From positions 124,001 through 188,000 of the forward strand of contig NZ_CP139559.1 in the NCBI RefSeq assembly GCF_034263275.1: DNA of 64,000 bases, given 5' to 3'. This document shows positions 1 to 64,000 of the stretch, one piece after another. The position numbers and the translations under genes were made by a program. Position 1 is the stretch's first letter. The number at the start of each line of letters is the position of its first letter. The notes beneath the pieces were generated by a model. It saw only the letters and a program-made list of their open reading frames with translations. It was not told where the DNA came from and ran no database searches. The DNA is from Mucilaginibacter sp. cycad4 (GTDB taxonomy: Bacteria; Bacteroidota; Bacteroidia; Sphingobacteriales; Sphingobacteriaceae).

Positions 1-615
1 ATTGGTATTAGCCGTTTGATAACTTAACTGCCCTGCCGATAGCTCTTGTTCAAGTATTTTAAGGTCATTTTCTGATAAGATGAACTCTTCTCCGTCCGTA
101 CCATAAATATACCCGTTCAAATGCTGGATAGTGTGTCTTCCCGATTTTAACTCATCAAAATGATATACTGTAGTGCTAAGCCTATAATTTACGCAAAGCT
201 CGTTATACCGGTTAAAAAAGAGATTGGCAAAAGGTAATACTGTTACTTTTTGAGGTGAACTTAGCTTATGTATAAGTCCGTCTTCATAGTAACAAACGCG
301 ATAATTATTGCAGTAAAAAAAAATCCGGTGGTAATTATCCTCTGCTATCCGGAAACACTCATTGTTTTCGAGCCCATCGGCGGATGTGAAATTTTTAAAA
401 TGCTGACCATCAAACCTGCTCACACCTTTATCCGTGGCTATCCAGATAAAACCCCTGCTGTCCTGCATTAAATAATAAACCCGTGAACTGGGCAGGCCAT
501 CAGGTGCACTGTAGTTTTTCAGGTAAACTTCCTGGTAGGGAATACTGGCATATACGCCGGAAAATAAAAATTGAGTTAATATTAAAAGTTTAAAAAAAAA
601 GCTTTTTAACGGCAT
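1..615 (-). CDS. Two-component regulator propeller sensor protein, N-terminal part (truncated by window)
   Basis: Partial gene; it reads from an ATG at 615 down to base 1 without a stop (205 codons seen). Residues 1-23 look like a signal peptide (MPLKSFFFKLLILTQFLFSG). Immediately after comes the hallmark of a reg_prop blade: GLPSSRVYYLMQDSRG, then FIWIATDKGVSRFDG. In Bacteroidota such periplasmic propellers precede a Y_Y_Y domain, a membrane helix and usually a histidine kinase, often LytS-type or hybrid. The kinase part would lie beyond the left edge, so its type is inference. No -7 box was recognised upstream. Confidence 0.8.
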   Translation of the reverse strand, partial: MPLKSFFFKLLILTQFLFSGVYASIPYQEVYLKNYSAPDGLPSSRVYYLMQDSRGFIWIATDKGVSRFDGQHFKNFTSADGLENNECFRIAEDNYHRIFFYCNNYRVCYYEDGLIHKLSSPQKVTVLPFANLFFNRYNELCVNYRLSTTVYHFDELKSGRHTIQHLNGYIYGTDGEEFILSENDLKILEQELSAGQLSYQTANTN

Positions 616-961
616 TTTATTATTGGTATCAATTTTAACATCGCTGACTTTTTAACAATATACAATGATACGGTGTATGGCTTTGTTGTATACCGATAAA
701 TATAAAAAGAAATGCTATTGTAAATAAATACAGTTTGAATAATCAAAGGACCGGATGCTCTTTTGATCCCCTGTGCCACAATAGCACGCGTATAGTAATC
801 TTATTTGTCTTGTATGTTACTAATGTATGTATAAAGTGTTATTTATTAATAAAATACATATTAAAGAAAGCAACGCAATCCTTTTGGGCAATTGTGCGAA
901 CCCCTTGCCTCGTTATACAACAAACACTATACCCCGGCTTTCGTTATGCCGGGAAGTCAGA
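616..961. other. Intergenic region between divergent-facing ends, 346 bp
   Basis: AT-rich spacer between the start of the sensor gene (615) and the 3' end of tamL (962), both on the minus strand. The only structure I see is a GC-rich hairpin at 933-953 (CCCGGC, nine-base loop, GCCGGG) just beyond the tamL stop. It could act as a weak transcription stop, but it lacks a T-run. The short open frames here on the plus strand have no recognisable protein features. Confidence 0.5.
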
Positions 962-3241
962 TTAAAACGGATACCCGATAGCCAGGTTAAATACGCTTCG
1001 GTTAAAGTTGAAATCCCAGCGTGGCTCATTGGCACGCACATACGGTGTACGGAGCGGGATACCCAGGTCGGTGCGGAGCACCAGCACGGTTAAATCAAAC
1101 CTTAAACCGAAACCGACATCAACGGCAAAATCGTTGTAAAACTTGTTACTAAACACCGCTCCGGGTTGTTGACTATTGGAGTGCAGTAACCAAATGTTAC
1201 CAGCATCAACAAACAATGCACCGCGTACAATACTGAACAGCTTTGGCCGATATTCGATATTGGCCTCTATTTTAATATCGCCCGATTCATCCGGCAAAAA
1301 TCCACCGGTACCTACGCCTGTTTGAGGATCAAACGAACCTGGGCCAATAGCCCTTGCCCTGAAACCGCGTAAGCTGTTTGGCCCGCCGATGAAGAACTGC
1401 TGACTGTATGGTAACTGGGTTGAGTTGCCATAAGGTAAACCAACGCCTACAATAAACCTCGTTGCAATGGTACTGTTCGGGCCGGTTTTATGGAAATACC
1501 TGATCTCATTTTCAAACTTTACAAACTGGTTAAATATCGCGCCAAATAGCTTTTTAGGTTTACCACCTGCACTATCGGCACCAGTTACTAAACCGTATAT
1601 ATTGTTTGAGAGGGTAACCTTACCATTATAATAAAACGTATTGGTGCGGTAATCTTCGTTGGTGTTAGTAAAGGTATAACTGTAGCTTGGGCCTAATATA
1701 AACTGCTTGTCAATTACGTGCTTTAAAGCTGGATTTACCGGGCCGTTAACAGGACTGATGCTTTGTTTATATTCATCAGATACGCTCAACGGATTCACAA
1801 ATTGGAAGTTGATCAGGTTAAGCTCATGTGAACGGTGCTCTGTTTCGCGCCACTGGTAGCCGAATGATAAATTAAACGAATTTAAATTATACAGCTTTTG
1901 ACGGTTTACGATAGAATAACCCAGGCTCAGGTTAGTATGCGGAATGTATGCATCAGCCGCTTTTGGATAAATAGGCCCGATAAACCGCGGCCACGAAAGC
2001 GTCGTCTGGATACCGGCCTGGTACACGTTATATCCGGCGTTTTGCCCGCCAGCCTGTACATCTGTACTTCCAAATAAGGTGATCTTTAAAGATTCGGCAC
2101 CTTTAAAAGCATTGCGGTTGAGCCAGTTTAAGTTAACCTGTGTACCGGTATAGTTAGCCGATGTGGTGCGGCCTAAAATATCCAGCGACAGCGATTTCTT
2201 TTTGTACTGGGTTAAAAAGTAGTAAACATTAAGCTTTGACGAATCTGCCGATACATCATCGAACCTGTTTTTTACAAATTTATAAGGGCCAAGGTTAATA
2301 AAGCGGTTCAACGAATTGTTGTGTGCCGTACGGTTATAAACCTGGCCGGGGCGCATTAGTACGGTGTTGGCAAATACATAGGTATGTACCGTGTTACGGC
2401 GCTCAACAATATTATACCATTTGTAAAAGATGGCTTTATCCTTCATTAACGAGGTATCCCTTAATGAATAACTTGGGTAAACATAGATATTATCAATAGT
2501 ATAGATGTTTTTGGCCCTGCCCGGGGTTTCATTCTTCACAGCTACAAAAATATCAACCTGGTGACCGGCAATGGTGCTATCCACATGCATGATCAGGTCT
2601 TCAGGTGCGAAGTAGTAAAAGCCCTCTTCCTTCAGTCGTGCGTCAATACGTAAGCGCTCGGTTTTGATAACATCAAGGTTATATTTATCACCGGTTTTTA
2701 ACAGTGTTTTTGCCGATGTTCCTGCAACCGCCGTATCAATAGTGCTTTTACCCTGCGGGAACACTATCTTCCTGATCTTGTACCCCGGCCCGGTTACCGC
2801 GGTATATACAGCTTTAGCAACCTTTGATGACGGTTTTTTGCTTACGGTATCGCCGGTTACCTGCGCCTGGAAGTAGCTTTCATTTTGTAGCCTGTTTTGC
2901 AGGATATTGCTGTTTTGCTCTGGATTAACAGCACTGATCAGTACAGGGGGCTCGCCTTTTTTATTGAGCCAGTGCGCCAGGCCTTTGGTTTTATTGGTCT
3001 TGGTTTTAAAGTACAGCCAAAGCTTAAAGCGCAAACCAAGTATTTTACTGTTAGGTACCGGCCTTAATAAAGCGCCGAGCTCTTCGCTTAGTGCACTCTT
3101 CTCACTTTTTTTCAGGGTTGAGTCTTTTATCACTACCTCACCCCCTGTGTAAAGTTTTTGACCGGGCGCCAGGAATTTAGTGGTACTGCAGGCGCTCAGT
3201 AAAACAGATGATAACAGTATATATTTTAAAGGTTTGATCAT
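962..3241 (-). CDS. tamL: TamL: lipoprotein TamA/BamA-like outer-membrane protein
   Basis: 759 aa. The ATG at 3241 is chosen because it gives MIKPLKYILLSSVLLSACST, a lipoprotein signal with lipobox LSAC. The open frame runs further upstream, but into tamB. After the signal come POTRA-like segments (about residues 30-330) and an Omp85 barrel (about 380-759). The barrel carries the SLRGFRARAIGPGSF lid-loop motif (the VRGF/Y analogue) and ends in a terminal Phe (LAIGYPF). TamL is the lipidated TamA relative known from Bacteroidota. It sits 4 bp downstream of tamB, so the pair is almost certainly co-transcribed and acts in outer-membrane protein or lipid transport to the outer membrane. Confidence 0.88.
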   Translation of the reverse strand: MIKPLKYILLSSVLLSACSTTKFLAPGQKLYTGGEVVIKDSTLKKSEKSALSEELGALLRPVPNSKILGLRFKLWLYFKTKTNKTKGLAHWLNKKGEPPVLISAVNPEQNSNILQNRLQNESYFQAQVTGDTVSKKPSSKVAKAVYTAVTGPGYKIRKIVFPQGKSTIDTAVAGTSAKTLLKTGDKYNLDVIKTERLRIDARLKEEGFYYFAPEDLIMHVDSTIAGHQVDIFVAVKNETPGRAKNIYTIDNIYVYPSYSLRDTSLMKDKAIFYKWYNIVERRNTVHTYVFANTVLMRPGQVYNRTAHNNSLNRFINLGPYKFVKNRFDDVSADSSKLNVYYFLTQYKKKSLSLDILGRTTSANYTGTQVNLNWLNRNAFKGAESLKITLFGSTDVQAGGQNAGYNVYQAGIQTTLSWPRFIGPIYPKAADAYIPHTNLSLGYSIVNRQKLYNLNSFNLSFGYQWRETEHRSHELNLINFQFVNPLSVSDEYKQSISPVNGPVNPALKHVIDKQFILGPSYSYTFTNTNEDYRTNTFYYNGKVTLSNNIYGLVTGADSAGGKPKKLFGAIFNQFVKFENEIRYFHKTGPNSTIATRFIVGVGLPYGNSTQLPYSQQFFIGGPNSLRGFRARAIGPGSFDPQTGVGTGGFLPDESGDIKIEANIEYRPKLFSIVRGALFVDAGNIWLLHSNSQQPGAVFSNKFYNDFAVDVGFGLRFDLTVLVLRTDLGIPLRTPYVRANEPRWDFNFNRSVFNLAIGYPF

Positions 3242-3245
3242 GAGC

Positions 3246-6200
3246 TTAGTTTGAAGTAGTTTGCGGTTTGTTTTCCTGTTGCTGCTGCATGTTTTTTTGT
3301 TCCAGCGCCTTGTCGGCTTCTTCTTGCTTTTGTTTCTTTTCTTTTTCTTGTTGCTGGTACTGGCGGCGTAACCTGCGCTCTTCAGGGGTACGCTTGCGGA
3401 AGATCTCCCTGAAACGGTTATAATCAACCGTTAGGGTGAAGCCTACACCGGTTTCAATGATCTGGCCCTGGATCACAATAAATTCATCGCGGCGGTACGC
3501 ACGCAATGTATAGCGGCCATCCTTACTTAGTTTATATGCTATAGATACGTCGCCCGCTATGTTGGATGCTTTTTGACCCGGTTGATTGCCTTCAAGGTTA
3601 AAGTTGTTACCAACGCTTACGGTAAGCCGGTCGCTGAGGAAACGTTTGGACAGGCCAACGTTCAGGTCAGTACGATTGGTTGCCGTGCCCGATGAATAAT
3701 CTTCACCGGATGTAAGGCCGAAGTTCAGGTCGACACCCGAGATCAAACTGCCCGCCAAACGGTTTAACTGATCTGAAAGGAGGCTGCTTACACTGTTACG
3801 GATAGTGCCTTCAACCGTAGTGCCTGCACCCTGGCTTTGCAGCGGGTTATCGCCAATAAAGTGGCCCAGTACCAGCACGCCCAAAACCTGTTTATTAAGT
3901 TCGTTAGGGTCTTGCCGTATCTGGGTTAGCCTGGTATTTACGGTGTTTACCACATCTGATGATACGGAATAAGAACTGTCTGGCAATACAATGTCAAAAC
4001 TTATGTTAGGTGTTAGCAACTGATCTTTCAGGTTAAGGTTAACATTGAAAGGTAGTTTTTGCTTGTACATCGTACTGTTTTGAGCATCCGAAAGTTGGTT
4101 TGAAACCAGGTCGATAGGAGGCACATTGGCTACATAAATGGCCGTAAGGTCAATATTGGCGCTGGTTGGATCGCCCGTCCAAACAATGGTACTGCCTTTT
4201 TTAAAGTTGAAGGTACGTTTAACAGTTGCATAGGCCAGGTTGTACGAGCCTGAGTTAACTACGTAAGTACCGGTAAGGTTTATTTTGCCGCTTGGGTCAA
4301 TGCCGCCATTCAGGCTGGCCTCGCCTTTAAGATGTACGATATCGCCGTTTCGCTCATCAACTACAATAGTAAACGCCGCGTTTTTATTTACGTTGATAGT
4401 TGCAGAAACATCCAGCCCCGTAACATCCGATTTTTTAAGCGAGTCCAGTTGCCTGGCCAGCAGGATGGAGTCCATTTTAGGGGCATCCTTGTCAATAAAG
4501 TCAACCACACCTTTTCGGTCCTCTACCGCCGGGTCGTTGGTAGGCAGTACAAAGGTCATGTCGGTTTTGTCGTTAACGGTAAGGTTGGCATCAACCACCG
4601 GCTTAGTCATATTACCGCGGATCTTGATGCGGGTATCCACATAAAGCTTGCCGTAATAAAGTTTGTTATCGGCCTGGGTTGAATTGGTAACCCTGAAATT
4701 ATTGGCGTTGATATCCATACCGAAGGCAAAATCGGTGTAAGTTTTGGTATAAATACTGCCGCTTACCACAGCCTTGTTGCCGGTTGAATCAACCAAAGTG
4801 AAATCATTAAAACGGATCCCCTCGTTATTAAAAGTGATACTTTCCTGCGGCATTCGGAAGTAGGAGTTAAGCATGGCTACGTTAAAGCCTACTTTATTAA
4901 AGTTGACGTCGCCCCGCACTGATGGAGCGTCCGTAGTACCTGATATTTTAAGTGCTCCGGTAATATTGCCCGTAGCATTGCGCAGGTTGCCAAAGCTGAA
5001 ACCCTCGATGCTCTTCATGCTCAAGTTCACGATATTCAGGTCGAGGTCAAAACGGCTTTCTGGCGAGGTATAATAGGTGCCAGTGAGATCAACCTGGTTG
5101 CCTTTGCCCGTTATGCTCATTTGTGCTGCATAAGCATTGGCGGTTTGGTTATTTACTTTAAGGGCAATGTTACCTACCGTATCGCCTTTAAAGTTGAAAT
5201 CGTTAACGTTGATGGCGGCGGTAAATACAGGAGTTGTTTGGAAGTTGCTTACAGTAGCATCGCCATTAATGGTGCCGCCTACCTGTAACGAATCCTGTTT
5301 GGCCATTTTGGTAAGCGCCTCAATATGGAAATTGTTAAACTTGATATTCAGCGGACTGTTAAACTCCTGCGTACTGCTGTTAACGCTCAGTACCTGGTTG
5401 TTATTGGTAATGGTAAAGTTGTGTGCCAAAATGCCTTTTGGCCCGTATTGCAAAAAGTTATCATCGCTAACCGCCCACGGCAAATAATCAAGCAGCAGGC
5501 CATCTTTATTAAAGCTGAACTGGTACTCATCCGGCAAGATGCTGAAGGTACCCGCTACACGGAAACGTTCCTTCTTAGCCGCATCGCGGATCTGTAGGCT
5601 TAAACCAGCTTTATTATCCCGGGCAGCGCCGGAGATGCTGGTATTCAGCAGATCGACAGAGGTGCCAACTTTAACCTCATCAACCGAAAAGTTATAGTTA
5701 AGCGCATTATTGGCCGTATTGATATTAAGAGATGCCTTGTTAACCGTATTGGTGCCGTAAACCACTTTTGGTATGGAGCCTTTAACAACCAATTCACCTG
5801 TTTGGCTGTCGAAGCTGCCGTTCAATAACACAGGGTCAAGCTGTTTCAGGTCTGGTACAAACTGGGTAAGCAATGGGGTTTTAACTAACCGGGCTTCAAA
5901 CTTAAACTGCTGCGCATCGTACTTAACTACCGGTGCGGGCTTGGTTTTAATGGTTTTGCCGCCCTTGGTTTTTACAGCCACCTGCTGCCCGCCGGCAATG
6001 GCGGTGTTAAAATATTTGTCGATCACATCCTGCAGGGCCGGGGCTATCTGCGTAAGTTTGTACTTACCGGCCATGTGAGCGCTCATTACAGAGGTTTTTA
6101 AACGAAGCGTACTGCTGTCGGCACTGGCTGTTGAAATGAGGCTGATGGTATCCATCTGGATGCGCTGGCCTTTGTTAACTACCAACAGGTCGGTGGCTTT

Positions 6201-8414
6201 GATATCGGCGTTCAGATAATCAGGATCGGCAGTTGGTACATCGGCAATGATCTTGCCATGAAAACGCATATCGTCCTTAACAAAATTGAGGTTTTTAAGG
6301 TTGATGCTATCCACATTTAAAGTAGCTTTAACTGCCGGATATTTTTTATTGAGGTTGGCCTTGGCATCAAGGCTGAAATTAATGTTAGGATCTTTCATGC
6401 GGGCAACGGCCGTATAAGCGCCATTGCTTGAAGTGCCATTCATTACCAGGTTTTGGTAGGTATAACCCTTAACATAGGCCTTAGCCACATTGCCGTTAAA
6501 TGCTATGCTTGCCTTTTTGGGATCGAGGCTTTTGCCCTTTAAATTGGCGTTCATGGTGATGCGGCCAACCATTTGCGGTTGTTTGGTAAGTGCACCAATA
6601 TTGAGCTCATTGGCCTTGATATTGGCCGTGTATGTAGCTGTATTTTTATTTTGTCCGTTCGTTAAAGCTGCAACCAGATCAACCGCACCATAGCTTGAGC
6701 GGAGTATCATTTTAGTACTAAAGGTGTACATGCTGCCTTTAAAGTTACCCTTAAGGTTCATTTTTTCAGGAATGCTCACATTTGGCGGGATGCTGCCTGC
6801 CGGGGCCAGTTTGGTTATGTCGCTGCGGCTGGTGCTGAAGTCGGCAATACTAACATCAAAAGTAGCTTTTTTTACATCGGGCAGTCCTTTCATTTTAGCC
6901 GATGCTTTTATATGGGTACTGCTCAATCCCGTGACTTCAAGGTTAGGGATGTCAAGGTTATCAACCTGGCCGCTCACCCGGCCATTGATCTTGAACACCG
7001 TACCCGGCGATGATTTGAAGGGCTCCATAGCTGCCATGGTCGGCATCAGCAGTAAAACATCTTTTAAACCCAAACGGCTGCCGTCTAAATTGGCATTGAT
7101 ACCCAGAGCGCCAATGTTTTTGGTGATGGCATCAATAGAAGGGTAACGTACCTGAACTGATTTTTGCAGCCTGGTATTAGGGGTTTCCAGTAACAGGTCA
7201 TTCATATAGGCGTTGGTTGGCCCGTACAAAAATGCGGTATGGAACTTGTTGATCTTTAAACCGCTTTTTTCGGTAAAGGTGAATGAGTTGATCTTGCCCG
7301 AAATGGTATCGGGACTGTAAGATATATTTTCAGCTTCGGCATTAAGGCTGCGGATATCCATGTGGCCAAAATCAAGGCCTTTGGGTATGGCTTTCTGCGC
7401 TTCGTTATCAAACTTAATATTATCGTTAGTGAAAGTAACCTTGCCAATGGTTGCCCGCCATGCCGATTTGGTAGGAGAGGACACCAGCGTATCCAGCTTT
7501 TTAATTGTTTTAACAACTTCTTTAACTACCGTTTTGGGTTTGGCAAGGGTCAATCCGGCTTTGGTATTGCTCAGTTCAATATTTTTGATACCCACCTTTT
7601 GGTTTTTCAGGTCGATCTTATCCATCTCCACTAAAAACTTGTTCAGGTCTACCTTGGCACCCATTTCGGCGCTTTGGTAATCGACTTTGATTTTGGAGAT
7701 ATCAATCACGCCTAAATTCAAATCCATATTAAGTGGGGCTGTGGCTGTATCAGGAGGCGGCGGACCGGTTGGTGTTTGGACGATTTTGGCATTTACATCG
7801 CTCAGGGTGGTTTTGGGTATGGTGAACTTCATCTTATCCATATCAAAATCTTTTATGCGGGTATCAAAATGGCCTAATAAAAACTTTACATCGTTGCCGG
7901 TAATGGCATCTTTATATTTTACGTTGATCTTATCGAGGATGATCTTATCAACAGAAAATTTCATGGTTGAGGTGGTATCGGTTGGCTTAACTTCCTTCTT
8001 TTGTTCGCCAACAAAGGCTTTCATAATGTAGTCGAAGTTGAACACACTGTCGGCGCCACGGTTTACATTGGCGGTGATGCCCTGCAGGTTTACCTCGTTT
8101 ACCTCAACCTCGCTGTGCAGCAATTTGAGCATGCTGATATCAACTTTAAGTTTTTCGCCGGCTATAAGGGTGTCTTTTTTCTGATCCTCAAAATACACAT
8201 CTTCCAGCACGAGCAGCTTGGGCAGCCCGAGACTGATATGGCCAATCTTAACTTTGGTATGGATCTTATTTTGTAAAAAAGTTACGGCTTTATCTTTCGC
8301 GAAGTTTTGTACAGCGGGAACCTGTATCAAAATTACTACAAGGATAACCAGCAGAACTACACTCACCAGTATCCAAAGTATTGTTTTAAGGGTTATTCGT
8401 AGTATTTTTTTCAA
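3246..8414 (-). CDS. tamB: TamB-family (DUF490) translocation/assembly module protein
   Basis: About 1722 aa. No ATG exists near the 5' end. A TTG at 8414 gives a natural start, (M)KKILRITLKTILWILV, followed by one long hydrophobic helix (about residues 10-32). A farther TTG at 8519 would translate an intergenic palindromic repeat and is rejected. The helix is followed by an AsmA-like start (DKAVTFLQNKI), a very long beta-rich repetitive middle of asparagine-rich alternating strands, and a C-terminal DUF490 region (about 1250-1680). The last ~45 residues are a K/E/Q-rich tail (RRQYQQQEKEKKQKQEE), likely helical. TamB proteins span the periplasm and work with TamA/TamL. Start choice is moderately certain; family assignment is strong. 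Confidence 0.88.
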   Translation of the reverse strand: MKKILRITLKTILWILVSVVLLVILVVILIQVPAVQNFAKDKAVTFLQNKIHTKVKIGHISLGLPKLLVLEDVYFEDQKKDTLIAGEKLKVDISMLKLLHSEVEVNEVNLQGITANVNRGADSVFNFDYIMKAFVGEQKKEVKPTDTTSTMKFSVDKIILDKINVKYKDAITGNDVKFLLGHFDTRIKDFDMDKMKFTIPKTTLSDVNAKIVQTPTGPPPPDTATAPLNMDLNLGVIDISKIKVDYQSAEMGAKVDLNKFLVEMDKIDLKNQKVGIKNIELSNTKAGLTLAKPKTVVKEVVKTIKKLDTLVSSPTKSAWRATIGKVTFTNDNIKFDNEAQKAIPKGLDFGHMDIRSLNAEAENISYSPDTISGKINSFTFTEKSGLKINKFHTAFLYGPTNAYMNDLLLETPNTRLQKSVQVRYPSIDAITKNIGALGINANLDGSRLGLKDVLLLMPTMAAMEPFKSSPGTVFKINGRVSGQVDNLDIPNLEVTGLSSTHIKASAKMKGLPDVKKATFDVSIADFSTSRSDITKLAPAGSIPPNVSIPEKMNLKGNFKGSMYTFSTKMILRSSYGAVDLVAALTNGQNKNTATYTANIKANELNIGALTKQPQMVGRITMNANLKGKSLDPKKASIAFNGNVAKAYVKGYTYQNLVMNGTSSNGAYTAVARMKDPNINFSLDAKANLNKKYPAVKATLNVDSINLKNLNFVKDDMRFHGKIIADVPTADPDYLNADIKATDLLVVNKGQRIQMDTISLISTASADSSTLRLKTSVMSAHMAGKYKLTQIAPALQDVIDKYFNTAIAGGQQVAVKTKGGKTIKTKPAPVVKYDAQQFKFEARLVKTPLLTQFVPDLKQLDPVLLNGSFDSQTGELVVKGSIPKVVYGTNTVNKASLNINTANNALNYNFSVDEVKVGTSVDLLNTSISGAARDNKAGLSLQIRDAAKKERFRVAGTFSILPDEYQFSFNKDGLLLDYLPWAVSDDNFLQYGPKGILAHNFTITNNNQVLSVNSSTQEFNSPLNIKFNNFHIEALTKMAKQDSLQVGGTINGDATVSNFQTTPVFTAAINVNDFNFKGDTVGNIALKVNNQTANAYAAQMSITGKGNQVDLTGTYYTSPESRFDLDLNIVNLSMKSIEGFSFGNLRNATGNITGALKISGTTDAPSVRGDVNFNKVGFNVAMLNSYFRMPQESITFNNEGIRFNDFTLVDSTGNKAVVSGSIYTKTYTDFAFGMDINANNFRVTNSTQADNKLYYGKLYVDTRIKIRGNMTKPVVDANLTVNDKTDMTFVLPTNDPAVEDRKGVVDFIDKDAPKMDSILLARQLDSLKKSDVTGLDVSATINVNKNAAFTIVVDERNGDIVHLKGEASLNGGIDPSGKINLTGTYVVNSGSYNLAYATVKRTFNFKKGSTIVWTGDPTSANIDLTAIYVANVPPIDLVSNQLSDAQNSTMYKQKLPFNVNLNLKDQLLTPNISFDIVLPDSSYSVSSDVVNTVNTRLTQIRQDPNELNKQVLGVLVLGHFIGDNPLQSQGAGTTVEGTIRNSVSSLLSDQLNRLAGSLISGVDLNFGLTSGEDYSSGTATNRTDLNVGLSKRFLSDRLTVSVGNNFNLEGNQPGQKASNIAGDVSIAYKLSKDGRYTLRAYRRDEFIVIQGQIIETGVGFTLTVDYNRFREIFRKRTPEERRLRRQYQQQEKEKKQKQEEADKALEQKNMQQQQENKPQTTSN

Positions 8415-8472
8415 TTGTATGTGTATTTCAAAGGTGAAGATCGCGCTGGTTAATATAAACAAATAATAAGCC

Positions 8473-8560
8473 AAGCCCCCTCTAAATCTCCCCCGGTAGG
8501 GGAGACTTTTTAATTGCAAATTTTAAAGCCCTCCCTTCCGGGGAGGGTTGGGAGGGGCGG
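8473..8560. repeat. Two C/G-rich palindromic intergenic repeats in the tamB-dnaE divergent region
   Basis: 8473-8513 carries the unit AAGCCCCCTCTAAATCTCC followed by CCC-GGTA-GGGGAGA and a T-run. The same unit recurs at 14174-14215 behind another gene. 8525-8560 holds a related G-rich palindrome (CCCTCCCTTCCGGGGAGGG). They form stem-loops on either strand and belong to a dispersed non-coding family. Confidence 0.65.
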
Positions 8561-8609
8561 GCCGCTACTTTTGTTTTTCAACACGTAACCCCCTGAACTT
8601 GTTTTTTAA

Positions 8610-8617
8610 TAACTTTG
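8610..8617 (+). promoter_or_regulatory. Candidate -7 box for dnaE
   Basis: TAACTTTG matches the Bacteroidota -7 consensus TAnnTTTG and lies 34 nt before the dnaE ATG. No TTG is found 19-23 nt upstream, so the call rests on the -7 box only. Confidence 0.4.
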
Positions 8618-8651
8618 TACTTCATAACGATTTTGCTGAAACGGATTAACT

Positions 8652-11600
8652 ATGCCTGATTTTTCTCACCTCCACGTACATACCCAGTTCTCATTGCTTG
8701 ATGGGGCAGCCGATATATCCAAGCTGTATAAAAAGGCTGCCAAGGATGGGATGAAGGCCCTGGCCATTACCGATCATGGTAATATGTTTGGCGTATTTAA
8801 GTTTGTGGCCGAAGCCGGCAAGCACAATGTAAAACCCATTGTAGGCTGCGAGTTTTATGTGGTTGAAGACAGGCATAAAAAGCAGTTTACCAAAGAAAAT
8901 AAGGATGTTCGCCGCCACCAGCTCATGTTGGCTAAAAACCCTACAGGTTATAAAAACCTGGTAAAGCTATGCTCGCTGGGGTATATGGAAGGCCTGTACA
9001 GTAAATGGCCCCGTATTGATAAAGAGCTCATCTTAAAATATCACGAAGGTATCATCGCTACTACCTGCTGTATAGGCGCCTCAGTACCACAGGCTATATT
9101 AAGAGATACGCCCGAAAATGCCGAGAAGGAATTCAGATGGTGGCTTGATCTGTTTGGCGAGGATTTTTATATCGAGCTGCAACGCCACGAGATCCCCGAA
9201 CAGCAAACTATTAATAATGTATTGCTTACTTATGCTAAAAAGTATAACGTTAAGGTGATTTGCTCAAATGATTCGCACTATGTGGATCAGCAGGACTCCA
9301 ACGCCCATGATATTTTGCTTTGTGTAAACACAGGCGATATGCAAAGCACCCCGATAGCTACCGACGAAGAAGGTGGTAAAGGCTATCGTTTCGGTTTCCC
9401 TAACGATCAGTTTTACTTTAAAACACAGGAAGAAATGGGTAAGCTGTTCCATGACATACCCGAATCGTTAGATAATACCAATGAGATAGTTGATAAGGTA
9501 GAGGTATTAAAGCTTAAACGCGATATCCTGCTGCCCAACTATGTTATCCCTGAAGAATTTAAAATTCATAAAACGCCTGATGCTGATACCCTTAATCAAT
9601 GGGAATACCTGAAACACCTTACCTTTATGGGTGCCAAGGAGCGCTATCGTGATATTAGCCCGGAAACTGAAGAACGTATCAATTTTGAATTGTTCACCAT
9701 TCGTACCATGGGTTTTGCAGGGTATTTCCTCATCGTGGCCGACTTTATCAGGGCTGGTCGTGATATGGGGGTGTTCATTGGCCCCGGCCGTGGTTCGGCA
9801 GCAGGTTCGGTGGTGGCTTACTGTACCGGGATTACCAATATCGACCCTATGAAGTACAACCTCCTGTTTGAGAGGTTCCTGAACCCCGACCGTAAGTCGA
9901 TGCCCGATATTGATACGGACTTTGACGATGCCGGCAGGCAAAGGGTTATTGACTACGTTGTTGATAAATACGGCAAAAATCAGGTGGCCCAGATCATTAC
10001 CTATGGTTCAATGGCTGCGCGTACCAGTATCCAGGATGTAGGCCGTGTGCTTGATATGCCGCTGGCCGATGTAAGCGCCATGAAAAAGCTGGTGCCCGAA
10101 ACATTGGGTATCACCCTGAAGGATGCTATTGAGCAGGTTCCGGAATTAAAAGAGATCCTCAACGGTAACGACCTCAAAGCACAGGTACTACGCGAGGCCG
10201 AAAAGCTGGAAGGCTCGGTACGGAACACCGGTGTACACGCCGCGGGGATCATTATTGCTCCTTATGATCTTACCGACATTGTACCCGTAGCTACCGCTAA
10301 AGATTCGGACCTGCTGGTTACCCAGTATGACGGCCGTGTAATTGAGGATGCGGGTGTAATTAAGATGGACTTTTTGGGCTTAAAAACCCTTACCATTATT
10401 AAGGACGCCCTGCGCATGATCAAACAAAATCACGGCGTTGTAATAGACATTGACTACATCCCGCTTGATGACCTTAAAACTTACGAGCTTTATCAGCGTG
10501 GCGATACCAACGGTACTTTCCAGTTTGAAAGTGATGGTATGCAAATGTACCTGCGCGAGCTAAAGCCCGATAAGTTTGAGGACTTGATAGCCATGAACGC
10601 ACTTTACCGCCCGGGCCCGATAGAGTATATCCCAAACTTTATTTCCCGTAAGCATGGCCGCGAACCGATAGTGTTCGATTTGCCTGACATGGAAGAGTAC
10701 CTGGGCGAAACCTACGGTATTACCGTGTACCAGGAACAGGTGATGCTTCTGTCGCAAAAGTTAGCAGGCTTTAGTAAAGGCGATGCCGACGTTTTGCGTA
10801 AGGCTATGGGTAAAAAGCAAATTGAGGTACTGAACAAAATGGAAGCCCAGTTTATGGATGGGGCAGTAGCTAAAGGCCACCCCAAAGATAAGCTTACCAA
10901 AATCTGGACCGACTGGAAGGCATTTGCCCAGTACGCGTTTAATAAATCGCACTCTACATGCTACGCTTTTGTGGCATACCAAACCGCTTATTTAAAAGCG
11001 CACTATCCGTCAGAGTATATGGCGGCGGTTTTGAATAACCAGAATAACATTGAAAAAATTACCTTCTTTATGGAGGAATGCCGCCGTATGGGGGTTGAGG
11101 TTTTAGGGCCGGATATCAACGAGTCGGACATGGCCTTTGCGGTAAACAAGCGCGGGCAGGTACGCTTTGGTTTAACCGGTGTAAAAGGTGTGGGCGATAA
11201 AGCGGTAGAAAGTATCATTGAAGAACGTAACGCCAATGGTCCCTTTGAAACCGTATATGACTTTGCACGGCGCTCCAATACGCGCAGCGTTAACCGTAAA
11301 TCGTACGAGAACCTGGTATATGGTGGTGCGTTCGATGGTTTCGGGATTGCCCGCGCCCAGTTTTTTGCCAAAACTGAGTTGGGCACCTTAACCGGTGTTG
11401 AACGGCTCATTAAGTACGCCAATGATTATCAAAACGTGCAAAGCAGCTCGCAGTCGTCATTATTTGGCGGTTCGGTAGCGTCATATGTACCTGAGCCGGC
11501 CATGCCCGATGTTGAGGAATGGCCGCTGATAGAAAAGCTGAAATACGAAAAAATGGTTATTGGCATTTATTTAACCGGTCACCCGCTGGATAATTATAAA

Positions 11601-12236
11601 GTTGAGCTTAAACGTTTCTGCAACGCCAATATCAGCGATCTGAAGCTAATGCAAAAAGCCCGCTCGGGCGAAGGTGGCGAGGATGTAACTGCGGCGTTCA
11701 ATGAACTGCGCCGTCGGGGTGAGTTGCGGATTGGCGGCCTGGTATCAAGCGTTCAGCATAAAATGACTAAAACAGGTAAACCATTCGGCACTTTTGTGTT
11801 TGAAGACTATAATGAATCATACGAGTTTGCGCTCTTTGGCGACGACTATGTAAAGTTTCGCAATATGATGATGGAAGGATACTTTCTGCATATTAAAGGA
11901 ACTATCGAAGAAAAATTCCGTCAGAAAGATAACTGGGACCTGCGCATCGCGGTAATGGACCTGCTATCAGAAATGCGTGATAAACTCACCAAATCATTAA
12001 CTGTTTGCATCGATATGAACATGCTTAACAGCAAACTGCTTGATGATATCCAGCACATGATTGATGAAAATAACCAAAAATACCCGGTAAAAAACTGCAA
12101 GCTCCGCTTTCAGATCAGGGACAGGGAAGAGGTAATGCTGGTTGAACTGTCATCCAAATCATTTAAAGTAAACCCAAGCGATGATTTTATGGCCGGGATA
12201 CATAGTTTGACTAATGAGGAGCCGGTGCTGAGTTAG
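8652..12236 (+). CDS. dnaE: DNA polymerase III subunit alpha
   Basis: 1194 aa, normal for DnaE. It is the catalytic subunit of the replicative DNA polymerase. The N-terminal PHP domain starts with HLHVHTQFSLLDGA. The polymerase core shows GPGRGSAAGS and MPDIDTDFDD (about residues 417-426, the first two catalytic Asp) and the third catalytic Asp in VIKMDFLGLKTL (about residue 573). Helix-hairpin-helix and thumb segments follow (RKAMGKKQ, QYAFNKSHSTCYAF). An OB-fold near residues 1020-1100 (LRIGGLVSSVQHKMTKTGKP) precedes the C-terminal end. It is a stand-alone gene divergent from tamB, and its ATG follows an AT-rich leader. Confidence 0.97.
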   Translation: MPDFSHLHVHTQFSLLDGAADISKLYKKAAKDGMKALAITDHGNMFGVFKFVAEAGKHNVKPIVGCEFYVVEDRHKKQFTKENKDVRRHQLMLAKNPTGYKNLVKLCSLGYMEGLYSKWPRIDKELILKYHEGIIATTCCIGASVPQAILRDTPENAEKEFRWWLDLFGEDFYIELQRHEIPEQQTINNVLLTYAKKYNVKVICSNDSHYVDQQDSNAHDILLCVNTGDMQSTPIATDEEGGKGYRFGFPNDQFYFKTQEEMGKLFHDIPESLDNTNEIVDKVEVLKLKRDILLPNYVIPEEFKIHKTPDADTLNQWEYLKHLTFMGAKERYRDISPETEERINFELFTIRTMGFAGYFLIVADFIRAGRDMGVFIGPGRGSAAGSVVAYCTGITNIDPMKYNLLFERFLNPDRKSMPDIDTDFDDAGRQRVIDYVVDKYGKNQVAQIITYGSMAARTSIQDVGRVLDMPLADVSAMKKLVPETLGITLKDAIEQVPELKEILNGNDLKAQVLREAEKLEGSVRNTGVHAAGIIIAPYDLTDIVPVATAKDSDLLVTQYDGRVIEDAGVIKMDFLGLKTLTIIKDALRMIKQNHGVVIDIDYIPLDDLKTYELYQRGDTNGTFQFESDGMQMYLRELKPDKFEDLIAMNALYRPGPIEYIPNFISRKHGREPIVFDLPDMEEYLGETYGITVYQEQVMLLSQKLAGFSKGDADVLRKAMGKKQIEVLNKMEAQFMDGAVAKGHPKDKLTKIWTDWKAFAQYAFNKSHSTCYAFVAYQTAYLKAHYPSEYMAAVLNNQNNIEKITFFMEECRRMGVEVLGPDINESDMAFAVNKRGQVRFGLTGVKGVGDKAVESIIEERNANGPFETVYDFARRSNTRSVNRKSYENLVYGGAFDGFGIARAQFFAKTELGTLTGVERLIKYANDYQNVQSSSQSSLFGGSVASYVPEPAMPDVEEWPLIEKLKYEKMVIGIYLTGHPLDNYKVELKRFCNANISDLKLMQKARSGEGGEDVTAAFNELRRRGELRIGGLVSSVQHKMTKTGKPFGTFVFEDYNESYEFALFGDDYVKFRNMMMEGYFLHIKGTIEEKFRQKDNWDLRIAVMDLLSEMRDKLTKSLTVCIDMNMLNSKLLDDIQHMIDENNQKYPVKNCKLRFQIRDREEVMLVELSSKSFKVNPSDDFMAGIHSLTNEEPVLS

Positions 12237-12300
12237 GATATGAACAGGCTTGGTATAGTTGAATTAATAAGTTAAATTTGTTTAACAAGTGATCGTTATT

Positions 12301-12531
12301 ATGGAAACAGAAGTTATTAGGGAAAGACTACAGGAGTATATCCGTTTTGCTGATGATAAAAAAGTAGCAGCCATATACACAATGGTTGAGAATGAGATAC
12401 AGGACGAACTCGATTTGTGGGAGGACCAGGACTTCTTAAACGAAATGAAAAGCCGCGTAGATGATTATGAGAGCGGCAGAGTTGCAGGAATTCCCTGGGA
12501 GCAGGTTAAGAAAAATGCAAGAGCGCGGTAG
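12301..12531 (+). CDS. Antitoxin-like protein of a RelE/ParE-type module
   Basis: 76 aa from the ATG at 12301; a GTG four codons upstream is less likely. It is small, acidic and mostly helical, with the C-terminal pattern YESGRVAGIPWEQVKKNARA. That pattern resembles PF09720-type addiction-module proteins, which often end in a SG-x-(V)-G-x-(S/P)-W-EEV-type motif. It ends 5 bp before a RelE/ParE-like toxin gene, and the pairing supports the role. The expected job is to bind and neutralise the toxin and to repress the operon. Family assignment comes from the motif and the neighbour, not from a database match. Confidence 0.72.
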   Translation: METEVIRERLQEYIRFADDKKVAAIYTMVENEIQDELDLWEDQDFLNEMKSRVDDYESGRVAGIPWEQVKKNARAR

Positions 12532-12536
12532 TTCTG

Positions 12537-12842
12537 ATGAGATATAACATTGAATTACTTCCGAAGGCCGAAATAGAATATCAGAAAGCATACAGGTGGT
12601 ATGAGGAGCAATTAGTCGGACTGGGTGATCGTTTTGAAACTTCCGTCGAGCGAAAATTAAATAGTATAAGTAATAACCCTCTTTTTTATCCTAATAAAAG
12701 TGGAAAATTACGTGAATGTAAAGTAGACGACTTTCCTTTTTTGATCATTTTTAGAGCTTACTCTGAGAAGAATCTCATCTTTGTTTATTCAATATTCCAT
12801 ACCAGTCGTCGCCCTGGTAAAAAATACAAGAAAAACCTGTAG
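12537..12842 (+). CDS. RelE/ParE-superfamily toxin
   Basis: 101 aa. The ParE/RelE fold signature is visible: N-terminal strand MRYNIELLPKAEIEYQKAYRWYEEQ, then a helical pair, then RECKVDDFPFLIIFRAYSEKN and the terminal strand IFVYSIFHTSRRPGKK. Arg/His residues in the last strand (IFHTSRRP) match the usual conserved end. It is probably either a ribosome-dependent mRNA interferase (RelE-like) or a gyrase inhibitor (ParE-like); the sequence alone does not separate these. Translation is likely coupled to the antitoxin 5 bp upstream. Confidence 0.8.
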   Translation: MRYNIELLPKAEIEYQKAYRWYEEQLVGLGDRFETSVERKLNSISNNPLFYPNKSGKLRECKVDDFPFLIIFRAYSEKNLIFVYSIFHTSRRPGKKYKKNL

Positions 12843-12868
12843 AGATATCGTTTTACAATATCTACATT

Positions 12869-13279
12869 TTACACCTCCGCCTTCATCACCTCATCATCCT
12901 GCTTAATTAAAGTATAACAAGTATAATCAGGCTTGATCACTTCTCCGTTAGCATTAGTAACAGTCATGTAATGGCTGCCCCATCTTTCGAGGGTGTAAAA
13001 TATAGATGATAATTCTTCGCCAATAAGGGTAAGGGAGTATTCAACCCTTGGGGGCACTTCGGGAAAAATGTGGCGTGATACTATACCGTCCTCTTCCAGT
13101 TCGCGGATCTGTTGTGAAAGCATCTTTTCGGTCATGCCTGGAATAGCCCGGTTTATCTCGCTGTATCGCTTTTGTCCTGATAATAATTGGTTTATTATAC
13201 TCAGTTTCCACTTACCGCTGATCACGCTGAGGGCCGCTGCCATGGTGCATGAATGATCGGAATGTCTGTTTTTTGTCAT
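12869..13279 (-). CDS. HxlR-family winged-helix transcriptional regulator
   Basis: 136 aa. HxlR signature: CTMAAALSVISGKWKLSIIN near the N-terminus, then the recognition region RYSEINRAIPGMTEKMLSQQ, the wing ELEEDGIVSRHIFPEVPPRV and EYSLTLIGEEL. Cys11 corresponds to the conserved Cys used for redox or electrophile sensing in some HxlR proteins (for example HypR or YodB). It is transcribed divergently from the SDR gene at 13411, the common arrangement in which HxlR regulates an oxidoreductase. Two similar short palindromes lie in the shared intergenic region. Confidence 0.9.
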   Translation of the reverse strand: MTKNRHSDHSCTMAAALSVISGKWKLSIINQLLSGQKRYSEINRAIPGMTEKMLSQQIRELEEDGIVSRHIFPEVPPRVEYSLTLIGEELSSIFYTLERWGSHYMTVTNANGEVIKPDYTCYTLIKQDDEVMKAEV

Positions 13280-13297
13280 AATGAAAAAGGCGATATG

Positions 13298-13310
13298 TTG
13301 ATTGCATCAA
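13298..13310. promoter_or_regulatory. Palindrome TTGAT-TGC-ATCAA, candidate HxlR operator 1
   Basis: Perfect five-base arms with a three-base centre, 19 bp upstream of the hxlR ATG. The half-sites are the same as in the palindrome at 13388-13401. Assignment to HxlR is inference from position. Confidence 0.45.
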
Positions 13311-13339
13311 ACCGGCCCATAACCTACCAAAAAGTATGT

Positions 13340-13357
13340 TGCACACAAAATGGTGCA
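13340..13357. promoter_or_regulatory. Inverted repeat TGCAC-N8-GTGCA next to SDR promoter
   Basis: Five-base inverted arms with an eight-base spacer, ending three bases before the candidate -33 TTG of the SDR gene. It could be a regulator site; this is weaker than the TTGAT/ATCAA pair. Confidence 0.3.
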
Positions 13358-13360
13358 TTC

Positions 13361-13391
13361 TTGTGGGGAACTGTAGTCCGCTGTATCTTTG
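13361..13391 (+). promoter_or_regulatory. Candidate promoter of the SDR gene (TTG-N20-TATCTTTG)
   Basis: -33 TTG at 13361-13363 and -7 box TATCTTTG at 13384-13391, separated by 20 bases. This fits the Bacteroidota primary sigma consensus TTG/TAnnTTTG. The -7 box ends 19 nt before the SDR ATG. Confidence 0.65.
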
Positions 13392-13401
13392 ATGTATCAA
13401 A
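13388..13401. promoter_or_regulatory. Palindrome TTTGAT-GT-ATCAAA, candidate HxlR operator 2
   Basis: Six-base arms with a two-base centre. It overlaps the end of the SDR -7 box, so a bound repressor would block polymerase. It shares TTGAT/ATCAA half-sites with 13298-13310. Confidence 0.5.
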
Positions 13402-13410
13402 ACAAAGATA

Positions 13411-14175
13411 ATGAAAAACTTACAAGGAAAAACAGCAGTAATAACAGGCGGTAATAGTGGTATAGGCCTGGCCACAGCACAGGAGTTCATTTCACAAGGT
13501 GCAAAAGTGATCATCACCGGCAGGAACCAAAAATCAATTAATGAAGCACTTGAAATACTTGGCGCCGATGCTAAAGGCGTAATTGCCGACAGCGGCGACA
13601 TGAGCCAGGTAAAACAATTAGGTGAAAAAGTAAAAGCCTTTTCCGAAAAAATTGACATCGTGTTTATCAACGCCGGTATTGGCCAGTTCAATTCGACTGA
13701 GCAGATGAGCGAGCAGATGTTTGATGACATCATGAACATTAACTTTAAAGGTGCTTACTTCAGTATTCAGCAGTTGTTGCCTTTAATTAACGACGGCGGT
13801 TCTATCATCCTGAATACATCAATTAATGCACATATTGGTATGGCTGGTGCAACTGTTTATGCAGCAAGTAAGGCAGCATTGCTTTCATTGGCTAAAAACA
13901 TTTCGGCCGAGTTGTTACCTCGCCGCATCAGGGTAAACTCTGTAAGCCCGGGCCCGGTTGTAACGCCTTTACATACTGCCGATAAATTAGGCTTAACCCA
14001 GGAACAGTTGGAAGGTATGGGCTCCGAACTGATAAAACAGATCCCAATGGGCCGTTTTGGTTTAGCTGAGGAAATTGCCAAAACAGTTACTTTCTTCGCA
14101 TCAGATGACTCAACATTTATAACAGGTGCCGAGCTGATTGCTGATGGTGGCATGGCCACTTTAAAAGGTGCCTAA
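13411..14175 (+). CDS. SDR-family NAD(P)-dependent oxidoreductase
   Basis: 254 aa classical short-chain dehydrogenase. Cofactor motif TGGNSGIG (about residues 12-19), NAG in FINAGIGQF, catalytic Ser in LNTSINAHIG and Tyr-x3-Lys in VYAASKAA, then SPGPVVTPLH. It probably reduces a carbonyl substrate with NADPH; the substrate cannot be read from sequence. Its divergent HxlR neighbour suggests induction by reactive electrophiles or oxidants. The stop codon is the first base pairs of a palindromic repeat that may end transcription. Confidence 0.92.
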   Translation: MKNLQGKTAVITGGNSGIGLATAQEFISQGAKVIITGRNQKSINEALEILGADAKGVIADSGDMSQVKQLGEKVKAFSEKIDIVFINAGIGQFNSTEQMSEQMFDDIMNINFKGAYFSIQQLLPLINDGGSIILNTSINAHIGMAGATVYAASKAALLSLAKNISAELLPRRIRVNSVSPGPVVTPLHTADKLGLTQEQLEGMGSELIKQIPMGRFGLAEEIAKTVTFFASDDSTFITGAELIADGGMATLKGA

Positions 14176-14215
14176 GCCCCCTCTAAATCTCCCCCTGAAG
14201 GGGGAGATTTTTTAA
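14174..14215. repeat. C/G-rich palindromic repeat, second copy
   Basis: Same unit as 8473-8513: AAGCCCCCTCTAAATCTCC then CCC-TGAA-GGGGGAGA and TTTTTTAA. It starts in the SDR stop codon. The strong stem plus T-run could work as a terminator for the SDR gene. Confidence 0.65.
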
Positions 14216-14253
14216 TCTTCGTCAGGGAAAGATGGGGGATAATATCTTAACTG

Positions 14254-14285
14254 ATGACCGGCGGCTGTAGCTTCCGGTCATTTTT
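14254..14285 (+). terminator. Hairpin ATGACCGG/CCGGTCAT with T-run
   Basis: Eight-base perfect stem, 12-base loop, followed by TTTTT. It is the second possible terminator behind the SDR gene. Confidence 0.55.
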
Positions 14286-14287
14286 AT

Positions 14288-14408
14288 TGTCTGAATCAGA
14301 ATTTACGGAATTAGTTAATTTTTGGAATACTAAGCAGATTCAATAAATTACCAAGTAGCCTCCTTCATAAACAGTCTATTTGTTAATTCTAAAATTCTGA
14401 TTCAGACA
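14288..14408. repeat. 121-bp element with 17-bp terminal inverted repeats (TGTCTGAATCAGAATTT)
   Basis: The left end 14288-14304 is exactly complementary to the right end 14392-14408. The terminal motif contains TCTGAATCAGA, itself palindromic. The interior has no coding potential. Size and structure fit a MITE or small palindromic intergenic element. The rest of the 14176-14666 gap is AT-rich spacer and the trxA promoter. Confidence 0.65.
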
Positions 14409-14606
14409 GTTATAATGTTAATTAATACCGCTAATGTTAAAAAGTAACCCGTCTGTACAGTTGCAAATATGCTTTGTAAATGAGTTATTTGTGTTAATAC
14501 GTCATGTCGCAAAGCGGTATTTGGTGGTGTAAACGCGACAAATGGTCATGCCTGCGTTAAGGGCGTGTATGATAATAATATAATTGTCACATTGTCAGTA
14601 ACACAC

Positions 14607-14638
14607 TTGTGGCAAGCAATTTGAATAGCATATATTTG
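14607..14638 (+). promoter_or_regulatory. Candidate promoter of trxA (TTG-N21-TATATTTG)
   Basis: -33 TTG at 14607-14609 and -7 box TATATTTG at 14631-14638 with a 21-base spacer. The -7 box ends 28 nt upstream of the ATG. Confidence 0.65.
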
Positions 14639-14666
14639 TAAATACAAAATTTAAAAAATAGAAATC

Positions 14667-14987
14667 ATGGCTTTAGAAATAACTGATGCAAACTTTGACG
14701 AGCTTGTCCTGAAATCAGACAAACCAGTATTAATTGACTTTTGGGCAGAATGGTGTGGTCCGTGTAGGATGGTAGGTCCGGTAGTTGAAGATATTGCAAA
14801 AGAATATGAAGGCAAAGCTGTTGTTGGTAAAGTAGATGTTGACAACAACCCAGGCATATCTGTAAAATATGGTATCCGTAACATCCCTGCCTTATTGTTC
14901 TTCAAAAATGGCGAAATTGTGGATAAACAAATCGGTGCTGTGCCAAAATCAGTATTAACTGATAAACTGGTAAAACAGTTAGCATAA
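14667..14987 (+). CDS. trxA: Thioredoxin
   Basis: 106 aa cytoplasmic thioredoxin with no signal peptide. The active site WCGPC (Trp29, Cys30, Cys33) is preceded by VLIDFWAE. The cis-Pro is in the region IRNIPALLFFKNGE. Length and motif order are those of a standard TrxA that reduces disulfides using thioredoxin reductase. It is a single-gene unit with its own promoter, and a strong hairpin follows at 15044. Confidence 0.96.
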   Translation: MALEITDANFDELVLKSDKPVLIDFWAEWCGPCRMVGPVVEDIAKEYEGKAVVGKVDVDNNPGISVKYGIRNIPALLFFKNGEIVDKQIGAVPKSVLTDKLVKQLA

Positions 14988-15043
14988 CTCAAAGAAGCTT
15001 ATTTAATGCTACACACTGTAGCGTTAACACAACATATTTTTTG

Positions 15044-15074
15044 AAAAGCGTTGCAATTTTGCAGCGCTTTTTTT
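15044..15074 (+). terminator. Rho-independent terminator after trxA
   Basis: Stem AAAAGCGTTGCA with TGCAGCGCTTTT (one mismatch), followed by a T-run. It lies 56 bp past the trxA stop and just before the DUF58 gene. Confidence 0.8.
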
Positions 15075-15090
15075 ATGCCTATATTAGCCT

Positions 15091-16011
15091 ATGTCCAAAT
15101 TAAATGATGATCAGCAAATAAGACAACTGGCCAATCTCGAACTGCTGGCCCGGCAGGTAGTTGAAGGTTTTATCACCGGCCTGCACCAAAGTCCCTTTCA
15201 TGGTTTTTCGGTTGAGTTTGCCGAACATCGCCTGTACAATAACGGTGAATCGGTGAAAAATATCGACTGGAAACTGCTGGCCCGTACCGATAAACTGTTT
15301 GTAAAGCAATTTGAAGAAGAAACCAACCTGCGTTGTTTCCTGCTGCTGGATACGTCGTCATCCATGAATTTCCCCGAAACAGGTACCAGTAAGCTGCAAT
15401 TTTCGGTTTATGCCATAGCATCGCTCATGTACCTGTTCAAAAAACAGCGCGACGCGTTTGGACTTTGCCTGTTTTCGGATAAAATAGACTGGATCAGTGC
15501 AGCAAAATCAACCACAACGCATTTGTTTTATTTATATGCCGAGCTGGAAAAAATGTACGCCAGTCCTAAAGCAAATACCCAAACCAATATCACCAATGTA
15601 TTGCACCATATAGCCCAGGAAATTCACCAGCGTTCGTTGGTGATCATTTTTAGCGATATGCTGGAGAATAACCTGGATATGGAAAAGCAACAGGCTTTAT
15701 TTGCGGCTATTCAGCATTTGAAATTTAATAAGCATGAAGTGGTGATCTTCAATGTTACCGATAAGCAAAAAGAGCTTGAACTTAATTTTGATAACCGCCC
15801 GCATCATTTTGTAGATATTGAAAGCGGTGACGAACTAAAGGTGAACCCCGCCCGCATCCGCGATGCCTACAAGGCATCGCTAAAAGAATACCGGCACCAG
15901 CTGGAGCTAAAATGTGCCCAGTATCATATCGACCTGGTTGATGCTGATATCAATGAAGGCTACCATCACATTCTGAATGCTTACCTGGTTAAGCGAAATA
16001 AGATGATATAA
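15091..16011 (+). CDS. DUF58 domain-containing protein (VWA-like fold)
   Basis: 306 aa. DUF58 core motif around residues 45-80 (SVEFAEHRLYNNGESVKNID, then WKLLARTDKLFVKQF) and a MIDAS-like DTSSSMNFP (about residues 87-95), typical of VWA-type metal sites. No membrane segment. DUF58 proteins usually sit with a MoxR AAA+ ATPase and VWA membrane proteins and are thought to work as chaperone-like or metal-cofactor assembly partners. No MoxR gene is next to it here. It starts 16 bp after the trxA terminator and no promoter box was recognised. Confidence 0.88.
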   Translation: MSKLNDDQQIRQLANLELLARQVVEGFITGLHQSPFHGFSVEFAEHRLYNNGESVKNIDWKLLARTDKLFVKQFEEETNLRCFLLLDTSSSMNFPETGTSKLQFSVYAIASLMYLFKKQRDAFGLCLFSDKIDWISAAKSTTTHLFYLYAELEKMYASPKANTQTNITNVLHHIAQEIHQRSLVIIFSDMLENNLDMEKQQALFAAIQHLKFNKHEVVIFNVTDKQKELELNFDNRPHHFVDIESGDELKVNPARIRDAYKASLKEYRHQLELKCAQYHIDLVDADINEGYHHILNAYLVKRNKMI

Positions 16012-16027
16012 GAGGATTACAAAAGAG

Positions 16028-16104
16028 CGTCATTGCACGAAGCAATCCCAAACTATACAGAGCCGCTCTGCTAATCGGGGATTGCTTCGTGCCTCGCAAT
16101 GACG
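16028..16104. repeat. Palindromic intergenic repeat (CGTCATTGC ... GCAATGACG)
   Basis: Outer arms CGTCATTGC (16028-16036) and GCAATGACG (16096-16104), and inner arms ACGAAGCAATCCC and GGGATTGCTTCGT. It is one of three elements here sharing the CGAAGCAATC core (others near 19979 and 45374). Confidence 0.7.
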
Positions 16105-16140
16105 GTTTTATTATAAATGTATTTTTTTGAAATTAAAAAA

Positions 16141-16165
16141 GGCTGTTACCAACTGGAAAACAGCC
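16141..16165 (-). terminator. Terminator of the histidine kinase operon
   Basis: On the minus strand: GGCTGTT, an 11-base loop, AACAGCC and then TTTTTTAATTT. It lies 66 bp past the kinase stop. Confidence 0.75.
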
Positions 16166-16231
16166 TCTATAGTTAAATAGGGGATTTACTTATAAAATAA
16201 ACTTTGTAAATGTATGGAGACAATATGAAGT

Positions 16232-17563
16232 TTAAGTGAAGTCTGGTTCGCGGTCAAATATGAGGAATACACTGGTGCCCTGATCTCTTACCGAGTCTAT
16301 TTTTACCCTGATGCTATGAAAAGCGGTAATGCTTTTTACAATGGCTAAACCAAGGCCATAACTTTCCTTTTCTTCAGTTTCAAATTTTTCAAAACGGTTA
16401 AAAGCATTTTCTATTTGTTGCTGGTCCATACCCGGGCCTGTATCAGTAATTTCAAGTATATAAATATCATCCTTAAGCTCATCGGCAATGGTAATACTGC
16501 CTTTGGGCTTATTGTACTTGATAGCGTTGTTAATGAGATTGAACAACAGGGTGTGCATCAGCGGGCGGTTACCCATAATGGAGTAAATATATTTGATATT
16601 GTTGTTGAAAGTGAGGTGTTTTTCTTCCAGCCGGTCTTCCAGTTCTTCCTGGATCTCCATAATTACACCTGCTATCATTACCACATCGGTTTTGGCATAT
16701 TGGTTATTTTCAACTTTCGAGATCAGCAGCAGGCTATTAATGATAGATTTAAGCCGGTTTAATGTTTTCAGCGAAGCGTGCATTTTGTTTTCGCTGGCTT
16801 CGCTAAGTTCTTCGTGTAATAAAATATTCTCCAGCCGCGAGCTGATAATTGATATGGGGGTAAGTAACTCGTGCGATACATTGGCAATAAACTGTTTTTC
16901 CAGAGCAAACAGGTTACTGATTTTTTTCATGAGCGTGCTGATACTGTCATCAAGCAATTCAAAATCCTGAGTGGTAGTCTGGATCTTTTCGTAATCAAAG
17001 TTCATTGGATCATTTACTTTGATCAGTTTGCGGTCGATGATCTTATAAAAGGGGGCAAGCAAAAATTTGGTGAACACCAGGTCACTTACCAGCGTAAGGG
17101 CAAGTGCTATCACCAGTGTTAAAAGGGTAAATCGTTTAATGATGGATTTTAATTCCTCAATGGAGGTAATTGACACGCCAATTTCAAGCAGATAGGTATG
17201 GTTATTAAAATTAAACTGGTGAGTCAGGATACGATAAGTTTGCGTGACCAGGTCACTGGTACGGGTTTCGGTTGTGAACTTTACAGCTTTGGTTTCGGTG
17301 GGCTCAAATTTAACAGGTGTTATAATAATGAACTCCTCTTTTAAAATATTATAATCGGTATAAGGCTTTTGATTAGCAAGCTTGCTGTTGATCTCTTTTG
17401 AGCTGAGATTTTTAAGCGTTTCCCTTTCATTTTCCTCAAGCCTGAGCTCTACATGATTATACGAGATCTTCTCGATAGAAAGCAGGATAAGCAGGCCAGT
17501 GAAAAGTATGATGGCTAACTTGGTTAACGTATTGTAAAGGGCCAGTTTTACCTGTAATTTCAT
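16232..17563 (-). CDS. Sensor histidine kinase
   Basis: 443 aa membrane kinase. Two transmembrane helices (about residues 10-30 and 145-168) flank an extracytoplasmic sensor loop of about 115 residues. Then comes a short linker without a clear HAMP domain. HisKA H-box QFIANVSHELLTPIS (His231), N-box NLINNAIKYN (Asn346), G1 DTGPGM (374-379) and G2 GLGLAIVK (403-410) are all present. It phosphorylates the response regulator encoded 13 bp upstream. The signal is unknown. The order regulator-kinase and one shared terminator point to a two-gene operon. Confidence 0.95.
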   Translation of the reverse strand: MKLQVKLALYNTLTKLAIILFTGLLILLSIEKISYNHVELRLEENERETLKNLSSKEINSKLANQKPYTDYNILKEEFIIITPVKFEPTETKAVKFTTETRTSDLVTQTYRILTHQFNFNNHTYLLEIGVSITSIEELKSIIKRFTLLTLVIALALTLVSDLVFTKFLLAPFYKIIDRKLIKVNDPMNFDYEKIQTTTQDFELLDDSISTLMKKISNLFALEKQFIANVSHELLTPISIISSRLENILLHEELSEASENKMHASLKTLNRLKSIINSLLLISKVENNQYAKTDVVMIAGVIMEIQEELEDRLEEKHLTFNNNIKYIYSIMGNRPLMHTLLFNLINNAIKYNKPKGSITIADELKDDIYILEITDTGPGMDQQQIENAFNRFEKFETEEKESYGLGLAIVKSITAFHSIRVKIDSVRDQGTSVFLIFDREPDFT

Positions 17564-17576
17564 GAGGCTGTTAATT

Positions 17577-18254
17577 TCAGATGTTGATACGGTAGCCGAT
17601 ACTCCTTACGGTTTCAAACCAATCGATAGGAATATATGCCGATAGCTTTTTACGCAGATTTTTAACGTGAACATCCACAAAGTTGGAGTCGGAATTTATT
17701 TCCAGCACATCGCCCCAAACATGTTCGGTAAGGTTGGTGCGCGATATCACCCTGTTTTTGTTAAGTACCAGGTAGTTGAAAATCTCAAACTCTTTTTTGG
17801 TGAGGGTTATACGCTCATCATTGTAAGTAACGGTACGGTTTTGTATATTGATCTTTAAGCCTTTTACATTAATGTCATTACTTTCCAGGCGGTGTTTGCG
17901 GCGGGTGATGGCGTGCATACGGGCTAATAGCTCGTTTAACGAAAACGGTTTTGCCAGGTAGTCATCGGCTCCCTGCTCAAGGCCCGATACCCGGTCGTCA
18001 ACAGCACCGCGGGCGGTGAGGATAATTACGGCATCTTCACGCTCGTTCATGCCTTTCAGCATTTTAAGCAGGTCAAAGCCATCACCGTCGGGCAAGCCCA
18101 GGTCGAGTAAGATAAAGTCGTAATTGTTTACAAAGATTTTTTCAGATGCCGATTTTTTGGTGCGGGCATGCTCAACGGTAAAACCTTCGTGGCTTAAAAA
18201 TTCATCAACTTCAAGCGCAAGGCCTTTTTCGTCTTCAACAATTAATACGTTCAT
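17577..18254 (-). CDS. OmpR/PhoB-family response regulator
   Basis: 225 aa from the ATG at 18254, which starts exactly at MNVLIVEDEKG. An upstream start would add 21 residues with no homology. Receiver domain: acidic pair Glu7/Asp8, phospho-acceptor Asp51 (LLDLGLPDGDG), Thr80 and Lys102. The C-terminal winged helix (about residues 125-225) shows LTKKEFEIFNYLVLNKNRVI and the wing RSIGYRINI. It is expected to bind DNA as a phosphorylated dimer. The target genes are not evident. Confidence 0.96.
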   Translation of the reverse strand: MNVLIVEDEKGLALEVDEFLSHEGFTVEHARTKKSASEKIFVNNYDFILLDLGLPDGDGFDLLKMLKGMNEREDAVIILTARGAVDDRVSGLEQGADDYLAKPFSLNELLARMHAITRRKHRLESNDINVKGLKINIQNRTVTYNDERITLTKKEFEIFNYLVLNKNRVISRTNLTEHVWGDVLEINSDSNFVDVHVKNLRKKLSAYIPIDWFETVRSIGYRINI

Positions 18255-18466
18255 AATTGTGCATTTACAGGAACTATCAATAAGGGTTACAGGATCAGGA
18301 TTATTCACGGCAGGCAAAGTACCGTACCGAAGATTAATAAAGTATGAAGATAGGTTTTTATAGCTGCCTGTAAAGTGTCATTTTTTAAATCTTGCGTTTA
18401 AATTAAAAAAGCGCAAATCAATTTGCGCCGATTGGTGTTACAAACTAAAAGCTACCACTTCATTGT

Positions 18467-19960
18467 ATGAGACTTTCTATCGAACGCAAACCCATCCGGG
18501 TAAATCCAGATCCGAAACGTGTAATAGCAAGATTTTTTTTTAATGGGAACGACCGTGCCAAAGAGGTTATTGAGCGTGTAATGCTAATCAGCGAAGATGA
18601 TGCTTTTGGCATTGTATCGCCCTTGCTGCAGGAGTATTCCAAAAGGCACCGCAATATTACCCGTGTGCTCAACAGGCATTGCAGCAAGCTTAAACCCTTG
18701 TTTTTAGAGCTTAATATTGATTTTGATACGCTTACCGTTTATCGCAAGCTGCTTATAGGCTCTTATTTTACGCATGAGTATTCCATAGAATCGGCCGCCT
18801 TCTTTAATCCCTCGATAGTGGAAGATCCTGACCAAACCGAGCTTGAGGACGGCCAGCGCAGGGTGATCATCAGTTTCCGGGCTGTAGGCGAGGGGCATAT
18901 CTCTTCCATAACTTTTCGCCGGGCCTGGATAGATAAGGATAACAACATCAGCATACAACCCGCCGGCAGCTATATTGATGAAGCCGAAATTGTGAGGAAT
19001 GCCGTTTATAATAAAAAGCTTTTTTTTGAAAAAGCAGCCATCACCCAAATCAATATTGATGTTATAAGCGAGCTGGAGTCAAAGCTTGATCATCACTTTG
19101 AGTACGCCAACCTGCGCAGGATCATTATGGACTCGCAAAAACTACAGGAAGACGACATGAAGCGGCTGGAGTACGATAAGGTACTTTGGCTTGCAGACTC
19201 CTATTATGAAATTGTTTTTTCATTGGATACCGATATTTCCGACAGGGTGATCTTCCCGATATCCGAATATGAACGTAAGGGTATTGAGGATGCCCGTTTT
19301 GTACAGTTTACCAATGATGACGGCAGTAAACTGTACTATGCTACCTATACAGCCTACGACGGCTCGCTGATTATGCCCAAACTGCTGCAAACAACCGATT
19401 TTTATAATTTTAAGATCATGCCTTTGTATGGGGCCGGCGCGCAAAATAAGAACCTGGCCCTGTTTCCGCGCAAGGTGAACGGCAAATATGTGATGATATC
19501 GCGGATAGACGGCTGTAATAACTATATCATGTACTCGGATAAGATCAATATCTGGGAAAAGCCGGTGATGCTGCAGCAGCCTAAATTTAGCTGGGAGTTT
19601 GTACAGATAGGCAATTGCGGTTCGCCCATTGAAACACCCGACGGATGGATCATGATAACCCACGGCGTTGGCCCCATGCGCCGTTATGTACTGGGTGCAA
19701 GCCTGCTTAAACTGGATGACCCAACGGTTGAGATTGGCCGCCTGCACGAGCCATTGCTGATCCCCAACAGTGATGAACGGGAAGGCTATGTACCCAATGT
19801 GCTTTATTCATGCGGGGTAATTGTGCACAACAATAAACTTATTATCCCTTACGGTGTTTCCGACTCGTCAACCGCCTTTGCCGAGGTATGTTTAGATGAG
19901 CTTTTGAATAAGCTGAAAGCCGGAGAAGAGCTTAATGCTGAAAGCAGAAAGCTATCATAA
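18467..19960 (+). CDS. Glycoside hydrolase family 130-type enzyme (mannoside phosphorylase/hydrolase)
   Basis: 497 aa, cytoplasmic, no signal peptide. The five-bladed propeller region has GH130-like motifs: FFNPSIVEDP, ISFRAVGEGHISSITFRR, KGIEDARFVQF, CGSPIETPDGW and THGVGPMRRYVLGA. The N-terminal ~100 residues are a helical extension seen in some GH130 members. The family acts on beta-mannosides, mostly by phosphorolysis. Substrate is inference. Similar enzymes often sit beside glycosyltransferases such as those at 36229 and 38506, which here are 16 kb away. Confidence 0.82.
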   Translation: MRLSIERKPIRVNPDPKRVIARFFFNGNDRAKEVIERVMLISEDDAFGIVSPLLQEYSKRHRNITRVLNRHCSKLKPLFLELNIDFDTLTVYRKLLIGSYFTHEYSIESAAFFNPSIVEDPDQTELEDGQRRVIISFRAVGEGHISSITFRRAWIDKDNNISIQPAGSYIDEAEIVRNAVYNKKLFFEKAAITQINIDVISELESKLDHHFEYANLRRIIMDSQKLQEDDMKRLEYDKVLWLADSYYEIVFSLDTDISDRVIFPISEYERKGIEDARFVQFTNDDGSKLYYATYTAYDGSLIMPKLLQTTDFYNFKIMPLYGAGAQNKNLALFPRKVNGKYVMISRIDGCNNYIMYSDKINIWEKPVMLQQPKFSWEFVQIGNCGSPIETPDGWIMITHGVGPMRRYVLGASLLKLDDPTVEIGRLHEPLLIPNSDEREGYVPNVLYSCGVIVHNNKLIIPYGVSDSSTAFAEVCLDELLNKLKAGEELNAESRKLS

Positions 19961-19978
19961 AGGAATTTCTACATCCGG

Positions 19979-20057
19979 CGTCGCGAGGTACGAAGCAATC
20001 CGAAACCCTACAGATCGAACCTGCAAATCGGTGGATTGCGCATGCCATATAATGACG
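19979..20057. repeat. Degenerate palindromic repeat with CGAAGCAATC core
   Basis: Left part CGTCGCGAGGTACGAAGCAA and right part GGATTGCGCATGCC with ATAATGACG. It is a decayed copy of the 16028-16104 element. The 19961-20237 gap otherwise shows only AT-rich sequence. Confidence 0.5.
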
Positions 20058-20237
20058 TTTTTTTGTGCAAAATCGAGGGGAAAAATGAATTCTACACTGT
20101 GAAAATTTTTAGCCTTAAGCTTTTTGCCTTTGGCTTTAAGCTTTCTTAAGTGTTGATTATAAGTCATTTAACTTTCATGTAAATCTCATAATGTATTATT
20201 AGTTAAAACTTATTCTTCTTTTTCAAGTTAAATAAAT

Positions 20238-20906
20238 ATGAAAAAGATAATTTTAAGCTTAAGCATAATGCTGTTTTCGCTTGCAGGTTTTAGCCAGGCA
20301 CTTAAACCTGTAAAGATAGATAGCCTCGTCACGGTTTCGCTACCCGAAGGCTTTACTAAAAAGGATACATTAGGTCAGCAGATATACCAGGGTACTGCAT
20401 CATTAGGTAATATTCTTGTTTTGCGCGTGCCAAACGCTAATACAAAACCTTTGAATAAAGAGAGCGACTTGAAAGATGTATTTAAAACCTACATCAAAGG
20501 TATCCAAAAACAATCTGTTAATGGCAGTGTAATGTATCCGCGTGATACCACTATCGGTAAACTGGAAGGAAAGGTGTTCACCCTCAGGATTGATAACAGC
20601 GGTTCAACCGGCGAATCTCCGGAGTTAAGAAATTTTATCCTGTTATATACCCAGGACGTCACCTACACTTTTGAATATAACTATCCGGAGCAACGACTTG
20701 ACCTGACAAAGGCCGAGCTGAAACAATTTTCGGGTTCTATCAAAATCGCGCCTACTTTGGATCGCCGCGATCAGTATTTGTCTGACGCAAAAGGCATGTC
20801 TGCCCCGGCCAAAATAGGGATTTATGGTGGCGGCGCCGTTATAATACTGATTATCGTATTAACCGTTATCAAACGTAAAAACAGTCAGCTGGAAGCCGGA
20901 GTTTAA
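20238..20906 (+). CDS. Exported protein with C-terminal membrane anchor, function unknown
   Basis: 222 aa, not recognised. It has a clear signal peptide (MKKIILSLSIMLFSLAGFSQ), a soluble region of about 170 residues, and one C-terminal helix (about residues 192-212, IGIYGGGAVIILIIVLTVI) followed by a short basic tail. The soluble part is predicted extracytoplasmic with the C-terminus inside. It has alternating strands (VTVSLPEGFTKKD, VFTLRIDNSG) resembling small proteins that clear or bind something at the membrane, but no motif is decisive. Its stop codon overlaps the end of the convergent PAP2 gene by four bases. Confidence 0.7.
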   Translation: MKKIILSLSIMLFSLAGFSQALKPVKIDSLVTVSLPEGFTKKDTLGQQIYQGTASLGNILVLRVPNANTKPLNKESDLKDVFKTYIKGIQKQSVNGSVMYPRDTTIGKLEGKVFTLRIDNSGSTGESPELRNFILLYTQDVTYTFEYNYPEQRLDLTKAELKQFSGSIKIAPTLDRRDQYLSDAKGMSAPAKIGIYGGGAVIILIIVLTVIKRKNSQLEAGV

Positions 20907-21586
20907 TTAGCAACCGGGGCTTTTTTGAAAATGCTGTCAAGCAGGCCCCTGTTCCATTTGGCCGAATTGATGAACTGTTTTCCATCAAGCCAGGTTAACC
21001 AAAATATAGTAACAAACACACCAATAGCCGAGCCGGCAAGCACGTCTTCATAAAAGTGCTCGGTTAAATAAATTCGTGAATAGCCAACCATCATGGCAAC
21101 AAACAAGGCTGGGATTCCCCAGCCTTTGTTTTTACAAAGGTACGTTATTACCAGCGCCGCCGAAAAAGCACTCACCGTATGTCCGGATGGAAAACTGTAT
21201 TTCTCCAATATATAAACGCCTTCTACCGTATGTACCCTGGTCCACTCGCTGGCAAAGTATAGCTTTGGCCGGGGAGCAATATAAATGTATTTAAGAATTT
21301 GGGCCGCGATGGACGTTATGGCATAACTTGAGGCCATTAACAGCCAGCTGCGGTAACTGAATAAAAGCATAGCAAGTGATACTATCACGGCTGTGGTGCC
21401 GTCGCCGATGTCTGTAACATAAGGCTCAATGGTATCGAGCCATGGTTGGTGCCAACCGTTTACAGTAAAAAAAATAGCCTCACGGGTACATAACAGTTTA
21501 ACGATCAGACAGGCCGATAAAACGATAAGGTAAAGGATAAAAAAAGGGCGGATCCTGTACAAAACGTCTTTTATTCCTATCTTCAT
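20903..21586 (-). CDS. PAP2-family membrane phosphatase
   Basis: 227 aa with about six hydrophobic helices. All three PAP2 motifs are intact: K-x6-RP (KYIYIAPRP), PSGH (YSFPSGHTVSAFSA) and SR-x5-H-x3-D (SRIYLTEHFYEDVLAG). Members dephosphorylate lipid phosphates such as undecaprenyl pyrophosphate, phosphatidate or lipid A; which one is not clear here. The gene converges on the unknown exported protein with a 4-bp overlap of 3' ends and diverges from the permease at 21667. Confidence 0.92.
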   Translation of the reverse strand: MKIGIKDVLYRIRPFFILYLIVLSACLIVKLLCTREAIFFTVNGWHQPWLDTIEPYVTDIGDGTTAVIVSLAMLLFSYRSWLLMASSYAITSIAAQILKYIYIAPRPKLYFASEWTRVHTVEGVYILEKYSFPSGHTVSAFSAALVITYLCKNKGWGIPALFVAMMVGYSRIYLTEHFYEDVLAGSAIGVFVTIFWLTWLDGKQFINSAKWNRGLLDSIFKKAPVAN

Positions 21587-21628
21587 GTCGCAAAGTAAGC
21601 ATATACTTATTCAATGCAAAAAAATGAT

Positions 21629-21636
21629 TAATTTTG
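21629..21636 (+). promoter_or_regulatory. Candidate -7 box for the permease gene
   Basis: TAATTTTG matches TAnnTTTG, 30 nt upstream of the ATG. No -33 TTG is found at the usual distance. Confidence 0.35.
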
Positions 21637-21666
21637 AGATTGGTTAGCACTTATTAATTAAACTAC

Positions 21667-23601
21667 ATGTCGAAAAGTATCTTTCGTAAAAAGTCGGTAG
21701 CAAAAATTTTAAATGATGTTGAATGTGGTTTTAGTGATAGTGAGCATCCCGGTACAACGTCATCCCAACTCAAAAAAGAACTTAACGTAAAAGACCTCAC
21801 CCTTATGGGGATAGCCGCCGTTGTGGGGGCTGGTATATTTTCGACAATTGGTGAAGCATCATTTCACGGCGGCCCGGCGGTTTCCATCCTGTTTATTTTA
21901 ACTGCCGTTACCTGCGGATTTTCGGCCCTTTGTTATGCCGAGTTTGCCTCGCGTATCCCGGTTGCGGGTAGTGCATATACCTACGCTTATGCCTCTTTTG
22001 GCGAACTGATAGCATGGATCATTGGCTGGGACCTGTTAATGGAATACGCCATCGGTAACATTGCGGTAGCCATTTCCTGGAGTGGGTACTTTGTAAACCT
22101 GCTGGAGGGCTTTCATATCCATATGCCCAAATTCCTGACCATGGACTATGTTTCGGCCCTGCGCGGGCATGAGCAGGTTCAGGCAGCAGGGGCAAACCTC
22201 GCCGATATCAGTGATAAAGTAAAAGCCGAGGCACTGGCCTGGGATCAAGCGCCGGGCATAGGCAGTTTTAAGCTCATAGCTAATTTACCGGCCCTTTTAA
22301 TTGTTATCATCATCACTTACCTGGTTTATATTGGTATCCGCGAAACAAAAAAGGCCACTAATGCCATGGTAGTGCTTAAAATCGTGATCGTTATAGCGGT
22401 TATCGTAGTAGGCTTTTTTTATGTAACACCTGCAAACTGGCATCCATTTATGCCTAACGGTTTCAGCGGGGTTATGAAAGGCGTATCGGGGGTGTTTTTT
22501 GCCTACATCGGTTTTGATGCCATCTCAACCACTGCCGAAGAATGTGAAAGGCCCCAGCGCGACCTGCCCCGAGGCATGATCTACTCATTGATCATTTGTA
22601 CGGTATTATACATCCTGATAGCGCTGGTACTTACCGGTATGGTAAGCTATAAAGATTTGCAGGTCGGCGACCCATTGGCCTTTGTTTTTGCAAAAGTGGG
22701 TTTAAATAAGATAAGCTATGTAATCTCCATCAGCGCGGTTATCGCTACAGCCAGTGTATTGCTGATATTCCAGTTAGGCCAACCCAGGATCTGGATGAGC
22801 ATGAGCCGCGATGGCTTATTGCCCAAAGCATTTTCACGTATCCACCCAAAATATCAAACACCTGCTTTTGCCACGGTGGTGACCGGTTTTGTGGTTGCTG
22901 TGCCTGCGCTGTTCATGAACCTTACCGAGGTTACTGATTTAACCAGCATAGGTACCTTGTTTGCATTTGTACTGGTTTGCGGTGGTGTATTACTGCTTCC
23001 GCGCGAAGAGGCGGTTAAAGGTAAATTCCACCTGCCATATGTAAATGGCAAATTCATTATTCCAATTATCACGCTTATCATTTTGGGCTCAGTAGCTTAC
23101 TTTAAACCGGCTGCACAGGTTGAGATGATGCAGTTTAAAAAGCTTAAAGACAGAAGCGAGATTATTGATAACCTGGATGACAATGATAAACTCGCTTTAC
23201 TGAAAACCACTAATCAGCTTTACAACACCAACGTAGCCGCCCAGCCTGATTCGGCTAAAAAATATTTTAAGGATATAGAAGAAGATAAATTCAATACCGC
23301 GCTAAGGCAAACAAGCAGCATCAGCGATGCTAAAAAATATAACCTTGGTATTAACGGTTTTCTGTATAATTTCCCTAACTACCTTTTCTTTATCCTGATT
23401 ATCATCATTGCGGTTTACAGCTTTATTAAAAACTTTTCTCTCATCCCCGTTTTAGGGCTGATGAGCTGTTTTTACCTCATGACAGAGCTTGGCTACACCA
23501 ATTGGCTCAGGTTTTTAATTTGGCTGGTGATAGGCCTGGTAATTTATGCTACTTACAGCTATAAAAACAGCGTGCTGGGCAAAGAAGCTAAAACAGCGTA
23601 A
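21667..23601 (+). CDS. APC-superfamily amino acid permease
   Basis: 644 aa integral membrane protein with about 12-14 helices. The APC N-terminal motif LTLMGIAAVVGAGIFSTIGE (about residues 40-60) and the TM6-8 region FFAYIGFDAISTTAEECERP, then RDLPRGMIYS, are typical of cationic or general amino acid permeases. There is an extra hydrophilic stretch of about 50 residues (about 155-205) and a longer charged stretch near residues 490-560, before two final helices. Family members of about 480-500 residues lack these. Substrate is unknown. The next gene starts 4 bp after the stop. Confidence 0.92.
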   Translation: MSKSIFRKKSVAKILNDVECGFSDSEHPGTTSSQLKKELNVKDLTLMGIAAVVGAGIFSTIGEASFHGGPAVSILFILTAVTCGFSALCYAEFASRIPVAGSAYTYAYASFGELIAWIIGWDLLMEYAIGNIAVAISWSGYFVNLLEGFHIHMPKFLTMDYVSALRGHEQVQAAGANLADISDKVKAEALAWDQAPGIGSFKLIANLPALLIVIIITYLVYIGIRETKKATNAMVVLKIVIVIAVIVVGFFYVTPANWHPFMPNGFSGVMKGVSGVFFAYIGFDAISTTAEECERPQRDLPRGMIYSLIICTVLYILIALVLTGMVSYKDLQVGDPLAFVFAKVGLNKISYVISISAVIATASVLLIFQLGQPRIWMSMSRDGLLPKAFSRIHPKYQTPAFATVVTGFVVAVPALFMNLTEVTDLTSIGTLFAFVLVCGGVLLLPREEAVKGKFHLPYVNGKFIIPIITLIILGSVAYFKPAAQVEMMQFKKLKDRSEIIDNLDDNDKLALLKTTNQLYNTNVAAQPDSAKKYFKDIEEDKFNTALRQTSSISDAKKYNLGINGFLYNFPNYLFFILIIIIAVYSFIKNFSLIPVLGLMSCFYLMTELGYTNWLRFLIWLVIGLVIYATYSYKNSVLGKEAKTA

Positions 23602-23605
23602 TGTT

Positions 23606-24019
23606 ATGTGGACCTGCCCCTTATGCGAACGTGAATTTACTGCCACAAACCAGGTGCATTCATGCCGCGACAGGGAGCTATCGGAAGCGCTAAGCGGCAA
23701 CCCCCCCCATACCATAGCGCTGTTTGACCATTTGGTTGACGAGTACCTGCAAATTGCCGAAATTAAAGTGTATCCTACCAAAAGTATGATAGCTTTGGGA
23801 GCAAGGGTAAACTTTGCTTATGTTACCCAATTAGGTAAAAACTTTATTGATGTTGTATTTTCCTTTAAACAGGTTTATGACGATAACCTGTGCTTCAGCA
23901 AAATAAAACAGGTGCCCGGCACCGATCAGTATAATCACTACTTCAGGATGTATTTTAAGGAAGATATTAATGATGAAGTAAGGAAGTATATGCGGATGGC
24001 CTGGGAGAACGGATTATAA
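23606..24019 (+). CDS. DUF5655-like protein with N-terminal CxxC zinc-ribbon-like start
   Basis: 137 aa. The ATG at 23606 (MWTCPLCEREF) is preferred over a start inside the permease gene. An N-terminal CPLC...HSC pattern may bind zinc. The following domain (LFDHLVDEYLQIAEIKVYPT, KSMIALGARVNFAYV) matches my memory of DUF5655, a small domain of unknown function seen in many environmental bacteria. It is probably co-transcribed with the permease. A role with the permease is not implied beyond position. Confidence 0.72.
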   Translation: MWTCPLCEREFTATNQVHSCRDRELSEALSGNPPHTIALFDHLVDEYLQIAEIKVYPTKSMIALGARVNFAYVTQLGKNFIDVVFSFKQVYDDNLCFSKIKQVPGTDQYNHYFRMYFKEDINDEVRKYMRMAWENGL

Positions 24020-24028
24020 AAATGTAAA

Positions 24029-24137
24029 CTACCGCTGGCTTTCAGCCTGTGGGTGGCGCGCGGTAAGCTTTCAGCTTACACTCTTGAGCTGAAAGCTCAA
24101 ACCATGGTAAACCACGGGCTGAAAGCCCGCGGCAGAT
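24029..24137. repeat. Inverted-repeat element, CTGCCGCGGG family (variant)
   Basis: The ends ACTACCGCTGGCTTTCAGCC (left) and, read on the minus strand, CTGCCGCGGGCTTTCAGCCC (right) are near-complementary. Inside are two further palindromes built on AGCTTTCAGCT/AGCTGAAAGCT. It is related by its terminal CTGCCGCGGG to the elements at 39522 and 62803. Confidence 0.6.
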
Positions 24138-24143
24138 TGTTTT

Positions 24144-24186
24144 AAATAAGAAAAGGCTCCAGGATTCCTGGAGCCTTTTCTTATTT
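24144..24186. terminator. Bidirectional terminator between the DUF5655 gene and kup
   Basis: Near-perfect 43-bp palindrome: AAATAAGAAAAGGCTCCAGG and its complement around a single central T. It has A-runs on one side and T-runs on the other, so it serves both convergent genes. Confidence 0.85.
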
Positions 24187-24199
24187 ATTAAGCTACTTT

Positions 24200-26149
24200 T
24201 TAATTAACCCTATGGATCTCAATCGCCTCAGGTATTGCAAGCACCAGCGGTACCTTCTCAACCGTTACAAAGCTCAGGTCGAGGCCGAAACCGCGCTCTT
24301 CGGACAAGCTCACTTTTTTAAGCTGCTTGTAGTAATCCATAATAAACCTTTCGATGAATGACAGGTTATGCGAGCGTGAGAAGATCTTTTCGATCACCAC
24401 AAAACGGAAATCGCCGACAATTTTGTGCCTGTTCAGTGATTTGTAGGTGCTGGTAATATCAACCTCACCTTTTTTAACGAGGTCTTCCACCACTTTCCTG
24501 AATAGCAGGTTTATTTGCTGTTCAACACGGAAACCGAGTTTAAAGTCAATCCGGATGAGTTTATTTGGCACCAGGTGGTCAACTTCGTATTCGCGTTTGT
24601 AAGGCTCATCCACTACGTCAACGTGTACCAGCCAGTAAACATCGGCACGTTTAGGCTGCTTTTGCAGTATGGAATAAACAATTTTTGATTCAATTTCCGA
24701 ATTGAAGTTGGCGCTGGTTAAGTAAACCAGCTGCGATGCATATTTAGGCACGCTTTCGTCAAGGCTCAGTTCCTTTATGATATCAAAATAGTCTTCTATT
24801 TCAACAAACTTAACATAGCGGTTCCTGATCTTGCGGGCGGTATGCCAGGTCCACATTACGGTGAACAGCACAAAACCTATAGAAAGGGTAAACCAACCGC
24901 CATCTAAAAACTTGTGCAGGTTACCGGTAAGGAAGGTGCCCTCAATAAGCAGGTAAACCGCCAAAAACGTATTGATGATATAATTAGGTACTTTTTTGCG
25001 TTTCAGGAATTTGGATACCAGTATGGTGGTCATGAGCATGGCTACGGTAATACTTAAACCGTAAGCAGCCTCCATTTTATCCGAATGTTTGAATATCAGC
25101 ACCACGCCTAAACAACCGGCCCAAAGCAACCAGTTAACGCTGGGCACATATAGCTGTCCTTTTTGCTCTGATGGGTAGTTGATCCTAACTTTTGGCCAAA
25201 GGTTAAGCCTTACGGCTTCGGCAATAAGCGTAAACGAGCCCGAAATCAGCGCCTGGCTGGCAATGATAGCCGCTACCGTAGCAATGCCGATACCATATAT
25301 CAGGAACCAGGTTGGCATGATCTGATAAAAAGGGTTTTGGGCGTTAAGGTCCATAACATGACCGTTACGCTGCAATAACCAAACTGCCTGCCCTAAATAG
25401 TTTAGGATAAGACATATTTTTACATAAACCCAGCTTACGCGGATATTGGCTTTACCGCAATGGCCAAGGTCGGAGTACAATGCTTCAGCACCTGTAGTAC
25501 AAAGGAAAACCGCACCTAATATTATAAACGCGCCATCGCTTGAGCTTGAAGTAAGCAATTTAATGGCGTAGTACGGGTTTAAAGAACGGATAACCCATGG
25601 ATCGTGTACAATGTAAGTGATACCTAAAACGCCCATCATGGTAAACCACAGGAACATAATAGGCCCAAATGCCTTGCCAACTAATGATGTACCAAACTGC
25701 TGTATGATGAATAGCACCGTGATAATGGCCATTACCACATACACTGTTGGTAAATTGGGATAGTACGTTTGCAAACCCTCAATGGCCGATGATATGGTAA
25801 TTGGCGGGGTAATAATGCCATCGGCCAAAAGGGCGCAGCCCCCTACAACAGCCGGTATAATAAGCCATTTTGCTTTACGCCGTACCAATGAGAACAGCGA
25901 GAAAATGCCGCCCTCGCCCTTGTTATCAGCCCTTAATGTTATCACCACGTATTTCAGGGTGGTTTGCAGGGTTAATGTCCAAAAAATGAGCGAAACACCT
26001 CCGAGAATTAATGTTTCTGAAATTTGACGCTGACCAACTATGGCCTTGAATACGTATAATGGGGAGGTACCAATATCACCGTAAATTATTCCTAAACTGA
26101 TTAGAAAGCCCGCGGCCGACAGTTTATGCAGATCTTTATGATTTGACAC
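24200..26149 (-). CDS. kup: Kup/HAK/KUP-family potassium transporter
   Basis: 649 aa. The start MSNHKDLHKLSAAGFLISLG leads into the family signature GIIYGDIGTSPLYVFKAI. Also seen are SLIFWTLTLQTTLKYV, NKGEGGIFSLF, GGCALLADGIITP and a cluster of about 12 hydrophobic helices up to about residue 430. A C-terminal soluble region of about 210 residues follows. Kup takes up potassium with protons. Length fits the family (about 620-650). Confidence 0.96.
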   Translation of the reverse strand: MSNHKDLHKLSAAGFLISLGIIYGDIGTSPLYVFKAIVGQRQISETLILGGVSLIFWTLTLQTTLKYVVITLRADNKGEGGIFSLFSLVRRKAKWLIIPAVVGGCALLADGIITPPITISSAIEGLQTYYPNLPTVYVVMAIITVLFIIQQFGTSLVGKAFGPIMFLWFTMMGVLGITYIVHDPWVIRSLNPYYAIKLLTSSSSDGAFIILGAVFLCTTGAEALYSDLGHCGKANIRVSWVYVKICLILNYLGQAVWLLQRNGHVMDLNAQNPFYQIMPTWFLIYGIGIATVAAIIASQALISGSFTLIAEAVRLNLWPKVRINYPSEQKGQLYVPSVNWLLWAGCLGVVLIFKHSDKMEAAYGLSITVAMLMTTILVSKFLKRKKVPNYIINTFLAVYLLIEGTFLTGNLHKFLDGGWFTLSIGFVLFTVMWTWHTARKIRNRYVKFVEIEDYFDIIKELSLDESVPKYASQLVYLTSANFNSEIESKIVYSILQKQPKRADVYWLVHVDVVDEPYKREYEVDHLVPNKLIRIDFKLGFRVEQQINLLFRKVVEDLVKKGEVDITSTYKSLNRHKIVGDFRFVVIEKIFSRSHNLSFIERFIMDYYKQLKKVSLSEERGFGLDLSFVTVEKVPLVLAIPEAIEIHRVN

Positions 26150-26168
26150 TTTTATGATTTAGAGATGG

Positions 26169-26176
26169 CAAAAATA
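26169..26176 (-). promoter_or_regulatory. Candidate -7 box for kup
   Basis: TATTTTTG on the minus strand, 19 nt upstream of the ATG. A minus-strand TTG at 26201-26203 lies 24 bases farther, slightly longer than the usual spacing. Confidence 0.4.
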
Positions 26177-26321
26177 TTAATTTTTTTGGTTAAACCATTA
26201 CAATGATTAAACGTATAAGGAAATTATGTGTCTATTATACAATAACACTGTGCATTTTGTTAAAATTTGTTAAAAAGTTTTACAAAAACACTAATATATA
26301 ATGGGATGAAGGCATTATTTA

Positions 26322-26329
26322 TACTTTTG
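26322..26329 (+). promoter_or_regulatory. Candidate -7 box for the T9SS-tail protein
   Basis: TACTTTTG matches TAnnTTTG and lies 17 nt upstream of the ATG at 26347. No clear -33. Confidence 0.4.
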
Positions 26330-26346
26330 TAGAATCATACTAAATA

Positions 26347-26862
26347 ATGAGGCGAAATTTTACATATTCTTATGTTTATACCTATGCATGGGGCGTGATA
26401 ATTGCGATGGCAGTTTTCATGAACTTCGCCTTTGTTGCTGATGGGCATTCGCTAAAGTCTGATACCGTGTATCTTAGGGGAAAAACCAAGGCGGCCAAAA
26501 CATCTTATTTAAAGAACGGCCTGCACCTTTCGCTTCCGCCGTTGAAGCCTGCTGTTACTTCAAACGTAAAAGTGAGCGTATCCCGGCCGGATGATAAACT
26601 GCTAAGTGATGTGCAATTATACCCCAACCCGGTTACCGACCAGATCAACCTGAAATATTCCATTTCGCGCAATACCAACGTAACCATTAAAATAATGGAT
26701 GTGCTGGGTAACGATATTTCTACCCTGTTTTCGCAAAGGGTTGAATCCGGCGATCATAATCTCAATTACCCCATCAGTAATAAGCTGGTCCGCGGTTTTT
26801 ACTTTGTAAGGGTAGTAGCCGGTACCGAATCCGTTATTAAAAGGATCTCGGTTATTAATTAA
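26347..26862 (+). CDS. Small exported protein consisting mostly of a T9SS type A sorting domain
   Basis: 171 aa. A hydrophobic N-terminus (about residues 12-33) acts as signal. About 60 residues of low-complexity linker follow, then a complete T9SS type A C-terminal domain from about residue 92: VQLYPNPVTDQINLKYSI, IKIMDVLGNDIS, LVRGFYFVRV and VIKRISVIN. Such tails normally direct large enzymes or adhesins through the type IX machinery, but here there is almost no cargo. A PorT-family protein in this window (48797) is consistent with a T9SS. It may be a remnant of a larger protein or a small surface peptide. Confidence 0.85.
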   Translation: MRRNFTYSYVYTYAWGVIIAMAVFMNFAFVADGHSLKSDTVYLRGKTKAAKTSYLKNGLHLSLPPLKPAVTSNVKVSVSRPDDKLLSDVQLYPNPVTDQINLKYSISRNTNVTIKIMDVLGNDISTLFSQRVESGDHNLNYPISNKLVRGFYFVRVVAGTESVIKRISVIN

Positions 26863-27230
26863 ATTCTTGGTTTAATCTTCCTCGCCGTTGTTGGTGTTGT
26901 CACCAACAACCCTACGCTATAAAAGGAATTTCGTGATAATGGAAAATGTTGCTGGTGACAACGCCAATAATGGCACAGAGCCAATTATGCTAAGCTGCCC
27001 CAGCGGGGCAAAAGGTTTGTAGAAATATATATACCACCAATTTAGCGTGCCGGAGGTACGCAACCCTGCTTTCTTTATCGCTGACATGGACAGCTTACAA
27101 ACGATCTTTTTTATAAACCCGCCCACTCCAGATTTTTTACTTAGCAAAACGTCAAATTATTAATACACCTCCAAAACCTTCCCCTCAAACCCATCAAATT
27201 TTTTAGCTTTGGCGATTATAGCGTTCATTT
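26863..27230. other. Intergenic region with several hairpins, 368 bp
   Basis: A perfect stem-loop GTTGTTGGTG-TTGT-CACCAACAAC lies at 26887-26910, shortly after the T9SS-tail stop. GCCCC-A-GCGGGGC-like sequence near 26997-27010 forms another short hairpin. The remainder (about 27020-27080) contains an imperfect palindrome around GCGTGCCGGAGGTACGC. I see no gene. The -7 box of the next gene lies at 27204. Confidence 0.55.
27204..27211 (+). promoter_or_regulatory. Candidate -7 box for the FAH-family gene
   Basis: TAGCTTTG matches TAnnTTTG, 19 nt before the ATG. No TTG at the -33 position. Confidence 0.4.
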
Positions 27231-27842
27231 ATGAAAATTATTGCCATTGGCCGCAACTACGCCGAACACGCCAAAGAACTCAATAACCCGGTACCCACAA
27301 CACCGGTTATCTTCATGAAGCCCGACACGGCTTTATTAAAAGAGAACAAGCCTTTTTACCATCCGGACTTTTCGGAAGATGTTCACCACGAAATAGAATT
27401 GGTTTTGAAGATCAGTAAGGAAGGCAAACACATCGGCGAAAAATTTGCCGCCAGTTACTACGAAGAAATTGGCTTAGGTATCGACTTTACTGCCCGCGAC
27501 GTTCAGGCACGCCATAAAGAAAAAGGCCTGCCATGGGAATTGGCCAAAGCATTTGATGGCTCGGCACCCATCAGCAATTTTGTGCCTAAGACAAAGTTTG
27601 AATCCGTTTATGATATCAACTTTAAGCTGGATATCAACGGCGAAACCCGCCAGCAGGGCAACACCCGCGACCTGCTTTTCTCGTTCGAGAGCATTATCGC
27701 CTTTGTTTCAAAATACATCACCCTTAAAAAGGGCGATCTAATATTTACCGGCACCCCACCAGGTGTATCAAAAGTAAAAATCGGCGACAGACTTGAGGGA
27801 TATCTCGAAGATGAGAAAATGCTCGATTTTTACGTTAAATAA
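27231..27842 (+). CDS. Fumarylacetoacetate hydrolase family protein (acylpyruvase-like)
   Basis: 203 aa, the short FAH-domain type. Motifs: IAIGRNYAEHAKELNNPVP at the start, PVIFMKPDTALL, metal-binding EIE in HHEIELVLKI, GIDFTARDVQ, KAFDGSAPIS and FTGTPPGVSKVKIGD at the end. The family hydrolyses or decarboxylates acylpyruvates and oxaloacetate with Mg2+. The exact substrate is not readable. It is the first gene of a run with the M23 peptidase (2 bp away) and bcp. Confidence 0.93.
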   Translation: MKIIAIGRNYAEHAKELNNPVPTTPVIFMKPDTALLKENKPFYHPDFSEDVHHEIELVLKISKEGKHIGEKFAASYYEEIGLGIDFTARDVQARHKEKGLPWELAKAFDGSAPISNFVPKTKFESVYDINFKLDINGETRQQGNTRDLLFSFESIIAFVSKYITLKKGDLIFTGTPPGVSKVKIGDRLEGYLEDEKMLDFYVK

Positions 27843-27844
27843 AC

Positions 27845-29563
27845 ATGATCAAAAAACTACTGGTTACAGGTGCAATGTGTTTGGCGCTTTACTCAAACAT
27901 ATTTGCTCAAAATATTATACAAAGCAGAGCATACCCGCAAAACTATTTCAGGTATCCGCTTGATCTTACCCCGCCCACTACAGCCGGCTCATTTGGCGAA
28001 CTGAGACCTTCGCATTTCCACTCCGGGCTCGATTTTAAAACCAATCAGCGTACGGGCTATCCCGTACATGCGGCCGCCGAAGGTTACATATCAAGGGTAC
28101 GTGTACAGTTTGGCGGTTTTGGAAGGGCTATCTATATCACCCATCCAAACGGATATACTACTGTCTATGGTCACTTGCAAAGTTTTAGTCCGGCAGTTAT
28201 TGAGTTGGTAAAGAAATATCAATACGAGCACCAAACCTACGAGGCAGATTTTAATCTTACACCAACACAGGTACCGGTAAAAAAGGATGAGGTTGTAGCT
28301 ATTTCCGGAAACGCCGGTGCATCAGCGGGACCGCATGTGCACTTTGAGATCAGGGATACTAAAACAGAGGAAACTATCAATGCGCAATTGTTTGGCTTAA
28401 CCATCCCGGATAAAGTACCGCCTACCATCACTGCTATCGGTATTTACCATCTTAACGGAAGGCCTTTCAGCGAAAAAACACCGAAGGAGTTTTTAGGCGT
28501 TACCGGGTCGGCAGGTAATTATCACCTCATTAAACCACAAACGCTGGAACTAAGCGGTAATATCGGATTCGGGATTAATACCACCGATATGAACAGTACT
28601 TCGTTTAATCATAACGGTGTTTATTCCATCGAACTAAAACTGGATGGCAAAACCGTATATACCTTTGCGGTGGAGCGTTTCGCGTTCGATCAAACCCATG
28701 CTATTAATGCTTATATCGATTACCCCGCCTTCGAATCATCGCGCAGGTGGATGCAAAAATGTTTTATCCTGCCCGGCAGCCGCATTTCGCTATACCCACA
28801 ATCGGTAAACAATGGCATCATCACGTTTGATGACAATGCCATACATGAGGTTGAATACGTGGTAAAGGATGTTGCCGGTAATACCTCATCGTTGAAATTA
28901 AAAGTAAAGTCATCACCATTTGCCAATCCGCAGCCTGTAAAACCTACCGGTACTATGTTTTACTATGATAAGCAGAGCGAGTTTAGCAACGATAAGGTTA
29001 AGGTGATTATTATGCCGGGTAACTTGTATGATGACCTTGATTTCCAATATTCAGCATCAGCCAAACCTGCGGGCGCTTATTCGGCCATGCACCATATCCA
29101 TAACCGGTTAACACCCATTCATGATAGCTATGAAATCCGGATCAGGCCCGATGCCGACCTGGGCAAGTATACCGATAAGGCGGTAATTGTGAGTTCATGG
29201 GGTGGCTGCCAGGGCGGTTACTTTAAAGATGGTTATGTGATATCGCAGGTGAGCGCCTTTGGCGATTATTATATCAAGGTAGATACTGTACCGCCCGTTA
29301 TTCACCCGCTCAATATCAAAAACGGGAGCAATATGAAGGCTGCTCGCAGTATTAATTTCAGAATGAGCGATAATTTATCAGGAATTAAGAGCTATACCGG
29401 CACTATTGATGGTAAATGGGTACTAATGGAGCATGATTATAAAACTAAAATATTAAGTTACACCTTTAATAGCGATATTGCACCCGGTAAACACGTGTTT
29501 AAGTTGGCATTAGTTGATAACAAGAATAATTTTTCGGAATTTGCCGCCGATTTTTACAGATAA
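27845..29563 (+). CDS. M23-family metallopeptidase, exported
   Basis: 572 aa with a signal peptide (residues 1-21, ending in IFAQ). The LytM/M23 domain spans about residues 45-175. The zinc ligands fit: HSGLD (His59, Asp63) and GPHVHFEI (His164, His166), with His110 in VYGHLQ. About 400 residues of beta-rich repeats follow and may bind cell wall or partner proteins. M23 enzymes cut peptidoglycan cross-bridges or act as cell-wall hydrolase activators. All catalytic ligands look intact. Operon with the FAH gene and probably bcp. Confidence 0.93.
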   Translation: MIKKLLVTGAMCLALYSNIFAQNIIQSRAYPQNYFRYPLDLTPPTTAGSFGELRPSHFHSGLDFKTNQRTGYPVHAAAEGYISRVRVQFGGFGRAIYITHPNGYTTVYGHLQSFSPAVIELVKKYQYEHQTYEADFNLTPTQVPVKKDEVVAISGNAGASAGPHVHFEIRDTKTEETINAQLFGLTIPDKVPPTITAIGIYHLNGRPFSEKTPKEFLGVTGSAGNYHLIKPQTLELSGNIGFGINTTDMNSTSFNHNGVYSIELKLDGKTVYTFAVERFAFDQTHAINAYIDYPAFESSRRWMQKCFILPGSRISLYPQSVNNGIITFDDNAIHEVEYVVKDVAGNTSSLKLKVKSSPFANPQPVKPTGTMFYYDKQSEFSNDKVKVIIMPGNLYDDLDFQYSASAKPAGAYSAMHHIHNRLTPIHDSYEIRIRPDADLGKYTDKAVIVSSWGGCQGGYFKDGYVISQVSAFGDYYIKVDTVPPVIHPLNIKNGSNMKAARSINFRMSDNLSGIKSYTGTIDGKWVLMEHDYKTKILSYTFNSDIAPGKHVFKLALVDNKNNFSEFAADFYR

Positions 29564-29579
29564 TTACCCAATAAATACC

Positions 29580-30041
29580 ATGACAACACTAAAAGAAGGC
29601 GATAAAGCCCCTGCTTTTACCGCTAAAGACCAAAACGGTAAAGAAGTATCCCTTGCCGATTATAAAGGCAAAAATGTGATCCTTTACTTTTACCCCAAAG
29701 ATGATACCCCCGGCTGTACTGCCGAATCATGCGATTTCAGGGATAACTATCAATCGCTTTTAAGCAAAGGTTTTGAGGTGATAGGGGTAAGTACCGATGA
29801 TGAAAAATCACACAAAAAATTTGAAACCAAATACAGCCTGCCATTTACCCTGATAGCGGATAATGAGCTTAAAATTGTTGAAACTTACGGCGTATGGGTT
29901 GAAAAGAACATGTATGGCAAAAAATATATGGGTACAGCCCGTACCACATTTATTATTGATGCAGAAGGGGTTATTACGCACGTGATAGGTAAGGTGGATA
30001 CCCAAAATTCATCTCAGCAAGTGCTCGATCTTGTAAAATAA
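29580..30041 (+). CDS. bcp: Thioredoxin-dependent thiol peroxidase (peroxiredoxin Q/Bcp)
   Basis: 153 aa from the ATG at 29580; an upstream in-frame start overlaps the peptidase and adds nothing. Peroxidatic Cys46 in FYPKDDTPGCTAESC and resolving Cys51 five residues later, the Bcp atypical 2-Cys pattern. Also GVSTDDEKSHKKF and GTARTTFIID. It reduces hydroperoxides using thioredoxin, such as the TrxA encoded at 14667. It follows the M23 gene by 16 bp. Confidence 0.96.
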   Translation: MTTLKEGDKAPAFTAKDQNGKEVSLADYKGKNVILYFYPKDDTPGCTAESCDFRDNYQSLLSKGFEVIGVSTDDEKSHKKFETKYSLPFTLIADNELKIVETYGVWVEKNMYGKKYMGTARTTFIIDAEGVITHVIGKVDTQNSSQQVLDLVK

Positions 30042-30093
30042 GTGTTGAAAACACAATTAAAATAGCTACTTTAGCAGTTCCTAAATTCCATTA

Positions 30094-30939
30094 ATGAAAG
30101 CAGACTTACAAACATTAGAAAAAACCGCGTCGCAGATTAGGCGCGACATTGTACGTATGGTACATGGCTGTCAATCAGGCCACCCCGGCGGCTCATTGGG
30201 CTGTACCGATTTCTTTACCGCATTGTACTTTTCGGTAATGAACCACGATCCTAAATTTAATATGGATGCAGTTGGCGAAGATATTTTCTTCCTGTCAAAC
30301 GGCCATATTTCCCCCGTGTTTTACAGCACATTGGCACATGCCGGTTATTTTGATAAAGCCGAACTGGCAACTTTCCGTAAACTGAACGCGCGTTTACAAG
30401 GTCACCCAACCACGCATGAGCACCTTCCGGGCATCCGTATTGCTTCGGGTTCATTGGGCCAGGGCTTATCTGTAGCTATCGGCGCTGCATTGGCTAAAAA
30501 ATTAAATGGTGATAAATCATTGGTGTTTACCCTGCATGGCGATGGCGAGCTCCAGGAAGGCCAGATTTGGGAAGCCGCGATGTTTGCGCCTCATAACCAT
30601 GTTGATAACCTGATCTCGACTATAGATGTTAACGGTCAGCAAATTGATGGTCCAACTAAACTGGTACTTTCATTAGGCGATCTTCGCGCTAAATGGGAAG
30701 CTTTTGGCTGGGATGTATTGGATATGAAAGGTAATGATATGGCCGATGTGGTTAGGGTGCTTGAAGAAGCAAAAAGCCGCACTGGTCAGGGTAAACCGAT
30801 CATGATCCTGATGCATACCGAAATGGGTTACGGTGTTGACTTTATGGTAGGCAGCCACAAATGGCACGGTGTTGCGCCAAATGATGAGCAGCTTAAACTG
30901 GCTTTAGATCAGTTAGAGGAAACACTGGGCGATTATTAA
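30094..30939 (+). CDS. Transketolase, N-terminal (thiamine diphosphate-binding) subunit
   Basis: 281 aa. It covers the first half of transketolase: GHPGGSLGCTDFFTALYF, the LGQGLSVAIGAALA segment and the TPP/Mg motif HGDGELQEGQIWEAAMFA...DVNGQQIDG. Split transketolases need the partner encoded at 31046. The pair transfers two-carbon ketol units in the pentose phosphate pathway. The gap between the two genes (106 bp) holds a palindromic repeat. Confidence 0.95.
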   Translation: MKADLQTLEKTASQIRRDIVRMVHGCQSGHPGGSLGCTDFFTALYFSVMNHDPKFNMDAVGEDIFFLSNGHISPVFYSTLAHAGYFDKAELATFRKLNARLQGHPTTHEHLPGIRIASGSLGQGLSVAIGAALAKKLNGDKSLVFTLHGDGELQEGQIWEAAMFAPHNHVDNLISTIDVNGQQIDGPTKLVLSLGDLRAKWEAFGWDVLDMKGNDMADVVRVLEEAKSRTGQGKPIMILMHTEMGYGVDFMVGSHKWHGVAPNDEQLKLALDQLEETLGDY

Positions 30940-30980
30940 TCCACCCCCTCCGGCTCCCCCAAAGGGGGAGAGTTAAAAAA
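30940..30980. repeat. C/G-rich palindromic repeat between the transketolase genes
   Basis: CCACCCCCTCCGGCTCCCCC and GGGGGAG form a stem-loop around AAA, followed by AGTTAAAAAA. It belongs to the same broad family as 8473 and 14174. It splits an operon, so it may act as an attenuator or simply as an insertion. Confidence 0.6.
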
Positions 30981-31045
30981 GCGTCAGTTTAATTTATTAC
31001 TATTTAATGCCAATCTCTCTCAATTGTGCAGAGGGAATTTGAACA

Positions 31046-32011
31046 ATGAAAAAATACACTTACACAGATAAAAAAGATACCCGCTCGGGCTTTGGCGCCG
31101 GGTTGCTGGAAGCAGGCCAGAAAAACGACCAGGTTGTTGCCCTTTGTGCCGACCTTATCGGTTCGTTAAAAATGAACGATTTTATTAAAGCATTCCCCGA
31201 GCGTTTTGTACAGGTAGGTATTGCTGAAGCTAACATGATCGGTATTGCTGCCGGTATGACTATAGGCGGTAAAATTCCTTTTACCGGTACTTTCGCAAAC
31301 TTTTCAACAGGCAGGGTTTATGATCAGATCCGCCAGTCGGTAGCTTATTCAAACAAAAACGTTAAAATTTGCGCTTCACACGCTGGTTTAACTTTGGGCG
31401 AGGACGGTGCTACCCACCAGATTTTGGAAGATATCGGCCTGATGAAAATGTTACCAGGCATGACGGTTATCAACACCTGCGATTATAACCAAACCAAAGC
31501 TGCTACCATTGCTATTGCTGATTATGAAGGCCCGGTTTATTTACGTTTCGGTCGCCCGGTTGTTCCTATTTTTACCGATCCTGATCAAAAATTTGAAATT
31601 GGTAAAGCATGGATGGTGAACGAAGGTGCCGATGTAAGTATCTTTGCAACAGGTCACCTGGTATGGCAGGCTATCCTTGCAGGCGAAATTTTAGCTGAGC
31701 AGGGTATCGATGCCGAGATCATCAACATCCACACCATTAAACCGTTGGATGAAGAGGCTATTTTGAAATCAGTTGCTAAAACAGGCTGCGTAGTTACTGC
31801 CGAAGAACACAACCGTTTGGGTGGCTTAGGCGACAGCGTTGCCCAGGTACTTGCAGTGCACAACCCATCACCACAGGAGTACGTAGCTGTAAATGACAGC
31901 TTTGGCGAAAGCGGTACACCTGAACAACTGATGACCAAATACGGCCTTGATGCCGATCATATTGTGGCAGCGGTGAAAAAGGTGATAGAAAGAAAAAACA
32001 AAAAAGGTTAA
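31046..32011 (+). CDS. Transketolase, C-terminal subunit
   Basis: 321 aa. The pyrimidine-binding domain shows FVQVGIAEANMIGIAAGM (catalytic Glu) and ASHAGLTLGEDGATHQ. The C-terminal transketolase domain contains GADVSIFATGHLVWQAILAG and TAEEHNRLGGLGDSVAQVL. It completes the split enzyme with the product of 30094. An ECF sigma gene starts 31 bp downstream. Confidence 0.95.
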   Translation: MKKYTYTDKKDTRSGFGAGLLEAGQKNDQVVALCADLIGSLKMNDFIKAFPERFVQVGIAEANMIGIAAGMTIGGKIPFTGTFANFSTGRVYDQIRQSVAYSNKNVKICASHAGLTLGEDGATHQILEDIGLMKMLPGMTVINTCDYNQTKAATIAIADYEGPVYLRFGRPVVPIFTDPDQKFEIGKAWMVNEGADVSIFATGHLVWQAILAGEILAEQGIDAEIINIHTIKPLDEEAILKSVAKTGCVVTAEEHNRLGGLGDSVAQVLAVHNPSPQEYVAVNDSFGESGTPEQLMTKYGLDADHIVAAVKKVIERKNKKG

Positions 32012-32042
32012 TTAAACCTTTAACATTAATAAAATTCTAAAA

Positions 32043-32597
32043 ATGTCGGTACAGGTTGAAGATTCAGAGATATTAAGCAAGTTTCAGGACGAAAAGACCC
32101 GGAATGAGGCATTTAACCTGTTGTTGAAAAAATACCAGCAAAAAATATACTGGCACATCAGGCGCATGGTTGTTGATCATGACGATGCTGATGACCTGGT
32201 TCAGGATGTTTTTGTAAAGGTTTGGAAAAACCTTGCCGGTTTCAGAAACGACGCGCAACTGTACACCTGGATGTACAGGATAGCATCCAACGAATGCATT
32301 ACTTTTTTGAATAAGAAAAAACAAAAAAATAATGTTTCGTTGGATGATGTTGCTTATGAGCTGGCCGATACACTGGCCGACTCAACCTATTTTAACGGCG
32401 ATGCAGCACAGCGTAAGCTACAGGAAGCACTGCTTACCCTGCCCGAAAAACAACGGCTTGTTTTCAATATGAAATATTATGAAGACATGAAGTACGAAGA
32501 AATGTCGCAGGTTTTGGGTACCAGTGTGGGCGCTTTAAAGGCTTCTTTTCACTTGGCAGTCAAGAAGATAGAAGCTCATTTGCTCGGCAGGGATTAA
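32043..32597 (+). CDS. ECF-type RNA polymerase sigma factor
   Basis: 184 aa. Region 2: YWHIRRMVVDHDDADDLVQD with VFVKVWKNL, then YTWMYRIASNECI. Region 4: LTLPEKQRLVFNMKYYEDMK with YEEMSQVLGTSVGALKASFH. No extra domains. It directs RNA polymerase to a stress regulon. It is followed by a one-pass membrane repeat protein (51 bp) and a small exported protein (17 bp further), the usual position for its anti-sigma factor and periplasmic sensor. The transketolase gene ends only 31 bp upstream, so read-through is possible. Confidence 0.93.
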   Translation: MSVQVEDSEILSKFQDEKTRNEAFNLLLKKYQQKIYWHIRRMVVDHDDADDLVQDVFVKVWKNLAGFRNDAQLYTWMYRIASNECITFLNKKKQKNNVSLDDVAYELADTLADSTYFNGDAAQRKLQEALLTLPEKQRLVFNMKYYEDMKYEEMSQVLGTSVGALKASFHLAVKKIEAHLLGRD

Positions 32598-32648
32598 TTT
32601 TTTAATTTACGTTAAACCTTTTAGCACTATACCAATCTATAGTTGTGT

Positions 32649-33692
32649 ATGAAAAGCGATATGGACAATAGGGAATGGCTGGATGATTTCATCGCGCTGA
32701 AACAGGTTAGCAAAACTAACCCGTTCACAGTGCCTGAAGGCTATTTTCATGAGTTAGCGCAGCACATTACAACACGCATAAGGCTTGAGGGATTAAAAAA
32801 CTATCCATCTGCAGGGTACACCGTACCTGAAAATTACTTTGACGAGCTAAGCAGCAATATCCGGAGCCGTATAAATATTGAAAGTGCTTTTGGCGCCGGT
32901 GATTCGGGGTTTACCGTTCCCGAAAATTATTTTGATGAGCTGAGCAGCAATATTCAAAGCCGTATTGTGGTTGATGAAGCCATGAATGCGGGTGAGAGTT
33001 TCACGGTGCCCGAAAATTACTTTGATGAGCTAAGCAGCAATATCCAAAGCCGGATAACGGTGGAGGAGGCCATGGATTTGGCTGATGAAGGCTTCACTGT
33101 ACCTGAAAACTACTTTGATGAGCTGAGCAGCAACATCCAAAGCCGCATAGCGGTTGAGGAGGCCATGGGCAATGAGGGTTTTACTGTTCCTGAAAACTAT
33201 TTTGAGGAACTAAGCGCCAATATTCAAAGCCGTATAGCTGTTGAAGAAGCAGTGAATGCTGAGCACGAAGGCTTTGTTGTACCGATAGATTACTTTAATC
33301 AGCTTAACCAGCGTATCCTGGATAAAACAGTTAATGCTGATTTGGAAGAGGAGCAGGAGATTGATAATGTTGTAAGCATTAACAAAGCCAAACCCGTACA
33401 GAAAAAGGGTATAGTAAGGAGGCTTTGGTTGTCGCCTACCATCAGGTATGCTACAGCGGCCTGTTTTGCTTTGATATTAGGTGTGGGTGTTATTTTCAGG
33501 GGAGATATCCAGGCGCCGGACCATAACCATTCTTATTTGCACGAGCAGGTATCATCAGTACCGGTTGATGAAATAAAAAGCTATCTTCAGTTACACATGG
33601 ACGCGAGCGATACCCGTACACTGATAGATGCTAACCAAAAAAGCAACACAAGTAATGCAGACGAAGATCTGTCGGATTATATAGATAATTAA
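32649..33692 (+). CDS. Membrane protein with seven tandem VPENYF repeats, candidate anti-sigma factor
   Basis: 347 aa from the ATG at 32649. Residues 1-225 hold seven copies of a ~30-residue repeat, core FTVPENYFDELSSNIQSRI, with VPxxYF starting at residues 28, 59, 90, 120, 151, 180 and 211. A basic linker (KKGIVRRLWLSPTIRY) leads into one helix (about 266-284). About 60 residues then lie in the periplasm. The repeat part is cytoplasmic by the positive-inside rule. No zinc-binding anti-sigma motif (HxxxCxxC) is present. The place right after an ECF sigma gene suggests sigma binding or signal transfer. I know such VP-x-x-YF units from uncharacterised Bacteroidota proteins, usually with one or two copies. 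Function is inference. Confidence 0.75.
   Translation: MKSDMDNREWLDDFIALKQVSKTNPFTVPEGYFHELAQHITTRIRLEGLKNYPSAGYTVPENYFDELSSNIRSRINIESAFGAGDSGFTVPENYFDELSSNIQSRIVVDEAMNAGESFTVPENYFDELSSNIQSRITVEEAMDLADEGFTVPENYFDELSSNIQSRIAVEEAMGNEGFTVPENYFEELSANIQSRIAVEEAVNAEHEGFVVPIDYFNQLNQRILDKTVNADLEEEQEIDNVVSINKAKPVQKKGIVRRLWLSPTIRYATAACFALILGVGVIFRGDIQAPDHNHSYLHEQVSSVPVDEIKSYLQLHMDASDTRTLIDANQKSNTSNADEDLSDYIDN
32730..33300 (+). repeat. Tandem ~90-bp coding repeats
   Basis: Seven repeats with periods of about 90-93 bp inside the membrane protein gene. Copies 2-6 share long nearly identical runs such as GAAAATTACTTTGA(T/C)GAGCT. Units differ by third-position changes and by short linker indels, indicating duplication of a DNA unit followed by selection on the protein. 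Confidence 0.85.
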
Positions 33693-33709
33693 ACAGAGGA
33701 AAAAATTTA

Positions 33710-34216
33710 ATGAGTAAATTGATCAGGCATATTTGTATTGTGTTATTTGTTATGGCAATAGGCTATGAGGCTGTGGGACAGGTTAACCGCTTTGTTCCGG
33801 CTCAAACGCCTTCAAGGCCCCAACTTAACCCGGTACGCCCTAATGGCAACAAAAAGGGCGCTATGGGTAAAAGACTTGAAGCTGCCCGTAACAGGTATAT
33901 CAGCCGCCAGCTTGATCTTACTGATGAAGAGGCTACTAAATTCTGGCCGCTTTATAACCAGTACCAGCAGGAGCTTACTGCTGTGCGCATTCTGAAGCGT
34001 TTAAACAACTCTACTTCATCAACCAATGGCACCGAGCAAATAGATAAGGAAATTTATTACGAAAGCCAGCTGGTTGGGATCCGTAAACGCTATCGCGATT
34101 CCTTTGCCAAGATCCTTCCTCCCGAAAAGGTGAGTGTCCTGTACAAGAGCGAGCAGGAATTTAACGACGAACTCATCAAGCAGCTCAGCGAACGCAGCGA
34201 AAGAGCGGGGAATTAA
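33710..34216 (+). CDS. Small exported helical protein, LTxEE/Spy-like, possible periplasmic sensor
   Basis: 168 aa. Signal peptide about residues 1-23 (MSKLIRHICIVLFVMAIGYE). The mature part is proline-rich at first, then helical with RNRYISRQLDLTDEEATKFWPLYNQYQQEL, a pattern like the LTxxQ/Spy-CpxP group and Bacteroidota proteins with a FWPLYNxY motif. In that group the proteins sense or buffer unfolded proteins or metals in the periplasm. It is third in the sigma operon, 17 bp after the repeat protein, with an AGAGGAAA stretch that can serve as ribosome site. A role in signalling to the repeat protein is inference. Confidence 0.75.
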   Translation: MSKLIRHICIVLFVMAIGYEAVGQVNRFVPAQTPSRPQLNPVRPNGNKKGAMGKRLEAARNRYISRQLDLTDEEATKFWPLYNQYQQELTAVRILKRLNNSTSSTNGTEQIDKEIYYESQLVGIRKRYRDSFAKILPPEKVSVLYKSEQEFNDELIKQLSERSERAGN

Positions 34217-34241
34217 AATCAATTAATGAATTATAGAATTA

Positions 34242-34268
34242 GTGAATTGGTCAATTCACTTTTTTTGT
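34242..34268 (+). terminator. Terminator of the sigma-factor operon
   Basis: AGTGAATTG-GT-CAATTCACT perfect nine-base stem followed by a run of T, 25 bp past the stop of the small exported protein. Confidence 0.75.
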
Positions 34269-34369
34269 TTGTGGCTTTATTGAGGTAAATGTTGAATTTT
34301 GCATAATTGATTTAAATATGCAAAGCATAAATCAATAATTCACTAATTCAATAAATCAATAATTGCTCC

Positions 34370-35563
34370 ATGCCAACTCTTCGCCAGCTTTTTTTAGCCA
34401 ACAATGCACAAACTACCAATTTTCCTTTGTTGCTTGAATTTGAGCGCGCCGAGGGTATTTATATGTACAATGCGGAGGGCAAACCCTATATCGACCTGAT
34501 CTCAGGCATCGGGGTAAGCAGTCTTGGGCATAGTAATCCTTATGTTATTGATGCGATAAAGCAGCAGGTTGATAAATATATGCACCTGATGGTTTACGGC
34601 GAGTATGTACAAACCCCACAAGTGCGCTTTGCCGAAAAACTTGTTTCGGTATTGCCAGATAATCTGCAGTCGGTATATTTTACCAACTCGGGTGCCGAAG
34701 CTGTAGAGGGGGCATTAAAGCTTGCCAAGCGTTTTACGGGCAGGCAGCAGGTTGTGGCTTGCCTTAACTCATATCATGGCAGCACACATGGCGCATTGAG
34801 CGTTATGGGCAATGAGGAGTTTAAGCAGGCTTATCGTCCGTTACTGCCGGGAGTAAATTTCATCCGTTTTAATAACCCGGAAGATCTTTTGCTGATAACT
34901 GAAGAAACGGCCTGTGTGATCATCGAAACCATCCAGGGCGAGGCAGGCATCCGTGTACCTGATTTTGCTTATATGCAGGCTTTACGCGCCCGTTGTACCG
35001 AAACCGGTACGCTGTTGATATTAGATGAAATCCAGGCAGCGTTCGGACGTACAGGGAAGCTCTTCGCGTTTGAGCATTTTGATATTGTACCTGATATTTT
35101 ATTATTAGCGAAAGCTTTGGGTGGCGGTATGCCGATAGGCGCATTTATTTCATCAAACCAAATCATGGATGCGTTAAAGGAAAACCCGATCCTTGGTCAT
35201 ATCACTACCTTTGGCGGGCACCCTGTATGCTGCGCGGCAGGTTTAGCGGCACTGGAGTTTCTGCTGGATAACGACCTGGTATCCGGCGTAGCCGAAAAGG
35301 AAGCTTTGTTTCGTGATTTGCTTGTACACCCTGCTATACAAAAGGTACGCGGCAAAGGCCTTATGATGGCCATCGAACTGGAAAACTTCGACCTTAATAA
35401 AAAAATAATTGACCGCTGTATTGAAAACGGTGTAATAACCGACTGGTTTTTACATTGCAGCAACTCCATGCGTTTGGCCCCGCCCCTGATCATTACCCAT
35501 GACGAGATCAGGAAAGCTTGTGGTGTAATTATAGAAGCGATTGATTTCTACACCAACAAATAA
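34370..35563 (+). CDS. Class III PLP-dependent aminotransferase (acetylornithine/ornithine type)
   Basis: 397 aa. Motifs: GKPYIDLISGIGVSSLGHSN, FTNSGAEAVEGALKLAK, SYHGSTHGALSVMGN, LILDEIQAAFGRTGKLFAFE and the PLP lysine region LLLAKALGGGMPIGAFI. The substrate may be N-acetylornithine, ornithine, 4-aminobutyrate or another omega-amine. Neighbours do not help. It is a single gene preceded by an AT-rich leader. Confidence 0.93.
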   Translation: MPTLRQLFLANNAQTTNFPLLLEFERAEGIYMYNAEGKPYIDLISGIGVSSLGHSNPYVIDAIKQQVDKYMHLMVYGEYVQTPQVRFAEKLVSVLPDNLQSVYFTNSGAEAVEGALKLAKRFTGRQQVVACLNSYHGSTHGALSVMGNEEFKQAYRPLLPGVNFIRFNNPEDLLLITEETACVIIETIQGEAGIRVPDFAYMQALRARCTETGTLLILDEIQAAFGRTGKLFAFEHFDIVPDILLLAKALGGGMPIGAFISSNQIMDALKENPILGHITTFGGHPVCCAAGLAALEFLLDNDLVSGVAEKEALFRDLLVHPAIQKVRGKGLMMAIELENFDLNKKIIDRCIENGVITDWFLHCSNSMRLAPPLIITHDEIRKACGVIIEAIDFYTNK

Positions 35564-36228
35564 AAATATAGCATTCCCGTCCCCTCAGGGCCTCTCGCAG
35601 GTTTAAGTTTACCCATAAAATTCACCAACCTGAAATGTCAACAGAAGGCACGGAGCCGAAAAACGTGCTCGTTTAGAGCTATAAATACGAGGCTCCGTTG
35701 GTGCCGGCAACAACGCTTTGTCTGTGATGTATATTTGAATATATACCTGGCCTGTTATCCGGCCTCAGAGAGGCCAAGGGCTTATAGATAAAATTAAAGA
35801 AATTTGGACTCCAGCGGAGTCTCCTAATCGAAAACTTGCTTTCCGGACGTTGTTTAGTTCAAATTTAGATTTTATGGGTAAACCTAAACCTGCGAGAGAC
35901 CATAAGCAAAGCCGCATGGCGTACGAGATTTCTCTTTCGCACCGGTGCACAATCCCACCACCGCTCTATCGAAATGGCACCGTTTATAATAACTCACCTA
36001 TTCGTCCTGTAACTTGCCTGTTACAACTCTTCCATAATTCTGGTAAATTTTTGTTTGAGTTAAATTGGTATGGTTTGTGTATTTATAGCAATGCCTGTAG
36101 AAATAATGTTTCCAGTGTCCTAAAGGCAATAAATAAGGTCACTGATGCATCTTTTTAAGGTCACCCTGCTTTTACAATTAATTAAATGTTGTAAAGCAAA
36201 CTATCAAAGCATCTATATACATCTACAT
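35564..36228. other. Long intergenic region, 665 bp, holding an inverted-repeat element
   Basis: The largest gene-free gap in the window. 35592-35898 is a candidate MITE. The rest (35899-36228) is AT-rich with no recognised promoter box. Open frames in it (for example on the plus strand from 35850) look spurious. Nothing resembling tRNA was seen. Confidence 0.6.
35592..35898. mobile_element. 307-bp MITE-like element with 30-bp terminal inverted repeats
   Basis: Left end 35592-35621 starts CTCTCGCAGGTTTAAGTTTA and the right end 35869-35898 is its complement with one mismatch (29 of 30 matching). Interior palindromes include GGCCTCAGAGAGGCC and GACTCCAGCGGAGTC. No transposase is encoded. The structure fits a non-autonomous inverted-repeat element. 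Confidence 0.65.
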
Positions 36229-38505
36229 ATGAAAATAGCATATATATCAACCTATCCCCCCCGCGAATGCGGTCTTGCAACATTTAATAATAATTTGATG
36301 CGTGCCATCAGTTCAAATTTTCCCGAAAGGCAAACCCTGGCGCAAAACGGTTTTATTGTGGCACTTAATGATTCGGAAAACCTGCAGGAATATGAATACC
36401 CGGAGGAAGTTAAATATATTATTCGCCAAAACCATCAGAAAGATTATATCCGTGCGGCCAATTATATCAACACCAGTAATGCCGATGTATGTATTATGGA
36501 GCACGAGTTTGGCATATACGGCGGCGAAAGCGGCATTTATATTTTGCCGCTGATCAATCGTCTCGAAAAACCGCTGATCTCAATTTTACATACGGTATTG
36601 AAAGATCCGAGTTATGTGCAGCGCATCATCATCCGTGAAATTGCCGAGCAATCATCAAAGGTTGTGGTGATGAGCAAACGTGCTGTAGATTTCCTGACCA
36701 ATATTTATGAGATCCCTGCCGATAAGATCCAGATCATAGAGCATGGCGTTCCTGATGTGGAAGCCCCTGCCGAGAACCCGGTGAAAAGCTTGTCGTCATT
36801 TAAAAACAAGAGGGTAATGTTAACCTTTGGTTTACTAAGCCGCAATAAAGGTTTGGAAACTGTGATAAAAGCATTGCCTAAAATAGTGGAGAAACACCCT
36901 GATGTGATGTACGTGGTATTAGGCAATACACATCCCGGGGTTATTAAAAGCTCGGGCGAGGAATACCGCGATCATTTGAAATCGCTTGCAGCGCAGTTAG
37001 GGGTTTCGAAGAACCTGGCATTTATTGCCAAGTTTGTTTCTGAAGAGGAATTGGTAAACTACCTAACAGCTTGTGAAATCTATGTTACTCCATACCTCAA
37101 TGAAGCACAGATCACCAGTGGTACGCTATCATACGCCGTAGGTGCAGGCGCGGCTGTAGTATCAACCCCATACTGGCATGCTACGGAATTGCTGGCCGAT
37201 AAACGCGGCAGGTTATTTGACTTTAAAAATTCGGAAGCACTGGCCGATACAGTTATCGAATTGCTTGACCAGGACCGTGTGCTGAACGAGCTGAAGGAAA
37301 ATGCTTACGAATATGGCTTGCATTTGCGCTGGCCAGTTATAGGCGCCGAATTTATTAAAGTGGCCCGGGAATCATTGGTACGGTTTGATTTCAGCGATAA
37401 AATCCTCCGCAACAGCATTGTTGATCCGGAGATCCTGCCAAAATTCAGCTTAACCCACGTGTTACGGCTAACTGACGATACCGGGATTGTACAACATGCC
37501 AAATACGGGATCCCGAATTTAAAAGAGGGGTATTGTTTGGATGATAACGCCCGCGCGCTTATTATGGCGCTGATGGCCTACCAACGTAACGGGAGTCGTG
37601 AAGCATTTGAACTGCTGCCCATTTACCTGAGCTATATCCACTATATGCAAACGGATGACGGTAACTTCCGCAACTTCCTGAGTTTTGACAGGCGGTATTT
37701 GGACGAAATTGGATCTGAAGATTCATTTGGCCGTACCATTTGGGCCCTTGGCCATTTGATCGGCTGCGCGGCCAGCAACTCATACCGTGAATTTGCGCTG
37801 GAGATCTTCCATAAATCGGTGCCGCATTTTGCAGCGTTGAAACATTTAAGAGGTGTGGCCAATACCATAATCGGTATCAGTCTTTACCTGCAGGTTTATC
37901 CTACTGATGAGGGCATGGTTAAAATATTAGCCAACCTCACCCAGCCATTGATTGATGCCTATAATAACACCCAGTCCGACGATTGGCAATGGTTTGAGGA
38001 AAAGATGACTTATGATAACGCCATTCTTCCGTTAGCCCTGCTGCACTCATGCGAGATCACCGGTAATGAGGAAGCTAAGAAGATAGCCATGGCAACCATG
38101 GCCTTCCTTGATCAGCTTACCTTATCGAACGGGTATTTAAGTCCTGTAGGTAATGATGGCTGGTATTACCGTGGTGGCACTTTCCCTACGTTTGATCAGC
38201 AGGCTATTGAAACCATGGCCATGGTGCTGATGCATTTTCAGGCATACCAGATCTTCAGGATCCCGCAGTATATTGAAAAAATGTTCCTGAGCTATAAATG
38301 GTTCCTTGGCGAAAATACTTTGCGGGCACCGCTGTATGACCATGAAACCAAAGGCTGCTGCGATGGTTTGCTGCCCGGCGGCATAAACCGTAACCAGGGA
38401 GCCGAAAGTACGCTGGCCTACCTGATATCGCACCTTACGGTATTGAAAGCTTTTGAACTGGAATATGAGTATAATAAATACGGCCAAAAAATGCAGATCT
38501 GTTAA
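36229..38505 (+). CDS. Glycosyltransferase family 4 fused to a C-terminal helical (alpha/alpha-barrel) domain
   Basis: 758 aa. The ATG at 36229 (MKIAYISTYPPRECGLATF) is chosen over one 84 bp upstream. Residues 1-410 form a GT-B enzyme of the GT4 type, with the conserved tail LTFGLLSRNKGLETVIKALP. Residues about 420-750 are helical repeats with aromatic pairs (LKEGYCLDDNARALIMALMA, DSFGRTIWALGHLIG) resembling six-hairpin glycosidases. It transfers a sugar from a nucleotide donor to an unknown acceptor. The stop overlaps nothing and the next GT4 gene starts directly after it (TAAATG). Confidence 0.88.
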   Translation: MKIAYISTYPPRECGLATFNNNLMRAISSNFPERQTLAQNGFIVALNDSENLQEYEYPEEVKYIIRQNHQKDYIRAANYINTSNADVCIMEHEFGIYGGESGIYILPLINRLEKPLISILHTVLKDPSYVQRIIIREIAEQSSKVVVMSKRAVDFLTNIYEIPADKIQIIEHGVPDVEAPAENPVKSLSSFKNKRVMLTFGLLSRNKGLETVIKALPKIVEKHPDVMYVVLGNTHPGVIKSSGEEYRDHLKSLAAQLGVSKNLAFIAKFVSEEELVNYLTACEIYVTPYLNEAQITSGTLSYAVGAGAAVVSTPYWHATELLADKRGRLFDFKNSEALADTVIELLDQDRVLNELKENAYEYGLHLRWPVIGAEFIKVARESLVRFDFSDKILRNSIVDPEILPKFSLTHVLRLTDDTGIVQHAKYGIPNLKEGYCLDDNARALIMALMAYQRNGSREAFELLPIYLSYIHYMQTDDGNFRNFLSFDRRYLDEIGSEDSFGRTIWALGHLIGCAASNSYREFALEIFHKSVPHFAALKHLRGVANTIIGISLYLQVYPTDEGMVKILANLTQPLIDAYNNTQSDDWQWFEEKMTYDNAILPLALLHSCEITGNEEAKKIAMATMAFLDQLTLSNGYLSPVGNDGWYYRGGTFPTFDQQAIETMAMVLMHFQAYQIFRIPQYIEKMFLSYKWFLGENTLRAPLYDHETKGCCDGLLPGGINRNQGAESTLAYLISHLTVLKAFELEYEYNKYGQKMQIC

Positions 38506-39510
38506 ATGAAGGTAGCTGTATTAGCCCCTGTTGCCTGGCGCACACCGCCCAGGCACTACGGGCCCTGGGAGCAAATAGCATCAAATATAGCCGAAGGGGT
38601 CATTAAAATGGGCGCGGAGGTAACACTCTTCGCCACGGGCGATTCGATAACCGCAGGTGCGCTCGATGCCATTTGTGCCACAGGTTACGAGGAAGACAGA
38701 ACACAGGATGCCAAAGTGCTGGAATGCCTGCATATCAGTAACCTGATGGAAAAGGCTGGTCAGTTCGATATCATTCATAATAATTTTGATTTTTTGCCGC
38801 TTACCTATTCAGGTCTGATTAAAACGCCGTTGATCACTACTATTCACGGGTTTTCATCATCAAAGATCATCCCGGTTTATAAAAAATATAATAGCCGGGG
38901 GCATTACGTTTCCATCAGCAATGCCGACCGTAGTCCGGAGCTTGATTATTTAGCCACGGTATACAACGGCCTTGATACCCGCGATTTTCAGTTTTATGAG
39001 CAGCCGGATAATTACCTGTTGTACTTCGGTCGCATCCATCCCGATAAAGGCACTGCTGAAGCTATCGATATCGCCAAAAAAAGTAAACGAAAATTGCTGA
39101 TAGCCGGTATAGTTCAGGATGCGGATTACTTTAAGGAAAAGATAGAGCCGTTGCTTTCTGCGGATATAGAATATATTGGCCATGCCGGGCCTGATAAGCG
39201 GCGGGAACTTTTAGGCAGGGCTTATGCGCTATTGCATCCCATCAGCTTTGATGAGCCTTTCGGCTTGAGCGTGGCTGAAGCAATGCTTTGCGGCACGCCG
39301 GTCATAGCTTTTAACCGCGGCTCTATGCCCGAATTAATCAAAAACGCAGAGACCGGCTTTTTGGTTAATACGGTTGATGAAGCCGCCCAGGCGGTTGACT
39401 GGCTTAATCAGATCAGCAGGGCTGATTGTTACAATTGGGCAAATTCGCAGTTTTCGAGTGATAAAATGGTGAAGGATTATTGGGAGCTGTATAATAGGAT
39501 ATTGGGATAA
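38506..39510 (+). CDS. Glycosyltransferase family 4
   Basis: 334 aa, GT-B fold. N-terminal acceptor domain begins MKVAVLAPVAWRTPPRHYGP. The donor domain shows LLYFGRIHPDKGTAEAIDIA, HPISFDEPFGLSVAEAM and CGTPVIAFNRGSMPELI. The E-x7-E motif is visible (EPFGLSVAE). It is coupled to the GT upstream (start right after its stop). The two probably build one product. The GH130 enzyme at 18467 may act on the same mannoside, by analogy with clusters elsewhere. Confidence 0.93.
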   Translation: MKVAVLAPVAWRTPPRHYGPWEQIASNIAEGVIKMGAEVTLFATGDSITAGALDAICATGYEEDRTQDAKVLECLHISNLMEKAGQFDIIHNNFDFLPLTYSGLIKTPLITTIHGFSSSKIIPVYKKYNSRGHYVSISNADRSPELDYLATVYNGLDTRDFQFYEQPDNYLLYFGRIHPDKGTAEAIDIAKKSKRKLLIAGIVQDADYFKEKIEPLLSADIEYIGHAGPDKRRELLGRAYALLHPISFDEPFGLSVAEAMLCGTPVIAFNRGSMPELIKNAETGFLVNTVDEAAQAVDWLNQISRADCYNWANSQFSSDKMVKDYWELYNRILG

Positions 39511-39521
39511 AAGCAAAGAAG

Positions 39522-39647
39522 CTGCCGCGGGTTTAGCGTAGCGTAACCCGTGGTAATGTATGATTTGAGCTTTCAGCTCATCGGGACTAAAGTTGGAAAC
39601 TTTAGCCATAGCCAACCACAGGTTACGCTGCGCTAAACCTGCGGCAG
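39522..39647. repeat. 126-bp inverted-repeat element, CTGCCGCGGG family
   Basis: Arms of about 33 bp: left CTGCCGCGGGTTTAGCG with TAGCGTAACCCGTGGT, right its complement with a few changes. The middle carries AGCTTTCAGCT and AAAGTTGGAAACTTT palindromes. Same family as 62803 (half element) and 24029 (variant). Confidence 0.7.
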
Positions 39648-39657
39648 ATAGGTATAA

Positions 39658-39690
39658 AACAACAAAAGCGCCAATGGCGCTTTTGTTGTT
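39658..39690. terminator. Bidirectional terminator between the GT4 gene and the M3 peptidase
   Basis: Perfect 16-bp arms AACAACAAAAGCGCCA and TGGCGCTTTTGTTGTT around a single A. It serves the two convergent genes. Confidence 0.85.
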
Positions 39691-39702
39691 TGTATGGGTT
39701 GA

Positions 39703-41406
39703 TTAATTCAATTTATCCAACTCGGCCTTAACAAACTCAGCCAGTTCTTTTACATAAGCCGCGCTGAAATCAAACTTAATCCCTGCGGTTTCGTAGATCT
39801 CCTTAATAGTTTTAGTATAGCCGAGTTTAAGGGCATCTAAGTATTGTTGCAAGCCCTTTTCAGGATTTTCTTTGTAGTTTTTCCATACAGCTATAGCGCC
39901 TAACTGGGCCATGCCGTATTCAATATAGTAAAAAGGCACCTCGAAGATGTGCAATTGTTTTTGCCAAAGATTTGCTAATGCTTCGCGATGTTCGCTCCAA
40001 TCGGCAAAACCGGCACCGAATGGTTCAAAGATCTCTATCCAGGCTGTGGTACGGTCAGCATCGGTATGGTCTGGATTAGTATAGATCCAGTGCTGAAACT
40101 GATCGACTACAGCCACCCAGGGCAGGGTTTTCAAAACATCAACCAACTGATCACGTTTGGCGCGTTTCAAATCTTCTTCGTTATCAAAATAAACGTTCCA
40201 GTTATCCATCGAGATCAGCTCCATCGACATGGAAGCAAGTTCGGCCACTTCAGATGGGCAGTGTTTAAAATCATTCAGTTCCAGATCGGCGGTAAGGAAG
40301 GTATGCACTGCGTGGCCACCTTCATGAACCATGGTGGTTAAATCACGAAAAGTATTGGCCGAGTTCATGAAAATGAAAGGTGCGCCGGTTTCAGCCAGCG
40401 GGTAGTTATAACCACCGGGGGCTTTGCCCTTACGGCTTTCTACATCAAACAGGCCATTATCTTTCATGATCTCCAGACGTTCGCCCAAATAGCGGTTGAT
40501 ATTGCTGAAGCACTGGATGGATTTTTCGATCAGGTCATCGCCATTCTGGAATGGTTTGAGGGCTGGTTTACCAGATATATCTACGTCCATATCCCAGGGC
40601 TTAAGCGCGGGCAGATCCAAAGCCTCGCGGCGTTTTTCGGCTTGTATTCTGAGGATAGGGACTATTTCGGTTTCAATAGCTGCATGAAAAGCGTAACAAT
40701 CCTGCGGGGTATAATCGAAACGGCCTAAAGCCTGGAACATATAATCGCGGAAGTTCTCAAAATTAGCGTTTGTTGCTACGGTGTGGCGAAGCTTGCGCAA
40801 ATGGTCGAAAAGTTCATCAAGTTTGTCTTTATCCTGTAAACGACGGCTGGTGATCTTTTCCCAAACTTCCTGGCGCTTAGCACGGTCGGTACCTTTTAAA
40901 AATACGGAAGCTTGTTCTAAAGTAAATTCCTTATCATCAACATGAACAGACATGGAACCGGTGATGGACTGATACTTTTGCTGTTCCACCTGGATCTCGG
41001 TTTGTACCGGGATATTTTCCTCGCGGAAAAGCTCCAATGCTTTTTTTACAGCACGCAAAAAGATGAAATATTTTTCGCCGTCCAGTTTATCAACAAACGC
41101 GCTGGCGACCAGTTTTTTGTTCAGTTCGTTACTGTATGGGGCAATTTTAGGTTCAATTTCGGTGGCAAAGTACTGGAACTTTTGAAGCAGATCTTCGCTG
41201 GTGGTATCGCAGGTCATCCGGATATAGCGCCAGGCAAAATCTTCCTCTAATGCAGCTTCCAGCTCACTTTTATCGCGCAGCCATTTCTCCAGTTCTTCAA
41301 CTGAGTTAATAGGGCGATTTAATAATTCTTTATAAAAAGGTTCAAGGGTTTCCCATTTAATATCAAGGGAAGCCGGGATATATGTTCTCGTTTTTTTGTG
41401 GATCAT
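39703..41406 (-). CDS. M3-family oligoendopeptidase (PepF-like)
   Basis: 567 aa from the ATG at 41406, which starts MIHKKTRTYIPASLDIKWET. An upstream in-frame start falls in repeat-like DNA. Zinc motif HEGGH in DLTTMVHEGGHAVHTF with the downstream Glu in ASMSMELISMDNW. Cytoplasmic metallopeptidase that cuts short peptides. The length fits the M3 type of about 560-600 residues. A cluster of short AGTCGGAAAGTCC repeats lies upstream. Confidence 0.93.
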   Translation of the reverse strand: MIHKKTRTYIPASLDIKWETLEPFYKELLNRPINSVEELEKWLRDKSELEAALEEDFAWRYIRMTCDTTSEDLLQKFQYFATEIEPKIAPYSNELNKKLVASAFVDKLDGEKYFIFLRAVKKALELFREENIPVQTEIQVEQQKYQSITGSMSVHVDDKEFTLEQASVFLKGTDRAKRQEVWEKITSRRLQDKDKLDELFDHLRKLRHTVATNANFENFRDYMFQALGRFDYTPQDCYAFHAAIETEIVPILRIQAEKRREALDLPALKPWDMDVDISGKPALKPFQNGDDLIEKSIQCFSNINRYLGERLEIMKDNGLFDVESRKGKAPGGYNYPLAETGAPFIFMNSANTFRDLTTMVHEGGHAVHTFLTADLELNDFKHCPSEVAELASMSMELISMDNWNVYFDNEEDLKRAKRDQLVDVLKTLPWVAVVDQFQHWIYTNPDHTDADRTTAWIEIFEPFGAGFADWSEHREALANLWQKQLHIFEVPFYYIEYGMAQLGAIAVWKNYKENPEKGLQQYLDALKLGYTKTIKEIYETAGIKFDFSAAYVKELAEFVKAELDKLN

Positions 41407-41443
41407 GATTTTTAGATGTGGAGATATGCAAATATGCGGTTTT

Positions 41444-41545
41444 AGTCGGAAAGTCCGCAAGTCGGAAAGTCCGCAGGAAAGTTATTGACATTAAAAAGAA
41501 AATCCGAAAGTTTATTCAACTTTCGGACTTCCGGACTTTTCCGAC
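41444..41545. repeat. Tandem and inverted short repeats of AGTCGGAAAGTCCGCA
   Basis: Two exact 16-bp direct copies of AGTCGGAAAGTCCGCA at 41444-41459 and 41460-41475. An inverted version of the AGTCCGAAAGTCGG theme lies at about 41515-41545. It lies between the M3 peptidase start and the epimerase stop, so it may form hairpins at the end of the epimerase transcript. Confidence 0.6.
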
Positions 41546-41553
41546 TTTCGGAC

Positions 41554-42480
41554 TTAAGACTTATAAAACGTTTCCGACATCTCAGTTATCGCATCCTCAT
41601 AGCTTGTTGGTTTAAAGTTGAATGCTTTCTCAAATTTGCTACTGTCGAAAATATAATCGTGATCGTACTGGTAGTACATTTCTACAGTACCCATTACCAC
41701 TTTTTTAAACAGGCCAAGCATCCATAGCATTACTTTATTAACGCGCGTATATTTGGGTTTAACTTTATAAACCCCGGCGGCAATAGCCAAAAACTGTTTA
41801 CCGGTGATGGCAGGCGGGGTAGGGAGGTGCCAGATCTGGTTGTCGCTATCCGGATTTTGTCCAAGCAAAAACATGGCTTTACCCGCATCGGGCACATAAA
41901 TAAAATTGTGTTTACAATGGGGATCTCCAATCCATTTGGCGCTTTGTTTTTTAGAGTAGTTGCTCAACACCATCATATCAATAAAGCTATTGGTTGAGTC
42001 GGTGCCATAAAAATCAGGTGCGCGGGCAATGGTTGCGTTGATGTTTCCCGCTTTAACCTCGTTCATCAGCATTTCGGCAATGCCTGCACGGATCTCACCT
42101 TTAACGCTGTTGGGTTTATATGGCGTTTCTTCGGTCATGGAGCCGTTAACCAGCCCGTACATGTAAACGTTATCAAAAAATATTAAACGTGCGCCGGTGG
42201 CTCTGGTAACGTTGATTACGTTTTGCATGATTACGGGCCACTGTGCCCGCCAAATGTCTTTATCATAAACCAGGCCGGCAACGAGATAAATTACTGTCGA
42301 TCCTTTTACTGCCGACAGTACTTCATCGTAATTGAGCAGATCGGCTTTTTGCCAGGTTACTTTATCGTTAGTGGTGTTAACCGGCTTGCGGCTAACTAAA
42401 CGGATGGTTTCGTTATGGTTGATTAATTCTTTGGTGAGGGCGTTTGCTACCGGACCGCCGGCTCCTAATATAGTATGCAT
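41554..42480 (-). CDS. NAD-dependent epimerase/dehydratase-like protein (atypical extended SDR)
   Basis: 308 aa. Rossmann start MHTILGAGGPVANALTKELI, then an extended-SDR body (VIYLVAGLVYD, ARLIFFDNVYMYG). The expected Tyr-x3-Lys motif is not visible: the aligned stretch reads PYKPNSVKGEIRAGI, with Pro where Tyr is normal. The protein may be atypical or use another residue. Function unclear; it may be a reductase or an NAD(P)-binding regulator. A Crp/Fnr gene lies upstream on the same strand with a palindrome between them. Confidence 0.8.
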   Translation of the reverse strand: MHTILGAGGPVANALTKELINHNETIRLVSRKPVNTTNDKVTWQKADLLNYDEVLSAVKGSTVIYLVAGLVYDKDIWRAQWPVIMQNVINVTRATGARLIFFDNVYMYGLVNGSMTEETPYKPNSVKGEIRAGIAEMLMNEVKAGNINATIARAPDFYGTDSTNSFIDMMVLSNYSKKQSAKWIGDPHCKHNFIYVPDAGKAMFLLGQNPDSDNQIWHLPTPPAITGKQFLAIAAGVYKVKPKYTRVNKVMLWMLGLFKKVVMGTVEMYYQYDHDYIFDSSKFEKAFNFKPTSYEDAITEMSETFYKS

Positions 42481-42500
42481 GATCTTTTTCGTTTTGTGTA

Positions 42501-42525
42501 TTACAAAGGTAGGCGGCCTTTGTAA
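42501..42525. promoter_or_regulatory. Palindrome TTACAAAGG-N7-CCTTTGTAA overlapping the epimerase -7 box
   Basis: Perfect nine-base arms with a seven-base spacer. The left arm contains the minus-strand -7 box TACCTTTG (42504-42511), 23 nt upstream of the epimerase ATG. A bound regulator would control this gene. The adjacent Crp/Fnr product is a natural candidate, but this is inference. Confidence 0.5.
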
Positions 42526-42552
42526 ATCAAAACGTTAACAAAAGATAAGGAA

Positions 42553-42640
42553 TTTACCTCTCCTAAATCCTCTCCAAAGGAGAGGACTTAAAAAAAAAGT
42601 TTTAACTCCCTCTCCTTTGGAGAGGGCAGGGGTGAGGTTA
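42553..42640. repeat. Palindromic C/G-rich repeat pair at the 3' end of the Crp/Fnr gene
   Basis: Two palindromic units face each other: CTCTCCAAAGGAGAG at 42570-42584 and CCCTCTCCTTTGGAGAGGG at 42608-42626. Outer arms TTACCTCTCC and GGGGTGAGGTTA are also related by inversion. It begins at the crp stop codon and may end transcription. Confidence 0.6.
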
Positions 42641-43243
42641 CGCGCTTATCTTCATGATCCTTCTCCTGATCCGCGATAGCGAAACTGGGGTAATCCCTAA
42701 ATAATTGGCAATATAGTGTTGAGGGATGCGGTACAATGCTTCGCCGCCTGTTTGTAAAAGATCGCTGTAACGCTCTTCGGGCGATTGGGTGATGAAAGCG
42801 GTAATGCGTTCTTCATAGCAGATGAGATAGTGTTCGGCTGTTAATCTGCCAAAACGCTCCATCTTAAAACTGAGCAATTCATTCATGCAAGCTTGTTTCA
42901 GGTTTTTGTGGCTTAAATTCACAATCACCGAATCTTCGAGCGCCTGGATATAATTTGCCGCAGGGGTACGGGTGAGGAAACTTTTGTATGAGCTCAGCAT
43001 TTCATCTTCAAAGCTGAAATAGCCGGTTATTTCCTCGCCGTCTTTTACATGGTAATAACGCACAGAACCTTTTACCACCAGGCCGATATGATCACATACT
43101 TTACCGGCTTCAACATAAAACCTTTTCTTTTTTAAGGCATCTACCGTTAGGTATTGTGATAAAGCCTGCCACTCTTCGTCGGTAAGCGGAACATATCTTT
43201 CAAAATATTGCCGAAATTTTTGGAGGGCGGTTAGTGGATCCAT
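42638..43243 (-). CDS. Crp/Fnr-family transcriptional regulator
   Basis: 201 aa. N-terminal cyclic-nucleotide-binding-like beta-roll (RFYVEAGKVCDHIGLVVKGS, EEITGYFSFEDEMLSSY) and C-terminal helix-turn-helix (IPQHYIANYLGITPVSLSRI with RRRIMKI). The effector is unknown. The start overlaps the end of the prenyltransferase gene by 13 bp, so the two are co-transcribed with engB. Confidence 0.92.
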   Translation of the reverse strand: MDPLTALQKFRQYFERYVPLTDEEWQALSQYLTVDALKKKRFYVEAGKVCDHIGLVVKGSVRYYHVKDGEEITGYFSFEDEMLSSYKSFLTRTPAANYIQALEDSVIVNLSHKNLKQACMNELLSFKMERFGRLTAEHYLICYEERITAFITQSPEERYSDLLQTGGEALYRIPQHYIANYLGITPVSLSRIRRRIMKISA

Positions 43244-44085
43244 ATCCTGTCGAGTAAAAACAATACAGCAAATACTACGCTGGCAATGCCGTTGGTTGTC
43301 ATAAATGCAAAGTTAACGCGGCTCAGGTCGTTTGGTTTTACAAGCAGGTGCTGGTAAACAAGCATAGCGCAAAAGAACGCGATACCGATGTAGTACAGGA
43401 AGCCTACTTGAGTTCCAAATGCGGGCATCATGATGAAAACAGCCGAAAGCACATGCAAAAAGGTAGATAATCTTAATGCGTTTACTTTACCCAGATAAGC
43501 TGGGATAGAGTGAAGGTTTTTGCTGCGATCAAAATCTTCATCCTGCAGGGCATAAATAATATCAAAGCCGCTAACCCAACAAAGTACCGATAATGAAAAA
43601 AAGATAGGAGTAATTGCAAACTGCCCCGTAACCACTAAATAAGAGCCGATAGGAGCAAGCGATAAACCTAAGCCCAATACCAAATGGCAGAGCGCGGTAA
43701 AACGTTTGGTTGCGCTGTAACCCATCACCACAAATAAAGCTACCGGCGATAAAAAGAAACAAAGCCTGTTGATGAACCAGGTAGCTGTAATAAACAGCAA
43801 GCAGTTTATAATAACGAATGTTAAAGCTGCTTTTGGACTGATCCGCCCGGCCGGGATATCACGCTGTTTGGTACGCGGGTTTTGAATATCGATATCCCTG
43901 TCCAGGTATCGGTTAAAGGCCATCGCCGAGTTTCGGGCGAAAATCATGCAAAGCACCATTAGCACCAGTTTAAGCCAGTCGAAATGATATTGCGTAGTAG
44001 TTACCGCCAAAAAGAAGCCGATAAAAGCAAACGGCATGGCGAAAATGGTATGGGCGAAGGTTACTAAGGATAAGTATTTTTTCAT
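43231..44085 (-). CDS. UbiA-family prenyltransferase (menaquinone pathway, MqnP/UbiA-like)
   Basis: 284 aa, about eight or nine hydrophobic helices. First Asp-rich motif NRYLDRDIDIQNPRTKQRDI (N-x3-D-x3-D) and second motif DIIYALQDEDFDRSKNLHS (D-x3-D type). MKKYLSLVTFAHTIFAMPFA is a typical UbiA start. It prenylates an aromatic acid during quinone synthesis. Sphingobacteria make menaquinone, so the futalosine-type MqnP or a MenA-like role is more likely than ubiquinone. The ATG overlaps the engB stop by 4 bp. Confidence 0.88.
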   Translation of the reverse strand: MKKYLSLVTFAHTIFAMPFAFIGFFLAVTTTQYHFDWLKLVLMVLCMIFARNSAMAFNRYLDRDIDIQNPRTKQRDIPAGRISPKAALTFVIINCLLFITATWFINRLCFFLSPVALFVVMGYSATKRFTALCHLVLGLGLSLAPIGSYLVVTGQFAITPIFFSLSVLCWVSGFDIIYALQDEDFDRSKNLHSIPAYLGKVNALRLSTFLHVLSAVFIMMPAFGTQVGFLYYIGIAFFCAMLVYQHLLVKPNDLSRVNFAFMTTNGIASVVFAVLFLLDRIWIH

Positions 44086-44720
44086 TGTTTGTTATTCTCA
44101 AGAGGGGATTGGAAAAACGGCACTTCAAAATTCTGATTTATATTACCTATAAACTCAAGGATCTCATCCCTGCCCAGTTGTGTTTCTGACGACGTGATGA
44201 AAAACTGTGGCATTTCATCAAATGTAGCCAGCAGGGTTTTTTTGAACCGGGCAATTGTTTGATCTGTTTTAATGCTTGATTGTTTATCAGCCTTGGTAAA
44301 CACCAGCACAAAGGAAAGTCCTTTTTCACCAAGCCAGTTGCAAAATTCAAGGTCGATCTTTTGCGGCTCAAGGCGGCTGTCTATCAGCACCATTACGCAT
44401 TGCAGGCTTTCGCGCTTATCCAGATAGGTGTGGATGAATTTATCCCATTTGGCCTTTTCTGTTTTTGATGCGCGGGCATAGCCATAACCAGGTAAATCGA
44501 CAATGTACCAGCTCTCGTTGATCAAAAAATGATTGATCAGCTGTGTTTTGCCGGGAGTTTGCGATGTTTTGGCAAGGCCCTTTTTACCGGTTAAGGTATT
44601 GATAAGGGATGATTTGCCCACATTTGAGCGCCCGATGAAAGCATACTCCGCCTTTACGGGTGGTGGTAACTTGCTTACCTGGCTATTACTGCAAATAAAT
44701 TCGGCCGATTTTACGATCAT
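44082..44720 (-). CDS. engB: Ribosome biogenesis GTP-binding protein EngB/YihA/YsxC
   Basis: 212 aa TRAFAC GTPase. Motifs: G1 GRSNVGKSS, G3 VDLPGYGYA, G4 TKADKQ and G5 TSSETQ. It helps assemble the large ribosomal subunit. The -7 box TACCTTTG on the minus strand ends only four bases before the ATG, so the transcript may have almost no leader. Confidence 0.96.
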   Translation of the reverse strand: MIVKSAEFICSNSQVSKLPPPVKAEYAFIGRSNVGKSSLINTLTGKKGLAKTSQTPGKTQLINHFLINESWYIVDLPGYGYARASKTEKAKWDKFIHTYLDKRESLQCVMVLIDSRLEPQKIDLEFCNWLGEKGLSFVLVFTKADKQSSIKTDQTIARFKKTLLATFDEMPQFFITSSETQLGRDEILEFIGNINQNFEVPFFQSPLENNKQ

Positions 44721-44724
44721 TCTG

Positions 44725-44732
44725 CAAAGGTA
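44725..44732 (-). promoter_or_regulatory. Candidate -7 box for engB, leaderless-type spacing
   Basis: TACCTTTG on the minus strand with CAGA between it and the ATG. Transcription would begin at or just inside the start codon. Confidence 0.5.
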
Positions 44733-44840
44733 GTATTTTTACTTTATGCGTTCACTGCGGTAAAATCCCGGTTTAAATAGCCATTGCTTACTTATAAGCT
44801 TGTTTTACAATAGTTAAACAAAAGCTAACGCAATAATAAC

Positions 44841-44848
44841 TAAATTTG
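44841..44848 (+). promoter_or_regulatory. Candidate -7 box for the VOC gene
   Basis: TAAATTTG matches TAnnTTTG and lies 20 nt upstream of the ATG at 44869. No TTG at -33. Confidence 0.4.
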
Positions 44849-44868
44849 ATGTTTAAACATATAATGTA

Positions 44869-45357
44869 ATGAACGATTATAAAATACCCGCCCAAACCCG
44901 CATAGGCCATGTACATTTAAAGGTAAGTAATCTGCAAAAGTCGCTTGATTTTTATTGCGGATTGCTGGGTTTTGAAAAAATGGCAATGTATGGCGACCAG
45001 GCCGCCTTTATATCGGCCGGCGGCTATCACCATCATATAGGGTTAAATACCTGGCACAGCAAAGGTGCTTCGCCTGCCCCGGAATATGCACCAGGGCTAT
45101 ATCATACGGCAATTTTATATCCTGAAAGAAAAGACCTTGCAATTATACTTAAAAGACTGATTGATGCCCGTTACAATATTACAGGAGCATCTGATCATGG
45201 CGTATCTGAGGCCATCTATCTTAACGATCCGGACCAAAACGGTGTTGAACTTTACTGGGACCGCCCAAAAGAACGATGGCCTATAGATGAGGATGGGAAT
45301 TTGACCATGTTTACCCGCAGGCTGGATATAGAAAATTTACTGCAACTGGCTAATTAA
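44869..45357 (+). CDS. VOC-family (glyoxalase/dioxygenase-fold) protein
   Basis: 162 aa. It begins with IGHVHLKVSNLQKSLDFYCG and LLGFEKMAMYGDQAAFISAG. The putative metal ligands are His in GHVHL, His in YHTAILYP and Glu in GVELYWDRP. Close to the CatE/catechol 2,3-dioxygenase N-terminal half type. The substrate is unknown. It is a single gene with a convergent DUF1080 gene beyond a palindromic repeat. Confidence 0.9.
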   Translation: MNDYKIPAQTRIGHVHLKVSNLQKSLDFYCGLLGFEKMAMYGDQAAFISAGGYHHHIGLNTWHSKGASPAPEYAPGLYHTAILYPERKDLAIILKRLIDARYNITGASDHGVSEAIYLNDPDQNGVELYWDRPKERWPIDEDGNLTMFTRRLDIENLLQLAN

Positions 45358-45373
45358 CAGATTAAAAGCAAAC

Positions 45374-45529
45374 AAAAAAACTCATTGCGGGTTATATATT
45401 CAACGGGGGATCAAAAGATTATTTCTTTCCCGGTCATTGGGAGGCGGAACGGCGAAGCAGTCCTCTGCCGGCGATATTGCATGGTTGCCTGCTGTTAAGG
45501 ATTGCTTCGTACCCCCAATGAGTTTTTTT
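45374..45529. repeat. 156-bp inverted-repeat element, CGAAGCAATC family, between convergent genes
   Basis: Perfect 14-bp ends AAAAAAACTCATTG and CAATGAGTTTTTTT. The interior has GGATTGCTTCGTACCC, sharing its core with 16028 and 19979. It can act as a two-way terminator for the VOC and DUF1080 genes. Confidence 0.65.
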
Positions 45530-45577
45530 ATAAAGATAAAACTGTTGCGCGAAGGTACGAAGCAAAAATCATAAATT

Positions 45578-46315
45578 TTATAATTCCTTTATTTTAATGC
45601 TCCTGAAATAAGCTTTATGCCCATGGTCCTGCAGGGCAATTAAGCCGGTTTTGGCATTGCCATAGTCGGGATAATCTTTCCATTTGCCTTCGGCCTTTTT
45701 CTTTTTCCAGTCGCTGGTCCAGGCTTCAAAAGCTAAAATCTTTTTGCCATTGAGCCAGTGTTCAACATGCCCATTATTAAAAATAATTTTGCTGGTGTTC
45801 CAGGTGCCAACCGGGGCTACTTTTTTTGAAGCGTTTGGCAGGTACATGGCATAATCGCAGCCTGTTTTTTGCCAGTCTTCCAGTTTGTCGGGCCAGCCGG
45901 TATCGTCAATGATCTGGTATTCCGGACCGGTTTCATAGGGGCCATGGTATTTCGGATCTTCAACCACATGGTATATTACACCACTATTACTGCCTTTTTC
46001 TATCTTCCATTCCCATGAAAGCTCAAAATTGGTGTAAGCTTTATCGGTTACTATATCACCGCCGGTATCGCCCTGCGCTGCACCAAGACAAACCAGGGCA
46101 CCATCAATAATGGCCCAGTTTTTTACTTTACCTTTTTTATTGAAGCCATGCCAGCCTTTTAGTGTTTTGCCATCAAATAAATTTATCCAGGTACTTTTCG
46201 CAGGAGTAGCCTGTTTAGCAGGTTTAGCGTCATAAACCGGGATTCCCGACGTTTGCACGCAAACTAAGCCTGCGGCAGCCAGTACCAAACCAAGTTTTTT
46301 AAACTGTTGTTTCAT
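45578..46315 (-). CDS. DUF1080 (3-keto-disaccharide hydrolase-like) exported protein
   Basis: 245 aa with signal peptide (MKQQFKKLGLVLAAAGLVCV). DUF1080 features: WINLFDGKTLKGWHGFNKKG, WEWKIEKGSNSGVIYHVVED, GPEYQIIDDTGW and GLIALQDHGHKAYFRSIKIK. The family is a concanavalin-like fold acting on carbohydrates, with several members shown to hydrolyse 3-keto-glycosides. The upstream Gfo/Idh/MocA dehydrogenase could make such keto sugars, so the pair may work together; this is inference. Confidence 0.9.
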   Translation of the reverse strand: MKQQFKKLGLVLAAAGLVCVQTSGIPVYDAKPAKQATPAKSTWINLFDGKTLKGWHGFNKKGKVKNWAIIDGALVCLGAAQGDTGGDIVTDKAYTNFELSWEWKIEKGSNSGVIYHVVEDPKYHGPYETGPEYQIIDDTGWPDKLEDWQKTGCDYAMYLPNASKKVAPVGTWNTSKIIFNNGHVEHWLNGKKILAFEAWTSDWKKKKAEGKWKDYPDYGNAKTGLIALQDHGHKAYFRSIKIKEL

Positions 46316-46338
46316 AATAAGGTATTTGCTGTGAACTG

Positions 46339-47709
46339 TTATTTTTTAACAACCTGCATTTTTTCCGGATCCCAGAACATTGGGCTGTTGTTGTAATAGC
46401 TGTCATTACAAAGCAGGGCAGGGGCCGCCGCGCGATAGCCAAATATAGCATCTTCGGTTACTTTACCCTTGTTACGAATAGCCGTAAAGAAATTGTTCAT
46501 GTGATCATAAGGGCCACCGAGGTAGCCTTTATCGGCATCATAGGTAATCTCTTCGGGCGGGAGCATTTTTTTACGTTCAGCGTAGCCGCTTCCTGCTTTT
46601 TTGAGCTTATCAAGGTAAAACGGATCGTCAGACGCTAATATCTTATTTCGTTTTAAGGTTACCTTATCCCAGGTTATATCCATGGAGCCCTCGCTGCCTA
46701 CCAGTTTAAGGTAAGTTGTACCGCTGGTGCCATCCACAAAGTTGCATCGTAAGGAAAGGTTAAAGGCCGGGTGCGCCTGGGTTTTGCCATAATCAAAAGT
46801 GCCTAAAAGTACATCGGGCACTTCGCGGCCATCGTTCCAGAAACGTAAGCCGCCGGATGCATAAATTTTATTCGGGCCTACAGAATCAGTTATAAAATGC
46901 AGACTTGAAAAAAGGTGAACAAAAAGGTCGCCCGCCATGCCGGTACCATAGTCGGTATAGTTTCTCCAGCGGAAAAAGCGCTTTTCATCAAACGGGCGTT
47001 TTTTGGTATTGCTGATATAAGTTTCCCAATCAACAGTTTGAGGCGAAGCATCTTCAGGGATAGGGTATTGCCAAACCTCAAGCGGCGCGCGACGGGCCCA
47101 GAAACCTTCGGCATAGTTTAACTCGCCGATAGCGCCGCTTTTTAACAGCTCATGCGCTTTTTCATTACCTAATGATGATACGCCCTGGCTTCCCACCTGG
47201 AATATCATACCGGTTTCCTTTTGTGCTTTGATCACCGCCGGGCCTTCGGTAATGGCGTGTACCATAGGTTTTTCGCAATACACATGTTTACCGGCATGCA
47301 TGGCATCAACAGAAATTTGCTGGTGCCAGTGATCAGGTGTGGCGATGATCACCGCGTCAATGTCTTTACGGTTCAGGATCTCTTTGTAAACCCGGGTAGT
47401 AAAAATGTCGGCTCCCCAGCGGGTCTTGGCATCTTTCAGGCGACCGTCGTACAGATCGCATACGGCTACCAGTTTAACACCGGGCACCTGCAGGGCGGTG
47501 ATAGTATCCTGGGTGCCCATGCCACCGGCACCAATGAGGGCGATGTTTACCTGGTCGTTAGGACTGTTGCCTACAAGGCGTTTCTGGATGGAAAAAGATT
47601 TGGCCTGGCTTTGGCTGGCTAAAAGGCCCGATCCGGCAGCTACAGCCGCGGTTGCTGTGGTTAGTTTTTTAATAAAACTGCGGCGCGAGGATTCTTGTTC
47701 GTCTTTCAT
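46339..47709 (-). CDS. Gfo/Idh/MocA-family oxidoreductase with Tat-type signal
   Basis: 456 aa. The N-terminus SSRRSFIKKLTTATAAVAAG is a twin-arginine signal, so the enzyme is exported folded with its NAD(P). Rossmann motif NIALIGAGGMGTQDTI, and CEKPMVHAITEG (the EKP motif) and DHWHQQISVDAMHAGKHV. It probably oxidises a sugar or inositol in the periplasm. Operon with the DUF1080 gene, 23 bp downstream. Confidence 0.92.
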   Translation of the reverse strand: MKDEQESSRRSFIKKLTTATAAVAAGSGLLASQSQAKSFSIQKRLVGNSPNDQVNIALIGAGGMGTQDTITALQVPGVKLVAVCDLYDGRLKDAKTRWGADIFTTRVYKEILNRKDIDAVIIATPDHWHQQISVDAMHAGKHVYCEKPMVHAITEGPAVIKAQKETGMIFQVGSQGVSSLGNEKAHELLKSGAIGELNYAEGFWARRAPLEVWQYPIPEDASPQTVDWETYISNTKKRPFDEKRFFRWRNYTDYGTGMAGDLFVHLFSSLHFITDSVGPNKIYASGGLRFWNDGREVPDVLLGTFDYGKTQAHPAFNLSLRCNFVDGTSGTTYLKLVGSEGSMDITWDKVTLKRNKILASDDPFYLDKLKKAGSGYAERKKMLPPEEITYDADKGYLGGPYDHMNNFFTAIRNKGKVTEDAIFGYRAAAPALLCNDSYYNNSPMFWDPEKMQVVKK

Positions 47710-47842
47710 AAGGATAAGGAAACAAATTTTTAAATGTGATTTGCCGGGATGTGCCGGCTAAAATTGGTTTTTAAAAATAATGAATTGACTTAACATTTAC
47801 ATAATTGTAGTAACTTAAAAATCGGTTTAGTTACGGCGTAAG

Positions 47843-47989
47843 GCATAGTGAACTCATCCGGTCTGTGTTTTGCCGGATCATCCTCTACGCTTTGCGTAAA
47901 CAGGGTATAATAAAAACATAAATATTAAAATCCCCTCTTTGCGAAGCAGAGAGGGGTGACGAGCGCAGCGATGTCGGGGTGAGTCAACT
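47843..47989. mobile_element. MITE-like element, AGTTGACTCACCC family, copy 1
   Basis: The right end GGGGTGAGTCAACT is complementary to the terminal motif AGTTGACTCACCC, seen intact at the left of copy 2. The left end (GCATAGTGAACTCATCC) is a degraded version. It includes CCCCTCTTTGCGAAGCAGAG and GACGAGCGCAGCGATGTC. Same orientation as the copy at 49648, with ubiE-porT between them. Confidence 0.65.
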
Positions 47990-48055
47990 TGTCAGCCTTG
48001 TTTCAGTATTCGTTTTTCGGCTTTGTTAGTGTTAATGCATTCGGCATACAATCAC

Positions 48056-48063
48056 TATCTTTG
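48056..48063 (+). promoter_or_regulatory. Candidate -7 box for ubiE, leaderless-type spacing
   Basis: TATCTTTG matches TAnnTTTG and lies only five bases before the ATG at 48069. A -33 TTG is not seen, though a TTA lies at 48032-48034 with a 21-base spacer. Confidence 0.5.
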
Positions 48064-48068
48064 CCGCG

Positions 48069-48800
48069 ATGAGCAAAACCATAACACCGTACCATGATGA
48101 GCAGGCTACCAAAAAAGAGCAGGTGGCAGATATGTTCAACAATATATCAAAAACCTATGATTTCCTGAACCATTTCATGTCGCTTGGTATTGATATCATC
48201 TGGCGTAAAAAGGCCATCAACGAATTAAAAAAGGATAAACCAAAACTGATCCTGGATGTTGCTACCGGTACCGGCGATTTTGCTTTTGAGGCTTTATCTA
48301 TTCTGAAGCCCGAAAAAATTATCGGTGTTGATATTTCAAGGGGGATGCTTGACGTTGCCGAGCAAAAGATAGCAAAGCGTGGATTAGGCGATAAATTTGC
48401 AGTAAAACTGGGCGACTCGGAAAGGCTGCCTTTTGAGGGGGCAGAGTTTGAGGCTGTTACCGTTGCTTTTGGTGTACGCAACTTTGAAAACCTGGAAAAG
48501 GGCCTGGCCGATATAAACCGGGTGCTGAAACCGGGAGGGAAAGTAGTGGTGCTTGAGTTTTCGAAGCCTAAAGTGTTCCCTGTAAAGCAGTTGTATAATT
48601 TCTATTTCAGCTATATTACCCCGGGGATTGGCAAATTGTTCAGTAAAGATGCAAGGGCTTACAGTTACTTGCCCGAGTCGGTGGCTGCTTTTCCGGATGG
48701 GCAGGCTTTTGTTGGGTTGATGGATAAAGTGGGCTTTAAAAATACCAAATGCAGGTCTTTAACGTTTGGTATCTGTTCAATATACACCGGTATTAAATGA
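48069..48800 (+). CDS. ubiE: Demethylmenaquinone methyltransferase (UbiE/MenG)
   Basis: 243 aa class I SAM methyltransferase. Motif I ILDVATGTGDFAFEAL and motifs IIGVDISRGMLDVAEQK and AVTVAFGVRNFENLEKGLAD plus VLKPGGKVVVLEFSKP are the UbiE/COQ5 signatures. It methylates demethylmenaquinone to menaquinone, the last step of the pathway. Its stop overlaps the porT start (ATGA), a coupling common for this pair in Bacteroidota. Confidence 0.97.
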   Translation: MSKTITPYHDEQATKKEQVADMFNNISKTYDFLNHFMSLGIDIIWRKKAINELKKDKPKLILDVATGTGDFAFEALSILKPEKIIGVDISRGMLDVAEQKIAKRGLGDKFAVKLGDSERLPFEGAEFEAVTVAFGVRNFENLEKGLADINRVLKPGGKVVVLEFSKPKVFPVKQLYNFYFSYITPGIGKLFSKDARAYSYLPESVAAFPDGQAFVGLMDKVGFKNTKCRSLTFGICSIYTGIK

Positions 48801-49531
48801 TTATAAACCGTTACCTGCTTGTAGTTGTACTTATTTTTAGCAGCAATTTATTGTTTGCGCAACGTGTACCCGCATGGGGTGGAGGCGCCGATCAGCAGGA
48901 CCTGAGCTTTGGTTTCAGCTTCACTTATGTAAGCACCGATTTTAAAATTGTTAACCAGCCTAATTTTCGCAACGCGTTTTTAGATGAGAACGGTGTGCAG
49001 GTTAAAGGGCCGCTTAACAGCATCAGCTCAAAAAGTTCACCGGCTTTCGGAGTAGGTTTTTTGACCCGGTACAGGATCACCGAGCATCTTGAGGTACGCA
49101 CCACACCATCATTGATTTTTGCCGACAGGGCTTTGCATTATTCTTATGTCGATCCGTCGGAGGATGTGGATAAAAAAGTGCAGACTACTTCGGTAGATGT
49201 TCCACTGCAATTGAAATTAAAATCGGACAGGCTGGGCGATTTCAGGGCTTATGTTGTAGGCGGCCTGAAATACACTCAGGCCATAGGCTCTAAGAAAAAC
49301 GCAGATGCCAATCTCGACCTTTCGGAGAAGCTGGTTAAAAACGTAGGTGGATTTGCCTCGTATGAGGCGGGCGTGGGCTGTGATATCTATTTTGAATTTT
49401 TTAAGCTTTCGCCCGAGATTAAGATCTCCAATTCATTGGGCAATGTGCTGATGCGCGAGAATAATCCCTATTCGGCACCTCTTAGCAGGTTGGGCTTACG
49501 TACCATTATGTTTAGTTTGATTTTTGAGTAA
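48797..49531 (+). CDS. porT: PorT-family outer-membrane protein
   Basis: 244 aa. Signal peptide about residues 1-21 (RYLLVVVLIFSSNLLFAQ). Mature chain is a small eight-stranded barrel type: LSFGFSFTYVSTDFKIV, SSPAFGVGFLTRYRI, TSVDVPLQLKLKSDRLGDFR and GVGCDIYFEFFKLSPEIK. PorT (SprT) is required for type IX secretion. The ubiE-porT order supports it, as does a T9SS sorting tail at 26347. The family also includes general PorT-like barrels, so the role in secretion is likely but not proven. Confidence 0.85.
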   Translation: MIINRYLLVVVLIFSSNLLFAQRVPAWGGGADQQDLSFGFSFTYVSTDFKIVNQPNFRNAFLDENGVQVKGPLNSISSKSSPAFGVGFLTRYRITEHLEVRTTPSLIFADRALHYSYVDPSEDVDKKVQTTSVDVPLQLKLKSDRLGDFRAYVVGGLKYTQAIGSKKNADANLDLSEKLVKNVGGFASYEAGVGCDIYFEFFKLSPEIKISNSLGNVLMRENNPYSAPLSRLGLRTIMFSLIFE

Positions 49532-49876
49532 GGTCAATTTCACGCAAAGGCGCTAAGACGCAAAGTTTTCTTGACTTTCTTGCGCTCATCACTTCTTGCA
49601 TTCATTTAACGCAAACGGATGGTAAATCCACATTGTTGATGTATAGCGCATAGTTGACTCACCCGATCTGCGCTTCGCTGGATCACCCTCTCTCCGGCTC
49701 CGCCGTAAAGAGGGTACGGAAAATAAAAAAGAGAATCCCCTCTTTGCGAAGCAAGGGGTGACGAGCGCAGCGATGTCGGGGTGAGTAAAAACCCTCTTCC
49801 AAAAACAACCTTACCCACAACCGACAATATTTTAAACTAAAAAACATAATTTCGCTGTTTATAGTTATCAATACCT
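49532..49876. other. Intergenic region, 345 bp
   Basis: Contains CACGCAAAGGCGCTAAGACG (from 49541), a short motif dispersed in many bacterial genomes, and a second MITE-like copy at 49648-49787. No gene or promoter recognised. Confidence 0.6.
49648..49787. mobile_element. MITE-like element, AGTTGACTCACCC family, copy 2
   Basis: The left end begins GCATAGTTGACTCACCCGAT and the right end is GGGGTGAGT. The internal part shares long runs with 47843-47989, including ATCCCCTCTTTGCGAAGC and GACGAGCGCAGCGATGTCGG. Both copies have the same orientation. Confidence 0.65.
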
Positions 49877-50635
49877 ATGAGTAAGATCGCCTTAATTACA
49901 GGAGCTACCGCCGGCATAGGCGAGGCATGTGCACACGTTTTCGCCCGTGAGGGGTATAACCTGCTGTTGACCGGTCGCCGGTTGGAGAGGCTGGAAAAAC
50001 TGGCCAAACATCTGAACGATAAATATAATGTAGAGGTTGCGGTTTCATCATTTGATGTGCGCAACCGCAAGGATACCATTAGCAGCCTGGAGGCTTTGCC
50101 GGCCGAATGGAAAAAAGTAACCGTATTGGTTAACAACGCCGGTTTAAGCCAGGGGCTTGATCCCATTCAAAAAGGCAGCATCGATGATTGGGAAACCATG
50201 ATTGATACCAATGTTAAGGGCTTGCTGTATGTAAGCCGCGTGGTATCAAACTGGATGATAGAAAATGGTACGGGGCACATTATAAACCTTGGGTCGATTG
50301 CCGGGAAGGAAGTTTATGCCAACGGAAATGTATATTGCGCTACCAAGCATGCAGTTGATGCTTTAAATAAAGGTATGCGGATTGATCTTTTACCACATGG
50401 CATTAAGGTAACGGCGATACATCCGGGGGCTGTGGAAACTGAATTTTCGGAGGTGCGCTTTAAGGGCGATAAGGAAAGGGCCAAAAAGGTGTATGAAGGT
50501 TTTGAGCCATTGGCCGCCGAAGATGTGGCCGAAACCATCTGGTTCATTGCATCACGACCGGCGCACGTTAACATTAACGACCTCGTGATCATGCCTACAG
50601 CGCAAGCCAACGCAGGTACGATATTCAGGGGATAG
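49877..50635 (+). CDS. SDR-family NAD(P)-dependent oxidoreductase (YdfG-like)
   Basis: 252 aa. TGATAGIGEACAHVFAR (cofactor glycine motif), VNNAGLSQGL, Ser in LGSIAGKEV and Tyr-x3-Lys in VYCATKHAVD, and HPGAVETEFSEVRF. It resembles the YdfG group that oxidises serine, allo-threonine or 3-hydroxy acids with NADP. Substrate is inference. The gene lies between a MITE-like element and yqeY. Confidence 0.92.
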   Translation: MSKIALITGATAGIGEACAHVFAREGYNLLLTGRRLERLEKLAKHLNDKYNVEVAVSSFDVRNRKDTISSLEALPAEWKKVTVLVNNAGLSQGLDPIQKGSIDDWETMIDTNVKGLLYVSRVVSNWMIENGTGHIINLGSIAGKEVYANGNVYCATKHAVDALNKGMRIDLLPHGIKVTAIHPGAVETEFSEVRFKGDKERAKKVYEGFEPLAAEDVAETIWFIASRPAHVNINDLVIMPTAQANAGTIFRG

Positions 50636-50745
50636 TAGATGCGCAGATTTGCAATTTGATAATTTGTCAATTTGAAGATTTGAAAATGCGGACGTTAATA
50701 ATATGGACATTTGAAATTTGCACATCAAAATTCAATAATTCACTA

Positions 50746-50764
50746 AATCAATAATTCACTAATT
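50746..50764. repeat. 19-bp repeat AATCAATAATTCACTAATT before yqeY
   Basis: Exact second copy at 34330-34348 before the aminotransferase. Both lie just upstream of a start codon (6 and 21 nt). A neighbouring tandem copy with small changes starts at about 50731. Confidence 0.6.
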
Positions 50765-50770
50765 AAAGAC

Positions 50771-51220
50771 ATGTCATTAATTACACAAATAGACCAGGAC
50801 ATTAAACTGGCCATGCTTGCCAAGCAGGCAGATCGTTTACAGGGGTTACGTGCCATCAAATCGGCATTGCTTTTGGCAAAAACTGAAAAGGGCGCTGCCG
50901 ATGAACTAACCGAAGATGCAGAAATTAAAGTATTACAAAAGCTGGTGAAACAACGTAAGGAATCGGCCGATATTTACAAAGAACAAAACCGCGACGACCT
51001 GTACCAGGTTGAAATAGCCGAAATGCTGGTTATTGAAGAATACCTGCCGCAGCAAATGAGCAAGTTTGAAATTGAAGGCTACCTTGAAGAGCTCATTGGC
51101 AGGATAGGCGCTACATCCGTAAAAGATATGGGCCGTGTAATGGGTATGGCCAGTAAGGAGCTTGCAGGTAAGGCTGATGGTAAAACAATATCAGAGGTGG
51201 TTAAGCAGTTATTGGGTTAA
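50771..51220 (+). CDS. GatB/YqeY domain-containing protein
   Basis: 149 aa, all helical. Motifs: AMLAKQADRLQGLRAIKSA, LVKQRKESADIYKEQNRDDL, EEYLPQQMSKFEIEGYLEEL and GRVMGMASKELAGKADGKTI. YqeY proteins resemble the tRNA-binding tail of GatB and the activity is unknown. It is a single gene. Confidence 0.95.
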   Translation: MSLITQIDQDIKLAMLAKQADRLQGLRAIKSALLLAKTEKGAADELTEDAEIKVLQKLVKQRKESADIYKEQNRDDLYQVEIAEMLVIEEYLPQQMSKFEIEGYLEELIGRIGATSVKDMGRVMGMASKELAGKADGKTISEVVKQLLG

Positions 51221-51437
51221 GTTTTTACCATTTAATTAGTACAGCGCTTTTTTACGTAATGTTGTGTTAATGTTAACCTTATTTAATAAAAGCTTAACAT
51301 TACTACATTGATAAATAATTACTATACTTGCTAAATGTCGTTCGTAATAAACTAATTTTACAGCGGAATAACAGGAATTTGTACTGAAAGCGATTTTGGT
51401 ATACGATAATTTGAAAAATTAATTTTTAATATTTTAT

Positions 51438-52211
51438 ATGGAGTTCGTGCTTAAAGAGGAACACGGTTTTAGTTACATCGATGAGGGCGAAGGAGAGGTG
51501 CTGTTACTGCTGCATGGTTTAATGGGCGCGTTGAGCAATTGGGATGGTGTTATTGAAGAGTTTAAATCAAAGTACAGGGTTATTATCCCCATGCTGCCTG
51601 TTTATGACATGCCGCTGATCAGTACCGGGGTAAAAAGTTTGTCGAAGTTTGTACATAAGTTTATAAAGTTTAAAAAGCTTAGCAATATTACCTTACTGGG
51701 TAACTCGCTTGGCGGGCATGTAGCATTGGTTTATTTAACCACGCATCCCGAAAACATAAAGGCGCTTGTTTTAACCGGTAGTTCGGGTTTGTATGAAAAT
51801 GCTTTTGGCGGTTCATTCCCACGCAGGGAAAGTATTGATTTTGTACGCGAAAAAGTGCAGTTCACTTTTTATGACCCGGCTATAGCCACCGATGACCTGG
51901 TGCAGGATGTGTTTCAGACCATTAACGACAGGCACAAGGTGATCCGTTTGCTGGCAATGGCAAAATCGGCCATCAGGCATAATATGAAAAAAGATTTGCA
52001 TAAGATCACTATCCCGGTATCTTTGATATGGGGGCGTAATGACAAGATCACCCCGCCCGAGGTAGCTGTTGAATTTCATGAGCTGCTGCCCGATTCGGAA
52101 CTGCACTGGATTGATAAATGCGGCCATGCCCCTATGATGGAGCATCCTGAAGAATTTAATACTTTGCTTAAACAGTTTTTAGCTAAATTAGAAACCAAAG
52201 TAAATGCATAG
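51438..52211 (+). CDS. Alpha/beta-fold hydrolase
   Basis: 257 aa. Oxyanion motif LLLHGLMGALSNW, nucleophile elbow LLGNSLGGHVALV (Ser), catalytic Asp in IWGRNDKITPPEV and His in KCGHAPMMEHPEEF. It probably cleaves an ester or amide. The next gene (CBS protein) starts at the base after the stop, so they are co-translated. Confidence 0.93.
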   Translation: MEFVLKEEHGFSYIDEGEGEVLLLLHGLMGALSNWDGVIEEFKSKYRVIIPMLPVYDMPLISTGVKSLSKFVHKFIKFKKLSNITLLGNSLGGHVALVYLTTHPENIKALVLTGSSGLYENAFGGSFPRRESIDFVREKVQFTFYDPAIATDDLVQDVFQTINDRHKVIRLLAMAKSAIRHNMKKDLHKITIPVSLIWGRNDKITPPEVAVEFHELLPDSELHWIDKCGHAPMMEHPEEFNTLLKQFLAKLETKVNA

Positions 52212-52874
52212 ATGATAGCACTTGACCTGATAGCTGACTCGATACCGCCGGTACACACTTCTGATACCATTCAGAAAGTGCTTGACCGTATGGTTGAGTT
52301 TCGCCTCAGGCATTTGCCTATTGTAAATGAAGAGCAGTTTTTAGGCTTGCTTGCTGAGGATGACCTGATAGCCGAAAGTGATTACCAAACACCCATAGGG
52401 GCCCTGGCCCTTTCATTGGTTAATCCCTATGTACTGGAAGATCAGCATATTTATGATGTTATCCGCCTGTTTTATGAGCAGCAGCTTACCATTGTACCGG
52501 TGCTTGACGCCAAAAGCAATTATCTTGGCCTGATATCCATTAATGCAATTACAGAGTATTTCGCCAAAATAACTTCGGTATCACAGCCGGGAGGTATCAT
52601 CGTGCTTGAAATTGGTAACAAGAATAATTCGCTTGCGCACATGGCGCAGATAGTTGAGTCAGACAACGCGCAGATCCTGAGCTCCTATGTTCAGTCCTTT
52701 CCCGATTCAACCCGGATGGAAGTTACCCTTAAAATTAACAAACAGGATATCTCGGCCATAACTGCCAGCTTCCTTCGGTATGAGTATGATATCAAGGCTA
52801 CCTTTAATCATACCGATATCAACGATACCACCCGCGACAGGTACGATTCGCTTATGAACTACCTTAATTTGTAG
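52212..52874 (+). CDS. CBS-domain protein with C-terminal ACT-like region
   Basis: 220 aa. Two CBS repeats: residues about 4-60 (IQKVLDRMVEFRLRHLPIVN) and 70-125 (DVIRLFYEQQLTIVPVLDAK). The C-terminal ~85 residues (GGIIVLEIGNKNNSLAHMAQ, RMEVTLKINKQDISAITASF) look like an ACT fold. The layout resembles AcuB. It may sense adenine nucleotides. It probably forms a unit with the hydrolase upstream. Beyond the stop a palindromic region (52874-52945) separates it from the convergent LuxR gene. Confidence 0.88.
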   Translation: MIALDLIADSIPPVHTSDTIQKVLDRMVEFRLRHLPIVNEEQFLGLLAEDDLIAESDYQTPIGALALSLVNPYVLEDQHIYDVIRLFYEQQLTIVPVLDAKSNYLGLISINAITEYFAKITSVSQPGGIIVLEIGNKNNSLAHMAQIVESDNAQILSSYVQSFPDSTRMEVTLKINKQDISAITASFLRYEYDIKATFNHTDINDTTRDRYDSLMNYLNL

Positions 52875-52876
52875 TC

Positions 52877-52942
52877 TTAAGTCCGAAATCTTAAGTCGAT
52901 ATCATGGATTATCTCACCAAATATTGAGACTTAAACTTAAGA
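52877..52942. terminator. Palindromic region between the CBS and LuxR genes
   Basis: AGTCTTAAGT near 52874 and its inverted form ACTTAAGACT near 52935, with further ATCTTAAGTC and GACTTAAA arms inside. It can form a hairpin at both convergent 3' ends; the T-run is weak. Confidence 0.45.
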
Positions 52943-52950
52943 CTCATAAT

Positions 52951-53613
52951 TTAAACCAGATTATAGGCCTGCGCAAACCGCACGGCGTCATAATTATTTT
53001 TTAACCGCAGTTTATTCTTGATGTTTTTACGATGTGTTTCGGCTGTGGCCGGGGCAATGAATAGTTTTGCACTAATTTCTGCCGAGCTCATACCCATGGC
53101 AATGTATTTCAGGATCTCCTTTTCGCGCCGTGTAAGGGTTGAAAACAGCAGGTTGTTTTTCCGCAAAAACGACACATCATCCATAAGCCGGTTCACTTTT
53201 GTGGTAATATGATGAACAGGGTCAAGCATAGTGGCTAAAGTTAAGATGTGTGTGGCATCGCCGGCCTCATTGCGGGCAAAAATTTTGGTTGTGCTAACAA
53301 AAAGCTGCCATTCTGCTTGCTCTGACGAGCGGGCCTGTTGAAAGTAAGATACCTGTTCCTGGGTACGGCTTTTTATAAGGTGCAATATTTTAGGTACGTA
53401 CTCGTCGCTGTCTTCAGTGTTAAAATACTTTATATGATATGTTTCCGGGCCCATGGCCTTCAGTTCTTCAAGCGAGGTGCCTAGTATATTAAGGCCTACA
53501 TTGTTCATATATACAATCTGCAGGGTTTCAACCTCATGGATTATTAATGCAGAGGGAAGCTCATTGGCAATTGACTGTATATCCGATAGTTTTTGGGTAA
53601 AAGTTTTATCCAT
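52951..53613 (-). CDS. PAS-domain LuxR-type transcriptional regulator
   Basis: 220 aa from the ATG at 53613. A PAS-like fold covers about residues 15-130 (ALIIHEVETLQIVYMNNVGL with NILGTSLEELK). The C-terminal HTH (about 155-220) shows LTRREKEILKYIAMGMSSAE and TAETHRKNIKNKLRLKNN. There is no receiver domain, so the signal may act through the PAS part directly. Single gene. Targets not evident. Confidence 0.9.
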   Translation of the reverse strand: MDKTFTQKLSDIQSIANELPSALIIHEVETLQIVYMNNVGLNILGTSLEELKAMGPETYHIKYFNTEDSDEYVPKILHLIKSRTQEQVSYFQQARSSEQAEWQLFVSTTKIFARNEAGDATHILTLATMLDPVHHITTKVNRLMDDVSFLRKNNLLFSTLTRREKEILKYIAMGMSSAEISAKLFIAPATAETHRKNIKNKLRLKNNYDAVRFAQAYNLV

Positions 53614-53882
53614 CAATAAAATAACCGTTGTTTAAATATTGGTAAGGTAGGCCAAAATAGTTAAACTTAATTATTTTACTTTGAAGTTATTTATCTGTTA
53701 AAGCAATTAAAACGGCTTTATCAGGAAATATAAGCAAACAATTGTGCCTGATTTGCCATTATAAGAAAAATGTATCGTGACGGATGGGTACCGGTTGTGG
53801 TGTATAGTTTATACCGGTATTAATTATTTATGCCTTGCTGCATTAATGTACTTTCAAAGTTCGATATTCGCTTTTTTAAAAA

Positions 53883-54764
53883 ATGAAAATAGCAGTTTAC
53901 GGCAGGCCGTTTAATGAGCCATCTGTTTTACCTTTTATACAGCAGGTTTTTGATAGCCTTGCACAGCATGGTGTTGATATTTATGTACACCAGCAACTTC
54001 ACGAATATTTGCAGGATAAATTAACCACGGTGCAATATAAAGTGTTGCGCCCGGCCGAAACCTTAAAAGGTTTTATAGATATTTTTATAACGCTTGGAGG
54101 CGATGGTACCCTGCTTGATACAGTTACCTTGATTCGTGATTCGGGGATCCCGGTTATAGGGATCAACTTTGGTCGCCTGGGTTTTTTGGCCAGTGTTAAT
54201 AAAAGTGATATTACAGCAGCTATTCATGCCGTGGTGAACAGGCAGTTTACCTGCGATTGCCGCGAATTGCTTACCGTCGACTCGGACCCGAATGTTTTTG
54301 GCAGCAATAATTTTGCCCTTAATGATGTAACCATCCATAAGCGTGATGACGCCGCCATGATCATAACCCACGTATTTTTAAACGATGAGTTTTTAAATTC
54401 GTACTGGGGCGATGGCATTATCATCTCAACATCAACCGGCTCAACAGCTTATTCATTAAGCTGCGGAGGGCCTATTATTTTCCCGCAATCAAATAGTATA
54501 GTGGTAACCCCGGTATCGCCCCATAACCTTAACGTGCGGCCTATAGTGATCCCTGATACCAGCAAGCTTTGTTTTGAGGTTGAAAGCCGCAGCGCTAACT
54601 ATATCATCTCCTGCGATTCGAGGACAGAAGTTTTAGATCAAACAGTTAAGTTTCATGTGCAAAAAGCCAGTTTTCAGTTAAATTTAATTCGCCTTAGTAA
54701 TGAAAGCTATTTAACTACGTTAAGGAATAAACTGCTTTGGGGCCTTGATGCCCGTAATTACTAA
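53883..54764 (+). CDS. nadK: NAD kinase
   Basis: 293 aa. The GGDGTLLDT motif (from about residue 72), GINFGRLGFLASV, NDVTIHKRDDA and STSTGSTAYSLSCGGPI are family signatures. It phosphorylates NAD to NADP with ATP or polyphosphate. It is the first gene of a run with the DUF6089 protein (9 bp apart) that leads into uppS-bamA. Confidence 0.96.
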   Translation: MKIAVYGRPFNEPSVLPFIQQVFDSLAQHGVDIYVHQQLHEYLQDKLTTVQYKVLRPAETLKGFIDIFITLGGDGTLLDTVTLIRDSGIPVIGINFGRLGFLASVNKSDITAAIHAVVNRQFTCDCRELLTVDSDPNVFGSNNFALNDVTIHKRDDAAMIITHVFLNDEFLNSYWGDGIIISTSTGSTAYSLSCGGPIIFPQSNSIVVTPVSPHNLNVRPIVIPDTSKLCFEVESRSANYIISCDSRTEVLDQTVKFHVQKASFQLNLIRLSNESYLTTLRNKLLWGLDARNY

Positions 54765-54773
54765 ATTTGATTA

Positions 54774-55559
54774 ATGCCTAAATTTCTACTTCTTACCATA
54801 CTCTTGTTTTTAACTTATCAGCTGCGGGCCCAAACCTGGGAAATAGGCGGGTCGATAGGAGGCGCGGGATATATAGGTGATCTTAACCCTAATAACCCCG
54901 TTAAAGTAAGCGGCGTTTCAGCAGGTATCTTTGGCAAAAGAAATTTCGATGGCTATTTTTCGGCTAAGCTGAATATTGGTGTTGGCAATATAGCAGCTTA
55001 TGACAACCGGTCCGGCTATCAGCAGTTTCGTGATCGTAACCTCAATTTTAAAGACCAATTGCGGGAGGTTAGTCTTATCGGCGAGTTTAACTTTATGAAC
55101 TATATCCCCGATGCAGGGCGAAACAAATACACACCTTATATATTTACAGGCATTGGTGTTGCATCTTACGCGCCGCGCGCGCAGGATTTTAACGGGCGGG
55201 AGGTAGGCTTAAGGCCACAAAAAACCGAAGGTCAGCTTAAGCCTTACGGTAATAACACCGTCGTAATACCCTATGGTTTAGGTATCAAGTATAATTTATC
55301 GGGTAAGTTTACAGTTATGGCTGATATGGGCTACCGGTATGCATTTACAGATTACCTGGATGATGTAAGCGGTGTATATGCCGATAAAAGCAAAATGACC
55401 GGGACCGCAGCCCGGCTTTCTGACCGTTCGGGCGAAAAAACCGGCAATTATATTGGTACCATTGGTTCTCAGCGTGGCGATTTTAAATCGCATGATACCT
55501 ACTTCTTCCTCAACTTTACAATCTCATTTACTTTTGTAACTGCAAATTGCTACTTCTAA
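54774..55559 (+). CDS. DUF6089-family outer-membrane-type protein
   Basis: 261 aa. Signal peptide (about 1-19, LLLTILLFLTYQLRAQ). The mature chain starts WEIGGSIGGAGYIGDLNP and looks like a beta-barrel (FGKRNFDGYFSAKLNIGVGN, KYTPYIFTGIGVASYAP, FTVMADMGYRYAFTDYLDDV). I recall DUF6089 proteins in this gene neighbourhood of Bacteroidota (nadK, DUF6089, uppS, bamA). Role unknown, perhaps in envelope biogenesis. Confidence 0.75.
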   Translation: MPKFLLLTILLFLTYQLRAQTWEIGGSIGGAGYIGDLNPNNPVKVSGVSAGIFGKRNFDGYFSAKLNIGVGNIAAYDNRSGYQQFRDRNLNFKDQLREVSLIGEFNFMNYIPDAGRNKYTPYIFTGIGVASYAPRAQDFNGREVGLRPQKTEGQLKPYGNNTVVIPYGLGIKYNLSGKFTVMADMGYRYAFTDYLDDVSGVYADKSKMTGTAARLSDRSGEKTGNYIGTIGSQRGDFKSHDTYFFLNFTISFTFVTANCYF

Positions 55560-55627
55560 TTAGGTCGGGTCTGCACTAAGCGATGTACAAGTGTTGTGAA
55601 ATTATTATGTCTTTTTGGATAATAAGT

Positions 55628-55689
55628 CAATATTTAATTCGTTTTAAATTTAAAATACAATATTTAATTCTGTTTTTGTATTATATTTG
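55628..55689 (+). promoter_or_regulatory. Candidate exbD promoter with two 13-bp direct repeats
   Basis: Direct repeats CAATATTTAATTC at 55628-55640 and 55658-55670, start to start exactly 30 bp (about three helical turns). The -7 box TATATTTG lies at 55682-55689, 46 nt upstream of the ATG. The spacing suggests a regulator binding two sites on one face. Confidence 0.5.
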
Positions 55690-55735
55690 CTAATTTAGTA
55701 TTGCAATCAATTATTAACCTAAAATCTTTAAAGTC

Positions 55736-56263
55736 ATGGCCGAATTAAATTCATCTCCCCAAAACGGCGGCGGAAAGTACAAACGCAAAAAAATAAACGC
55801 CCGTGTTGATCTTACTGCAATGGTCGATCTGGCATTCCTGCTCATTACCTTTTTTATTATGACCACCACGCTGGCTAAACCAAAAGCGATGGATCTGTCT
55901 ATGCCTGATAAAAGCAAGCCGGATGGTGACATGCCTGTACCTGCGAGTCGTACCCTCACGCTTGTTTTAGGTAAAAATAATAAAGCTGTTTATTTCCTCG
56001 GCGAATTAAAGAACCCGGTTATATCGCCATCAGTTACTGATTTTAGTGCCAATGGCATTCGAAAGGCAATCATCGAAACCAATAAAATGGTACATGATAA
56101 CACCGGCAAAAGCATGATAGTATTGGTAAAACCAAGCGATAAATCGCAATACAGCAACTTAGTGAGTACGCTTGATGAGCTGGCAATTACCGGCATTCAG
56201 CAATATGCCATAGTTGATATTATGCCCGCCGATGTTGATGCGCTTAAACAAAAAGGGATATAA
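55736..56263 (+). CDS. ExbD/TolR-family biopolymer transport protein, no ExbB partner nearby
   Basis: 175 aa. A basic N-terminal tail (YKRKKINARVDLTAM) and one helix (VDLAFLLITFFIMTTTL, about residues 28-46), with the conserved membrane Asp in MVDLAF. The periplasmic domain shows the ExbD pattern (RTLTLVLGKNNKAVYFLG, STLDELAITGIQQYAIVDIM). ExbD uses the proton-motive force with ExbB and TonB. No exbB or tonB lies close by. The gene has its own promoter and terminator and sits between the DUF6089 protein and uppS. Confidence 0.88.
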   Translation: MAELNSSPQNGGGKYKRKKINARVDLTAMVDLAFLLITFFIMTTTLAKPKAMDLSMPDKSKPDGDMPVPASRTLTLVLGKNNKAVYFLGELKNPVISPSVTDFSANGIRKAIIETNKMVHDNTGKSMIVLVKPSDKSQYSNLVSTLDELAITGIQQYAIVDIMPADVDALKQKGI

Positions 56264-56307
56264 TAATGTAATGCAATTGTAAGCAAATTTACGGGCAGCT
56301 TTTCAGG

Positions 56308-56360
56308 GCCGGCAGCTTTCATTATCAGGCAGATAGTGGCTGCCGGCTTTTTATTTTTTT
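56308..56360 (+). terminator. Rho-independent terminator after exbD
   Basis: GCCGGCAGC at 56308-56316 pairs with GCTGCCGGC at 56339-56347 and is followed by TTTTTATTTTTTT. Confidence 0.85.
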
Positions 56361-56482
56361 GAGCATTAAGCTAAATATTATGAAAAATCATTGTTTTGAT
56401 AGCTGTTTAGGCAGTTTTAATATATTATTCGCAATAACATTTTCTTTTAGTGCGGGATACTAAAAAAATACAAAGTAAGTTT

Positions 56483-56490
56483 TACCTTTG
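56483..56490 (+). promoter_or_regulatory. Candidate -7 box for the uppS-bamA-skp operon
   Basis: TACCTTTG matches TAnnTTTG; the uppS ATG is 154 nt downstream. No TTG at the -33 position. Confidence 0.4.
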
Positions 56491-56634
56491 TACCCTGAAA
56501 AATCCGTCAATTTGCGTGGCAAAAATGGCAGATGCGGGTAATTAATAATTGATTTGTCTAACAACCGAATATAGCAGACCATACTATTGATGGAAAATTT
56601 TACACAAGTGTGTTTGTACAGGGTGGCTTTTGAT

Positions 56635-56647
56635 AAGGAGTAATATG
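56635..56647 (+). promoter_or_regulatory. Shine-Dalgarno-like AAGGAG before uppS
   Basis: AAGGAG at 56635-56640, four bases before the ATG at 56645. Strong SD sites are rare here, and it decides the start: a TTG 15 bp upstream would otherwise extend the frame. Confidence 0.6.
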
Positions 56648-57385
56648 GATTATTTGGATCAGATTGATTTGTCGAGACTACCGCAGCATGTGGCTATTAT
56701 TATGGATGGCAACGGGCGCTGGGCAAAAGGCAAAGGCAAATTAAGAATATTTGGCCATCACAACGGTGTAACATCTGTTAGGGATGTTGTTGAAGGGGCC
56801 GATAAATTAGGTATAAAATATATCACCTTATATACATTTTCGTCCGAAAACTGGAACCGCCCCAAGCTGGAGGTTATGGCTATTATGGAGTTAATGGTAA
56901 CCACTATTCATAAAGAGGTTCCCGGCTTTATGAAAAACAACATCAGGCTTAATGCCATCGGCGATCTGGACACGCTGCCCGAAAAATGCCTCCGCGAACT
57001 TAATAACGCTATTGAAACAACAGCCGGCAATACCGGTGTTGTGCTTACGCTGGCCTTGAGCTATAGTTCGCGCCGTGAAATTGTAAGGGCCGCAAAAAAT
57101 ATCGCCATAAAAGTAAAAAATGGCGAGTTGAATGCAGAAGATATTAATGAAGATGTTTTTGAACAAAACCTTTTTACAGGCGATATGCCAAACCCCGAGC
57201 TGCTGATCAGGACCAGCGGTGAATACCGTATAAGTAATTATTTATTATGGCAAATTGCTTACGCCGAGTTGTATTTTACAACCAAATTATGGCCCGATTT
57301 CAGGAAAGAAGACCTGTATGAAGCAGTGATTGATTTCCAGAAACGTGAGCGCCGTTTTGGCCTAACAAGTGAGCAGGTGAACTAA
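56645..57385 (+). CDS. uppS: Isoprenyl transferase (undecaprenyl diphosphate synthase)
   Basis: 246 aa. QHVAIIMDGNGRWAKGKGK with the catalytic Asp21, then GHHNGVTSVRDVVEGADKLG, YTLYTFSSENWNRP-type segment, NPELLIRTSGEYRISNYLLW and FTTKLWPDFRKEDLYEAV. All cis-prenyltransferase regions are intact. It makes undecaprenyl diphosphate for cell-wall and polysaccharide synthesis. The 63-bp gap to bamA is AT-rich, so they form one operon. Confidence 0.96.
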   Translation: MDYLDQIDLSRLPQHVAIIMDGNGRWAKGKGKLRIFGHHNGVTSVRDVVEGADKLGIKYITLYTFSSENWNRPKLEVMAIMELMVTTIHKEVPGFMKNNIRLNAIGDLDTLPEKCLRELNNAIETTAGNTGVVLTLALSYSSRREIVRAAKNIAIKVKNGELNAEDINEDVFEQNLFTGDMPNPELLIRTSGEYRISNYLLWQIAYAELYFTTKLWPDFRKEDLYEAVIDFQKRERRFGLTSEQVN

Positions 57386-57448
57386 ATTTTTACTTTTAAC
57401 AAATTTTAACAACTGTATAAATTATTTTTAGCCCACTAAAATATTCGA

Positions 57449-60001
57449 ATGTATAAATTTCTTTTTGCTATTCTTTTCTCGGTTTTGGCTACTACGGCTT
57501 TCGCCCAGATATCCAATGGGCCGAGGCCTACACTGTCAAAATCGATACCGGCTGATAGTTTAAGTTATCTTAATCCTAAAGATTATATTATTGGTGGTAT
57601 TTCTGTTAGTGGCGCAAAATATCTTGATAAAGACATCCTGATCCAGTTATCCAAATTAACCAAAGGCGATCGCATCAACCTGCCGGGCGAGCGTAATGCC
57701 GAGGTAATTAAAACCTTATATCAACAGGGCTTATTTGATGATGTTCAGTTAAATATCACCAAAATAAATATGGATACCATTTATCTGGAGATTGCTGTTT
57801 TGGAGCGTCCGCGTTTATCACGTATGCACTTAACCGGCATTCGTAAAGGTGAGATTGAAGACGTTCAGAAAAAACTGAACGACCGTGTGGGCAAGATCGT
57901 AAACGAAAACCTCATCAGCACTACAACCGCTATCATTAAAAAGCATTTTAACGAAAAAGGTTTCTTAAACACTACCGTTACCATTACCCAGCGTAAAGAT
58001 CAGGGCGATGTGAACAGTGTTATATTGGATGTTGCCATTGATAAAAAGACCAAGGTTAAAATTAACGATGTTATTTTTGAAGGCAACAAGGCATTTAGCG
58101 CCGGAACCCTGCGTGGTTTTTTAAGTAAAACCCGTAAACGTAAATGGTACAACCTTTTTGGTTCAAAGAAATTTAAACAGGACAAATACGAAGAGGATAA
58201 ACAGAACCTGGTTGAAAAAATGCAGGGCAGAGGCTACCGTGATGCCGAGATCCTGAGTGATTCGGTTTGGAAGCATGATGATGAAACCGTAAACGTAAAA
58301 CTGAAAGTTTATGAAGGCCCTAAATATTACTTCGGTAATGTTAAGTTTTCGGGCAATGCTAAATATAATACAGATCTGTTAAACAGGATCCTCCATGTTA
58401 AAAAAGGTGACGTATTTAGCGAAGATGAACTGAACAAACGTTTAAGTGGCCCAACACCGGGTAATGATGACGTTTCATCACTTTACCTGAATGATGGTTA
58501 CCTGACCTTTAATGCCGATCCGGTACAAACAAGGGTTTATAACGATACTGTAGATGTTGATGTTAGGATTTATGAAGGCCCTCAGTATACTATTAACCGC
58601 GTTATGTTAAAAGGTAACGATGTTACCAACGATAAAGTGGTAATGCGCGAGATCCAGACTAAGCCCGGTCAAAAGTTCAACAAAGAGTTACTGATCCGCA
58701 GTGCACGTGAAATTGGCCAGCTGGGCAACTTTGACGAGCAAAAAACCGAGCCTAAACCAACCAACATCAATCCGCAGGATGGCACTGTTGATTTGGTTTA
58801 CAACGTGGTAGAAAAACCTTCCGACCAGATCGAGCTTTCGGGTGGTTTTGGCGGCGGCCAGCTGGTAGGTACCCTGGGCTTAACCTTTAATAACTTCTCC
58901 ATCCGTAATATTTTCCACCTTAAAGCTTACAAACCACTGCCTAAAGGTGATGGTCAGAAACTAAGCTTAAGGGGGCAGTCAAGCGGCCGTACTTATCAAA
59001 ACTTCTCGTTCACATTCTCCGAGCCGTGGTTAGGTGGTAAAAAGCCAATCTACTTTGCGTTATCAGCCTACACGCAGGGAAGCTCAACAGGTCAGTACTA
59101 TGCAAAAACAGACTCCCGCTACAATAATTTACGTATTAATGGCGTGGGCGTTACGTTAGGTAAACGTTTGAAATGGCCTGATAACTATTTCCAGTTAAAT
59201 TACTCGCTTAACTTTGACCATTACAGCCTTGATAACTATGGAGGTTACCTGTTTACCAACGGTACATCATACAATATTAAATTAACCCAGGAGCTGACAC
59301 GTAACTCGATAGATGCGCCTATTTTCCCTACACAGGGTTCAAATATTAAGTTTACTGTACAGGCTACGCCGCCGTACTCATTGTTTAACAATATCAATTA
59401 TCGTATAGCTACCCCCGAAGAGCGTTACCATTTTGTTGAGTATTACAAATTTAAATACGATGCACAATGGTTCTCGAAACTGGCAGGTAAGTTTGTACTG
59501 ATGTCGCAGGTAAGGTTTGGTTTCCTTGGCCAGTATAATCATGAAGTTGGCCCATCACCATTTGAACGCTTTAAATTAGGCGGCGACGGTATGCAGAGTT
59601 ACCAGTTTTTACAGGGTAGTGAGATCATCGGTTTACGTGGTTACCAAAACTTCTCGATTGTACCTGAAGGTTCAAATGAAGATCAGAACACCAATACAGG
59701 CAGCGCTATCTACAGCAAATACACACTGGAGCTTCGGCACCCGGTTATTGCAAGCCAGTCGGCAACGATATTCCTTTTGGCTTTTGCCGAAGGTGGTAAC
59801 GCCTGGAACCAGTTTAGCCAGTTTAACCCGTTTAACGTAAGGCGTTCGGTAGGTGTGGGCGCAAGGATATTTTTACCTATATTTGGCTTGCTTGGGTTAG
59901 ATTATGGTTATGGCTTTGATAAAATACCGGGGCAGCCTGATGCAAATAAAGGCCAGTTCCATTTTACAATTTCTCAGAGTTTATCCGGCGGATTTAATTA
60001 A
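57449..60001 (+). CDS. bamA: Outer-membrane protein assembly factor BamA
   Basis: 850 aa. Signal peptide (1-19). About five POTRA domains (residues 45-450), for example GGISVSGAKYLDKDILIQLS and INDVIFEGNKAFSAGTLRGF. The Omp85 barrel follows with the lid-loop motif LRGYQNFSIVPEGSNEDQNT and ends in HFTISQSLSGGFN. BamA inserts beta-barrel proteins into the outer membrane. No BamB-E genes are seen in the window. Skp genes follow directly. Confidence 0.96.
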   Translation: MYKFLFAILFSVLATTAFAQISNGPRPTLSKSIPADSLSYLNPKDYIIGGISVSGAKYLDKDILIQLSKLTKGDRINLPGERNAEVIKTLYQQGLFDDVQLNITKINMDTIYLEIAVLERPRLSRMHLTGIRKGEIEDVQKKLNDRVGKIVNENLISTTTAIIKKHFNEKGFLNTTVTITQRKDQGDVNSVILDVAIDKKTKVKINDVIFEGNKAFSAGTLRGFLSKTRKRKWYNLFGSKKFKQDKYEEDKQNLVEKMQGRGYRDAEILSDSVWKHDDETVNVKLKVYEGPKYYFGNVKFSGNAKYNTDLLNRILHVKKGDVFSEDELNKRLSGPTPGNDDVSSLYLNDGYLTFNADPVQTRVYNDTVDVDVRIYEGPQYTINRVMLKGNDVTNDKVVMREIQTKPGQKFNKELLIRSAREIGQLGNFDEQKTEPKPTNINPQDGTVDLVYNVVEKPSDQIELSGGFGGGQLVGTLGLTFNNFSIRNIFHLKAYKPLPKGDGQKLSLRGQSSGRTYQNFSFTFSEPWLGGKKPIYFALSAYTQGSSTGQYYAKTDSRYNNLRINGVGVTLGKRLKWPDNYFQLNYSLNFDHYSLDNYGGYLFTNGTSYNIKLTQELTRNSIDAPIFPTQGSNIKFTVQATPPYSLFNNINYRIATPEERYHFVEYYKFKYDAQWFSKLAGKFVLMSQVRFGFLGQYNHEVGPSPFERFKLGGDGMQSYQFLQGSEIIGLRGYQNFSIVPEGSNEDQNTNTGSAIYSKYTLELRHPVIASQSATIFLLAFAEGGNAWNQFSQFNPFNVRRSVGVGARIFLPIFGLLGLDYGYGFDKIPGQPDANKGQFHFTISQSLSGGFN

Positions 60002-60017
60002 TTTGCGTTCCGAATAT

Positions 60018-60548
60018 ATGAAGAAGATAATTTTAGTAGCCTTTTTAACGTTAACTGCTTTTGCAGGCGCTTATGCGCAACGTTTTGCTTATGTTGATTC
60101 GGAGTACATATTAAAGCACATGCCCGAATATGCTTCATCACAAAAGCAATTGGCTGCGTTATCTGATCAGTGGCAGAAGGAAGTTGACGGACGTTTTCAG
60201 GAAATTGATCGCCTGTACAAGGCCTACCAGGCCGACCAGGTGCTGATGACCCCTGATATGAAAAAACGCCGTGAGGCCGAAATTGTTGATAAAGAAAAGG
60301 CCGCGAAAGATTTTCAACGTCAGAAGTTTGGTCCGGATGGTGAACTTTCACAAAGAAGCACAGCACTGATTAAACCAATTCAGGATAGGGTGTCTAAAGC
60401 TGTACAAGCAATAGCCGAAGGCGATAACCTGGATATGATTTTTGATAAAAACAGCGAGGTTATTATGTTATATGCCAGCCCGCGGTATGATAAAAGCGCG
60501 GATGTTATAACCAGATTGGGACTAAAACCCGGGATATTTGCTAAATAA
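60018..60548 (+). CDS. OmpH/Skp-family periplasmic chaperone, copy 1
   Basis: 176 aa from the ATG at 60018; a longer frame overlaps bamA. Signal peptide MKKIILVAFLTLTAFAGAYA. RFAYVDSEYILKHMPEYASS and a long helical hairpin, then VSKAVQAIAEGDNLDMIFDK. Skp holds unfolded outer-membrane proteins and hands them to BamA. Sequence is quite different from the two following copies. Confidence 0.92.
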   Translation: MKKIILVAFLTLTAFAGAYAQRFAYVDSEYILKHMPEYASSQKQLAALSDQWQKEVDGRFQEIDRLYKAYQADQVLMTPDMKKRREAEIVDKEKAAKDFQRQKFGPDGELSQRSTALIKPIQDRVSKAVQAIAEGDNLDMIFDKNSEVIMLYASPRYDKSADVITRLGLKPGIFAK

Positions 60549-60596
60549 TTTGAATTAAAATAAATCGAACTATTATTTAAACACAGAAAAAGGAAA

Positions 60597-61109
60597 ATGA
60601 AAAAACTATTTAAAGTTGCCTTAGTTGCAGTAGGTTTGTTATTTGCGGGCAGCTTTGCAAATGCTCAGACTAAGATCGGCCACATCAACTTCAATCAGCT
60701 GATTGATTTGATGCCCGAAACTAAAACTGTAACTGCTTCGATACAGGCTTATCAAAAAACATTCATTGATCAGCTCACCACAATGAACAATGAATACCAG
60801 ACAAAAGGCCAGGACTATCAATCAAAAAGGGCAAGTATGACCGATGCTGTACGTGGTGCTAAAGAAAGCGAATTGCAGGATATTCAAAAACGTATGAATG
60901 ATTACCAAAATAATGCCCAGCAGCAGGTTGATGCTAAAAGGCAGGAATTAGGTAAGCCGCTTATTGATAAAGCTACCCAGGCGGTACAGGCTGTAGCTAA
61001 AGAAAAAGGTTATGCTTATGTACTGGATTCATCACAGATCACTTTATTAGTATCTCCTGATGCAGATGACCTGATGGCAGCTGTGAAATTAAAATTAGGT
61101 TTGAAATAA
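60597..61109 (+). CDS. OmpH/Skp-family periplasmic chaperone, copy 2
   Basis: 170 aa. Signal peptide MKKLFKVALVAVGLLFAGSF, then AQTKIGHINFNQLIDLMPET, a helical stretch (YQKTFIDQLTTMNNEYQTKG) and a conserved end (AVAKEKGYAYVLDSSQITLL). It is followed by its own terminator. By hand count it matches the next gene at about 78% of residues, so the two come from a recent tandem duplication. Confidence 0.93.
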   Translation: MKKLFKVALVAVGLLFAGSFANAQTKIGHINFNQLIDLMPETKTVTASIQAYQKTFIDQLTTMNNEYQTKGQDYQSKRASMTDAVRGAKESELQDIQKRMNDYQNNAQQQVDAKRQELGKPLIDKATQAVQAVAKEKGYAYVLDSSQITLLVSPDADDLMAAVKLKLGLK

Positions 61110-61127
61110 GAATTACAAAAGATATAG

Positions 61128-61161
61128 AAAAAGCGCCCTGATTAAACGGGACGCTTTTTTT
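61128..61161 (+). terminator. Terminator after skp copy 2
   Basis: AAAAAGCGCCC and GGGACGCTTTTTTT pair with one mismatch around TGATTAAAC, followed by a T-run. Confidence 0.75.
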
Positions 61162-61332
61162 ATGTTTACCAATTAAATTACATATCATTACTTAGCCCGG
61201 TAAGGATAGCCGCCAATGTTCCTGTTCATTGTTAAGCTGTTTCGGGGTTGGTTCATGAGTAATTTGCTGATACACATTACAAAAACAAACAGATAATTAT
61301 TATCCATTATTAAACACAGGACACAAAACAAA

Positions 61333-61845
61333 ATGAAAAAACTATTTAAAGTCGCCTTAGTTGCAGCAGGTATGTTGTTCGTGGGTAGTTTTGCTAAAGC
61401 GCAAACAAAAATAGGTTATGTTAATTTTAGCCAGGTTATTGATCAGATGCCTGAAACTAAAACTGTTTCTACAACATTACAAGCCTATCAAAAAACATTC
61501 ATTGATCAGTTAACCACTATGAACAATGAGTTGCAAACTAAGGGTGCCGATCTGGAAAAAAACAGTTCAACTTTGACTGATGCTGCCCGTTCGGCAAAAA
61601 CTTCTGAATTACAGGATATTCAGAAACGCATGAACGATTATCAAAATAACGCTCAGCAACAAGTAGATGCTAAAAAGCAAGAGTTGGGCAAACCTATTAT
61701 TGATAAAGTTTCGGCTGCGGTACAAGCAGTAGCTAAAGAAAAAGGTTATGCTTATGTACTGGATTCATCACAGGTTAGCATGATCGTTTCCCCTGCAGGC
61801 GATGACCTGATGGCTGCTGTGAAATTGAAATTAGGTTTAAAATAA
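61333..61845 (+). CDS. OmpH/Skp-family periplasmic chaperone, copy 3 (near duplicate of copy 2)
   Basis: 170 aa, same length as copy 2. Signal peptide MKKLFKVALVAAGMLFVGSF. Most changes cluster in the middle helix (about residues 66-90: ELQTKGADLEKNSSTLTDAA), while the second half (MNDYQNNAQQQVDAK...KEKGYAYVLDSSQ) is almost unchanged. A 223-bp gap and a terminator separate it from copy 2, so it may have its own promoter. Confidence 0.93.
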   Translation: MKKLFKVALVAAGMLFVGSFAKAQTKIGYVNFSQVIDQMPETKTVSTTLQAYQKTFIDQLTTMNNELQTKGADLEKNSSTLTDAARSAKTSELQDIQKRMNDYQNNAQQQVDAKKQELGKPIIDKVSAAVQAVAKEKGYAYVLDSSQVSMIVSPAGDDLMAAVKLKLGLK

Positions 61846-61872
61846 AATCACCTTTAAGTAAATTATACAAGG

Positions 61873-61901
61873 GCGCCCCGTAATTACGGGGCGCTTTTTT
61901 T
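61873..61901 (+). terminator. Terminator after skp copy 3
   Basis: Perfect palindrome GCGCCCCGTAA/TTACGGGGCGC (61873-61894) followed by TTTTTTT. The murI ATG is 17 bp beyond the stem. Confidence 0.85.
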
Positions 61902-61911
61902 ATGTTTGTGT

Positions 61912-62760
61912 ATGTCAAATCAACCCATTGGTATTTTTGATTCGGGCTTTGGCGGGTTAACCGTATTCCGTTCTATTATTGAGCAACTGCCCGCCTATGA
62001 TTATATTTATATGGGCGATAATGCCCGCGCACCCTATGGTAACCGCTCATTCAGCACCATACACCAGTACACCTGGGAGTGTGTGCAATGGATGTTTGAC
62101 CAGGGATGCCCGCTGGTGATCCTGGCGTGTAATACCGCATCGGCTAAGGCATTGCGTACCATTCAGCAGCAGGACCTTAAACAGATAGAAGACCCGTTGA
62201 AAAGGGTACTGGGTGTCATTCGCCCAACGGCCGAGGTTATTGGCGATTATACTAAAACCAAAGAAATAGGGGTGCTTGGTACAAAAGGCACAGTACAATC
62301 GGGTTCATACCTGTTAGAGATCAACAACTTTTTCCCCGATATAAAAGTTTACCAGCAGGCCTGCCCGCTTTGGGTACCGCTGATTGAAAATGGCGAATAT
62401 GATAAACCCGGTGCCGATTTCTTTGTGCAGCTATACCTGGATCAGATTATGGCGCAATCGCCTAACATTGATACCATTTTACTGGCCTGCACACATTACC
62501 CCATCATCCAGGAAAAAATTAAAGCTCATTTACCCAAAGGCGTTAATGTAGTTGGCCAGGGCGATATAGTAGCTCAAAGCCTGGTTAAATACTTAAACCG
62601 CCATCCCGAAATTGAGCAAAAGATCAGCCGCAACGGTGAAAATAAATTTTATACCACCACCGATGATACCGCCGATTTTGATCATCATGCTTCGCTTTTC
62701 TTTTCTGCCCCGGTAAAATCAACGTTTATATCGGCAAATGATTTGGTGACTTGCAAGTGA
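61912..62760 (+). CDS. murI: Glutamate racemase
   Basis: 282 aa from the ATG at 61912; a TTG two codons upstream is not needed. IGIFDSGFGGLTVFRSIIEQ, catalytic Cys73 in ILACNTASAKA and Cys193 in LLACTHYPIIQ. It makes D-glutamate for peptidoglycan. It starts close behind the terminator of skp copy 3, so it is probably partly read through. Confidence 0.96.
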   Translation: MSNQPIGIFDSGFGGLTVFRSIIEQLPAYDYIYMGDNARAPYGNRSFSTIHQYTWECVQWMFDQGCPLVILACNTASAKALRTIQQQDLKQIEDPLKRVLGVIRPTAEVIGDYTKTKEIGVLGTKGTVQSGSYLLEINNFFPDIKVYQQACPLWVPLIENGEYDKPGADFFVQLYLDQIMAQSPNIDTILLACTHYPIIQEKIKAHLPKGVNVVGQGDIVAQSLVKYLNRHPEIEQKISRNGENKFYTTTDDTADFDHHASLFFSAPVKSTFISANDLVTCK

Positions 62761-62802
62761 GTGGTTGATTGGGTTAATTAGGTGAGTGGTTTAAAAGATT
62801 AT

Positions 62803-62866
62803 CTGCCGCGGGTTTAGCGCGGCGTAACCCGTGGTTGCGCCATGACTTAAGTTTTTAACTTAAGTC
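62803..62866. repeat. Half-copy of the CTGCCGCGGG element
   Basis: CTGCCGCGGGTTTAGCG with CGGCGTAACCCGTGGT at 62803-62835 matches the left arm of the 39522 element. A palindrome GACTTAAGTT-TTT-AACTTAAGTC follows at 62844-62866. The right arm is missing, so it is truncated. Confidence 0.65.
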
Positions 62867-63094
62867 CCTGTTTTGCCCTGAAAAGCACAAGTCAGCCACG
62901 CCAATCCCGTCACACAAGACTTGCGCTAAAAACGGCGCCAGGAAAAGAAACAATCATTTAGCCAATCAATCCTATCAACTATTCTTAAGGATCAACCATT
63001 CTCCTAATCAACCCAATCAACCACTCACTCAATAAACAACAATCCCTATCAACTTAATATATAATTTAATCATTCTAAATAACTCAACATTTAG

Positions 63095-63102
63095 TAAGTT
63101 TG
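63095..63102 (+). promoter_or_regulatory. Candidate -7 box for nuoH
   Basis: TAAGTTTG matches TAnnTTTG and lies 22 nt before the TTG start at 63125. No -33 TTG. Confidence 0.4.
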
Positions 63103-63124
63103 CACCCTTAAGCAAATATTCCTG

Positions 63125-64000
63125 TTGAACTATTATATTACATATTTTATTGCAGCAATTGGGTTGTTCAGTTTTTCGGCCTTTTTCGCTTTATTCGGTG
63201 TATATGCCGAGCGTAAAATATCAGCTTTTATACAGGACAGGCTTGGCCCAACGGAAACCGGAAAATATGGCTCACTCCAAACACTGGCCGATATTTTAAA
63301 GATGCTTCAGAAAGAGCTGATCATCCCGGCAGCTGCCGATAAATGGTTGTTCATGCTGGCCCCGGCGGTGATATTTATAGCCGTGTACCTCGGCTTCGCC
63401 GCGCTGCCCTGGGCACCCGGGCTTATTCCCTCAAAAACTAATATCGGTCTTTACTACATTTTTGCCATCATCTCCATCGAAACATTGGGCATCCTGATGG
63501 CAGGCTGGGGATCAAATAACAAATATTCAATATTGGGTGCCATGCGCTCGGCGGCGCAGATCATTTCGTATGAGATCCCTGCCGGTTTTGCCATTATATC
63601 GGTTGTGATGATAGCCCAAACGCTGGATTTACAGGTGATCTCGGCCCAGCAAGGTATCCTGGCTACTGAAAAGATAAAATTTGCCGGCTTCTGGGACGTA
63701 TCTCAAATAGGTGGCCTTTTTAGCTGGAATGTTTTCCGTGCACCACATTTATTGATCGCATTCGTAATTTATTTCATAGCTTCATTAGCCGAAAGTAACC
63801 GTGCACCTTTTGATATTCCGGAAGCGGAATCGGAACTGGTTGCCGGTTTTCATACCGAGTTTACAGGCATCCGCTTTGCGCTGGTATTTTTGGCCGAGTA
63901 TTCGATGATGTTCCTGGTATCCATGATAGCAGTGATCTTGTTTTTAGGAGCCTGGAATACCCCGCTGCCTAATATTGGCAGTGTTAAGCTGGCAACATGG
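63125..64000 (+). CDS. nuoH: NADH-quinone oxidoreductase subunit H, partial (3' end beyond window)
   Basis: The first 292 codons are seen, open to the window end. The start is taken as TTG at 63125, since no ATG or GTG lies at the N-terminus. The chain begins with a helix (NYYITYFIAAIGLFSFSAFF), then GVYAERKISAFIQDRLGPTE and LADILKMLQKELIIP. The quinone-site region ESNRAPFDIPEAESELVAGF with HTEFTGIRFALVFLAEY is diagnostic. It is the membrane subunit of complex I at the quinone channel. No nuoA-G genes precede it, so the cluster must continue to the right or be split. Confidence 0.92.
   Translation, partial: MNYYITYFIAAIGLFSFSAFFALFGVYAERKISAFIQDRLGPTETGKYGSLQTLADILKMLQKELIIPAAADKWLFMLAPAVIFIAVYLGFAALPWAPGLIPSKTNIGLYYIFAIISIETLGILMAGWGSNNKYSILGAMRSAAQIISYEIPAGFAIISVVMIAQTLDLQVISAQQGILATEKIKFAGFWDVSQIGGLFSWNVFRAPHLLIAFVIYFIASLAESNRAPFDIPEAESELVAGFHTEFTGIRFALVFLAEYSMMFLVSMIAVILFLGAWNTPLPNIGSVKLATW

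Follow-up and report, generated by a model that had tools for sequence, protein, structure and literature searches.

A Mucilaginibacter sigma factor locus of the cirY-cirZ-spy layout with seven tandem VPxxYF units in the likely membrane anti-sigma factor

Introduction

The closest described counterpart of the locus analyzed here is cirY-cirZ-spy of Phocaeicola vulgatus, described in 2026, where spy is reported to be co-transcribed with cirY/cirZ and deletion of cirZ to turn the sigma regulon on (PMC13114119). The same report places a second Spy gene of P. vulgatus behind another sigma/anti-sigma pair, with SusC/D immediately downstream (M0N98_01970); the spy gene of this second region was only about 3-fold induced in colitis, and the third proteins of both regions are Spy-like by structure prediction (PMC13114119). 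Two further systems invite comparison, namely CnrYXH of Cupriavidus metallidurans, which couples a membrane anti-sigma factor with a periplasmic sensor (PMC4598750), and the Dma (dual membrane-spanning anti-sigma) proteins of Bacteroides, which carry a long tether with a beta-barrel at its end (PMC13088901).

In class I anti-sigma domains, helices 1-3 bind sigma4 and helix 4 binds sigma2 (PMC7406223). According to a 2020 survey, such domains are encoded beside only 6% of the Bacteroidetes ECF sigma factors, for which disrupted synteny or other ways of regulation were suggested (PMC7406223). In the literature on repeat-type anti-sigma factors and on the present layout, tandem anti-sigma units were not described in the titles or abstract openings among the matches listed.

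Here we analyze a trio of genes that lies in a stretch of 64,000 nucleotides of the genome of Mucilaginibacter sp. cycad4 (hereafter, the window) and encodes an ECF sigma factor, a membrane protein with tandem repeats and a predicted exported protein with an LTxxE motif (hereafter, the LT protein). A first-pass annotation of this DNA knew of no described system with this layout, a statement that no longer holds given that cirY-cirZ-spy has the same layout (PMC13114119).

Results

Gene layout and genomic context

An ORF check recovered the three genes exactly where the first-pass annotation had placed them (Table 1) and, judging from their spacing, they look like one operon. The host genome comprises 7.11 Mb in one contig, and a search of it with the repeat protein returned a single match, the protein itself (E <= 0.1); an annotated protein of Mucilaginibacter sp. 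SG538B is 96% identical to it. The sigma factor is a plain two-domain ECF sigma by Pfam, shows 79% mean identity to the other 89 sigma factors of the family set described below, and scores under the cutoff of TIGR02985, the Bacteroides sigma-70 family (110.4 bits vs 126.4). Its relatives of solved structure, as judged by sequence, include AlgU/SigH, SigE, SigW and CnrH.

Table 1. Features of the trio, in positions of the window.
Feature	Position	Strand	Evidence
ECF sigma factor, 184 aa	32043..32597	+	Pfam Sigma70_r2 1.5e-16, Sigma70_r4_2 7.3e-15
Likely anti-sigma factor with seven xVPxxYF units, a single predicted membrane helix and a short tail predicted to be periplasmic	32643..33692	+	
Unit 1, FTVPEGYF...	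32724..32795 (residues 28-51)	+	unit HMM 35.4 bits
Unit 2, YTVPENYF...	32817..32888 (residues 59-81)	+	unit HMM 40.6 bits
Unit 3, FTVPENYF...	32910..32981 (residues 90-113)	+	unit HMM 45.8 bits
Unit 4, FTVPENYF...	33000..33071 (residues 120-143)	+	unit HMM 47.0 bits
Unit 5, FTVPENYF...	33093..33164 (residues 151-174)	+	unit HMM 47.8 bits
Unit 6, FTVPENYF...	33180..33251 (residues 180-203)	+	unit HMM 46.7 bits
Unit 7, FVVPIDYF..., membrane-proximal, most divergent	33273..33344 (residues 211-232)	+	unit HMM 23.9 bits
Predicted membrane helix	33441..33497 (residues 267-285)	+	Kyte-Doolittle window mean 1.97
Predicted periplasmic tail of the repeat protein, about 64 residues	33498..33689	+	
Predicted exported Spy/CnrX-like (LTxxE) protein, 168 aa	33710..34216	+	N-terminal hydrophobic stretch
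LTDEE...FWP motif of the third protein (LTDEE, residues 70-74)	33917..33949	+	alignment

Directly upstream of the trio are two ORFs that read as the halves of a transketolase (30094-30939 and 31046-32011), and in 57 of the 90 family loci the C-terminal half occupies this place on the same strand; the trio may be co-transcribed with this gene. In Phocaeicola barnesiae (L221), the trio is followed downstream by an ORF that reads as a complete transketolase. A dyad upstream of the sigma gene was considered as a sign of a promoter, and it was present in 24 loci compared to 4-5 in shuffles. Yet it is uninformative on the promoter, because the prevalence of the adjacent transketolase gene makes the excess explicable by shared coding DNA.

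The repeat protein

The unit HMM, which was trained on family proteins with the window units included, detects seven units of about 30 residues each in the window protein, with scores of 23.9 to 47.8 bits. The seven VPENYF repeats of the first-pass annotation stand as to their number, but the exact motif is confined to units 2-6, with VPEGYF in unit 1 and VPIDYF in unit 7. Tandem Repeats Finder reports a 93-bp period in the gene (score 357). Comparison of the cores of units 2-6 (21 codons, 10 pairs) yields a pS of 0.667 vs a pN of 0.078, so that these copies look to be under purifying selection, the DNA having diverged while the protein was kept. The same combination of saturated synonymous change and conserved protein rules out a chance repeat. 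A likeness to designed dTor repeat proteins among the PDB sequences (E 3.8e-4) was discarded as well, the shared feature being only the 31-residue period. The protein probably begins at the ATG at 32652 and not at the TTG at 32643 chosen by the ORF caller, because many orthologues begin there (alignment A1); its length is then 346 residues.

The single hydropathy peak of the window protein agrees with the one-pass topology and short tail proposed earlier. Exactly one peak is likewise present in 77 of the 90 family proteins, and the median tail of these 77 is 67 aa. Within the tail, alignment A1 reveals the conserved consensus IPxxEIxxYL, through which the tail may contact the third protein.

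No Pfam or NCBIfam model matched the window protein above its cutoff, and neither FecR nor zf-HC2 nor any other anti-sigma model was found in these scans; HxxxCxxC is present in 0 of the 90 family proteins. An anti-sigma factor of the FecR or zinc type is thereby excluded in the window, as the original reading, which saw neither motif nor domain, had it. Among the relatives of the repeat protein, no Pfam family is common to more than 5 of 29 at E <= 0.1. Many of the listed homologues bear the precomputed labels PF26708 and PF27471, which are absent from direct Pfam scans. A search of the PDB sequences with the profile of the protein gave no credible match (best E 0.36).

The third protein

Three residues of the LT protein, L70, F78 and P80, are invariant in 28 members. 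At E <= 0.1, the Pfam model Metal_resist matches 8 of these 28 (best 3.9e-5) and LTXXQ 4 of them (best 9.4e-4), and the window protein matches neither at this threshold; a search of the PDB sequences with the LT profile yielded no convincing hit (best E 0.049). Among the columns of alignment A2 that are filled in at least 20 of the 28 rows, none contains 30% or more of His plus Cys, and the highest His fraction is 0.25. Metal sensing through conserved His/Cys ligands was accordingly rejected, and the lack of such a column in the family makes metal sensing of the CnrX kind unlikely. The third protein is predicted to be exported and Spy-like and is a likely reporter on the cell envelope.

Distribution of the trio and number of units

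The repeat protein found a match in 178 of 201 genomes of the family Sphingobacteriaceae (E <= 1e-5) and in 172 of the 186 of good quality. We examined 90 family loci, 30 returned by the family search and 60 picked from its listing, the matches beyond these 90 being mostly weaker. Gene order and strand are kept in all 90, so that a separation of the three genes in relatives, which the first-pass annotation had named as a refuting result, did not occur.

In a sample of 296 genomes from the phylum (E <= 0.001), the repeat profile matched in 90 and the LT profile in 118. From outside the family, we took 60 loci around LT matches: an ECF sigma gene is located upstream of the LT gene in 58 (L189 and L190 have no sigma gene), and a middle ORF is also present in 57 (it is missing in L186). 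At least one unit was detected in 52 of the 57 middle ORFs with a lenient HMM cut, and none with the same cut in L193, L205, L206, L207 and L208. Eighty named loci were found by the sigma factor, in a scan dominated by Bacteroidales because its matches were ordered by their similarity to a sigma factor from that order. A sigma ORF is present in 79 of these, with an LT gene no more than four ORFs after it in 72 of the 79; in at least one named locus (L277), the LT gene follows the sigma gene with no middle gene. Thus, the trio is not a lone oddity, the same order being found in most of the related Bacteroidota loci examined.

The copy number of the unit ranges from 1 to 8 among the relatives, with a single copy in gut relatives. 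Among the 90 family proteins, the unit HMM counts 3 units in 28, 4 in 14, 5 in 23, 6 in 20 and 7 in 5, and the anti-sigma proteins of the 79 named loci contain one unit in 62 cases, two in 5, three to eight in 11 and none in 1. A quick tree of the sigma factors, built from 184 of the 228 rows (every second family locus, L001, L028 and all other loci), shows at least 8 changes between fewer than 3 and 3 or more units, and at least 10 between fewer than 5 and 5 or more, gains and losses being counted together because the root of the tree was not inferred.

Counterparts in Phocaeicola

Both published sigma/anti-sigma/Spy regions are present in one Phocaeicola genome (G558), at L360 and L354. At L360, the sigma gene is followed by a gene whose 120-residue product contains a single unit (TPDGFF), a weak match at 8.4 bits with the unit HMM, and by a Spy-like ORF. 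Next come a CBM9 gene (2.7e-109) and one that combines glucosaminidase (9.3e-42) and LysM (3.1e-18) domains. We take the one-unit protein for the putative counterpart of CirZ, an assignment made by gene order and not by locus tag because the strain of the published work is CL10. The window sigma factor is 46% identical to the CirY-like sigma of this locus over 161 residues, and blastp gave no alignment between the window repeat protein and the CirZ-like protein.

The order at L354, the second region type of P. vulgatus, is sigma, an anti-sigma protein with one unit (VPEGYF, vs seven units in the window protein), an LT gene, and then genes for a TonB receptor (SusC-like) and SusD. Here, identity to the window reaches 55% over 174 residues for the sigma factor and 26% over 125 for the LT protein. 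Neither of the two Spy-like proteins of this genome matches Metal_resist or LTXXQ at E <= 0.01. The SusD-like gene of L354 is split into two overlapping ORFs of 181 and 412 aa (4190-5918, minus strand) vs one of 576 aa in the close relative L355; the split is a frameshift or a sequencing error. A further Spy-like gene of Phocaeicola (L321, 4593-5123, minus strand) was seen in a piece of DNA that contains no sigma gene and ends shortly behind it.

Probable relationship to zinc-binding anti-sigma domains

Among ten related proteins scanned, four contain a zf-HC2 domain above the cutoff, and a fifth contains one below it. In the deep relatives L192, L199 and L210, an N-terminal zf-HC2 domain above the Pfam gathering score is followed by one VPxxYF unit and then by a hydrophobic stretch; L206 combines zf-HC2 with a YY-type helix, in which the HMM detects no unit. 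Because zf-HC2 precedes the single unit in these three deep relatives, we consider it probable that the unit corresponds to helix 4 of class I anti-sigma domains and that this helix persisted after loss of the zinc bundle and was later multiplied. Units 3-6 of the window protein are closer to the single-unit proteins than unit 7 is (49.6-51.6 vs 26.3 bits). Across the family, middle and last units are, on average, about equally close to these proteins (32.2 vs 31.9 bits).

Structure models

For the chain of sigma factor and repeat protein, the best of five AlphaFold2 models had a mean pLDDT of 59.8, compared to 49.4-55.0 for the others. By blocks, the pLDDT of the best model is 68-95 in the sigma factor, 82-85 in unit 7 and 34-48 in units 1-6, unit 7 being the only unit above 50; the docking of unit 7 is thus read from the pLDDT of one model, without coordinates or PAE. 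When unit 7 was omitted, unit 6 reached a pLDDT of only 44-53, no unit was confident and the confidence in the sigma factor was lower. A closed, SigW/RsiW-like shape of the sigma factor was considered as a sign of docking and abandoned, given that omission of unit 7 leaves this shape unchanged. The first-pass annotation had envisaged a multivalent repeat that could hold several sigma molecules or set a dose threshold; modelling of the pair, with AlphaFold2 confident on the membrane-proximal unit only, speaks against seven equal sigma sites and would still be compatible with accessory ones.

Discussion

The anti-sigma role suggested for the repeat protein by the initial annotation draws support from the deletion of cirZ reported for a system of the same layout, in which the CirZ-like protein contains one such unit. 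Because of that deletion in a similar operon, we assign the part of an off-switch to the repeat protein, which by this analogy is very probably an anti-sigma factor. The explanation that we favor on balance is that of a membrane-anchored off-switch of the sigma factor, with the main clamp in unit 7, accessory units in front of it and a Spy-like reporter on the envelope. Under this model, unit 7 would be the main anchor of the sigma factor at the membrane, and units 1-6 would catch and re-catch the sigma factor close by, so that its release would need stronger or longer stress. The periplasmic tail of the anti-sigma factor would stay quiet as long as the Spy-like protein holds it; once misfolded envelope protein draws the Spy-like protein off, the sigma factor would be released, perhaps with the anti-sigma factor being proteolyzed first. 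As a separate element of the model, the role of units other than unit 7 as accessory sigma sites, to which AlphaFold2 lends no support, is somewhat doubtful.

The question of what units 1-6 do separates this model from two alternatives. One is that only unit 7 binds the sigma factor, the others being a spacer or binding a protease adaptor, RNA polymerase or the nucleoid. The AlphaFold2 pattern with and without unit 7 fits this possibility, as does the labile copy number, with its repeated crossings of the three-unit boundary (at least 8) on the sigma tree. However, a spacer would not need a near-identical protein at saturated synonymous divergence, and the single-unit proteins resemble units 3-6 more than unit 7; we regard this alternative as unlikely. 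The other is that all seven units are equal sites, such that a single chain could bind as many as seven sigma molecules and would define a dose threshold. The near identity of units 3-6 despite many synonymous differences, their closeness to the single-unit proteins and the predominance of a single unit among the named loci (62 of 79) all point in this direction. Against it, AlphaFold2 is confident on unit 7 only and leaves units 1-6 undocked when unit 7 is omitted; moreover, because the genes, from their spacing, look like one operon, a chain with seven sites would offer far more sites than there are sigma molecules unless expression differs. Equal sites thus appear quite improbable. That the protein is a membrane scaffold co-expressed with the sigma factor and unrelated to its control, as the absence of any matching anti-sigma family model could suggest, is very improbable given its near-invariant position between the sigma and LT genes, the genetic evidence for an anti-sigma factor in the place of cirZ within this layout (PMC13114119), and the zf-HC2 anti-sigma domains found at the same place in deep relatives.

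The YF unit is a concrete candidate for part of the missing anti-sigma factors of Bacteroidota, and its natural range of 1 to 8 copies lends itself to asking how the threshold of a transmembrane switch is set by the number of binding helices. Beyond that, we tentatively raise the possibility, which we consider doubtful, that proteins with the YF helix form an anti-sigma class of their own, consisting of one sigma-binding helix and a membrane anchor, that would fill much of the Bacteroidota anti-sigma gap; the grip on the sigma factor would be tuned by 1 to 8 copies, and the seven-copy form would be a multivalent sigma buffer at the membrane.

Compared to the known systems, the locus combines familiar parts. 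The CnrYXH class II anti-sigma factor wraps its sigma factor with two cytoplasmic helices, and CnrY is not known to carry repeats of the xVPxxYF kind. The window trio resembles CnrYXH in pairing a membrane anti-sigma gene with a predicted exported third protein, in that CnrH is one of the structural relatives found for the modelled sigma factor and in the Metal_resist matches of some LT relatives; it differs in that CnrX senses cobalt or nickel, whereas the LT family is devoid of conserved His or Cys. Unlike in FecI/FecR, the membrane protein of the window lacks a FecR domain. With the Dma systems, as far as they are described, the trio shares the combination of a Bacteroidota ECF sigma, a membrane anti-sigma factor and a third gene (Dma2 there), but the part of the window protein behind the membrane helix is only about 64 residues long, and a C-terminal beta-barrel is absent. 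Class I zinc anti-sigma factors are approached by L192, L199 and L210, in which the VPxxYF unit lies behind zf-HC2 at the expected position of helix 4, in contrast to the family proteins, which have tandem units and no zinc motif. The nearest system is the CirYZ-Spy operon, with its sigma, anti-sigma and Spy-like genes in the same order and one unit in the CirZ-like protein where the window protein has seven. Accordingly, the layout is one already described, and the window trio differs from the described form in the seven-fold tandem repetition of the unit.
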